Shown: in pieces, positions 1 through 35,524 of the stretch
Layout of the letters: every line of letters begins with the position of its first letter
Position numbering within the stretch: the stretch's first letter is position 1
Origin: Candidatus Aphodenecus pullistercoris
GTDB taxonomy: Bacteria; Spirochaetota; Spirochaetia; Sphaerochaetales; Sphaerochaetaceae
Assembly (NCBI GenBank): GCA_017694495.1
Contig: JADIMU010000004.1
Coordinates: forward strand, 1 to 35,524
Direction of reading: 5' to 3'
Length of the DNA stretch: 35,524 nucleotides
The notes under the pieces: generated by a model
Told to the model about the DNA's origin: nothing
Databases searched by the model: none
Seen by the model: the letters and a program-made list of their open reading frames with translations, nothing else
Program-made: the position numbers and the translations under genes

Positions 1-10
1 CCAGCTTTTT

Positions 11-33
11 GAAAAGCCCTGTTCGGCAGGGCT
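11..33 (-). terminator. Hairpin, possible leftward terminator
   Basis: Seven-base arms AGCCCTG and CAGGGCT (15-21 and 27-33) enclose a 5-base loop. Read leftward, the stem is followed by TTTC. It could end transcripts coming from brnQ, although it lies more than 200 bases past that stop codon. The rest of positions 1-247 holds no gene I can support: a TTGACA hexamer at 108-113 has no good -10 partner and the short reading frames there lack support. Confidence 0.35.
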
Positions 34-247
34 GGATTGGTGTGCCCTACCGGTTCGACTGGAATTTTGCCCTCCACATGCGACTTTCAACTTTTTCAAT
101 TTCCCTGTTGACAGCTCCGGACAAATAAAAAAGACGAGAATACTCCATAGGAGAGCATGTGTCGAAGGCAAAATGCCTGAGGTGCAAACGTCTTATGTGG
201 CCCAGGTTGCCTATGGAGGACAAGACGTCTGTCGTATCGTCAGCTGC

Positions 248-1489
248 TCATTTATTCTTCTGCGGCCAGCCTTTTCCACTCCTGTTGTCCAGGATGAGGC
301 CTACCAGGGTGAAGATGACTGTCGGGATGAGCCAGAGGAACTTCATGCCAGTCAGTGTCGATACAAGGGATGATAGGGTGGCTGCGGCAGCCGCCAGCTT
401 GTAGGTGCAACCTTTGGCCTTTTCCCTTGGCAGGAAGGCCAGGACCATCAGGGTGACCGCTACAGGGTAGATTACTTCGAGCACTGGGGCCGAGATGCTT
501 ATCATGCGCTCCAGTCCTGTGTTGGCGAGGATGAGAGAGACGATGGCGAAGACCAGGAGCCACATGTCCCTTGAAAGGACGGGAAAGGCCTTCGAGAAGT
601 ATTGTGAGCATGATGACAACAGTCCCGTGCACGTGTTGAAGCATGCCAGGATGAAGACGACTGCGATGAGCTTGTCTCCAAATGCGGGGAAGAGGACCGA
701 TGCAGTGAGGGACAGTATTTCCGCACCAGTGGAGGCTTCCGTCATGAAGGAGTGTGCGCACAGCCCGATCAGGGCAAGGGCGCAGTAGATGAGCAGGATC
801 AGCATTCCACCTGCCACAGAGGCGATGGTGCACTCCTTCTTCATGCCTTCCTCGACACCGAGGGCCTTCACGTTCAGTGTGACTATCGAGGCGAAGACGA
901 GTCCTGCGATCGCATCCATCGTCTGATAGCCTTCAAGGAAACCCTTCTGGAGGGGATGGGATGCATACTGCCACTGTCCCAGACTGGGGGCTGTTGTGGT
1001 CAGCGAGCCGACAGTGAGGACCGCAATCAGGATGACAAGTGTGGGCGAGAGGATTCTGCCAAGCCTGTTCGACAGCCGCTCGGGCCTGCGGGCGAGCAGG
1101 GCCGCAAGAAGGAAGAAGAGCGCACAATAGACGAATCTTGCTATTGCGGAGTCCATTCCTGTCGCCAGTGCCACCATCTCATGGCTTGTGCTCGCTGTCC
1201 TCGGTATGGCGAGGCAGGGGCCGATTGCAAGATAGACCACGACTGTGAACACTTTGCTGAAGGCGGGACTGACCCTTCGGGCAAGCTCTTCCAGGCCTCC
1301 TGCCTTCATCGAGGCGAGCAGTGCGAGTATTGGCAGTCCGATGGCGGAGAGCGCGAAGCCGGAGAAGGCAAGTGGAAAGTCGCCTCCCGACTGGAAGGCG
1401 AGGAAGACGGGGAATATGAGGTTGCCTGCGCCGAAGAACATGGCGAAGACAGTGAACGCTAGTGTCGTCCGTTTTGCCGTCGTCAACAT
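248..1489 (-). CDS. brnQ: BrnQ-type branched-chain amino acid:cation symporter
   Basis: This 413-residue protein has about 12 hydrophobic segments and opens with the family signature around FAMFFGAGNLIFP (residues 16-28). The BrnQ/LivJ family imports leucine, isoleucine and valine with Na+ or H+ across the inner membrane. Its length is normal for the family. The ATG overlaps the end of kptA by 7 bases (ATGTTGA), so the two genes are translationally coupled. No strong ribosome binding site is visible before the ATG, which fits coupling. Family assignment is firm; the exact substrate is inferred from the family. Confidence 0.9.
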   Translation of the reverse strand: MLTTAKRTTLAFTVFAMFFGAGNLIFPVFLAFQSGGDFPLAFSGFALSAIGLPILALLASMKAGGLEELARRVSPAFSKVFTVVVYLAIGPCLAIPRTASTSHEMVALATGMDSAIARFVYCALFFLLAALLARRPERLSNRLGRILSPTLVILIAVLTVGSLTTTAPSLGQWQYASHPLQKGFLEGYQTMDAIAGLVFASIVTLNVKALGVEEGMKKECTIASVAGGMLILLIYCALALIGLCAHSFMTEASTGAEILSLTASVLFPAFGDKLIAVVFILACFNTCTGLLSSCSQYFSKAFPVLSRDMWLLVFAIVSLILANTGLERMISISAPVLEVIYPVAVTLMVLAFLPREKAKGCTYKLAAAAATLSSLVSTLTGMKFLWLIPTVIFTLVGLILDNRSGKGWPQKNK

Positions 1490-2049
1490 GGCTTTGTCCC
1501 TGCTGCCAGGATGCTGATGTATCGTGGAGGAAGCGGGTCCGAGAGGAATATGTCTTCGTTGCCTTCGTAGAAGCGTATGCCATCTGTCCAGGCGTCATGG
1601 GCCCTGATCTGGAGGAGGGGAGGATCCGGATCCCGTCGTCTTCCCGCCTCGAGGGCAGTCTCCTTCGTCGACGACAGGTGTACATGCTGACGGTTCATCG
1701 GCTTGAGGCCCTCTGCCAGGACGAGGGGCAGGGCCTTGTGGCTCGTGGCATGGTACAGGACTTCCGGTGGCTCAGTCAGGGGTCGTACAACCTCCTCTTT
1801 GACGCTGTGTCCGTAGTATGCCCTTATCCGGCCGCCCTCGATGACGAGACGTCTCTTTCCTGGCAAGCTCAGGATCTCGTCGAGGTCTCTATGCGTGATT
1901 GGCCGTCCCAGAGCCTTCGAGAGCCCATCGAGAAGATCCTCGACAGGTACAGAGCCGTCCTGTGCGAGAGTGAGGCCGAAGGCTGAGGGATTGTGGCGCA
2001 GTGCATAGGAGATCGTCTTGGAGATTCTGATGGCTTTTTTGTCTTCCAT
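1483..2049 (-). CDS. kptA: RNA 2'-phosphotransferase (Tpt1/KptA family)
   Basis: The Tpt1/KptA family removes an internal 2'-phosphate from RNA using NAD+, giving ADP-ribose 1'',2''-cyclic phosphate. In this 188-residue protein the catalytic Arg18-His19 lies in ISYALRHNP. The second conserved block, IRAYYGHS, and the NAD-binding HATSHKALPLVLAEGL block are also present, so it looks active. I chose ATG 2049; an in-frame TTG two codons upstream is the alternative. It follows the BrxD-like ATPase by 59 bases on the same strand and overlaps brnQ, so it may share their transcript. Bacteria generally lack the tRNA splicing that creates the eukaryotic substrate, so the physiological role is open. Confidence 0.9.
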   Translation of the reverse strand: MEDKKAIRISKTISYALRHNPSAFGLTLAQDGSVPVEDLLDGLSKALGRPITHRDLDEILSLPGKRRLVIEGGRIRAYYGHSVKEEVVRPLTEPPEVLYHATSHKALPLVLAEGLKPMNRQHVHLSSTKETALEAGRRRDPDPPLLQIRAHDAWTDGIRFYEGNEDIFLSDPLPPRYISILAAGTKPC

Positions 2050-2108
2050 CGGCAACTTCCCTGGCAGAGGACAGCTGTGGGGCAGAGACTGTCCCCACAG
2101 CGTAAGTT

Positions 2109-3305
2109 TCAGTCGAAGAGGTCCTTCAGACTGTCGTCCTCGCTGAGGTCCTCCTTCTCTACTGTCGTCGACGTGACGTTCCCCGCCACTCCGTATTGCA
2201 TGACTTGGTCGAGGTATTCGATTGCGGCACGGACCTTTGTCCTCAGCAGATAGCCGGCATTGTCCGCTACTGTGAAGAGAGCGTCGAGGTCCACTTCATG
2301 AGTGCCGAAAGCCTTGCTGTGGAGCCGTGCGATCTCGTCGATGCTGCTTCTGAGCTCATCCCTGGTCAGCCTGGCGAGCATGTCGCCATTGCATATCCTG
2401 TCGAGGACGGATTTGGCCGCATCCTTGTCCGCATGGCTGTCCTCACCCAGCTCAAGCGCGCCGTACTCGTCCTTGCCGTTGATGATCTCTTCCGGGTAGG
2501 AGGATGCGAAGGCGTAGACTGTGTAGACGGAGTCCAGACAATGGGGAGGTGTCAGGAACCTGGACATGTTCAGGTAGGCCTTCTTCCTCGACTTCCTGCC
2601 AAGACGGCCGATGAGCTCGGCTTCATCGAAGAGGATGACCCATCCCTTGCACCCGATGATCTTAAGCAGGTGCGACATGAAGCCGAAGTAGTCGAAGAAG
2701 TGCTTCGAGCGTTCGAACTTCGTCTTGAACTCGGGCTTCTCCCCGAAGAACCTGGCATAGCACTGGCGTATCATGCCCACTGTTGTCAGACGGCCTCTGA
2801 GGTCGGCTTCGAATGCGCTGTGCTCTTCGCTGTCGCGAGAGGCGAGGAAGTCCCGGAAGACATAGTAGAGCCTGTCGCTGTCCAGCTCAGTCGCGGCGTA
2901 GAGGAGGGCGCTCTTCGTCTTCTCGCTGTTGAGCTGGAAGTTCTCAGCCTTATAGAGGAAACCTGGCTGGACCTGGCCGGGGAGGAAGGTGTTTCCAATC
3001 AGCTTCTGGTAGAGCGTCTGAAGGTTGTTCGCTGGGGCCTCCTTCGACAGTGGCAGCATCGAGACGGCCATACCTTGGGCCATCGCCATGGAGGCGACCG
3101 TGTTCAGCAGGTGAGTCTTGCCTTCACCATAATTTCCGAGGATGATCCGACCATTCGAGTGTCCCGATTCTGCGACGGCTGCGATGTCGTCGGCAATCGA
3201 ATCAAGCAGCTCTCCTCTGGAAGATGAGAAGTAGGCTCCCACATCCCTGGACGGGACTCCGCTCCTGAGGGCCTCGATCATGTGGCGTGATTTGAAATCA
3301 GGCAT
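2109..3305 (-). CDS. BrxD-like (DUF2791) P-loop ATPase
   Basis: This is a 398-residue cytoplasmic ATPase. Walker A is GNYGEGKTH (residues 57-65), Walker B is VILFDEAE (223-230), and YAFASSYPEEI (264-274) is a likely sensor strand. The G-x-Y-G-x-GKTH loop and FDEAE box match the DUF2791/BrxD ATPases found in BREX phage-defence loci and related islands. ATG 3305 is chosen because AGGAGG stands just before it; the longer open frame upstream lies inside the preceding gene. It overlaps that gene by 8 bases. No BrxC, PglX methyltransferase or PglZ is present, so this is not a standard BREX locus. Family similarity is by motif reading; function is inferred. Confidence 0.75.
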   Translation of the reverse strand: MPDFKSRHMIEALRSGVPSRDVGAYFSSSRGELLDSIADDIAAVAESGHSNGRIILGNYGEGKTHLLNTVASMAMAQGMAVSMLPLSKEAPANNLQTLYQKLIGNTFLPGQVQPGFLYKAENFQLNSEKTKSALLYAATELDSDRLYYVFRDFLASRDSEEHSAFEADLRGRLTTVGMIRQCYARFFGEKPEFKTKFERSKHFFDYFGFMSHLLKIIGCKGWVILFDEAELIGRLGRKSRKKAYLNMSRFLTPPHCLDSVYTVYAFASSYPEEIINGKDEYGALELGEDSHADKDAAKSVLDRICNGDMLARLTRDELRSSIDEIARLHSKAFGTHEVDLDALFTVADNAGYLLRTKVRAAIEYLDQVMQYGVAGNVTSTTVEKEDLSEDDSLKDLFD

Positions 3306-4518
3306 TCTCTTCCTCCTGGGCACCGGATTCGAGCTGGAAGGTACAGTTGCTGACGAGCACCGGCAGCGAGAGGCTCGCGAACTTGGCCTTCTCGACCAGC
3401 TCGTTTGCTTTGGTCTCGTCAAGGGGATGGGCTTTCACATCGACGTCGTTGCTGAGGTCGCACAGACGACGTGACATTCCCATAATCGCCTCTGGCGTGA
3501 AGAAGTCCCTGTTGGCATTGTCCAGATCCAGCATGGATGTGAAGAAGTTGAGTCGGCCGGAGACGATTTCGTTCTGCATCCTGAGCCATAGGGCATGGTA
3601 GCTCTTGAGGCCCTTGCGTTCGTCGTCCACCAGGATGCGGTCGAAGGCGAAGAGGAAGAAGACGTAGCGGAAAGTGTCGATGTCGTCGATCAGCTGCCTC
3701 AGACTCTCGTATGTGTCGTCGCGGCGCATCTTTGTGTAGTGGTTCTTGCCCAGCGCTGTGGACGAGGCCAGAACGTCGAGGTTGTCGACCGATATGAACA
3801 GGCCTTTGTAGCCGGACAGCCTCACGAGCTCGCAAAGGGAGCGCAGCATGTAGCGCGCGTTCGCCTTGTCGATCTTGTAGGTGGACATTCCCAGTGCGCG
3901 CAGCGATGGAATGCTCATGTCCTTCTCGCCTCTGAGCCATTTGAGCACAGTCTGGCGGCCATTGTCCTCGAGGTCCAGCATCCCGATGTGGTCTCCCGCC
4001 AGCAGCGAGCATGCCGATGCGAAGTTCACATCCATGTAGGGATTGCCGCTGAAACGCTGCTTGATGGCGGTGCGCACCTCCCTTCTTGTGACGGGATCCA
4101 GCTGGTCTGCGTCAGAAAGGAAGTCCATGAAGCTCTTTCCCGACTCGGGCGTCCAGCCATAGCCGAGGTCCATGGCCGTGTCGTTCGCAATCTTCTCGAC
4201 CAGAGGTATGATGTCGAATGAGTTGAAGACGGCCCTGTAGAGTGACGAGAAGTCCGAAAGCAGGATGTCGTCGGCATCAAGAGTGACGGGAAGCAGTCCC
4301 GCGGCTGCGGCATCGGCCGCGGCCAGGGTGATGAGGTGCGTCTTGCCGGCGCCCTTTCTGCCACTGACGAACTTGATCGAGCTGCCGCCTGCTGCGATGA
4401 AGTCCTCGAAGTACCACTTCTTCCAGAATGCTGTAATGCGGTCGAGCCCCACAGTGACGGCCCTGAGCACCGTCTCATCAGTGGGGACTGCACCGTTCAG
4501 GAAAGCCAGAGAGGCCAT
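3298..4518 (-). CDS. AAA-type P-loop ATPase, partner of the BrxD-like protein
   Basis: This 406-residue protein has Walker A GRKGAGKTH (53-61) and a Walker B-like strand LFISVDNLD (240-248), where the usual Glu after Asp is replaced by Asn. The layout resembles ORC/Cdc6-like or BrxC/BrxD-like ATPases that load onto DNA or partner proteins. The N-terminal 50 residues are not recognisable. AGGAGG sits just upstream of ATG 4518. The gene starts 11 bases after the 256-residue protein and overlaps the second ATPase, so the three were probably selected as one unit. Two adjacent ATPases of similar size suggest a hetero-oligomer. The atypical Walker B may mean slow or absent hydrolysis in this subunit. 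Confidence 0.65.
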   Translation of the reverse strand: MASLAFLNGAVPTDETVLRAVTVGLDRITAFWKKWYFEDFIAAGGSSIKFVSGRKGAGKTHLITLAAADAAAAGLLPVTLDADDILLSDFSSLYRAVFNSFDIIPLVEKIANDTAMDLGYGWTPESGKSFMDFLSDADQLDPVTRREVRTAIKQRFSGNPYMDVNFASACSLLAGDHIGMLDLEDNGRQTVLKWLRGEKDMSIPSLRALGMSTYKIDKANARYMLRSLCELVRLSGYKGLFISVDNLDVLASSTALGKNHYTKMRRDDTYESLRQLIDDIDTFRYVFFLFAFDRILVDDERKGLKSYHALWLRMQNEIVSGRLNFFTSMLDLDNANRDFFTPEAIMGMSRRLCDLSNDVDVKAHPLDETKANELVEKAKFASLSLPVLVSNCTFQLESGAQEEENA

Positions 4519-4529
4519 CTTGTCCTCCT

Positions 4530-5300
4530 TCAGTAGAAGCGGACGGAGCCGAGGAACTGCTCGCGTCCATTGGCGTCCAGAATCCTGTAGGAAGCGGCGT
4601 TGGCCCTTTCAGTGCCGAACTCGATCTTGTGCCCGCTCTTGAGCTCGACGCTGTCGGCGACTGAATAGAGCCTGGCAATGTCATAGGCGAAGGCCTGTTC
4701 CGGGTATCCGCTCTTGAGCCTGGCGATTGGGACGAGGGCAGAGTAGATGTTCTTGAGCATGATGGGGGAGCCGGCCTGCACTTTGCTTTGTAATGCGATG
4801 CATATGTCGTATCCCTTCTCGAGCTCGGAGGCGAACTTCTGAGCGTTGAAGGAGGCGGCCTGGAGCTTGTCGAGCTCAGCCTTGACGAGGTCGGCGATGT
4901 AGCTGGGCCTGGAGGTCGAGAACTTCTTCCGGTTCAGGTAGATGTCCTGGTTCTCGGCATCGATGCGCAGTTTATAGGGAAAGACCTCGTAGACGGGAGC
5001 ATCCCCTACGATGTCGACACCGAGCTGGGCGAAGTGTGTGACCAGCTGGCAAGCGAACTCTCCGGATGTGAAGTAGTCCTTGCTGTCGAAGGAGCTTATG
5101 CTCTCTTCTAGGGCCTGGGCGCTTGCACTGGCATTTTCGATGGCCTCTCTGAGAGCCGCCATGTCCTTGGCCGCCGCCTTGGTGTCGCCTTTGGCAATGT
5201 CCTTGTCGACAAGTTTCTGGAGCTTCGCCACGAGGGCAGCCGCATCCTTCATCTCCTTCGCATGAGGAGTGTAGTCAGAGAAAAATGATTCGTAATCCAT
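4530..5300 (-). CDS. Uncharacterised protein, first gene of the ATPase operon
   Basis: I do not recognise this 256-residue protein. Residues about 10-60 are rich in Lys, Asp and Ala with heptad-like spacing and probably form a helical coiled coil. The central part (about 65-125) is mixed and ends in a basic KKFSTSRPSY stretch. The C-terminal third, with KIEFGTERANAASYRILDANG, looks like beta strands. No signal peptide, membrane segment or nuclease motif is seen. ATG 5300 has AGGAA upstream and follows a TGATAGAAT promoter element. It leads the operon with the two ATPases and faces the helicase gene, so it may be the specificity or adaptor component; that is inference. Confidence 0.6.
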   Translation of the reverse strand: MDYESFFSDYTPHAKEMKDAAALVAKLQKLVDKDIAKGDTKAAAKDMAALREAIENASASAQALEESISSFDSKDYFTSGEFACQLVTHFAQLGVDIVGDAPVYEVFPYKLRIDAENQDIYLNRKKFSTSRPSYIADLVKAELDKLQAASFNAQKFASELEKGYDICIALQSKVQAGSPIMLKNIYSALVPIARLKSGYPEQAFAYDIARLYSVADSVELKSGHKIEFGTERANAASYRILDANGREQFLGSVRFY

Positions 5301-5323
5301 AGTGTTCCTGTCTTTGCTGTCAG

Positions 5324-5332
5324 ATTCTATCA
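5324..5332 (-). promoter_or_regulatory. Extended -10 element of the leftward operon
   Basis: On the minus strand TGATAGAAT lies 23 bases before ATG 5300 and matches an extended -10 box (TGnTAtAAT). No good -35 sits at the usual distance. That region is instead occupied by the inverted repeat at 5341-5366, consistent with a regulated promoter. Confidence 0.4.
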
Positions 5333-5340
5333 CAAATCGG

Positions 5341-5366
5341 CAATGCGATTGAACATGGGCGCATTG
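5341..5366. promoter_or_regulatory. Inverted repeat between divergent operons
   Basis: Perfect 7-base arms CAATGCG and CGCATTG (5341-5347 and 5360-5366) are separated by 12 bases, giving 19 bp centre to centre, about two helical turns. It lies upstream of the leftward -10 box and directly before the helicase start. This is the expected place for an operator controlling both the helicase and the ATPase operon. No regulator gene is adjacent. Confidence 0.4.
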
Positions 5367-5383
5367 AAGTGCATGATTTGGAC

Positions 5384-6964
5384 ATGGTTCCATACAAGTG
5401 GCAGCGGGAATGTGTCGAACAGTGGTTCGCCCATGGCTGCAGGGGCATCGTCGAGGTCATCACTGGTGCCGGAAAGACGCATATGGCAATGCTTGCGATG
5501 AGAGCCCTTCTCGAGGCATGCGGCACGGAGATCAGGACCTTCATCCTTGTTCCACGTGTCGCCCTCGCCTCTCAGTGGAAGGATGCTCTGCTCAAGGTCG
5601 GATGCCGGCAGAGCGACGTGTCGATCCTTGCTGGTGGGCGCCCCTTCAGGGAAGACTGCCCCATATGCATCGGAGTCATCAATTCGGCCCGTTACCGCTT
5701 CGCACGCATGATCGCCGACCTGAATGCCGCTGGAGCCTCCGTCCTCCTCATCGCTGACGAATACCATCATTATGCCAGCGGGGAGAACTCGAAGGTCTTC
5801 GACTTCCTCAAAAGTCCGACCTTCGACGAGTCGCGCTACTTCGCGCTTGGTCTGTCTGCGACCGCCGACCTCAAACCATACAAGGCTGACTTGAGCCGCC
5901 TGATTGGACCCATGGTCTACTCCTATTCGATTGACGATGGTTTGGAGGAGGGGATAATCAACCCATTCGACATCTTCTCCATCTCCATCCAGCTGGACGG
6001 GGAGAAACAGGAGGAATACTGGTCTCTGACCCATTCGATAGAGCTTGCGACCGCCCGGCTCAGGAAGCTTGTCCCATCCGTGATGAAGCGCAAGGACCTG
6101 CCATTCGAGTCCTTGCTCGATATGATGCGCAGGCACAGCTCGCAGAAGGTCAAGGAGCTTGCCGACAGGCTCTTCGACCTCCTGCTGCGCCGCCGTGCTC
6201 TGATCATCAACGCCGATGGCAGAATATCTGCCGCCAGCCGCATCATTGAACATCTTACCAAGCATAGGAGGATCATGGTCTTCAGTGAGCGGATTGAACA
6301 GGCGGAAGCGCTCCGCTGTCTTCTTGATTCCAGTTTTCCGGGCCAATGCGGCATCTACCACAGCAAGCTTGACAGACAGATGTGCCGACGCATGCTTGAC
6401 AGCTTCCGTTGCGGCGACATCCGCATTCTGATCGCATGCAAGGCCCTCGACGAGGGTATAGATGTCCCGGATGCTGATGTAGGCATATTCATGTCGAACA
6501 CCGAGAGCCAGAGACAGCGCATCCAGAGGGCGGGGCGGCTCCTGAGACGCAGTGAAGGCAAGCTGCGCTCCTGCCTTTATTACATCTACGTCGCAGGAAC
6601 AGTGGAGTCGCCACACTTTCTGAACGTCTCCTCGAAGGATGTGAACGAAATACTCGGCAGGTATGACGAAAAGGGCGGCTTCCTGATCGAGTCCCTCTCC
6701 GACGCTGTCCACTCCATGCTGGCGAAGGTCGCCGACAAGGCGACTGCCTCCCAGCTCGTCGAGATTGACCGTGCCCTTGCCAGCGGCTGTCTTGTCAACG
6801 ACTTCCTGCAGGACGAGTCCTATATCCAGCGGATGATCGAGACGGATGGGAGGCCTTCCTACTGGAGGACGATGAAGGAGCTCGGACGACAGTGGCGCAA
6901 CCTTGAAGCTGGGAGGTTTGAAGACGTCACTTCCGAGACTCCTGCCATGCTGTCTGACACCTGA
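5384..6964 (+). CDS. SF2 DEAD/DEAH-type helicase (XPB/SSL2-like)
   Basis: This 526-residue protein carries a full set of superfamily 2 motifs: Q-like YKWQREC (4-10), Walker A TGAGKTH (27-33), DEYH (125-128), LSATAD (157-162), motif V KALDEGIDVPD (353-363) and motif VI QRIQRAGRLLRR (378-389). The order and spacing fit the COG1061/XPB-like helicases and the translocase subunits of restriction systems. The C-terminal 90 residues are unrecognised and contain no visible nuclease motif. ATG 5384 gives the natural start just before the Q motif; GTG 5369 is possible. It is transcribed away from the two-ATPase operon from a shared intergenic region, suggesting co-function. An IS30 element lies 38 bases past its stop. 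Confidence 0.85.
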   Translation: MVPYKWQRECVEQWFAHGCRGIVEVITGAGKTHMAMLAMRALLEACGTEIRTFILVPRVALASQWKDALLKVGCRQSDVSILAGGRPFREDCPICIGVINSARYRFARMIADLNAAGASVLLIADEYHHYASGENSKVFDFLKSPTFDESRYFALGLSATADLKPYKADLSRLIGPMVYSYSIDDGLEEGIINPFDIFSISIQLDGEKQEEYWSLTHSIELATARLRKLVPSVMKRKDLPFESLLDMMRRHSSQKVKELADRLFDLLLRRRALIINADGRISAASRIIEHLTKHRRIMVFSERIEQAEALRCLLDSSFPGQCGIYHSKLDRQMCRRMLDSFRCGDIRILIACKALDEGIDVPDADVGIFMSNTESQRQRIQRAGRLLRRSEGKLRSCLYYIYVAGTVESPHFLNVSSKDVNEILGRYDEKGGFLIESLSDAVHSMLAKVADKATASQLVEIDRALASGCLVNDFLQDESYIQRMIETDGRPSYWRTMKELGRQWRNLEAGRFEDVTSETPAMLSDT

Positions 6965-6988
6965 TGGCCATATCTGTCTCATGCATTG

Positions 6989-7001
6989 ATTTGAAAGAAT
7001 A
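6989..7001. repeat. Target-site duplication, left copy
   Basis: ATTTGAAAGAATA here is repeated exactly at 8734-8746, immediately outside both ends of the IS30 element. Removing one copy and the element restores a continuous intergenic sequence between the helicase and glutamate synthase genes. IS30 elements usually duplicate only 2-3 bases, so 13 is long. Confidence 0.75.
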
Positions 7002-8733
7002 GGTCGATTGAAAAGGTAAAAGCAACCCTTACCGAGTAAATGCAACTTTGAAAAGTCAAATGCAATGGTTTTGCAACTTTGAGTTTGACAGAAGGCCATT
7101 TTCAGCCCGAAAATTGGGCTGGAGGATGAAGTTGGTCCATCAAGAGCATACGAAATCCTGGGAGGTGGCTCAGAATCAGTTTTTTGAACTGCTGAACGCA
7201 ACCCCAGAGATTAGGTGAGGATGGGGATGGACGCCGGGCCAGGACAATGTCGAATGCTGGAGTATCAGTCCAGCAGGGATGGCTTGAGGACCACTTCTGA
7301 AGGTTCGATTCTCCTTATGCTGAGTTTGTCCAGTATGTTTGTCCCATACATGAACGAGAAGACATCATAAGGAGAACGTCCTCCCAGCTCTGCCCTCAGG
7401 TAGGAGTTGATGTGGCTCATCATGAGGTCGATCTTCTCCTGGGTGTAGGGGTTCATGGACTTCCCCTTGGGGATCACGCGGCGGATGAGCTCGTGGTTGT
7501 TCTCGCAGGCGCCCTTCTGCTGGCTCTGTCCCGGGTCGCAGTAGAAGACCTGGCTGAGGATCTCGCCTGAGCGGGAGTCCATCTCTATTGGACGCGGGTC
7601 TGAGAACTCGCCGCCATTGTCGGTGACGAGGACAGGAAAGAGGCGTGCATAGGTGTCGTTGCCGAGCAGGGTGCGCAGACGGTCGAACACCTCCACCACA
7701 GAGGCCGCGCTGTTGCGGTCTCTGATGAAGGCGAGCATCAGCCTGCAGTTCGTGAAATGGATGGTAAGCAGACACTTCTCCTCCACGCCCTTCTTCCCCT
7801 CGACGGTGTCCATCTCGACGATGACCACATCGGGATTCTCCTGCCGGAAGGCAAGGTAGTCGGCATAGGTCCTGCCGATCCTGCATGCCTTGTCCTTCTT
7901 CACGTTCTGCTGGCAGCTCTTCTTCCGCTTCTTGTAGCGTACCTTGCGAGGCAGGTCGAGGTTGCCGATCCCTTCGAAGACGCCAGCATCAATATAGGTG
8001 TAGATGGTCTTGGCGCTGTAGCCGACGGCCTCCTCTCCAACCGACTTGATGATGTGGTAGACGGACTGCCCTTTCTTCAATCCTTCCTTGAGGGTGGACC
8101 CCAGCTCCATCGCCTCGTCCTCGCCGATGACGAAGCCCGAGCGGCATCCGCTCAATGTGTGCTCGTACTCGGCCTGCGCCTTCTGTGGTCTGTAGATGTG
8201 CTTCTCCAGATTGCAGTTCGGCCTGCTCGGGCATCCGTTGCACACATATGGAGGCTTCTTCAGCTTCACGCACTTCTCCCTCACATAGGAGGGGCACAGG
8301 CTGGTCATGCAGAAGGATGGGCAGTAGCGGCAGGTGGTCTTTGAGCACTTGTCATTGACGCACTCGCCGTTCGTGGCCTTGCAGCTGTATTTGTTCAGAC
8401 AGTCGTTGTAGCCTTTCCCGAGGCCACCCGTCCTCTCGACCACGAAATGGTTCCTCACTTCACGTGACACCGTCGTGCAGTCCTTGCCTATCGCTTCGGC
8501 TATCTTCTTGAAACTCTCCGATTTGTCCAGTCCGGACTGTATTCTCACCCTGTCCGATAGGGTCAGGTGGGTCTTGGACATCTTTTCCAGGCCTCCTTTC
8601 CATTGGGAATCGCTGCCCTGGACCCGGCGTCCTGAACTGATTATACACCACCGACTTGTTGCAACCCCTGCCGTGAAGAAGTAAACGCGACTGGCTTACT
8701 CGGTAAGGGTGGCATTTACCTTTTCAATCGGCC
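7002..8733 (-). mobile_element. Complete IS30-family insertion sequence, 1732 bp
   Basis: The left end starts GGTCGATTGAAAAGGTAAA; the right end, reverse complemented, starts GGCCGATTGAAAAGGTAAA. Both continue with a shared CCCTTACCGAGTAA block, so the inverted repeats run about 37 bases with only a few mismatches. One transposase gene fills the middle. The noncoding left arm (7040-7264) repeats GCAACTTTGA twice and carries a short hairpin (7103-7121, CAGCCC/GGGCTG). The right arm (8582-8695) holds the transposase ribosome binding site and presumably its promoter. Intact ends, intact gene and exact duplication suggest a recent insertion. Confidence 0.9.
7265..8581 (-). CDS. IS30-family DDE transposase
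   Basis: This 438-residue protein starts with an IS30-type helix-turn-helix (LTLSDRVRIQSGLDKSESF to TTVSREVRNH, residues 7-45). A Cys-rich segment follows (about 61-123, with several C-x2-C and C-x4-C pairs), as in the longer IS30 members. The catalytic core shows Asp258 (VEMDTVEG), Asp321 (VTDNGGEF) and Glu360 (ENNHELIRRVIPKG), all present. ATG 8581 has AGGAGG 10 bases upstream. It moves its own element by cut-and-paste through a circular intermediate, as known for IS30. It seems functional. Confidence 0.95.
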   Translation of the reverse strand: MSKTHLTLSDRVRIQSGLDKSESFKKIAEAIGKDCTTVSREVRNHFVVERTGGLGKGYNDCLNKYSCKATNGECVNDKCSKTTCRYCPSFCMTSLCPSYVREKCVKLKKPPYVCNGCPSRPNCNLEKHIYRPQKAQAEYEHTLSGCRSGFVIGEDEAMELGSTLKEGLKKGQSVYHIIKSVGEEAVGYSAKTIYTYIDAGVFEGIGNLDLPRKVRYKKRKKSCQQNVKKDKACRIGRTYADYLAFRQENPDVVIVEMDTVEGKKGVEEKCLLTIHFTNCRLMLAFIRDRNSAASVVEVFDRLRTLLGNDTYARLFPVLVTDNGGEFSDPRPIEMDSRSGEILSQVFYCDPGQSQQKGACENNHELIRRVIPKGKSMNPYTQEKIDLMMSHINSYLRAELGGRSPYDVFSFMYGTNILDKLSIRRIEPSEVVLKPSLLD

Positions 8734-8746
8734 ATTTGAAAGAATA
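8734..8746. repeat. Target-site duplication, right copy
   Basis: Exact second copy of the 13-base sequence at 6989-7001, abutting the right end of the IS30 element. The duplication lies in an intergenic region, so no gene was broken, but the helicase and glutamate synthase genes are now about 1.9 kb apart. Confidence 0.75.
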
Positions 8747-8770
8747 TTCCTTTTTTATTCATCTGTTCGG

Positions 8771-8800
8771 TTGACAAAGACCGCGCACAGAGCGTACAAA
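8771..8800 (+). promoter_or_regulatory. Sigma70-type promoter before the glutamate synthase genes
   Basis: TTGACA (8771-8776) is followed after 18 bases by TACAAA (8795-8800), matching a vegetative promoter with a perfect -35 and a moderate -10. Initiation would fall near 8807, immediately before the hairpin at 8810-8856. Confidence 0.5.
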
Positions 8801-8809
8801 GGGGGAACG

Positions 8810-8856
8810 AAGGACAAGGACGCCACGAGAGCATATCTTGGGGCGTCCTTGTCCTT
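8810..8856 (+). terminator. Strong terminator-like hairpin in the glutamate synthase leader
   Basis: A perfect 15-base stem (AAGGACAAGGACGCC at 8810-8824 pairing with 8842-8856) with a 17-base loop is followed by TTCCTTTTTCC. The glutaminase ribosome binding site (GAGG, 8871-8874) starts only 15 bases later. As a terminator it would sit between promoter and gene, so it may be an attenuator. It could instead be the old terminator of the helicase gene, now separated from it by the IS element. The leader is too short for a classical riboswitch aptamer. Confidence 0.6.
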
Positions 8857-8882
8857 TTCCTTTTTCCAGTGAGGACGTCGTG

Positions 8883-9974
8883 ATGAAGAAAGAAGGAGAG
8901 GTGAGGATCAGCTCTGGCTGCGCAATCTGCGGAATCTTCTGCAAGGATGGCAGGCGCATCGCCGGCGATGTCATCAAGCGGGCGATCGCTGTGATGCACA
9001 ACAGGTCCAACGGCCTGGGCGGAGGCTTTGCCGCCTATGGAATCTACCCGCAGTACAAGGATTTCTTCGCCTTGCACATCTTCTACGACTCCCTCTCCTC
9101 CCGAGAGGAGACGGAGCGCTTTCTGGACAGGCGCTTCGACATCATCAACCTGTCGAAGATACCGATCCGCCAGACGCCGCGCATCTCGGACGCTCCCCTC
9201 GTCTGGCGCTACTTCGTCACGCCGCTTCCACACATGCTGGCGGACAGTCAGCTCGACGAGGACGAGTACACTTCCCGCGCCATGATAAGGATCAACGACT
9301 CCATACAGGGGGCATACGTCGTCTCGTGCGGAAAGGACATGGGCGTCTTCAAGGCGGTCGGATATCCGGAGGATGTCGCCGACTTCTACCGCATCGACGA
9401 GTACGAGGGCTATTCCTGGACGGCCCATGGCCGCTATCCGACGAACACGCCCGGATGGTGGGCCGGATCGCATCCCTTCTCGCTGCTCGACCTGACTGTG
9501 GTCCACAACGGAGAGATCTCCTCCTATGACGCGAACCGGAGGGCTGTTGAGATGTACGGCTACTCATGCAACCTGCTGACCGACACCGAGGTGATCACAT
9601 ACATCCTGGACTACCTGACGAGGAAACAGGGGCTGAGTCTGGAGGAGTGCGCTGAAGTCATGGCGGCCCCATTCTGGACGACGATTGCGGCTAAGGATGA
9701 GGAGGAGAGGCGTCGTCTCTCCTATCTGAGGAAGATGTTCTCGTCCTTCCTGATCACTGGACCCTTCTCGATCATCGTCGGCTATTCAGGTGGGATGATG
9801 GCCCTGAACGACAGGCTCAAGCTGAGGAGCCTCGTCGCGGCAGAGAAGGGCGATACGGTCTACTTCAGTTCGGAGGAGGCCGCCATAAGGGTCATCGAGC
9901 CGGAACCGGACAGGGTCTGGAAGCCTCGTGGGGGCGAGGCTGTGGTCGTCTCGCTCGAGGAGGGGCATAGATGA
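8883..9974 (+). CDS. Glutamate synthase glutaminase subunit (class II amidotransferase)
   Basis: This 363-residue protein corresponds to the N-terminal domain of GltB, which hydrolyses glutamine and passes ammonia to the synthase site. CGIF (Cys16) marks the N-terminal nucleophile of class II amidotransferases. GRYPTNTPGWWAGSHPF and the following VVHNGEISSYDANR are the substrate-binding blocks. Cys16 must become residue 1, so a 15-residue propeptide has to be removed; GltB proteins are known to be processed this way. ATG 8883 is chosen for the GAGG 8 bases upstream; a TTG further upstream lies inside the hairpin. It overlaps the next gene by 4 bases. Confidence 0.88.
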   Translation: MKKEGEVRISSGCAICGIFCKDGRRIAGDVIKRAIAVMHNRSNGLGGGFAAYGIYPQYKDFFALHIFYDSLSSREETERFLDRRFDIINLSKIPIRQTPRISDAPLVWRYFVTPLPHMLADSQLDEDEYTSRAMIRINDSIQGAYVVSCGKDMGVFKAVGYPEDVADFYRIDEYEGYSWTAHGRYPTNTPGWWAGSHPFSLLDLTVVHNGEISSYDANRRAVEMYGYSCNLLTDTEVITYILDYLTRKQGLSLEECAEVMAAPFWTTIAAKDEEERRRLSYLRKMFSSFLITGPFSIIVGYSGGMMALNDRLKLRSLVAAEKGDTVYFSSEEAAIRVIEPEPDRVWKPRGGEAVVVSLEEGHR

Positions 9975-11455
9975 GGGCAAGATACAGGATCAGGAAGGAT
10001 GAGGAGTGCGTCTCCTGCTTCAGGTGCGCCTCACAATGTTCCTTCGGTGCTATCAGCGTCAGCGATGGCAGGCTCGTCTTCCATCATGACAAGTGCGTCG
10101 ACTGCCAGCGGTGCGTCGCCTTCTGTCCGACCGGCGCCATCTACATAAGCGAGGACGAGAACCGCTTCAGAGCCAACTCCGTCTTCCAGGAGGACGACAT
10201 CCGTGAGATCGGTTTGCAAGCCTCGAGCGGCGGGGTCCTCCTGTCGAGCATGGGTGCCCGGGGCAGTCAGGTGCCGATTTACTTCGACAAGCTTCTGCTG
10301 AATGCGAGCCAGGTCACGAACCCGTCCATCGACCCGCTGCGCGAGCCGATGGAGACGGCCGTCTTCCTCGGTCAGAGGCCGGAGAGGATCCAGCGTGACG
10401 TGAAGGGGAAGCTTGTAGACAATCTGCCTCCACATCTGGAGCTCAGCACCCCGATCATGTTCTCGGCGATGAGCTATGGTGCCATAAGCCTGAACGTCCA
10501 CAAGGCGCTCGCGTCTGCATCCCAGGAGCTTGGCACCTACTGGAACACGGGCGAGGGTGGTCTCCACGAGAGCCTGTATCCCTACAAGCGCAGCACGATC
10601 GTGCAAGTCGCTTCAGGACGCTTCGGTGTCCATGCGACCTACCTGAACACTGCGGCAGCCATCGAGATAAAGATCGGCCAGGGCGCCAAGCCTGGCATCG
10701 GAGGCCATCTGACAGGCAAGAAGATCGTCGGGGACGTTTCGCGCACAAGGATGGTGCCTGAAGGTCTGGATGCGATCAGTCCGGCACCCCATCACGACAT
10801 CTATTCGATCGAGGACCTTGCCCAGCTTGTGATGTCGCTCAAGGAGGTCACCGGTTACCGCAAGCCTGTCATCGTCAAGGTCGCGGCGGTCCACAACATC
10901 GCACCGATCGCCAGCGGAATCGCCCGCAGTGGGGCCGACATCATCTCGATAGACGGCTACAGGGGCGGTACCGGCGCCGCACCAAAGCGCATCCGCGACA
11001 ATGTAGGCATCCCGATCGAGCTTGCCATCGCAGTCGTGGACCAACGTCTGCGTGAGGAGAGGATCCGTGACCGCGTGGGCATCATAGCCAGTGGCAGCAT
11101 CCGTTCCTCCGCAGATGTCGTCAAGGCCATTGCGCTTGGCGCTGACGCAGTCTCCATCGGTACGGCCGCATTGTGCGCCCTCGGCTGCCACATTTGCGCC
11201 TCATGCCATACGGGCAGGTGCGCCTGGGGCCTGGCGACGCAGGATCCCGAGCTCACAAGGCGGCTCGATCCAGATAAGGGCGCCGAGCGTCTGGTGAACC
11301 TGGTCAACGCCTGGACACGTGAGATCAAGGAGATGATGGGCGGCATGGGCATCAACAGCATCGAGGCCCTGCGCGGCAACAGAAGGGCCCTGAGGGGCGT
11401 CGACCTGAATGTGAAGGAGCTCGAGATCCTTGGCATAGGATACGCGGGGGAGTGA
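9971..11455 (+). CDS. gltB: Glutamate synthase FMN subunit with N-terminal ferredoxin domain
   Basis: This 494-residue protein begins with two [4Fe-4S] motifs (Cys13, 16, 19, 23 and Cys42, 45, 48, 52). The FMN-binding synthase barrel follows, with FSAMSYGAISLNVHKALA, NTGEGGLH, IEIKIGQGAKPGIGGHL and IDGYRGGTGAAP. A Cys cluster at about 406-417 (CHICASC-x4-C) matches the Fe-S cluster of glutamate synthases. It converts 2-oxoglutarate and ammonia to glutamate. The separate glutaminase, synthase and GXGXG genes are the archaeal-type arrangement. No GltD-like NAD(P)H subunit is in this window, so the ferredoxin domain may receive electrons directly or from a partner encoded elsewhere. Confidence 0.93.
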   Translation: MRARYRIRKDEECVSCFRCASQCSFGAISVSDGRLVFHHDKCVDCQRCVAFCPTGAIYISEDENRFRANSVFQEDDIREIGLQASSGGVLLSSMGARGSQVPIYFDKLLLNASQVTNPSIDPLREPMETAVFLGQRPERIQRDVKGKLVDNLPPHLELSTPIMFSAMSYGAISLNVHKALASASQELGTYWNTGEGGLHESLYPYKRSTIVQVASGRFGVHATYLNTAAAIEIKIGQGAKPGIGGHLTGKKIVGDVSRTRMVPEGLDAISPAPHHDIYSIEDLAQLVMSLKEVTGYRKPVIVKVAAVHNIAPIASGIARSGADIISIDGYRGGTGAAPKRIRDNVGIPIELAIAVVDQRLREERIRDRVGIIASGSIRSSADVVKAIALGADAVSIGTAALCALGCHICASCHTGRCAWGLATQDPELTRRLDPDKGAERLVNLVNAWTREIKEMMGGMGINSIEALRGNRRALRGVDLNVKELEILGIGYAGE

Positions 11456-11456
11456 G

Positions 11457-12137
11457 ATGAGGAAGGAGATCCTGGACGGAGAAGTGAGGCTCAGCGGCTG
11501 TCTGGGCGAGCGGTACATCGGTTGTGGGATGAAGGAGGGGGTCCTCCATGTGGAAGGCACTCCCGGCAACGCGCTGGCATGCTATCTGGATGGTGGCACG
11601 ATCATCGTCGACGGCAATGCGCAGGATGCTGTCGCAGACACGATGAACGCAGGCCTTCTGGCAGTGCGCGGCAGTGCCGGCGATGCTCTGGCCTACGGTA
11701 TGCGTGGCGGGCGTGTCTACATCCTGGGCGATGCTGGCTACCGTGCCGGCGTGCACATGAAGGCCTACGAGGAGAACAGGAGCACGCTCGTGGTCGGCGG
11801 CCGGACAGGATCCTTCCTCGGTGAGTACCTTGCAGGAGGCCTGATCGTAGTCCTTGGACTGGGCCATGAAGGAAAGGACGTCACCGGCTTCTTCTGTGGC
11901 AATGGCATGTACGCTGGAACGATCTATCTTCGTACTGCGAAGGCTCCTGTGAACCTTTCCGACAAGCTCGTCCTCCGCCATGTGGACGAGAAGGAGAGGG
12001 AGGCTGTCCTGCGTCCTGTCGTCACAGACTTCGCTTCCACATTCTCTCTCGACGTCGAGGAATGTCTGTCTGGCGACTTCATCGCGATCGAGGCCGACAA
12101 GTCGAAGACCTACAGCCAGCTCTATGCGGCAGTGTGA
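11457..12137 (+). CDS. Glutamate synthase GXGXG-domain subunit
   Basis: This 226-residue protein is the third piece of split GltB, a right-handed beta helix made of G-x-x-G-x-G turns (for example GGTIIVDGNAQDAVAD and GGRVYILGDAGYRAG). The GXGXG domain is structural in the large subunit. It starts one base after the synthase stop, so the three genes form one operon. Its last 75 codons (from 11914) are duplicated at 19711-19936. The gene here is intact and ends at the expected family C-terminus, so this copy is the functional one. Confidence 0.9.
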   Translation: MRKEILDGEVRLSGCLGERYIGCGMKEGVLHVEGTPGNALACYLDGGTIIVDGNAQDAVADTMNAGLLAVRGSAGDALAYGMRGGRVYILGDAGYRAGVHMKAYEENRSTLVVGGRTGSFLGEYLAGGLIVVLGLGHEGKDVTGFFCGNGMYAGTIYLRTAKAPVNLSDKLVLRHVDEKEREAVLRPVVTDFASTFSLDVEECLSGDFIAIEADKSKTYSQLYAAV

Positions 12138-12139
12138 GC
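11914..12139 (+). repeat. Long direct repeat, copy A (3' end of GXGXG gene)
   Basis: About 225 bases of this gene end recur at 19711-19936 in the same orientation with about 12 substitutions by eye (roughly 95% identity). Similarity stops within two bases of the stop codon on the right. It flanks the AT-richer island 12140-19710. The 7-mer CATGTCA also occurs just inside both island edges (12141-12147 and 19704-19710), which may be chance. Confidence 0.85.
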
Positions 12140-12269
12140 ACATGTCATGGCCTTTTGATTCCAGAGCGGGGTCATGGATGAAATGGAGGACGTTTCCATT
12201 GACTTTGACCACATCAGACCAAGGAATCCAGTTCCCAGCCAGTGAGCCGTTCATAATTTGTGATTGTGC

Positions 12270-13247
12270 TTACTGTTTCCCGGGCCCGTCCCTCCATTCC
12301 GCCGGGGAGGAGCCTGTTTCCTTTCTGAACACTTTGATGAAATAGCTTGTGTATGAGTAGCCGCACATACTCGCTATATCTTTGATTTTCATCTTGGTCG
12401 TGCTGAGAAGGTGCTTTGCGTTTTCAATCCTCTTTTTGGTCAGGTACAGGGAGAATGGAGTTCCAGTCTCTTTGCTGAATATCATGCTCAGGTACTGAGT
12501 GCTGTATCCAAGCAGGTCGGCGATCATATCAAGTCCAAGGGAAGGGTTGCGGTAATTCGCATCTATCTGGCTGACTATTTTGAGCATGAGTTCTTTTGAG
12601 TAAGAACCGTCTGTGCCGCTGAGGGTGGCTTCTTCCAGGAATTTGTACTGTTTGTCGAATGTGTCACATTCAGTGTCAAACCACTTCTTGAAATAGTCCG
12701 ATCCGATTGGAATCTTCTTGGCCCCAGCCATGTCCCGCCAGCCAGTCAGCGAGGAATAAAACGATTTATAGGTTTCAACATATGATGCGGCAAGGTCCTG
12801 AATCGCTTGGGAAAGTCTCATCGCCGCTTCCTTGTCATGCATGGCCCAGGCATCTTCCAAGGATAGTCCGAGGAAGAGTTTTTCCTCTTCCTTGCGAAGA
12901 ATCTCCTCTACCACTGAATACCGTACAGGTTTGAGTATGTAATCTTTTATTCCAAGCCTGATTGCTTGCTGGGCGAACTCAAATTCTTCGTAACCTGAGA
13001 TGATATAGTAGCTTGTGGTGTCGTTTTCTGAGGCGTTCTTGATCTCATATATGGCTTCAAGACCAGTGAGGCCAGGCATCTTTATGTCTGAGAACACGAT
13101 ATCAAAAGCTTCTTGAAGACAGGTGTTCCTGAGTTCCTCTCCAGTGCTTACCATCTTGTATTCCGTATATGGGGATGGATACTGTTCCATGAAATGCTTG
13201 AAGAGTGTCTTGACACCCGTCTCATCATCAGCAATCAGGATTTTCAT
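12270..13247 (-). CDS. YesN-type response regulator with AraC DNA-binding domain
   Basis: This 325-residue protein has an N-terminal receiver domain with acidic pair Asp7-Asp8, phosphoacceptor Asp54 (VFSDIKMPG) and Lys106 (ILKPV). An unassigned linker follows (about 120-215), then two AraC-type helix-turn-helices at the C-terminus (LDMIADLLGYSTQYLSMIFSKETG and IKDIASMCGYSYTSYFIKVFRKETG). Such regulators usually activate sugar-uptake operons next to them. The gene overlaps the kinase gene by 20 bases and lies opposite the ABC operon it probably controls. It is visibly AT-richer than the genes outside the island. Confidence 0.92.
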   Translation of the reverse strand: MKILIADDETGVKTLFKHFMEQYPSPYTEYKMVSTGEELRNTCLQEAFDIVFSDIKMPGLTGLEAIYEIKNASENDTTSYYIISGYEEFEFAQQAIRLGIKDYILKPVRYSVVEEILRKEEEKLFLGLSLEDAWAMHDKEAAMRLSQAIQDLAASYVETYKSFYSSLTGWRDMAGAKKIPIGSDYFKKWFDTECDTFDKQYKFLEEATLSGTDGSYSKELMLKIVSQIDANYRNPSLGLDMIADLLGYSTQYLSMIFSKETGTPFSLYLTKKRIENAKHLLSTTKMKIKDIASMCGYSYTSYFIKVFRKETGSSPAEWRDGPGKQ

Positions 13248-14952
13248 TTGAAAGGACCTCCTTCATATCAATGACGACTTGGCATCCATTCCCTGGAGAT
13301 GATGTGATATCCACACTTGCTTCTGGATCCAGAATCCGTATCCTTTCCAAACTGTTCGAGATCCCGATTGATGCCATCAAGTCTGTCTTCTCCATGTCAA
13401 AACCCCTGCCGTCATCCCTTATTGTCATCACAATGCGCCCGTCTTTTTCTTCTGCTTTTATCAGTATGGAGCATTTCCTCTTGCCTGGTTCCATCCCATG
13501 GATGACTGCGTTTTCAACAAAGGGTTGCACCAGCAGACGTGGAACCAGCATCGGTTGCATGTCACTATCTATTGAGACCTGATAATCCAATCGATCCCCA
13601 AATCTGTCTTTCTGCAGAAGCAGGTAGGCTTTTATGAAATTCATCTCATCGGAGAGTGGAACGAGGTTGTCCTTCCTCAGGACATATCGCAACAGGTCTG
13701 AAAGACTGTAGAGTCCGTTCTCAAGTTCCTTGTACTTCCCCTCATAGATGAGGGCTATGAGGGTGTTCAACGTATTGAAGAGGAAATGGGGTTGCAACTG
13801 GGAGAGAAGAGCTTTGTTCTCCGCCTTCTCTTCAGCAAGCTTGGCGATATAGTGCTTCTCAATCAAATCCCTAAGGTCGCCAATGGCATGGTTCAGACTT
13901 GATCCAAGTTCTTCAAGTTCCCATCCTTTATGGCTTTCGTAGGAGACATTGAAGTTGCCTTTCTCGACTTCGGCAAGGACCTGTCTCATTGCTGTGATCG
14001 GTTCTGATATTCTCTTTGTGAGTCTCCTGTTCAAGAGGAGCGCGGTCATGAATGCGATGAGATAGAGCCCGATTCCCATCGCATAGACGGCTGCTGTCCT
14101 TTTCATCATCGTTGTCTTGTCCAGGAGTATATGCAGTGTATACGGAGTGTCCTTGATGTCATGTTGGATGTGGTTGACAAGCTTCTCATTGAACCCTTCG
14201 ATTCCAAGCTGTCCTTTTCCATTTTTCATGAAACCGTCTGAAGATGTGGCGAAAATCAAGTTGTCCTCAGTATCTGATATGTATGCTGAAAAGGGGACAT
14301 CGAAATCGAGGTTCTCGAAAAAAGAGGCGAATGATGATGGCAGGATATCAATCTTGATTACTGCATATGCTGTCCTTGTCACAAGATTCCGGATAGTACA
14401 CACGAGGGATATCTTTGTTTTGTCATCGGAAGGAGCGTAGTAGTCTGTCACATGCGGTGGCACATAGACTATGTTCCCATTGGCTTCAAGTGCTTCCTGG
14501 TACCAATCCTCCGTTCTCCAATCATGGTCATCAAGGGGTTTTGATTGAGTGAAATTCGAACTGGAATAGATGACATCATCGTTATGGACTATGAGCGTAC
14601 TGTAGAAATTGTTGCTTATGTACCGGATGGATGAGATCAGGTTTCCGAAGGCGTTTTCGAATATGGTCTGGTCCACGAAGCTTACATCGTCTTGCCTGCT
14701 GTATTGGCTCAGAAGTGATATGACCTCATCATCGAAATACGGCAAAAGGATCACTTGCTCCAGGTTGCCGATATACATGGATATGTTCTCCGCTGTGCTG
14801 TCGACATAGCTGCTCATAAGTGTCAGGAGTTGTCTGGAGTAGTATCTTTCAAGGAGCCCTGTGGAGAGTATTATTATCGACAGGATGGGTAGGGCTGTGC
14901 TCAATACGAAATACTTTGTAAGTCGGTTCAGGAGCTTCCTTTGTTTTGCCAT
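13228..14952 (-). CDS. YesM-type sensor histidine kinase
   Basis: This 574-residue membrane kinase has transmembrane helices at about 13-33 and 287-307 flanking a periplasmic sensor of about 250 residues. A HAMP linker (about 308-365) follows. The His_kinase motif LLSQLQPHFLFNTLN holds His389, and the ATPase domain has Asn481 (FVENAVIHG) and DGRG at 514-517. The YesM/LytS class typically senses extracellular sugars or sugar-loaded binding proteins. ATG 14952 has no Shine-Dalgarno, and TATAAT lies only 6 bases before it, so the message may be leaderless. A longer frame upstream runs through the promoter and is unlikely to be coding. Confidence 0.92.
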   Translation of the reverse strand: MAKQRKLLNRLTKYFVLSTALPILSIIILSTGLLERYYSRQLLTLMSSYVDSTAENISMYIGNLEQVILLPYFDDEVISLLSQYSRQDDVSFVDQTIFENAFGNLISSIRYISNNFYSTLIVHNDDVIYSSSNFTQSKPLDDHDWRTEDWYQEALEANGNIVYVPPHVTDYYAPSDDKTKISLVCTIRNLVTRTAYAVIKIDILPSSFASFFENLDFDVPFSAYISDTEDNLIFATSSDGFMKNGKGQLGIEGFNEKLVNHIQHDIKDTPYTLHILLDKTTMMKRTAAVYAMGIGLYLIAFMTALLLNRRLTKRISEPITAMRQVLAEVEKGNFNVSYESHKGWELEELGSSLNHAIGDLRDLIEKHYIAKLAEEKAENKALLSQLQPHFLFNTLNTLIALIYEGKYKELENGLYSLSDLLRYVLRKDNLVPLSDEMNFIKAYLLLQKDRFGDRLDYQVSIDSDMQPMLVPRLLVQPFVENAVIHGMEPGKRKCSILIKAEEKDGRIVMTIRDDGRGFDMEKTDLMASIGISNSLERIRILDPEASVDITSSPGNGCQVVIDMKEVLSNENPDC

Positions 14953-14958
14953 GAATTC

Positions 14959-14964
14959 ATTATA
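14959..14964 (-). promoter_or_regulatory. Possible -10 box of the yesMN-like operon
   Basis: TATAAT on the minus strand has TTACAA 18 bases upstream as a weak -35. Initiation would fall at about the kinase ATG itself, implying a leaderless transcript. A different promoter further upstream is possible. Confidence 0.35.
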
Positions 14965-15010
14965 GCATCTTAGATTTGTGAATTGTAAGTTAAGTTGACG
15001 TAAAGATTTG

Positions 15011-15016
15011 TATAAT
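15011..15016 (+). promoter_or_regulatory. -10 box of the sugar ABC operon
   Basis: TATAAT lies 85 bases before the binding-protein gene. There is no good -35 at the usual distance; the preceding stretch has AAGTTAAGTT repeats and a misplaced TTGACG. A weak -35 with repeats is what an AraC/YesN-activated promoter would show. The kinase and transporter genes share this 149-bp AT-rich region. Confidence 0.4.
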
Positions 15017-15101
15017 AATACCAAAGTGTTATCTTATCTGAAGAAAGTTTTATTTACAGATTCTGGATGCAGAAAAAGAATAAAATCAAAAGGAGTCTGT
15101 A

Positions 15102-16355
15102 ATGAAAAAAACTCTTGCCATTTTATTGATGTCACTCTGTATCATCCTCCCTGTGATGGCTGGTGGTGCAAGTGAGGGTACTGAAGGTGGTCTTCAGGGG
15201 TCTTTGACGGTTGCGACCAATGCCACGTCACCTACATTTGAAGCTGTGGAACATGTCATCGAACTGTTCATGGAAGAGAATCCGGGCGTTGAGGTCGAAT
15301 ACACGACATATGGTAGCGATTATGAGAACCTGATGAAGGCGAGGATGGCGGCAAATGACCTTCCAGATGTCTTCGCGACACATGGATGGGCAGTCAACAG
15401 GTATGCCGAGTATCTCATGCCGCTTAATGACCTTGAACTTGCTTCCCGCATATCTCCATCTGTCATAAACACTGTCACTACTGATGACGGAAGCATTGTC
15501 GCGATGCCTATAACAATGGAGCAGAGCGGAATAATATACAACAAGACGATCCTTGCCCAGGCCGGATGGGATCATGTCCCAAGGACCTTGGATGAATTCT
15601 ATCAGTGCTGTGAGGATGTGAAGGCCCTTGGCATCACCCCTGTGTACGTTACAGGAAAAGACACGAGGATCCAGGCCAACATGATGGATATCATGGCAGT
15701 GTCGATGCTCATCACCTGCAACGACTCTGGTGATAATGCCGAAGCCCTTTACAATGGCACTTTTGATTGGTCGAAGTGGGCTCCTGTCTCAGAGTTCATC
15801 ACTGAACTCAAGAGCCGTGGTTTCATGAATGTCGATGCCACGACGGCGGATCCCATCTATACACAGGAGAAGCTTGCCTTTGGAGAGGCGATGTTCAACT
15901 TCAACAACCAGGCGATGATCACTTCAGCATGGGAGCTGAATCCCGATGCGGATCTTTCCATGATGCCTGTGCCTGCTTTCCATGAGGATGATGAACAGAT
16001 CTGGATTGGTGGTGAGCGTGAATGCTATGGGATTTGGAAGGATTCACCGAACAAGGAACTCGCAATTGCGCTGCTTGAGTTCATGGCCCGTCCTGAGAAT
16101 GTCAAATATGCTTGTGATATGGCAGGCATGCCCGCAGGCTTCATCGATATCGATTCCGAGCAGAAACTCGCAGAGGATTATGCACAGTTCGATGACCTTC
16201 AAATCTATCCATACTTCGACCGTGAATGGCTTCCTTCTGGAATGTGGGCGACCATGAGGACGATTGGTGGTGCCCTTACCGCAGGAGAGATGAGCGTGGA
16301 AGAGTCCTGCAACACCATGAGGGACAGTTATCTTGCACTGATGGCCCAGCAGTAA
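15102..16355 (+). CDS. ABC transporter sugar-binding protein (family 1 solute-binding)
   Basis: This 417-residue protein has a signal peptide (MKKTLAILLMSLCIILPVMA, cleavage near residue 20) without a lipobox Cys, so it is probably soluble in the periplasm. The mature part resembles UgpB/MalE-type carbohydrate-binding proteins: FMEENPGVEVEY, LPDVFATHGW and MPITMEQSGIIYNKTIL with the usual hinge, and IWIGGERECYGI near the end. AAGGAG precedes ATG 15102. It is the first gene of the operon and is separated from the permeases by a hairpin that should keep its level higher than theirs. The sugar cannot be told from sequence alone. Confidence 0.92.
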   Translation: MKKTLAILLMSLCIILPVMAGGASEGTEGGLQGSLTVATNATSPTFEAVEHVIELFMEENPGVEVEYTTYGSDYENLMKARMAANDLPDVFATHGWAVNRYAEYLMPLNDLELASRISPSVINTVTTDDGSIVAMPITMEQSGIIYNKTILAQAGWDHVPRTLDEFYQCCEDVKALGITPVYVTGKDTRIQANMMDIMAVSMLITCNDSGDNAEALYNGTFDWSKWAPVSEFITELKSRGFMNVDATTADPIYTQEKLAFGEAMFNFNNQAMITSAWELNPDADLSMMPVPAFHEDDEQIWIGGERECYGIWKDSPNKELAIALLEFMARPENVKYACDMAGMPAGFIDIDSEQKLAEDYAQFDDLQIYPYFDREWLPSGMWATMRTIGGALTAGEMSVEESCNTMRDSYLALMAQQ

Positions 16356-16360
16356 CGCAT

Positions 16361-16429
16361 AAGGGGCTGTCCTGTCTGCACCCTCTCTGTGATGAGAGCT
16401 CTGCATGTGCGGCAGCCCCTTTCTTTTTT
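16361..16429 (+). terminator. Intra-operon hairpin between binding protein and permease
   Basis: Arms AAGGGGCTG (16361-16369) and CAGCCCCTT (16413-16421) close a long stem-loop that contains a smaller internal hairpin, followed by TCTTTTTTC. The first permease starts 13 bases later with GGAGG. This is a partial terminator or mRNA stabiliser, commonly used to give excess binding protein over permease. Confidence 0.7.
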
Positions 16430-16441
16430 CCGGAGGTAAGT

Positions 16442-17350
16442 ATGAAAAAAAGCAACCAGGATCTCAGGCGCTTCATGTCTTCAGATCCCCGGGCACTGAC
16501 ACTTCTGACGCTTCCTGCTGTGATCCTTTTCATTTCTTTCGTTGTCGTACCCATCATTTCAGGTATAAACATCTCTTTCACGAATTGGAATGGATACTCC
16601 CAGGATTACTCGTATGTCGGTTTTGACAATTACAGGAAGATGGTGACAGACCCATCGGTATGGATCGCCTTCCGAAACACCTTGATATATGGATTCGGAT
16701 CCACACTCATCCAGACCATACTGGGTCTCGCTTTTGCAATGCTCCTATGCAACAAGTTCTTCTTCAGGAGTGCGGCAAGAACGGTGATTTATCTTCCCGC
16801 CATGGTCGCGCAGCTCATCATCGGTTATATCTGGTACTTCATCGTCACATATGAGCGTGGTGCTCTTAATGATATCCTTGCGCTTTTCGGCGTCGCCAAA
16901 GTCGACTGGATGAGCCAGGGTATGAGGGCGGTGATCATAATCACGTTTATAAACAGTATTGCGTACTGTGGAAAAACGATGATCATCTTCATAGCAGGCC
17001 TCCAGGCCATTCCTGATATGTACAAGGAGGCTGCAAGCATTGATGGTGCGAATGGATGGCAGATATTCAGGAATATAACAATTCCAATGCTGCTCCCCGC
17101 TTTCACCACAAGTCTTGTCCTGAACATCATCGGCGGTCTCAAGATGTTCGGCCTTGTCGTGTCCATGACCAATGGAGGACCTGGTTATGCATCCCATTCC
17201 CTGTCGTCCCTGATCAACAGCCTTTATTTCGGAAATCAGCAGGCAGGCTACTCTGCTGCTGTCGGAATGTTCAGCTTCGTCTTCATAGTATTTGTGAATC
17301 TCCTGCTGAACAAATACCTGCAGAGGAAGGAGACGCAATACAATGGCTGA
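16442..17350 (+). CDS. ABC sugar permease, MalF/UgpA type
   Basis: This 302-residue inner-membrane protein has six predicted transmembrane segments, the first around LLTLPAVILFISFVVVPII. The cytoplasmic EAA loop, EAASIDGANGWQIFRNITIPML, docks the ATPase. ATG 16442 follows GGAGG; the longer open frame upstream runs through the terminator hairpin and the end of the binding-protein gene and is not real. It overlaps the next permease by 8 bases. The operon has no ATP-binding subunit, so a shared MsmK/UgpC-type ATPase from elsewhere must energise it. Confidence 0.93.
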   Translation: MKKSNQDLRRFMSSDPRALTLLTLPAVILFISFVVVPIISGINISFTNWNGYSQDYSYVGFDNYRKMVTDPSVWIAFRNTLIYGFGSTLIQTILGLAFAMLLCNKFFFRSAARTVIYLPAMVAQLIIGYIWYFIVTYERGALNDILALFGVAKVDWMSQGMRAVIIITFINSIAYCGKTMIIFIAGLQAIPDMYKEAASIDGANGWQIFRNITIPMLLPAFTTSLVLNIIGGLKMFGLVVSMTNGGPGYASHSLSSLINSLYFGNQQAGYSAAVGMFSFVFIVFVNLLLNKYLQRKETQYNG

Positions 17351-18179
17351 GAAGAGGAAAACACTTGCCACAAGATGGAACTGGCTCAAGTCCATAGCTG
17401 CGATTGCCGTATCCATCTTCTTTTTCGCCCCGTTCTATATCATCCTGTCCCTTTCATTCAAAGCAAGGACGGATAGGACTAGTTACTGGCTATTCCCTAA
17501 GGAACCAACCTTCGATGCCTATGCATATGCGCTTGACAGGGGGGATATAGGACTTGCGATATGCAACACACTGATCGTCACTGTGTTCTCTGTCTTGCTG
17601 GTCCTCATTTTCGGAGCGGTTGCCGCATACCCTATGGCCCGTCATAAGACGAGGATCAACAAGTTCATACTGTCTTGTTTTGTTGGTGTCATGATGGTGC
17701 CACCGCTTTCAGTCCTTGTTCCTATTTACAAGGAGCTTGTCTCAATCGGTGGTATCAATACGTATTGGGGAATCATATTGATCACAGTGACCTACAATCT
17801 TCCGATGTCCGTCTTCATGTTCACGAATTTCATAACAGGGATTCCAAAAGAACTTGACGAGGCCGCTTTGATTGATGGCTGTTCCCAGTTCATGATCTTC
17901 CCAAGGATCATATTGCCCAACATGGTGCCTGTGATTTCTTCGGTACTGATCCTTACTGGTGTCGCCATCTGGAATGATTACAGCTTCCAGCTGTATGTGT
18001 TGCAGAAGCCCAAGCTCAAGACCATCACCCTTGCCATTTCCTCCTTCTTCACGGAAGGAAACAGCAACATGCCAGCCGCTGCCGCTGCCGCGGTCTTGTC
18101 TGTCCTGCCAGTTGCCATCATCTACCTGTGCCTGCAGAAGTACTTCATAAAAGGGACGATGGACAGTGCCATCAAATAG
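17343..18179 (+). CDS. ABC sugar permease, MalG/UgpE type
   Basis: This 278-residue protein has six transmembrane segments and the EAA loop DEAALIDGCSQFMIFPRIILPNM. It is the second permease of the carbohydrate transporter and pairs with the MalF-like subunit. The 8-base overlap with the upstream gene indicates translational coupling. Length and the short cytoplasmic N-terminus before the first helix are normal for the family. Confidence 0.93.
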   Translation: MAEKRKTLATRWNWLKSIAAIAVSIFFFAPFYIILSLSFKARTDRTSYWLFPKEPTFDAYAYALDRGDIGLAICNTLIVTVFSVLLVLIFGAVAAYPMARHKTRINKFILSCFVGVMMVPPLSVLVPIYKELVSIGGINTYWGIILITVTYNLPMSVFMFTNFITGIPKELDEAALIDGCSQFMIFPRIILPNMVPVISSVLILTGVAIWNDYSFQLYVLQKPKLKTITLAISSFFTEGNSNMPAAAAAAVLSVLPVAIIYLCLQKYFIKGTMDSAIK

Positions 18180-18188
18180 GAGTTACAC

Positions 18189-18875
18189 ATGTTGAGAGAA
18201 AAGATTTGTTTTGGTCAGAGTGTCGGGAAGAAATTCAATGCCGATGGTAGTGCCAGGCGCTTCCTTGGCAATACGATGATCTGCCTTCTCGACCACGATT
18301 CGGAAGTTTTCAAGCGGGCTGTGAGGGAAAGGGACTTGATTTCGGCGGCTCTGCCACGGAATGTGTTCTCCCCACTGCCAGATGAAAGCCTTCATATGAC
18401 GGCAATTGAAGGAGTCTGCGATAGTGTGAGGGAAGAGGGGCACTGGACATCTCTGCTTCCTCTGGATGCTCCACTGAAGGATGTTGATGACTTGTTTGAA
18501 GAGAAGTGGAAGGTGGTTCCCTCATTCCCATCTGTGAACATGCGTTTCGATGACTTGTGGATTGAGAGTGGGATATGCATAGGGCTTTATCCTGCCACAT
18601 ATTCCGATGATGTCCTGATCCGGGACTGGAGAGATGCTGTTTCTGAAATCATGGGTCTTAGGTTCCCTGGTCATGACAGGTACCGCTTCCATATAAGTCT
18701 TGGCTATGGGATAAGCATGCCGGATGAGAATGAGATGAGGATCCTGGAGGCTTTCAAATCTGAGTTCGACGGCCAGTGCGAGCGTGAAGGTTTTGTCTTC
18801 ACGGTGCCTCCAGCATCCATGACTTATTTTGACAGCATGCTCTTCTTCAACAAGACGAGGATTCCCCGGTTCTGA
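18189..18875 (+). CDS. 2H phosphoesterase-superfamily protein (DUF1868-like)
   Basis: This 228-residue protein carries the two H-x-[ST] motifs of 2H phosphoesterases: HMT at 69-71 (SLHMTAIEGV) and HIS at 168-170 (YRFHISLGYG), about 100 residues apart. No signal peptide is seen. The superfamily acts on cyclic 2',3'-phosphates or related nucleotides. The match to DUF1868 is from overall pattern, including the N-terminal GKKFNADGSARRFLGNT. AGGAG precedes ATG 18189. It follows the permeases by 9 bases and overlaps the next gene by one base, so it belongs to the sugar operon. What it does there is unknown. Confidence 0.75.
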   Translation: MLREKICFGQSVGKKFNADGSARRFLGNTMICLLDHDSEVFKRAVRERDLISAALPRNVFSPLPDESLHMTAIEGVCDSVREEGHWTSLLPLDAPLKDVDDLFEEKWKVVPSFPSVNMRFDDLWIESGICIGLYPATYSDDVLIRDWRDAVSEIMGLRFPGHDRYRFHISLGYGISMPDENEMRILEAFKSEFDGQCEREGFVFTVPPASMTYFDSMLFFNKTRIPRF

Positions 18876-19552
18876 TGGATAAGATTCGGTATCTTACGGA
18901 TTCTGCTGTAGTATTCAGGATTGTCTTCTCCCTGGTCCTAGGTGGAATACTAGGACTGGAGAGGGGATTGAAGAACAGACCTGCAGGCCTCAGGACATAT
19001 ATACTCGTATGCATGGGGTCCTGCATTGTCATGATGACCAATCAGTACGTCTACCAGGTTTATGACACAGGAGATCCTGTCAGGATGGCGGCACAGGTGA
19101 TAAGTGGAATAGGCTTCCTGGGGGCTGGAACGATAATCGTGACCCGTCGTAACCAGATAAAAGGACTCACCACTGCAGCCGGACTGTGGGCCTCTGCCTG
19201 CGTTGGTCTGTCGATAGGCATAGGCCTTTATGAGGTTGCGGTGATTGGAGGGCTGGCGATTTTTGTTGTACTTACGCTTCTGAACCACTGGGATTTCTTC
19301 ATAAGAAGCAGGGCTCGTGATGTTGAGGCATATATTGAGATCCCTGAGAAGATGTCGTTCAGCTATTTCTTACATGAGACAAAAATGCGTGGAATCATGA
19401 TAAGGAACGTTCAGGCAGATGCAGAAGAACCTGGGACTGCTGGCAAATTCTGCTTCATATGCACCCTCAGGGGGATGAGGAGGATGGAGCATTCCGAGAT
19501 GCTCAAAACCCTTAGGACGGTTTCTTCAGAAATATATGCAGAGGAAATCTGA
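18875..19552 (+). CDS. MgtC/SapB-family membrane protein
   Basis: This 225-residue protein has four or five hydrophobic helices. It carries the MgtC signature: a GGILGLERGLKNRPAGLRTYILVCMGSC-type stretch near 38-65 and ISGIGFLGAGTIIV near 96-109. A soluble C-terminal part of about 80 residues (from about 145) resembles the ACT-like tail of longer MgtC proteins. Family members affect magnesium and acid adaptation or modulate ATP synthase; the role here is unclear. The start overlaps the 2H phosphoesterase stop (TGATG). Nothing is recognised in 19553-19710 downstream. Confidence 0.85.
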   Translation: MDKIRYLTDSAVVFRIVFSLVLGGILGLERGLKNRPAGLRTYILVCMGSCIVMMTNQYVYQVYDTGDPVRMAAQVISGIGFLGAGTIIVTRRNQIKGLTTAAGLWASACVGLSIGIGLYEVAVIGGLAIFVVLTLLNHWDFFIRSRARDVEAYIEIPEKMSFSYFLHETKMRGIMIRNVQADAEEPGTAGKFCFICTLRGMRRMEHSEMLKTLRTVSSEIYAEEI

Positions 19553-19710
19553 TTTCCATCCTTGTGCTCTGGATTGAAGTGCCTGGGATGGAGTTCTGAT
19601 ATGGATGGTTGTCAGATTCCATGAGGCTTCCATGGCAATCCTCTTGTGCTGGGCATTCATACTCTAGGCCTTCGTAAAAAAACATCCTGATTTCGATGCC
19701 TTTCATGTCA

Positions 19711-19934
19711 CTGGAACAATCTATCTTCGTAATGCGAAGGCTCCTGTGAACCTTTCCGACAAGCTCGTCATCCGCCATGTGGACGAGAAGGAGAAGGAGG
19801 CTGTCCTGCGTCCTGTCATCACAGACTTCGCTGCAACATTCTCACTCTCCGTCGAAGAATGTCTGTCTGGCGACTTCATCGTGATCGAGGCCGACAAGTC
19901 GAAGACCTACAGCCAGCTCTATGCGGCAGTGTGA
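19711..19934 (+). pseudogene. Truncated 3' fragment of the GXGXG glutamate synthase gene (copy B)
   Basis: This matches the last 75 codons of the intact gene at 11914-12137, with about 12 base changes and the same stop codon. An in-frame ATG 19746 would give 62 residues (MNLSDKLVIRHVDEKEKE...), but there is no ribosome binding site and the beta-helix core is missing, so it is not a working gene. Its right neighbour is the leftward ATPase, 8 bases away. The fragment marks the right border of the AT-richer island. Confidence 0.85.
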
Positions 19935-19942
19935 GCCTAGTC

Positions 19943-21319
19943 TCATGCCAGTCTGTCGTCGTATAGGTCCTTTCCTGTGACGAGGCGGCACTTTGGCCAG
20001 TCGAAGTCGAACCCTTCGAGTGAGACGAAGCCGATTCCAGACAGCCTGAGACCTTCGATCGCCTGGATTTTCGCCTTCTCCTGAAGTGCGAGCTCTTCAC
20101 CCATCTTTCCGGCCAGGTGTTTGACTTCGATGACTTCATAGCCGTCAGGGTGGGCGAGGACGCAGTCGAATTCGCCGTTTGTCTTACGTTTCCTGTCGTC
20201 GTACCAGTACAGCCCGATGTCCAGGATGTCCTTCTCCAGGCCTTTGCGTACGCGTCTGGAGAAGTAGGAGCGGGCGATCTCCTCGAAGCGATAGCTGACC
20301 CAGGTGTCGAGCGAATCCTTCACGAAGAGTCTGTAGACCTCATCGACTCCAAGCATCTCTATCCTGCCCCTGTTCGGATGGACGTATGTGAAGTAGAAGC
20401 GCAGCAGGTTGTCTCCTATCGTGTAGAAGGCCGCCCTGTCGTCGCCTGGCTTGTTGATGGGTTCAAGCCTCTTCACGCTTTCGTTCGTCTCGAGTTTGGA
20501 CAGGAGCTTGGTCAGATTGCCAGTGTTTCTGGCATCGAGCTTGTCCCTGAGCTGGGCGTAGGTCCTCTTGCCGTTGCCGATCAGCGTGAGCAGGGAAGAT
20601 ACGCTGCCCAGCTTTCTGTATTCCATCAAGAGCGTCCTTTCGACGAGGATGCGCAACCTTCCGTCCGGATCCAGCAGCAGCGCCTTTATGTTCTTTTCGA
20701 TGGACTGGTCCAGCCTGACTTCCTTCAGAGCTGCCGGCAGGCCTCCGAAGATGGAGTGGATGAGTACTTTGTCGCGTACATCGGCTTCCTTTGAGAAGAG
20801 GGAACTGTCGTAGTAGTCGAAAGGCCTGACATGGATCGTTGTCGAGAAGCGGTCGAACAGGGGATTGTCGTGGTCCAGCAGCTCCTTCATCACGGTGACT
20901 TCGGAGCCGCACAGCACAACCTTGAGGGTGGTGCCCTGGATGGAGTCGATGATCCTTTGCATCATCGAGTCCGTCTGTGTCTTCCCATATCCGTCCTTCA
21001 GGTAGTTGTATTCATCCAGAACGACGACGATTGGCGTCGCAAGGCGTGCAAGGAAGCGGAAGAAGTCTGGCAAGGTCTCGAAATGGCGGTTCAAGTCGCC
21101 GAAGACCAGACCATATTCCTCGACAAGTGCGTCGAGATTGACCTTTGCGCTCTCCTGGGAGCACTGATAATAGATGGACTTCCCCTCCCATGATTCGAGC
21201 GCTTTGTGGATGAGTGCCGTCTTTCCTGTGCGCCTCATTCCGTAGATCAGCATTGCATTCTGCCCACTTTCCAGAAAGGCTCTGAAGCGTGCGAGCTCTC
21301 CTTCTCTTGCAACGAACAT
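19943..21319 (-). CDS. Archaeal-type ATPase with DUF234-like C-terminal nuclease fold
   Basis: This 458-residue protein has Walker A GMRRTGKT (27-34) and Walker B VVVLDEYNYL (98-107), matching the ATPase_2/archaeal ATPase family. A winged-helix-like middle follows (about 240-290). The C-terminal region has GEFDCVLAHPDGYEVIEVKH (382-401), whose spaced Asp and E-x-K fit a PD-(D/E)xK nuclease-like core as in DUF234. AGGAGG stands 7 bases before ATG 21319. Such genes are often single, patchily distributed and of unknown role, possibly in DNA maintenance or defence. It stands alone between the gltB fragment and a CRISPR remnant. Confidence 0.85.
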   Translation of the reverse strand: MFVAREGELARFRAFLESGQNAMLIYGMRRTGKTALIHKALESWEGKSIYYQCSQESAKVNLDALVEEYGLVFGDLNRHFETLPDFFRFLARLATPIVVVLDEYNYLKDGYGKTQTDSMMQRIIDSIQGTTLKVVLCGSEVTVMKELLDHDNPLFDRFSTTIHVRPFDYYDSSLFSKEADVRDKVLIHSIFGGLPAALKEVRLDQSIEKNIKALLLDPDGRLRILVERTLLMEYRKLGSVSSLLTLIGNGKRTYAQLRDKLDARNTGNLTKLLSKLETNESVKRLEPINKPGDDRAAFYTIGDNLLRFYFTYVHPNRGRIEMLGVDEVYRLFVKDSLDTWVSYRFEEIARSYFSRRVRKGLEKDILDIGLYWYDDRKRKTNGEFDCVLAHPDGYEVIEVKHLAGKMGEELALQEKAKIQAIEGLRLSGIGFVSLEGFDFDWPKCRLVTGKDLYDDRLA

Positions 21320-21359
21320 GTGAAGCCTCCTATGGATAGTCTAAGGCTTCTGTGAACGC

Positions 21360-21497
21360 TTTGCAAGTTTGTTGAATCATAATTCAATGAATTGTAATTC
21401 AGTAAAATTATGTGCATTGAGATGTACTGATGGAGATGGCAAGGAGCAACACTGTCACATACCGTCAATCTGGTGTAAAATAATTGCTGATGCCGTT
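21360..21497 (+). other. AT-rich region before the CRISPR repeats, possible leader
   Basis: This stretch is clearly AT-richer than its surroundings, with AATTCA-A-TGAATT and related inverted repeats near 21380-21400. It ends directly at the first repeat. The position and composition fit a degenerated CRISPR leader; it also contains the promoter region of the leftward ATPase gene. No coding sequence is supported. Confidence 0.35.
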
Positions 21498-21586
21498 GCC
21501 TGCTCCACGTATGTGGAGATGTTTCTAATCGACCGCAGAAGAGATCCTTTGTGTCGTGGTCTGCTCCACGTATGTGGAGATTTTTC
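21498..21586 (+). CRISPR. Two-repeat, one-spacer CRISPR remnant, type I-E-like
   Basis: Two 28-base repeats start at 21498 and 21559, exactly 61 bases apart, and differ at only two positions. The consensus begins GTCTGCTCCAC, has a CTCCAC-GTAT-GTGGAG stem, and ends GTGGAGATGTTTC. The single spacer is 33 bases (21526-21558). Repeat length, spacer length and the GT...TCC/GGAGAT pattern match type I-E arrays. The second repeat has a change near its 3' end, as typical of the last repeat. No cas gene is in the window, so this is an orphan or relic. Confidence 0.75.
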
Positions 21587-21607
21587 ATTTATTCTAGGCA
21601 TCTGGAG

Positions 21608-22447
21608 TCAGATGACCAGCTCCATCTCGAACTGCCTGACGTAGACTTCGAAGCCCAGGTGGAGGAGGAAGGACTGGATGGCTTCGTCTGCGACATTGAT
21701 CAGCCTGAGCTGTTTTGATGAGGACATGCTTGCAAGGTCTGAGATGAGACTACGCCCTATGCCCCTTCTCCTGTAGGCCTTGTCCACTGCAAGCTGCGGA
21801 ATGTCCCCATTTGCAGGATTGACCAGACCGTAGCCCACAATCCTTCCATCCAGAGCAACAGTCGAGATGCGCAAGCTGTCGCTGACTGCCCGGACGGAGT
21901 CGCTCGAGTTCTGCCAGGAGGGGCTCTCGTCCCAGAAGTCCTCCATCCGGGTGAAGTCGATGGAGGAGGGGTGGCCGTGCCGGTAGGAGACTTCTGTGTC
22001 CAGAGCAGACTTGTCGACTCTCAGACAGCTGAAGTCGCGCCTCTTCCTGAAGCCTGACTTCTCGTAGAGGGAGAGTGCCTTCGTGTTCGTCGTGATGACT
22101 TCCAGGATGTAGCGCGACAGGCCATTGTCTGCAAGCAGCGTCTTCAGCTGGCCGACCATGTCCTTTGCGATTCCCTGCCCTCGGAAGGTTGGTATGACTC
22201 CAGTGCCCATATCGTAGGCCGTGTCGCAGCCTTCCCAGATTCTATGCCCGCTCATGATGAAGCCGACCAGTCTGCCATCGACATAGGCGCCGACTGAGAC
22301 TGAGGGGTCGTAGCCGTTGCGCTTCATGTTGCTCTGGAAGCGCTCCAGAGGCATGTCGATCTGGACGCTGTAGTCGCCGAAGGCTTCGCAGAAGACGGTG
22401 TGCAATTGCGGAAGTGGTGTGTTCTCAAGACTGGTCAGGACAAGCAT
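21608..22447 (-). CDS. Tandem GNAT-domain acetyltransferase
   Basis: This 279-residue protein holds two GNAT folds. The N-terminal one shows GVIPTFRGQGIAKDMVGQL (acetyl-CoA loop, about 83-101) and ends with NTKALSLYEKSGF. The C-terminal one shows LAVDKAYRRRGIGRSLISDL (about 220-240) and the final HLGFEVYVRQFEMEL. Both have the R/Q-x-x-G-x-G/A pyrophosphate loop. Substrate unknown; double-GNAT proteins of this size include amino acid, peptide and antibiotic acetyltransferases. ATG 22447 has no visible Shine-Dalgarno. The gene is monocistronic in appearance. Confidence 0.85.
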   Translation of the reverse strand: MLVLTSLENTPLPQLHTVFCEAFGDYSVQIDMPLERFQSNMKRNGYDPSVSVGAYVDGRLVGFIMSGHRIWEGCDTAYDMGTGVIPTFRGQGIAKDMVGQLKTLLADNGLSRYILEVITTNTKALSLYEKSGFRKRRDFSCLRVDKSALDTEVSYRHGHPSSIDFTRMEDFWDESPSWQNSSDSVRAVSDSLRISTVALDGRIVGYGLVNPANGDIPQLAVDKAYRRRGIGRSLISDLASMSSSKQLRLINVADEAIQSFLLHLGFEVYVRQFEMELVI

Positions 22448-22497
22448 GCGTCAAATGATAGCATCACTCTCGCGTCAGTGCACATCCACCATGCAGG

Positions 22498-22941
22498 TCA
22501 TGGAAGGCCGTCATCATCATTGGACTGTATGCTGACGAGTCTGATGAATTCTTGTGGGATGATTGCCGGAACTCCTGAGAATCTGAAGTCTTTGACGTTG
22601 CGCGTCACGATATAGGATGCATGGTATCTTCCCGCGACAGCCGACACGACAGCATCTTCGAAATCGGACATCGTGCCGGCTAGGGCTGCCATGATGTCCT
22701 CTCCAGTCACTGATGCAATCTCGAAGACATATGACAACAAAGTCAACTTCTCCCAGGCACTCTTCCGATTCCCGGTCTGCCTTCTTATTATGTAGAAAAG
22801 ATCTGTCGCTGAAGATGCACAGAAGAGGCAACGGAAGCCCTGTTCAAGGGCCATCTGTACCGAATCGGAAGAGGCCTTCGCGAAAGTGGCACGCTCGAGC
22901 ATGCTGTCGAGGATGATATTCGTATCGAAGAGTACTGTCAT
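22498..22941 (-). CDS. PIN-domain toxin (VapC-like ribonuclease)
   Basis: This 147-residue protein has the PIN-domain acidic residues: Asp6 (LFDTNIILD), the conserved TDLFYI helix, DFEDAVVSAVA (acidic pair about 93-96) and TRNVKDF near 113-119. PIN toxins cut RNA with bound Mg2+. The ATG overlaps the antitoxin stop by 4 bases (ATGA), the usual toxin-antitoxin layout. All key residues are present, so it should be active when freed from its antitoxin. Confidence 0.9.
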   Translation of the reverse strand: MTVLFDTNIILDSMLERATFAKASSDSVQMALEQGFRCLFCASSATDLFYIIRRQTGNRKSAWEKLTLLSYVFEIASVTGEDIMAALAGTMSDFEDAVVSAVAGRYHASYIVTRNVKDFRFSGVPAIIPQEFIRLVSIQSNDDDGLP

Positions 22942-23159
22942 CGTAGTGTGAGCCTTTCTTTCCGCGCTTCTTCCACATCCACCTCATCACCGCCGGGAAC
23001 AGTCCCGAGCAGGCTCTTCCATAGAGCCGTCTTGTCAATCTCCGGTGATGTCAGTTTTGCAATGTCCCTTCCGTTCCTTGTGATGATGATGTCCTCCCGT
23101 CCTGCCTGGCTGAGGTACAGGCCGAGATTGCTCTTCAACTCTGTAGCGGTGATTCTCAT
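22938..23159 (-). CDS. Phd/YefM-type antitoxin
   Basis: This 73-residue protein begins MRITATELKSNLGLYL, the Phd/YefM DNA-binding start, with IIITRNGRDIAKL as the second strand of the fold. The C-terminal tail (VDVEEARKERLTLR) would wrap the toxin. ATG 23159 is the family start, although GGAGGT directly abuts it, too close for normal Shine-Dalgarno use. An in-frame TTG at 23177 is the alternative. It represses its own operon, probably through the palindrome just upstream. Confidence 0.88.
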   Translation of the reverse strand: MRITATELKSNLGLYLSQAGREDIIITRNGRDIAKLTSPEIDKTALWKSLLGTVPGGDEVDVEEARKERLTLR

Positions 23160-23175
23160 ACCTCCAATATAGCAC

Positions 23176-23208
23176 AATCCGTACGGATTTTTCGTATAAA
23201 AACGGATT
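23176..23208 (-). promoter_or_regulatory. Operator and promoter of the toxin-antitoxin pair
   Basis: A perfect 14-base palindrome AATCCGTACGGATT (23176-23189) is followed by a further ACGGATT half site (23202-23208). On the minus strand an extended -10 (TGCTATATT) stands between the palindrome and ATG 23159. Antitoxin binding here would block transcription. Confidence 0.55.
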
Positions 23209-23315
23209 TAATGTACATTCATGCTCATTTTGCGCTGTTCTGTTCTGCATGTCTTTTCCACCACGAGTCCAATTTTCCCTGATAGACTGTCAGCACAGAC
23301 TTTTGGGAGGGGTAT

Positions 23316-24452
23316 ATGAGACGTGTACTTGTTTTCGCCATCATTCTGGTCTGCGCACTGTCATCGCTGAGCGCCACATATGAGTTCGGTACGACAGGCT
23401 TGTCGTTCACTTGGGCGCCCATCGACCCGCTCTTCAAGGAGAGCAGGGCCTACCAGTACAACAACAACGTCGCCTTCCGCTACCTCATGGCGCCTTCCGA
23501 CACGAAGTATCTGGCGACCGACATCCTTGTCGCCGACAAGACTGCCAATGAAGGGCAGGGGGGATACAAGAGACTCTCCTTCAAAGATCCCAACACGGGC
23601 AACAATGCATATTGGAATCTGAAGGCAGCGATAAACGCAGGCCTCTTCCGCTTCTCCTGGCACAACTATCTCCAGCTTGAACTCTATCTGCATGGCGGAC
23701 TCAACACTATCTTCGGCGCCTACGGTGGAGTCGATGTCCTCGGCTTCGACGGCTTCTACGGAGCGGGAGCCTCGCTGAGCGTCTTCGACATCGTCACGCT
23801 CCGCTTCGGCTTCCACCACTTCTCAGGCCACTGGGGCGATGAGACGCTCAATGACTTCTATTCCAAGGCCGAAACCGCCAACTACAAATACTCCGGGCTG
23901 ACCGAGTACACGAGGAACAACTCCTGGCTCTTCGACATCTCGATCCAGCCCGTCAGTTGGTTCCGCGTCTTTGCCGAGGTCGAACTGCCACAGCATGTCG
24001 GCTGGATCCGCCCCGCGGCCCATGTCCCGGCCGACACAGTCAAGAACACGTCCGAAGAGAGTCCCGATGCCGACAAGCCGCTGTCCGACTACATATACAG
24101 GCAGGAAGGGCTTGTGAACAGCAACGACGAATATCCATCATCCTACAAGGCATGGAGGATTGGAGTCGGGGCCGAGGTCGAGATTCCAATTCCCACTGTC
24201 GGCCTTGCCTATCTCGCCCTCGACATGCAGTTCCATCAGGACGGGAAGATCAATCTCGAGACCTTGCAGTATGAAGAGGACAGACCTTGGGACTTCGAGT
24301 ACACGATAGCCCTAGGCATGAGCCTCCAGGAGGATGAGAGGATGCCTGAGGTCACAATCGAGGTGGCCTGGCATGACGGCCGCTTCCCCTTGCTGAACTT
24401 CTTCTTCCAGGAGAGCCGCTACTTCTCGGCCGGCATCCTGCTGACGCTCTAG
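23316..24452 (+). CDS. Exported beta-barrel-like protein, paralogue 1
   Basis: This 378-residue protein has a signal peptide (MRRVLVFAIILVCALSSLSA). The mature part is rich in alternating aromatic/polar strands typical of outer-membrane barrels. Landmarks shared with the two following genes are GGLNTIFGAYGG..LGFDG, HHFSGHWGDE, FHQDGKIN, and the final WHDGRFPLLNFF. The H-x-SGH-x-GDE box recalls DUF1207 proteins, a resemblance I cannot test here. The C-terminus is ILLTL, a plausible last strand. GGGAGGGG precedes ATG 23316. Likely located in the outer membrane; function unknown. Confidence 0.75.
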   Translation: MRRVLVFAIILVCALSSLSATYEFGTTGLSFTWAPIDPLFKESRAYQYNNNVAFRYLMAPSDTKYLATDILVADKTANEGQGGYKRLSFKDPNTGNNAYWNLKAAINAGLFRFSWHNYLQLELYLHGGLNTIFGAYGGVDVLGFDGFYGAGASLSVFDIVTLRFGFHHFSGHWGDETLNDFYSKAETANYKYSGLTEYTRNNSWLFDISIQPVSWFRVFAEVELPQHVGWIRPAAHVPADTVKNTSEESPDADKPLSDYIYRQEGLVNSNDEYPSSYKAWRIGVGAEVEIPIPTVGLAYLALDMQFHQDGKINLETLQYEEDRPWDFEYTIALGMSLQEDERMPEVTIEVAWHDGRFPLLNFFFQESRYFSAGILLTL

Positions 24453-24459
24453 GAGGTGG

Positions 24460-25545
24460 ATGATGAAAAGGAATGCATGCTTCCTTCTGGCGCTCTTCCT
24501 CGTGATGTCATCGGCCTATGCCGGCTTCACATTCTCCTTCGGCCCTCATGAGCCGCTGTACAATCCGACGACGCTGGACCCCTACGGCTTCGACGGAAGC
24601 CGACTCAAGGTCTTCTACATGACGGACAGCAACCACATGGGCAACAACATCATGATCCATGATGGCTCGAAGCAACCTGGACAAGAGGGCTACTACCGGA
24701 TCGTCGACTACCGCGACTTCAATGACGACTTCCGACTCATGCTCAATCTGCGCATGGCCCTTGGCACATCCGTATTGCGCTTCGGCTGGCCTGAGTGGTT
24801 CCTTGCTGACTTCGTCGTCCAAGGCTCGCTGAACACGGTCTTCGTCCTGGCCGGCGGCACCGACAACCTGGGTTTCGACGGTTCGATCTTCGCAGGCGGA
24901 GAGGTCCGCCTCTTCGACATGTTCTCCCTCAAAGCGGGAATCAGGCACTACTCAGGACATACTGGAGACGAGATCATAGGCGATGCCATGGATGATGTCG
25001 GCCACACGAACTGGGGCGTCGTGGACTATGTGCGCGACAACATGCTCGAGTTCTCTCTAGGATACGACGGCATCGAGTACTTCGACATCTGGTGCTCATT
25101 CATCATGCCACAGCCTGGAATGTGGTGGGCACCATATTTCCATCAGCCGGACTGGATCCACACGACGGGAGGCAATCCTACATACACACCTGACAGGAAT
25201 CCTGGAGAGTGGGCAATCAGAGGACCATACGGCGATGGCTACGGCGCCTACATCATCCAGCTGGACGCCAATGTCCGCTATCCCTTCCTCGACAAATATG
25301 AGGTCTACGGATCTGTCGAGATGAAATTCCATCAGGATGGCATGACGATGCACACACTGACACCCACTGACGATACCGACAAGTGGGAGATGGAGATCTC
25401 AGCGGCCCTCGGCTTCACCTTCAGCAATGTGACCGAGAACATGAACCTTTCTTTCGAGCTTGGCTACCACAATGGCCGCTTCCCCTTGCTCAACTTCTTC
25501 TGGAAGAGGATCGAGGCCTTCTCCTTCTCCATCAAGCTCCATTAG
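24460..25545 (+). CDS. Exported beta-barrel-like protein, paralogue 2
   Basis: This 361-residue protein has a signal peptide (MMKRNACFLLALFLVMSSAYA) and the same ordered landmarks as its upstream neighbour: GSLNTVFVLAGGTDNLGFDG, RHYSGHTGDE, MKFHQDGM and YHNGRFPLLNFFW. AGGAGG precedes ATG 24460, which lies 7 bases after the previous stop, so the two are co-transcribed. The two proteins are similar in design but clearly diverged, so this is an old duplication. Confidence 0.75.
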   Translation: MMKRNACFLLALFLVMSSAYAGFTFSFGPHEPLYNPTTLDPYGFDGSRLKVFYMTDSNHMGNNIMIHDGSKQPGQEGYYRIVDYRDFNDDFRLMLNLRMALGTSVLRFGWPEWFLADFVVQGSLNTVFVLAGGTDNLGFDGSIFAGGEVRLFDMFSLKAGIRHYSGHTGDEIIGDAMDDVGHTNWGVVDYVRDNMLEFSLGYDGIEYFDIWCSFIMPQPGMWWAPYFHQPDWIHTTGGNPTYTPDRNPGEWAIRGPYGDGYGAYIIQLDANVRYPFLDKYEVYGSVEMKFHQDGMTMHTLTPTDDTDKWEMEISAALGFTFSNVTENMNLSFELGYHNGRFPLLNFFWKRIEAFSFSIKLH

Positions 25546-25657
25546 ACGAAAAGGATGGAGTGAAGGAGTGAAAGGATTCTGGTCCTGACATGTATGGGCC
25601 TTAGCTCAAAAGCCAGCAGCTGATGTCACGGTTGATGATGAACTCTACTACCTTCCA

Positions 25658-25697
25658 GGAGCCTCCAAGGTCTTCTGTCCCCGGAGGCTTCTCTTTT
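25658..25697 (+). terminator. Hairpin after paralogue 2
   Basis: AGCCTCC (25660-25666) pairs with GGAGGCT (25683-25689), followed by TCTCTTTTG. It lies between the second and third paralogues, indicating that the third has its own promoter or receives only read-through. Confidence 0.5.
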
Positions 25698-25726
25698 GCG
25701 TGGAGTGTTGCTACCATGGGCGGACT

Positions 25727-26809
25727 ATGACAAGAAAGACATTCCTCATCCTTGCCATTATGGCTTGCATCCTGTTCCCGCTCTCGGCCTTCGACTACAG
25801 GCTCGATCTGATCTCGCTCACGCCGCTGTACGAGGAGTACGACGCCGACAACCACCGCGCATCCCTCGATTTCCAGTACGGGGCAATCTACCAGGGCTAC
25901 CCGGAGGGCTTCTATCAGAACGACAACTATTTCCCCTTCGTGGATTCCGATGTGCTGAGGATCAGACCCTTCGTCGCCACCTACCACATGGGCGAGACGC
26001 TCTCACTCCTGAAGAACACATTCACCTTCGACCATTGGCTCAGCCCGATCGCCTTCGACTTCGCCTTCCAGGGATCGCTGACAGGCGTCCTGGAAGGAGA
26101 GGTCGCCGACACGATCGGCTACGATGGCGAGTACTTCTTCGGTATGACGATGAGCATAGCCGACGTTCTATCCTTCCGTTTCGGAGGCAGCCACTACTGC
26201 TCCCACTATGGCGACGGCAGCTACAAGGTGATCGCGACGGGAGGCGGCGTGCCCTCCAACTTCGACGAATGGTTCAAGTACCTGAGGATGGATTCGATGA
26301 TCTTCGGCCTCTCGCTCCAGCCTGTCGACTTCGTGCGCGTCTACGCCGAGATCGACTTCGCGACGAAGAATACGAGCGTCCTGCCTTACTACTTCGAGCC
26401 TGAGTGGGGCCCGGGAAACAGCATCGCCGATGACGTGCCATCATCCTACGGCGCCAGGATCGTCAACTTCGGAATCGAGTTCGAGTATCCCATCTTCAAG
26501 TCTCTGGGCATGACGCGCATCGCCTACGGCTGCGCCGCCTACGAGGAGGGCAAGATCGTCTACCGCCATGAGGACCTCGCGGCCGCCGGAAGGACAAAAC
26601 CCTTCTACGACCCCAATCGCCCCTGGGAGTTCGAGCACACGATCAACATCTCGCAGGAGATCAACGACCTCGTGTCCTTCGACATCACCTGGCACTACGG
26701 TCGCTTCATGCTCAATTCCTACTTCGACACCAAGTCGCAATACGTGACCATTGGAGCAAGGCTGGACTTCGATGGCACTGTGACGCTCTACGACAGCGCC
26801 AGAGACTGA
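25727..26809 (+). CDS. Exported beta-barrel-like protein, paralogue 3
   Basis: This 360-residue protein has a signal peptide (MTRKTFLILAIMACILFPLSA). It follows the same plan, but the motifs are weaker: FQGSLTGVLEGEVADTIGYDG, SHYCSHYGDG, and WHYGRFMLNSYF near the end. The Glu after GD is lost and the C-terminus runs on past the usual last strand (DFDGTVTLYDSARD). ATG 25727 gives a clean signal peptide; a GTG 27 bases upstream is possible. It is the most divergent of the three. Confidence 0.72.
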   Translation: MTRKTFLILAIMACILFPLSAFDYRLDLISLTPLYEEYDADNHRASLDFQYGAIYQGYPEGFYQNDNYFPFVDSDVLRIRPFVATYHMGETLSLLKNTFTFDHWLSPIAFDFAFQGSLTGVLEGEVADTIGYDGEYFFGMTMSIADVLSFRFGGSHYCSHYGDGSYKVIATGGGVPSNFDEWFKYLRMDSMIFGLSLQPVDFVRVYAEIDFATKNTSVLPYYFEPEWGPGNSIADDVPSSYGARIVNFGIEFEYPIFKSLGMTRIAYGCAAYEEGKIVYRHEDLAAAGRTKPFYDPNRPWEFEHTINISQEINDLVSFDITWHYGRFMLNSYFDTKSQYVTIGARLDFDGTVTLYDSARD

Positions 26810-26817
26810 ACAAGGAA

Positions 26818-26840
26818 AGGGGAGGAGGTCCGCCTCCCCT
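26818..26840. terminator. Bidirectional hairpin between converging genes
   Basis: AGGGGAGG (26818-26825) pairs with CCTCCCCT (26833-26840) in the 35 bases between the end of paralogue 3 and the end of the leftward zinc-ribbon gene. No T tract follows on either side, so termination strength is uncertain. Confidence 0.45.
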
Positions 26841-26844
26841 GATC

Positions 26845-27408
26845 CTACTCATCCAGCTTCTTTCCGCACTTCGGACAGTACTTGGCCTCCTCAGGACAGT
26901 CCGCTTCGCATGATGGGCACTTGCGTGTGAATGCGTGTCCGCAGACCATGCAGCAATTGTCCTTGCGTCCTGTCCATCCTGAGCATTGCGGGCAGTGCCT
27001 GCGTGTCAGTGAGCGGACGACGAGGAAGATCACCAGGGCAGGCACATGGCCGAAGAAGGCCAGCAGCGTCCACAACAGGACTGGCATCATCGCCTTCGAG
27101 GCGGCCTGCCAGACCAAGGCGACCAGATTGAGCCAGCTCAGCAGCAGCGAGATGGCGCACAGGAAGAGCATTGCGGCTGCTGTGACCTTCACGCCCGGCT
27201 GTATGGGAGTGGGCCTGAAAGTCTGCCAGCTGCCGATGTACTGTCCTTCGGGGCTGTATGCCAGATTCCTGACTTCGCCGATCTGTGTGGCGAAGAGATG
27301 GTGGAAGGCTACAGCTGTGAGCGCATAGAGTGCCAGTGTCACGATGATGAGGATTGCCAGGCTGCGTGCCAGCCTTGCATCCATGACTCTGTCTTTCAGT
27401 CTTGCCAT
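26845..27408 (-). CDS. Membrane protein with C-terminal double zinc ribbon
   Basis: This 187-residue protein has transmembrane helices at about 15-35, 75-95 and 105-130, the first two separated by an extracytoplasmic loop. The C-terminus carries two to three zinc-ribbon pairs: CPQCSGWTGRKDNCCMVCG, CPSCEADC and YCPKCGKK. The last resembles the common zinc-ribbon tail of regulatory membrane proteins. ATG 27408 is chosen for the AAAGGAG before it. Function unknown; no operon partner. Confidence 0.65.
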   Translation of the reverse strand: MARLKDRVMDARLARSLAILIIVTLALYALTAVAFHHLFATQIGEVRNLAYSPEGQYIGSWQTFRPTPIQPGVKVTAAAMLFLCAISLLLSWLNLVALVWQAASKAMMPVLLWTLLAFFGHVPALVIFLVVRSLTRRHCPQCSGWTGRKDNCCMVCGHAFTRKCPSCEADCPEEAKYCPKCGKKLDE

Positions 27409-27484
27409 TTCCGTTTCTCCTTTCTTGTGCTCCAAGAGTAGGGGAAGGAGTTGAACAGGCTTTTAACAATATCTTGACTGGAGA

Positions 27485-28366
27485 TCAAATCGTCTTGCCG
27501 AGGATTGTAGGTAGGCTCATCAGCATGGTCCCGACGACGATGAGGACGAGGCCCCAGGCCGACTTCTTCGTCAGCTTCTCGCCGAAGACGATCCGCGAGA
27601 AGGCGATGGAGACGAGGATGCTCAGCTTGTCTATGGGGACGACGACGCTGGTGCGTCCATCCTGCAAGGCCCTGTAGTAGCACAGCCAGGAGGCCCCTGT
27701 GGCGAAGCCGGAGAGGATGATGAAGCCCAGCTCCTTCCTGTCGATTGTCCGCACCTGCCCGACCTTGCCCTTCATGATGACGATGAGCCAGGCCATGACG
27801 AGGACGACGGCTGTGCGCACGGCGGTGCCGAGGTTGGAGTCGACGCCTTCGATGCCGACCTTGCCCAGAATGGAGGTCAGGCTGGCGAAGAGGGCGGACA
27901 GGAGTGCGTAGACGAGCCAGGAGGCGCCACGGGCCTGCTCCGTCGGCTTTCTGCGCTCCACCATCATGATTGTCCCGACGCCTATGAGGACGATGGCTGC
28001 AAGCGACAGCATTGTGATGCCCTCTCCCAGGAAGACCAGGGCGAGGACCATGGTGAGCACTGTACTGGACTTGTCAATCGGGACGACCTTGTTGATGTCG
28101 CCAAGCTGGAGGGCGTGGAAGTAGCACAGCCAGGAAGCTCCCGTCGCGAGGCCGGAGAGGATGAGGAAGGTCCAGCTCCTTCCCCCGATCTGGAAGAGGG
28201 CGCCAGATGGTGCCGTGATGGCCGCCATGAGGCAGGAGAAGAGGAGGACGACGATTGTCCGCACTGCGGTGGCGACGTCACTGTCGCACTTCCTGATTCC
28301 GCACTTTGCCAGAATCGCCGTGAGACCGGCGAAGAAGGCCGAGCCGAGGGCGTAGAGGATCCACAT
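27485..28366 (-). CDS. EamA/DMT-family transporter
   Basis: This 293-residue protein has ten transmembrane segments formed by two repeated EamA units. Each unit contains LSGxATGASWLCYxxALQ-type motifs (about residues 69-86 and 216-234), so the internal duplication is plain. Family members export metabolites, amino acids or drugs. ATG 28366 has GGGAGG upstream, lying inside the end of the MarR gene. Co-transcription with a MarR regulator suggests inducible efflux of a small molecule. The longer open frame upstream runs antiparallel-free through the marR reading frame and is rejected. Confidence 0.88.
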   Translation of the reverse strand: MWILYALGSAFFAGLTAILAKCGIRKCDSDVATAVRTIVVLLFSCLMAAITAPSGALFQIGGRSWTFLILSGLATGASWLCYFHALQLGDINKVVPIDKSSTVLTMVLALVFLGEGITMLSLAAIVLIGVGTIMMVERRKPTEQARGASWLVYALLSALFASLTSILGKVGIEGVDSNLGTAVRTAVVLVMAWLIVIMKGKVGQVRTIDRKELGFIILSGFATGASWLCYYRALQDGRTSVVVPIDKLSILVSIAFSRIVFGEKLTKKSAWGLVLIVVGTMLMSLPTILGKTI

Positions 28367-28367
28367 G

Positions 28368-28820
28368 TCACACCTCCCTTGCCAGATGGGGAAAGCCTTG
28401 TCTGCTTTCTTCCTTCGAGCGCTGGTAGAGTTTGTCGAGCGTCGATGAGAAGACTTCGAGCTCGTCCTCGTCCAGTGTGCTCGTGAGCCATTCGTAGAAG
28501 CTGGCCTCGAGGGCCGTCTTCGTGTCCTTGACCGCCTCGCAGCGCTCTGTCGCATAGAGGTGGCTCCGCCTCCTGTCTGCGCTGTCCGCCTCCTTCCTGA
28601 GGAAACCCTTTGCGACCAGGTTGGCCACGCGGCGGGTGATGGCCGCCTTGTCCATGTACAAGGTCGAGGCGACTTCGCCAGGACTGATGCCAGGCCTCTT
28701 CCTGATGAGGTGCAGCATGTCAGCCTCGCCTGAACCGACACCTTGCAATGCCATGGAGGTCCTCACGTAGGAGGCGGCCTCCCTTGCGATCTTCGTGATC
28801 TGACGATGCGTCCTGTCCAT
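28368..28820 (-). CDS. MarR-family transcriptional regulator
   Basis: This 150-residue protein has the MarR winged helix: LHLIRKRPGISPGEVASTLYMDKAAITRRVANLVAKGFLRKEADSADRRRSHLYAT, with the wing basic pair RRRSH. It ends one base before the EamA start. A palindrome lies 5 bases upstream of ATG 28820, so it probably represses itself and the transporter and is released by a ligand. Confidence 0.9.
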   Translation of the reverse strand: MDRTHRQITKIAREAASYVRTSMALQGVGSGEADMLHLIRKRPGISPGEVASTLYMDKAAITRRVANLVAKGFLRKEADSADRRRSHLYATERCEAVKDTKTALEASFYEWLTSTLDEDELEVFSSTLDKLYQRSKEESRQGFPHLAREV

Positions 28821-28825
28821 TTTTT

Positions 28826-28839
28826 GTTGTACCTACAAC
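28826..28839 (-). promoter_or_regulatory. MarR operator
   Basis: GTTGTA-GG-TACAAC on the minus strand has perfect 6-base arms, resembling known MarR-type sites (TTGTnnnnACAA). It sits between the promoter region and the marR start codon. Confidence 0.55.
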
Positions 28840-28891
28840 CAATCGTGATGATAGTCCCCCTCCAGTCCGATATGCAAGCTTTTCCGCACGA

Positions 28892-28909
28892 CTTTAAACC
28901 TTGTTTAGA
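28892..28909 (+). promoter_or_regulatory. Response-regulator box 1 (before the kinase gene)
   Basis: CTTTAAA-CCTT-GTTTAGA: two heptamers with a 4-base spacer, an 11-base period. The pair is enclosed by inverted arms CGCACGA and TCGTGCG. The same pattern occurs at 31065 and 33274. OmpR/PhoB regulators bind such direct repeats, so autoregulation of the downstream kinase-regulator pair is likely. Confidence 0.5.
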
Positions 28910-28944
28910 ATTTCGTGCGAGAATGGAGTCCAAGAGATGGAAAA

Positions 28945-30381
28945 ATGAAGATAAAGCGTCAAATAGAGCTGTCCAACCTCCTCATGGTCATCGTGCCGGT
29001 CATCGCCACAGTCCTGGCGGGAATCGTCTGCGCCTTCGTGCTGTGGGCCGTCGCCCAGCACGGCTCAGGCGTCGGCGTGGACGATGCGAGCGACTTCGGC
29101 TGGCTGGCCCGCCTGACGGTCTCCTATGTGAGCGACGTCATAAGCGGGAAGGATGATGGCGGACAGCCGGACCCCCTCTCCCGCCTGCTGGATGCCAACA
29201 CGATGTACATGATGGTCACCAGGGAAGGGGAGACTGTCTACGAGTATGGAACGAAGAGCATGTACGATGGAAACATGCTTGAGGCTGGCAGCGCCGTCGA
29301 GGGGGCTTCCGTCATCCTCTCCCAGGGCTCTCGGAGTCTCTACCTGGCCCGCATGCACATGGATGGTGGCGACTACGAGGTGGCCCTCTTCGCCCAGCTG
29401 AGGGACATGGAGACAAGGGCCTTCCGCACCGCCGCCATCGTCTCCTGGCTCTTCCTCGTCCTTTCCGTCCTCCTGTCCGTCTACTTTACCAACCGCTTCA
29501 TGAGCCGGGCCCTGGTCCGGCGCATCTCGAAGCCTCTGGACCTCCTCTCGCAAGGAGCCCAGGCCCTTGGCGGCGGCGATCTGGACTACCGCATAGACTA
29601 CACCCGCGACGACGAGTTCACACCGCTGTGCCAGCTCTTCAACGAGATGGCGGCCAAGCTGAAGAGCCTCGTCGAGCGCGCCCAGAAGGATGACGAGAGC
29701 CGCAAGGAGCTGATCGCAGGCATCTCACACGACCTGCGCTCTCCGCTGACCTCGATCCAGGCCTACGTCGAGGGTCTTGCCGACGGTGTCGCCTCGAATG
29801 AGGAGATGAGGCGCCGCTACCTCGACGTCATCCGCAAGAAGGTCCAGGACATCGACTCCCTCGTCAGCCAACTCTTCCTCTTCTCGAAGCTCGAGCTGAA
29901 CGACTACCCCGTCAATCTTGTCCAGAGGGACCTGTGGACGGTGCTGGAAGGCTTTGTCGCCGACATGGGAGGTGACCTGGCATCCCGGGGGCTCGAGCTC
30001 GTCATGCCCGCTGACAGGATCGCGCTCACCGTCCTCATCGACGAGGGCCTCCTCTCCAGAGTACTCGCGAACGTCGCGGATAACAGCCTGCGCTACAAGG
30101 TGGCGGACAGGGCACATCTCTGGCTGGAGGCCTCAGAGGAGGACGGCCATGTCGTCCTCATCCTGGGGGATGACGGACCCGGAGTCGGACAGGAGGACTA
30201 TGGACGCCTCTTCGACGTCTTCTACCGCAGCGACAAGGCGCGCCGCGACCCTGCCAAGGGCAGTGGACTCGGCCTTGCGATATCGCGCAAGATGGTCGAG
30301 CGCATGGGCGGCGCCATGAGTGCCAGGCCTTCTTCCCATGGAGGCCTGGCGATCGTCATGACACTGAAGGAGGGCGAGTGA
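28945..30381 (+). CDS. Sensor histidine kinase (HAMP, HisKA)
   Basis: This 478-residue membrane kinase has transmembrane helices at about 10-37 and 162-182 around a 120-residue extracytoplasmic sensor domain. HAMP follows at about 183-240, then HisKA with His262 (GISHDLRSPLTS). The ATPase domain has Asn380 (NVADNSLRY), DDGPG, FYRSD and GSGLGLAI boxes. ATG 28945 lies within a purine-rich leader. It overlaps the regulator gene (gag-TGATG) and has a direct-repeat box upstream. Signal unknown; a PhoR-like or envelope-stress role is inferred from the lipid genes it adjoins. Confidence 0.92.
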   Translation: MKIKRQIELSNLLMVIVPVIATVLAGIVCAFVLWAVAQHGSGVGVDDASDFGWLARLTVSYVSDVISGKDDGGQPDPLSRLLDANTMYMMVTREGETVYEYGTKSMYDGNMLEAGSAVEGASVILSQGSRSLYLARMHMDGGDYEVALFAQLRDMETRAFRTAAIVSWLFLVLSVLLSVYFTNRFMSRALVRRISKPLDLLSQGAQALGGGDLDYRIDYTRDDEFTPLCQLFNEMAAKLKSLVERAQKDDESRKELIAGISHDLRSPLTSIQAYVEGLADGVASNEEMRRRYLDVIRKKVQDIDSLVSQLFLFSKLELNDYPVNLVQRDLWTVLEGFVADMGGDLASRGLELVMPADRIALTVLIDEGLLSRVLANVADNSLRYKVADRAHLWLEASEEDGHVVLILGDDGPGVGQEDYGRLFDVFYRSDKARRDPAKGSGLGLAISRKMVERMGGAMSARPSSHGGLAIVMTLKEGE

Positions 30382-31070
30382 TGGCGGAAAGGATACTCAT
30401 CATCGAGGACGACCGCGACATCGCGGCGATCGAGAAGGACTACCTCGAGCTTGCCGGCTACAGCGTCACGACCGTCGAGGACGGACGCGAAGGCCTGGAG
30501 GAGGGTGGTGGAGGGAGCTACGACCTCATCCTCCTGGACGTCATGCTTCCATTCCTGGACGGTTTCCAGGTCTGCCGCCAGCTGCGCAGCCGCATAGACA
30601 CTCCCATACTCATGGTGACGGCCAAGAGGGAGGACATAGACAAGATCCGGGGCCTCGGACTGGGTGCCGACGACTACATCGAGAAGCCCTTCTCGCCATC
30701 AGTCCTCGTGGCCAGAGTCCGTTCCCACCTGGCCCAGTACCAGCGCCTGAAGGGACGCGGCGCGGCCCGCGTGGAGCTGCGTGTGAGGGAAGTGTGCCTC
30801 AACACACAGACGCACCGCTGCTTCGTCAGCGGTCGTGAGGTCACGCTGAAGAACAAGGAGTACGAGGTTCTGCTCTTCCTGATGGAGAACGCCGACCGCG
30901 TCTTCACCAAGGAGGAGCTCTATGAGAAGATCTGGGGGCTGGACGCGATGGGCGACAGCGCGACCGTCGCCGTGCACATCAACCGGCTGAGGGAGAAGCT
31001 CGAGGAGGACCCCTCGCATCCGAAGTACATCCAGACGGTCTGGGGCGCAGGCTACCGCTTCGGGGTTTAA
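30381..31070 (+). CDS. OmpR/PhoB-family response regulator
   Basis: This 229-residue protein has a receiver domain with Glu9-Asp10-Asp11, phosphoacceptor Asp53 (LLDVMLP) and Lys102 (EKPFSP). The C-terminal winged helix shows LKNKEYEVLLFLMENADRVFTKEELYEKIWG and VAVHINRLREKLEEDPSHPKYIQTVWGAGYRF. This class binds direct repeats about 11 bases apart, and three such sites are found in this locus. ATG 30381 overlaps the kinase stop; a GTG one codon upstream is the alternative. Its 3' end contains the box for the next operon. Confidence 0.93.
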   Translation: MAERILIIEDDRDIAAIEKDYLELAGYSVTTVEDGREGLEEGGGGSYDLILLDVMLPFLDGFQVCRQLRSRIDTPILMVTAKREDIDKIRGLGLGADDYIEKPFSPSVLVARVRSHLAQYQRLKGRGAARVELRVREVCLNTQTHRCFVSGREVTLKNKEYEVLLFLMENADRVFTKEELYEKIWGLDAMGDSATVAVHINRLREKLEEDPSHPKYIQTVWGAGYRFGV

Positions 31071-31106
31071 GAAAAGTTTAACACCGCTTACATGACGCTT
31101 TAGAAT
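31065..31106 (+). promoter_or_regulatory. Response-regulator box 2 and -10 (phospholipase operon)
   Basis: GTTTAAG-AAAA-GTTTAAC (31065-31082) is followed 18 bases later by TAGAAT (31101-31106). The interval contains TACATG-A-CGCTTT, also seen in box 3. There is no -35 hexamer, which fits activation by a bound regulator. The box overlaps the response-regulator stop codon. Confidence 0.6.
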
Positions 31107-31145
31107 GCTCCGCCATCCTTGTGCCATGACAAGGAGGAAGAGCAT

Positions 31146-31700
31146 ATGAACATGACAAGCCATCTGGCATTGGCGGTGGGCCTGAGCGAGGTCCTTGACC
31201 TCAGGACGGTGGCCTTCATCTTCGGCAACGTGCAACCCGACCTCGCCCTGTACAGCTATCTCAGGGGAGGACGCCTCCAGGGCCACAGCTTCAGGAACAT
31301 GTCGCCGCGCATCGATGCGGTCCTTGCCAAGCTCAGGAAGGGCAGGGGCGATGGACTCCTCCACAGCTACCGCCTGGGCAAGCTGATGCACTACATCGCC
31401 GATTCCTTCACATACCCGCACAACGACAGCTTCCACGGCTCGCTGAGGGCCCACATGCTCTATGAGGACGAGCTGGAAGTCAGCCTCCAGGAGCATATGG
31501 AAGAGGAGGGGTTCAGGCCATCAGCCAAACTGACTGTCGACGACGTCGCCGAATACGTCAGGAGGCGTCATGAAGACTATATGGCAAAGGAAGGCTCGAC
31601 GGACAACGACAGCAGCTTCATCCTCGAATCGTGTGCGGGCGTCGCCTGGGCGCTGGCCACAGAGCGGCGGCTTGCCCGTCCTGCGGTGGGCATCTCATGA
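31146..31700 (+). CDS. Zinc-dependent phospholipase C-like protein
   Basis: This 184-residue protein matches the Zn-dependent phospholipase C/nuclease fold. Possible metal ligands are His6, Asp32 (GNVQPDLALYSYLRG), His73, His82 and Asp86 (GKLMHYIADSFTYPHND), His92, His103 and Glu107. The HSYRLGKLMHYIADSFTYPHN block is the clearest signature. No signal peptide is present, so it probably acts inside the cell. ATG 31146 follows AGGAGG. If active on phospholipids it would yield diacylglycerol, the acceptor for the glycosyltransferases downstream. It overlaps the next gene by 4 bases (ATGA). Confidence 0.7.
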   Translation: MNMTSHLALAVGLSEVLDLRTVAFIFGNVQPDLALYSYLRGGRLQGHSFRNMSPRIDAVLAKLRKGRGDGLLHSYRLGKLMHYIADSFTYPHNDSFHGSLRAHMLYEDELEVSLQEHMEEEGFRPSAKLTVDDVAEYVRRRHEDYMAKEGSTDNDSSFILESCAGVAWALATERRLARPAVGIS

Positions 31701-32287
31701 GCCGCCTGTCGCAGAATGTGCTCAGGGCCATCTCCATCCTGGGCCTCGCACTCATCATCGCCGCCGCCATCTGGGCCTGGAGGGCAGGCATCCTCACCGA
31801 CAAGAAGGCCATGGCCGCCTATGTCGGCTCGCTGGGAGTCTGGGCACCCCTCGGCTTCGTGATGATCCAGATCGTCCAGGTCGTGGTTCCAATCATACCG
31901 GGCGGGGTCAGTTGCCTTGCCGGCGTCCTGATGTTCGGTCCTCTCAAGGGTTTCGTGCTGAACTATGTCGGCATCGTCCTCGGCTCGATCATCCTCTTCC
32001 TGCTCTCCCGCCGGCTGGGCCGACCCCTTCTCGAGAGGCTCTTCAAGCCTTCCCTGATCGAGCGCTACGACGCCTGGACGAGGGAGAATGGACGATTCAG
32101 CAAGCTCTTCGCCGCCGCCATCTTCCTCCCATTGGCGCCGGACGACTTCCTGTGCGCCCTGGCGGGGACGACACGCATGAGACTGGGCTTCTTCACCCTC
32201 GTGGTCGTGCTGGGCAAGCCCCTCTCGATCTTCCTCTATTCGCTCTTCCTCCAGCTAGGCTGGAAGCTGTTGTTGCCGGGAGGCTGA
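31697..32287 (+). CDS. VTT-domain membrane protein (TVP38/DedA superfamily)
   Basis: This 196-residue protein has five or so hydrophobic segments and the VTT core: PIIPGGVSCLAGVLMFGPLKGFVLNYVGIVLGSIILFLLSRRLGRPLLERLF (about 75-130). The G-x-x-x-G helix and F-L-x-S-R-x-x-G motif match. VTT proteins have been linked to lipid scrambling, including undecaprenyl phosphate and phosphatidylethanolamine translocation by DedA relatives. ATG 31697 overlaps the upstream stop. Between a phospholipase-like protein and glycosyltransferases, a lipid-flipping role is plausible but inferred. Confidence 0.8.
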   Translation: MSRLSQNVLRAISILGLALIIAAAIWAWRAGILTDKKAMAAYVGSLGVWAPLGFVMIQIVQVVVPIIPGGVSCLAGVLMFGPLKGFVLNYVGIVLGSIILFLLSRRLGRPLLERLFKPSLIERYDAWTRENGRFSKLFAAAIFLPLAPDDFLCALAGTTRMRLGFFTLVVVLGKPLSIFLYSLFLQLGWKLLLPGG

Positions 32288-32288
32288 C

Positions 32289-33290
32289 ATGTCGACATTC
32301 ATCTACCAGGGAGGCTTGCGCTTCGTCGGTCGCAGTGGGGTCGGCCAGGCGATCGCCCACCAGAAGGAGGCCCTGAGGCGGGTGGGCGAGGAGGTGGAGA
32401 CCCGCCCCTCGCCCTCGACCAGGATCGTGCATATCAACACTGTCTTCCCCGACTCGCTGCTGACCGTGCTGTGCGCCCGTATGAATGGCTGGAAGGTCGT
32501 CTACTACGCCCATTCCACGATGGAGGACTTCCGTGGATCCTTCCCGCTGTCGAATGTCCTGGCACCGCTTTTCAGGTGCTATCTGCGTCTATGCTACAAC
32601 CTTGGGGACATCGTTGTGACTCCGACTGACTATTCGAAGCGCATCATTTCAGGCTACGGCATCAGGCGGCCGATCCGGGCCCTGTCCAATGGTGTGGACA
32701 CTTCACGCTTCAGACGTGACGAGGCCAGAGGACTGGAGTGGAGGCGGCGATGGGGACTGGGCGAGGATGACAAGGTCGTAGTCACTGCCGCCGTGCCGAT
32801 CGAGCGCAAGGGCATCCTCGACTTCATCGCCCTGGCCCGGAAGATGGAGAAGGTGCGCTTCATCTGGTTCGGCTCCCTGCCAAAGTCCCTCATACCGCGT
32901 GCGGTGAGGAGGGCGATGGCGGAGGCGCCGTCAAACGTCTCGTTTCCAGGCTTCGTCAGCCAGGAGGAGCTCGTGGCCGCCTACTCGGGCGCCGACTGCT
33001 TCCTCTTCCTCAGCCGGGAGGAGACGGAGGGCATAGCCGTCCTGGAAGCCCTCTCTTGCGGAATACCTGCCGTCCTCCGCTCGATTCCCGCCTATGGCAC
33101 GCTGGAGCGCGATGGCCTCTCGTGCTGCCTCTTCAGCACGGACGAGGCACTCGAGGAGGCTGTGGAAAGGGTCCTTTCGGGCCAGGTCGATGGACTGTGC
33201 GAGAAGGAGATCGCCGTAGCCGCGAAGCGCGACATCCTCCAGGTAGGCCTAGCCCTGAGGGAAATCCACCGCAGTTTAGAGACTGTTTAG
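32289..33290 (+). CDS. GT4 glycosyltransferase, diglycosyl-diacylglycerol synthase-like
   Basis: This 333-residue GT-B enzyme has the pattern of the second lipid-glucosyltransferase (LafB/alDGS group). Landmarks are GVGQAIAHQKEALRRVG (18-34), IVHINTVFPDSLL, VVYYAHSTMEDFRGSFPLSNVLAPLF and LGDIVVTPTDYSKRIISGYGI. The nucleotide-sugar region contains EETEGIAVLEALSCGIP with the E-x7-E motif. The HSTxEDFRxSF stretch is especially characteristic. It would add a second sugar to monoglycosyl-diacylglycerol on the cytoplasmic membrane face. It starts one base after the VTT gene. The box for the next operon overlaps its stop. Confidence 0.82.
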   Translation: MSTFIYQGGLRFVGRSGVGQAIAHQKEALRRVGEEVETRPSPSTRIVHINTVFPDSLLTVLCARMNGWKVVYYAHSTMEDFRGSFPLSNVLAPLFRCYLRLCYNLGDIVVTPTDYSKRIISGYGIRRPIRALSNGVDTSRFRRDEARGLEWRRRWGLGEDDKVVVTAAVPIERKGILDFIALARKMEKVRFIWFGSLPKSLIPRAVRRAMAEAPSNVSFPGFVSQEELVAAYSGADCFLFLSREETEGIAVLEALSCGIPAVLRSIPAYGTLERDGLSCCLFSTDEALEEAVERVLSGQVDGLCEKEIAVAAKRDILQVGLALREIHRSLETV

Positions 33291-33315
33291 AAAAAGTACA
33301 TGGCCGCTTTGTAAA
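33274..33315 (+). promoter_or_regulatory. Response-regulator box 3 and -10 (glycosyltransferase operon)
   Basis: GTTTAGA-GACT-GTTTAGA (33274-33291) is an exact heptamer repeat. It is followed 18 bases later by TGTAAA (33310-33315). The interval carries TACATG-GC-CGCTTT, with CGCTTT at the same offset as in box 2. No -35 hexamer is present. The strong match between boxes 2 and 3 supports one shared activator. Confidence 0.6.
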
Positions 33316-33354
33316 GACCCTCCACACTGTTGCCGTGAGATGGAGGAGAGAAAA

Positions 33355-34527
33355 GTGAAGATACTCTTGACCAGCGATTGGCACACCGACGCCGTCAACG
33401 GTGTCGTGACATCAATGCTCGCACTGGCCCAGGGCCTGGAACGCAGGGGCCATGAAGTGAGGCTGCTCACGCTCTCCCATGGCGGCTTCTCGTTCACGGA
33501 CGGCAACATCTACTGCCAGGCCTCGCACAGCTGCGCCTTCATCTATCCCAAGGCACGCTTCGCCTTGCACCTCGACCAGAGGCTATTTGGCGAGATCGTC
33601 GCCTGGAAGCCCGACATCGTCCACTCGCAATGCGAGTTCAGCACCTTCCCGATGGCGCGCCGGATCGCCGCAGCCACAGGGGCGAAGCTGGTGCACACCT
33701 TCCATACGGACTACGAGCACTACGTAGGCTACTGCCACGTCCCCCACTTCCTTGCCAAGGCCGCAGCCAGGGTCATCTTCCGGCGTGCCGCCAGACGGGC
33801 CGACGCGCTGGTCGCCCCTTCCGTGAAGACGGCCAGCCTGCTGCCAGGCTATGGGATAATGAAGGAGGCACATGTCATCGCATCCGGCATACAGACGGGA
33901 CGCTTTGAGGAGAGGCCAGCCGAGGCCCAGCGCGCCTGGCTGCGCCACAGCTATGGAATAGGCGACGACGACTTCGTCCTCCTGTATCTTGGCCGCATCG
34001 CTGCGGAGAAGGGTCTGGACAGGCTCATCGAGGACATCGCGCCCGTGAAGCGTCAGCGCCTCGTCCTGATGATAGCCGGTGGCGGCCCTTGGCTGGAGAT
34101 GCTCAGACAAGTCGTCGAGAAGGTCCGTCCCGAGGTGCGCGTCATCCTGACAGGAATGGTCGATCCGGGTGCGACGCATGACATCTACCATCTGGCCGAC
34201 GCTTTCGTCATGCCGTCGACGAGCGAGACCCAGGGCCTGTGCCTCATCGAGGCCCTGGCCTCCTCGCTTCCCGTCCTGTGCCGCCGCGACAAGGTGCTCG
34301 AGGGGGTCGTCGAGGACGGCCTCAACGGATTCGTCTACGATGACGGAGCCTCCTTCATCCGGGCCCTCTACCACCTGATGGATGACAGGGAGGACCGTCT
34401 GGCCATGGCCACCAGTGCAGGGCGCACTGGAATGCGCTATGGCGAGATGGCCTTCGCAGGGCGGATGGAAGCGCTCTACCTGTCACTCCTTGGACGGAAT
34501 GCGGCATCCAGAGAGGTGGCTGTATGA
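33355..34527 (+). CDS. GT4 glycosyltransferase, monoglucosyl-diacylglycerol synthase-like
   Basis: This 390-residue GT-B enzyme resembles the LafA/alMGS group. Landmarks are DWHTDAVNGVVTSMLALAQGLERRGHEV, DIVHSQCEFSTFPMARRIA, LVHTFHTDYEHYVGY and YLGRIAAEKGLDRLIED, with SETQGLCLIEALASSLPVL (E-x7-E) closing the donor site. It would transfer glucose from UDP-glucose to diacylglycerol. GTG 33355 is preferred because GGAGGA lies 7 bases upstream and the family begins at M/VKILL. ATG 33340 is the alternative. It overlaps the next gene by 4 bases. Confidence 0.82.
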   Translation: MKILLTSDWHTDAVNGVVTSMLALAQGLERRGHEVRLLTLSHGGFSFTDGNIYCQASHSCAFIYPKARFALHLDQRLFGEIVAWKPDIVHSQCEFSTFPMARRIAAATGAKLVHTFHTDYEHYVGYCHVPHFLAKAAARVIFRRAARRADALVAPSVKTASLLPGYGIMKEAHVIASGIQTGRFEERPAEAQRAWLRHSYGIGDDDFVLLYLGRIAAEKGLDRLIEDIAPVKRQRLVLMIAGGGPWLEMLRQVVEKVRPEVRVILTGMVDPGATHDIYHLADAFVMPSTSETQGLCLIEALASSLPVLCRRDKVLEGVVEDGLNGFVYDDGASFIRALYHLMDDREDRLAMATSAGRTGMRYGEMAFAGRMEALYLSLLGRNAASREVAV

Positions 34528-34859
34528 AGATGCTGGATGAGCTGGACTCTGCAGCCGTCTTCAAGCTCTCTCTCGTCATCCTGGCAGCCCTTGTGGCCTA
34601 CACGCTGCTTGCAGGCCTGTCGCTCTGGATCTCCTGTGGCCCGGCTGAGCTCAGGCTCTTCCTCTCGCTCTTCGCCTTCTACTACATCGTAGTACTTGCC
34701 TTCGCCAACCTCGCCAGCGCCTTCCATCTGTGGAAGTGTGGTGGTCTTGAGGGTGGCAAACGGCTCCTTTTGGGCCTGGCCGGCCTCCTCTTCGGTCCGG
34801 TTGCCGTGCTCTGCCACCACCTGCTGTGCCATGCAGGCAAGGGAAAGGGGGCCGCCTGA
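34524..34859 (+). CDS. Small membrane protein, unknown
   Basis: This 111-residue protein has three predicted membrane helices (about 12-36, 43-67, 78-101). A tryptophan-cysteine patch (LWKCGG) and a His/Cys-rich tail (LCHHLLCHAGKGKG) could bind metal or face lipid head groups. I do not recognise a family. The start overlaps the glycosyltransferase stop by 4 bases and its stop overlaps the PAP2 start by 1, so it is fixed in the operon and probably assists lipid synthesis or transport. Confidence 0.7.
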   Translation: MKMLDELDSAAVFKLSLVILAALVAYTLLAGLSLWISCGPAELRLFLSLFAFYYIVVLAFANLASAFHLWKCGGLEGGKRLLLGLAGLLFGPVAVLCHHLLCHAGKGKGAA

Positions 34860-35404
34860 TGATCTGGGAGCTTCGTTTTCTCGAGTCCTTCCATGACGTA
34901 CTCTCCTGCGTTTTCATGGACCGGCTCATGGTCCTCCTCTCCTGGCTGGGTGACGGTGGCCTGGTTTGGCTGCTCCTTTGCCTCATCCTCCTCATCCGTC
35001 CCCAGACCAGGAGGCTGGGCCTTTCCATGGCCCTCTCTCTGGCCTTCGAGCTCGTATCGTGCTCGCTGCTCAAAGTCGTCGTCGCGAGGCCGAGGCCCTT
35101 CACGATCGAGAGGGATGTGGCCTTGCTTGTCGATCCGCCGACGGACTGGTCCTTCCCTTCGGGCCATACTGCCTCGTCCTTCGCCGCGGCCTCGGCCTTG
35201 AAGGATGCTGGATGGAAGGCCACTCTTCCCGCCGCCATACTTGCAAGCCTCATCGCACTCTCGAGGCTCTACCTCTTCGTCCACTTTCCCAGCGATGTCG
35301 TCGCCGGCCTGGCATTGGGCCTTGTGTGCGGCTGGCTGGGCCGCTATTGCACCGACGTCATCTGGCGCCTATCCAGGCATGGAAAAGACAGAGGCGTGGC
35401 GTAG
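34859..35404 (+). CDS. PAP2-family lipid phosphatase
   Basis: This 181-residue integral membrane protein has all three phosphatase motifs: K-x6-RP (KVVVARPRP, 72-80), PSGH (100-103) and SR-x5-H-x3-D (135-146, with His142 and Asp146). PAP2 enzymes remove phosphate from phosphatidic acid, phosphatidylglycerol phosphate or undecaprenyl pyrophosphate. In this operon release of diacylglycerol from phosphatidate is the most coherent role, feeding the glycosyltransferases. The start overlaps the upstream stop (TGATG). A long hairpin begins at its 3' end. Confidence 0.9.
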   Translation: MIWELRFLESFHDVLSCVFMDRLMVLLSWLGDGGLVWLLLCLILLIRPQTRRLGLSMALSLAFELVSCSLLKVVVARPRPFTIERDVALLVDPPTDWSFPSGHTASSFAAASALKDAGWKATLPAAILASLIALSRLYLFVHFPSDVVAGLALGLVCGWLGRYCTDVIWRLSRHGKDRGVA

Positions 35405-35429
35405 GAAGTTCCCTTCCTTCCGCCACGCC
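35393..35429. terminator. Bidirectional terminator hairpin
   Basis: GGCGTGGCG (35393-35401) pairs with CGCCACGCC (35421-35429). The inner part (AGGAA/TTCCT) extends the stem. It overlaps the PAP2 stop and lies between converging genes, so it can serve both. No T tract follows. Confidence 0.55.
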
Positions 35430-35446
35430 CTGGAGGAGAAGAGGAT

Positions 35447-35524
35447 CTAGCGCTCTATGACACCGAAGAGGAGCATCGACAGCAGCTCGCCTGCAGATGT
35501 GAGCATGTCGTGGATGTCCTCCGC
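35447..35524 (-). CDS. C-terminal fragment of an unknown leftward gene
   Basis: The minus strand stays open from the window edge to a TAG at 35447-35449. It encodes 25 residues, AEDIHDMLTSAGELLSMLLFGVIER, helical with a hydrophobic face. The rest lies beyond the window. Support is the open frame, its position facing the bidirectional hairpin, and codon use like neighbouring genes. The identity cannot be judged. Confidence 0.4.
   Translation of the reverse strand, partial: AEDIHDMLTSAGELLSMLLFGVIER

Follow-up and report, generated by a model that had tools for sequence, protein, structure and literature searches.

The spirochaete Candidatus Aphodenecus pullistercoris carries a conserved four-gene cassette for which we found no match among described systems, built from known ATPase and helicase superfamilies together with one new family, which we refer to as the orphan protein. 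Within this cassette, the genes for the orphan protein and two AAA+ ATPases, BrxD1 and BrxD2, form a unit (the trio), and the DNA motor beside it is exchangeable: XPB-like, BrxHI-like, SNF2, BrxL or Cas3 in different loci. The novelty lies in a trio that travels as a unit, with one ATPase probably dead and with motors, Cas3 among them, that can be interchanged. The genomic context of its relatives makes it likely that the cassette functions in defence. The best explanation, which we favour by a modest degree of confidence, might be an AAA+ loader or activator that works with an adaptor to place a translocating motor on invader DNA.

The four genes and their products

We analysed a stretch of 35,524 nucleotides (the window) from a genome of 2.07 Mb (98.6% complete, 70 contigs), whose same-family relatives include Sphaerochaeta-type spirochaetes. 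The original prediction had described a helicase gene divergent from a tightly packed trio, and the four open reading frames were found at those positions and with that spacing:

2109..3305, minus strand: BrxD2 (ATPase 2), 398 aa from ATG 3305; PF10923 with E-value 1.2e-20; Walker A GNYGEGKTH, Walker B LFDE
3298..4518, minus strand: BrxD1 (ATPase 1), 406 aa; PF10923 with E-value 2.8e-30; Walker A GRKGAGKTH, Walker B VDNLD
4530..5300, minus strand: orphan protein, putative adaptor, 256 aa, ATG start; no Pfam, NCBIfam or PHROG family
5301..5368, no strand: divergent intergenic region of 68 bp between the two divergent starts, presumed shared promoter region
5369..6964, plus strand: XPB-like SF2 helicase/translocase, 531 aa from GTG 5369

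For the helicase, ATG 5384 is a likelier start than GTG 5369 and matches the N-terminus of its family; the divergent starts of the helicase and orphan genes are 68–83 bp apart. A consensus scan of the 68-bp gap gave no promoter match. The orphan gene and BrxD1 are separated by 11 bp, BrxD1 and BrxD2 overlap by 8 bp, and a Shine-Dalgarno-like GGAGG precedes both ATPase genes. The length of 437 aa for the BrxD2 open reading frame is counted from an upstream TTG, compared with 398 aa from ATG 3305.

Only the second ATPase had been predicted to be BrxD-like. This assignment was correct but too narrow, as both proteins belong to the BrxC/D family (PF10923, 3e-30 and 1e-20), scoring 106 bits (BrxD1) and 74 bits (BrxD2) against a gathering threshold of 22.2. 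Their scores for the NCBIfam BrxD equivalog NF033438, 68 and 51 bits, fall below its cut-off of 350. Profile searches also returned weak DnaA/Hda/DnaI-like matches for the ATPases. In the homologue alignment, the residue after the Walker B Asp of BrxD1 is D in 45 sequences, N in 26 and C in one, so that the catalytic Glu occurs in 0 of 72; in BrxD2 it is E in all 71 readable homologues, with Walker A kept. BrxD1 has kept its Walker A across the main clade and lost it in five distant loci (L096, L166, L167, L169 and L170), in all of which BrxD2 is intact. Both ATPases look intact in the BrxHI-linked variants (L155 and L188). BrxD1 is probably hydrolysis-deficient, and one ATPase of the pair might be taking on a structural or regulatory role, as seen in hetero-oligomeric AAA+ complexes of the ORC/Cdc6 type. 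Judged by sequence alone, the two proteins make up the paralogous pair of an active and a hydrolysis-deficient AAA+ subunit expected of an ORC/Cdc6-like loader, and the stoichiometry of BrxD1 and BrxD2, like the loss of BrxD1 activity, is to be read as a suggestion at the same level. ORC/Cdc6-type loaders put a helicase onto DNA as AAA+ hetero-oligomers that combine active subunits with inactive ones. Their cargo is a replicative hexamer, whereas the cargo in the window would be an SF2-type or other translocase, and structure searches with the orphan adaptor gave no significant match.

The helicase (ResIII 3e-17, Helicase_C 8e-17) has intact SF2 motifs: TGAGKT, DEYH in the window (DECH in most relatives), GLSAT and QRIQRAGRLLRR. 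Its nearest solved relatives by profile are the archaeal XPBII/RAD25 helicases (E 4e-37). Domain and motif searches detected no nuclease domain in the helicase, and profile searches of the four proteins found neither a nuclease nor a modification enzyme or methyltransferase gene in the cassette.

The orphan protein matched no family in Pfam, NCBIfam or PHROG and no credible family in PADLOC. The candidates LmuA (PADLOC E 0.009) and Csm2 (0.13) were weak, at 10–14 bits, and were treated as chance. An AlphaFold2 model based on an alignment of 65 homologues reached a mean pLDDT of 93.3, compared with a poor 58 from six sequences. The model shows a long helical hairpin (residues 3–70) followed by a C-terminal region built of helices and beta hairpins, whose last three strands cover the conserved 'GR..FGPSR...IRILD..G.E..L.TIRF'. 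Fold searches of the PDB and a viral library gave no significant match, with the hairpin as the only region tested well. The top Foldseek row in the PDB, the C-terminal domain of yeast Cdt1, had a non-significant E of 0.56, and the matches in the VIA list cover the hairpin alone (residues 1–72), so that these searches rule out no family and give no pointer to function. Searches of phage, IMG/VR and plasmid collections turned up no member of the close orphan family. Its position, its constancy and the lack of recognisable catalytic motifs suggest that the orphan protein could be an adaptor or DNA-contact subunit.

Conservation and distribution of the trio

The order orphan–BrxD1–BrxD2 on one strand is retained in all 70 homologous loci from Bacillota and Spirochaetota, a set that includes a few near-identical loci, and this constancy argues that the cassette is more than a chance arrangement. 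An XPB-like helicase gene is adjacent in 60 of the 70 loci (divergent in 47, one of them with a fragment only; co-directional upstream in 12; downstream in 1), and 10 loci have none nearby. For nine loci without an intact neighbouring helicase, a search of the whole genome located the gene elsewhere in four cases and not at all in five (L043, L056, L069, L072 and L073); it is also absent from the distant genome G177. Because the gene order is invariant in the 70 loci and the helicase is sometimes missing, the unit is the trio, which the helicase usually accompanies. The proposed four-gene system proved to be distinct, conserved and patchy, and the original idea that its paired ATPases load a helicase is plausible, but its fixed unit is the three-gene trio, not all four genes.

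A scan of 84,980 species genomes yielded 68 loci, in Spirochaetota and Bacillota, of which one (L079) is a remnant only. Five further genera of the family encode the orphan protein: four have the same four genes, and in the other the orphan gene is the last before the contig end. Carriers account for 1 of 16 congeners, 6 of 61 relatives and 9 of 297 genomes of the class, and for 9 of 299 genomes in the family sample of a Lachnospiraceae carrier and 15 of 299 in the phylum sample of a Clostridiales carrier. The distribution is patchy, covering 1–5% of genomes rather than being core.

The genes surrounding the cassette vary from locus to locus. In the trio tree, the window copy forms a long branch outside the other spirochaetes, and since this branch is not nested among them, the exact origin of the window cassette is uncertain. 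Four congeners, G014 as the closest relative and three others, have DNA upstream of the conserved gltABC genes that is unrelated to the BrnQ–KptA–cassette–IS30 block of the window, which fits acquisition of the cassette by transfer, although no empty site could be located.

The window copy itself does not lie in a defence island; it is surrounded by metabolic genes and a transposase gene, namely those for BrnQ, KptA, glutamate synthase and an IS30 enzyme. The IS30-family transposase gene (7265–8581, minus strand) adjoins the helicase and lies between the cassette and the conserved glutamate synthase genes. KptA/Tpt1 RNA 2'-phosphotransferase (1483–2055, minus strand) is encoded in the same direction as BrxD2, 53 bp downstream of it. 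KptA was ruled out as part of the cassette, being present in no other cassette locus; among congeners, it occurs in 1 of 15, elsewhere in that genome.

Motors and defence genes beside related trios

The recognisable partners of divergent trios are mostly DNA-translocating ATPases whose type varies. On a 27-kb plasmid of Desulfomonile tiedjei (L155), the orphan protein (profile E 5e-9), two BrxD proteins and a BrxHI-like DEAD helicase are encoded in a tight gene run. Locus L188, from a different class of spirochaetes, is laid out alike, but its helicase reading frame is broken into two parts. Directly downstream of the trio, L169 and L170 encode an SNF2 motor (E 5e-49) and a protein of ~190 aa. 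The gene next to the trio in L171 is BrxL (ATPase domain E 1e-90). Two trios are found within CRISPR-Cas loci: that of L167 (type I-B) is co-directional, between cas3b (E 4e-188) and cas1 (E 4e-86), and that of L166 (type I-D) lies between cas3d (1e-48; cas5d 6e-19) and cas1, in a locus whose array has at least 18 CRISPR repeats. A second copy in genome G794 (L168) is ~1.8 kb from the divergent type 3 BREX genes BrxF–BrxC–PglXI. No motor was seen next to the trio in L172 and L174. It may be, at somewhat less than even odds, that several otherwise unrelated immune systems plug a portable AAA+ loader trio with one dead ATPase into their own DNA motor.

The CRISPR-linked trios span 5312–10854 in L166 and 4709–10263 in L167. 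Their orphan proteins are 75% identical and their Cas1 proteins 93% identical despite the different effector subtypes, suggesting that the trio and the adaptation genes stayed or travelled as one while the effectors were replaced. In an Ammonifex MAG (L079, 7898–8600), a truncated orphan gene follows cas3b beside a CARF-like frame and is a remnant of a CRISPR-linked trio. The ~190-aa protein between trio and SNF2 (10899–11477 in L169, 10858–11418 in L170; 75% identical) is conserved and has no family assignment. In L173 (3901–8577), the genes after the trio encode an Hsp70-like protein and two large proteins without Pfam match. Locus L088, with an unknown–BrxD–BrxD–helicase order, has a similar layout only: its 295-aa first protein shows no recognisable relationship to the orphan protein (hhalign probability 0.7%).

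Among the closer relatives, Septu ptuB is located near the cassette in L034. Specific defence genes (JetA, JetD, PtuB, AbiLi and PDC-S01 candidates) were among the top 25 families listed for a set of 120 flanking genes, and those listed for 120 random genes of carrier genomes were mainly PD-T4-6 kinase, RtcR and mad3 look-alikes, mostly of a housekeeping kind. As a comparison of two lists with no formal enrichment statistic, this is suggestive of a defence association. Many of the relatives' copies also lie among ordinary metabolic genes.

Known systems, a possible mechanism and its alternatives

As the original prediction anticipated, profile searches of the four proteins matched no named system and the BREX core is missing. 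The whole genome has no PglZ (PF08665) and no PF10923 protein besides BrxD1 and BrxD2, and so no BrxC/PglY. BrxD is classed as an ORC/Cdc6-type AAA+ ATPase and proposed as the loader of BrxHI in the passages available from a 2026 BREX survey (PMC12839542), which do not contain the trio. The BrxD–BrxHI dyad of type 2 BREX described there resembles the cassette in pairing a BrxC/D-family ATPase with an SF2 helicase, for which loading is likewise proposed. The dyad, however, has one BrxD, no dead partner and no orphan adaptor; its helicase is Ski2/Lhr-like rather than XPB-like, and it sits in a modification system with PglZ, BrxC and PglX, which the window lacks.

Shango, an anti-phage system with a BrxD-like ATPase and a helicase (PMC10250203), is a similarly small operon with an SF2 helicase. 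It has one ATPase only, its SngC is BrxHI-like (E 9e-124) whereas the window helicase is XPB-like, and its SngA, a TerB_N/TerB_C protein, could not be related to the orphan protein, which has no TerB match and aligned to a congener SngA with a probability of 0.05% in a profile comparison. The best SngB match in the genome of the window is 2.9e-14, the others being weaker, compared with ~1e-185 in congeners, and Shango was rejected. Full Shango systems are present in the congeners G001, G009 and G012 (L087, L089 and L090). A GNAT gene near Shango in L090, and partly in L089, is a homologue of window positions 21608–22447 (49% identity).

PbeABCD shares with the window the helicase domain: our helicase resembles the helicase part of PbeA alone (E 1e-57, PbeA positions 251–635) and begins at the helicase, lacking the N-terminal region that is described as an HKD nuclease in PMC10853773. 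According to PMC6459918 and PMC10853773, the system also comprises a CxC ABC ATPase, PbeC, and a relative of DndE, PbeD. Neither is present in the window, where the neighbours are PF10923 AAA+ proteins and the orphan protein, and PbeABCD was rejected. The literature searched, with subscription papers and bioRxiv preprints mostly outside it, contained no description of the features of the trio.

The orphan protein, BrxD1 and BrxD2 might assemble into a hetero-oligomeric AAA+ machine. BrxD2 would hydrolyse ATP, BrxD1 would play a structural or regulatory part without hydrolysis, and the orphan protein could be an adaptor contacting DNA, a target or the motor. Such a machine would place or activate a DNA translocase, the XPB-like helicase in the window, on invading DNA. 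Because no nuclease or methyltransferase is encoded, restriction would block or remodel the replication of invader DNA rather than cut it. We infer complex formation, loading, sensing and anti-invader activity, and consider motor loading slightly better than an even bet as the mechanism.

The cassette could instead serve DNA repair or replication restart as an accessory, the AAA+ pair loading the XPB-like helicase where the DNA of the cell itself is stalled or damaged. This is unlikely: the kinship with archaeal repair helicases, the weak DnaA/Hda/DnaI-like matches of the ATPases and the many copies among metabolic genes would fit it, but presence in 1–5% of genomes is not that of a core function, and distant trios are found inside CRISPR-Cas loci and with BrxL, Cas3 and Zorya/Dpd-like SNF2 motors. 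Somewhat less probable still is a system directed against plasmids or mobile elements, Wadjet-like in purpose, in which the motor machine would silence or evict incoming circular DNA. In Blautia schinkii (L042), Wadjet jetD–jetA lies directly downstream of the cassette, which itself lacks a nuclease or modification enzyme; this adjacency was seen once, however, and a related trio sits on the Desulfomonile plasmid itself. That only the four-gene version is functional, with Cas3, SNF2 and BrxL being chance neighbours in defence islands, is improbable, since, even though each alternative motor occurs in one to three loci and the BREX genes of L168 are divergent and ~1.8 kb away, the motors of L155 and L169–L171 run in the direction of the trio and directly adjoin or overlap it, and two CRISPR subtypes share the cas3–trio–cas1 order, of which a third genome keeps a remnant.

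Under the motor-loading mechanism, the cassette of the window is a compact version whose loader, dead subunit, adaptor and motor could be tested separately. The orphan adaptor family, new to the libraries searched, could serve annotators as a marker of the system. The position of the trio beside cas3 in type I-B and I-D loci, which we did not find described in the literature searched, suggests a Cas3 accessory; if this is true, Cas3 recruitment or activation in type I CRISPR-Cas would depend on a second, non-Cas machine. If the motor-loading explanation holds, the proposed link between BrxD and a helicase would be a general, exchangeable defence module rather than a detail of BREX.
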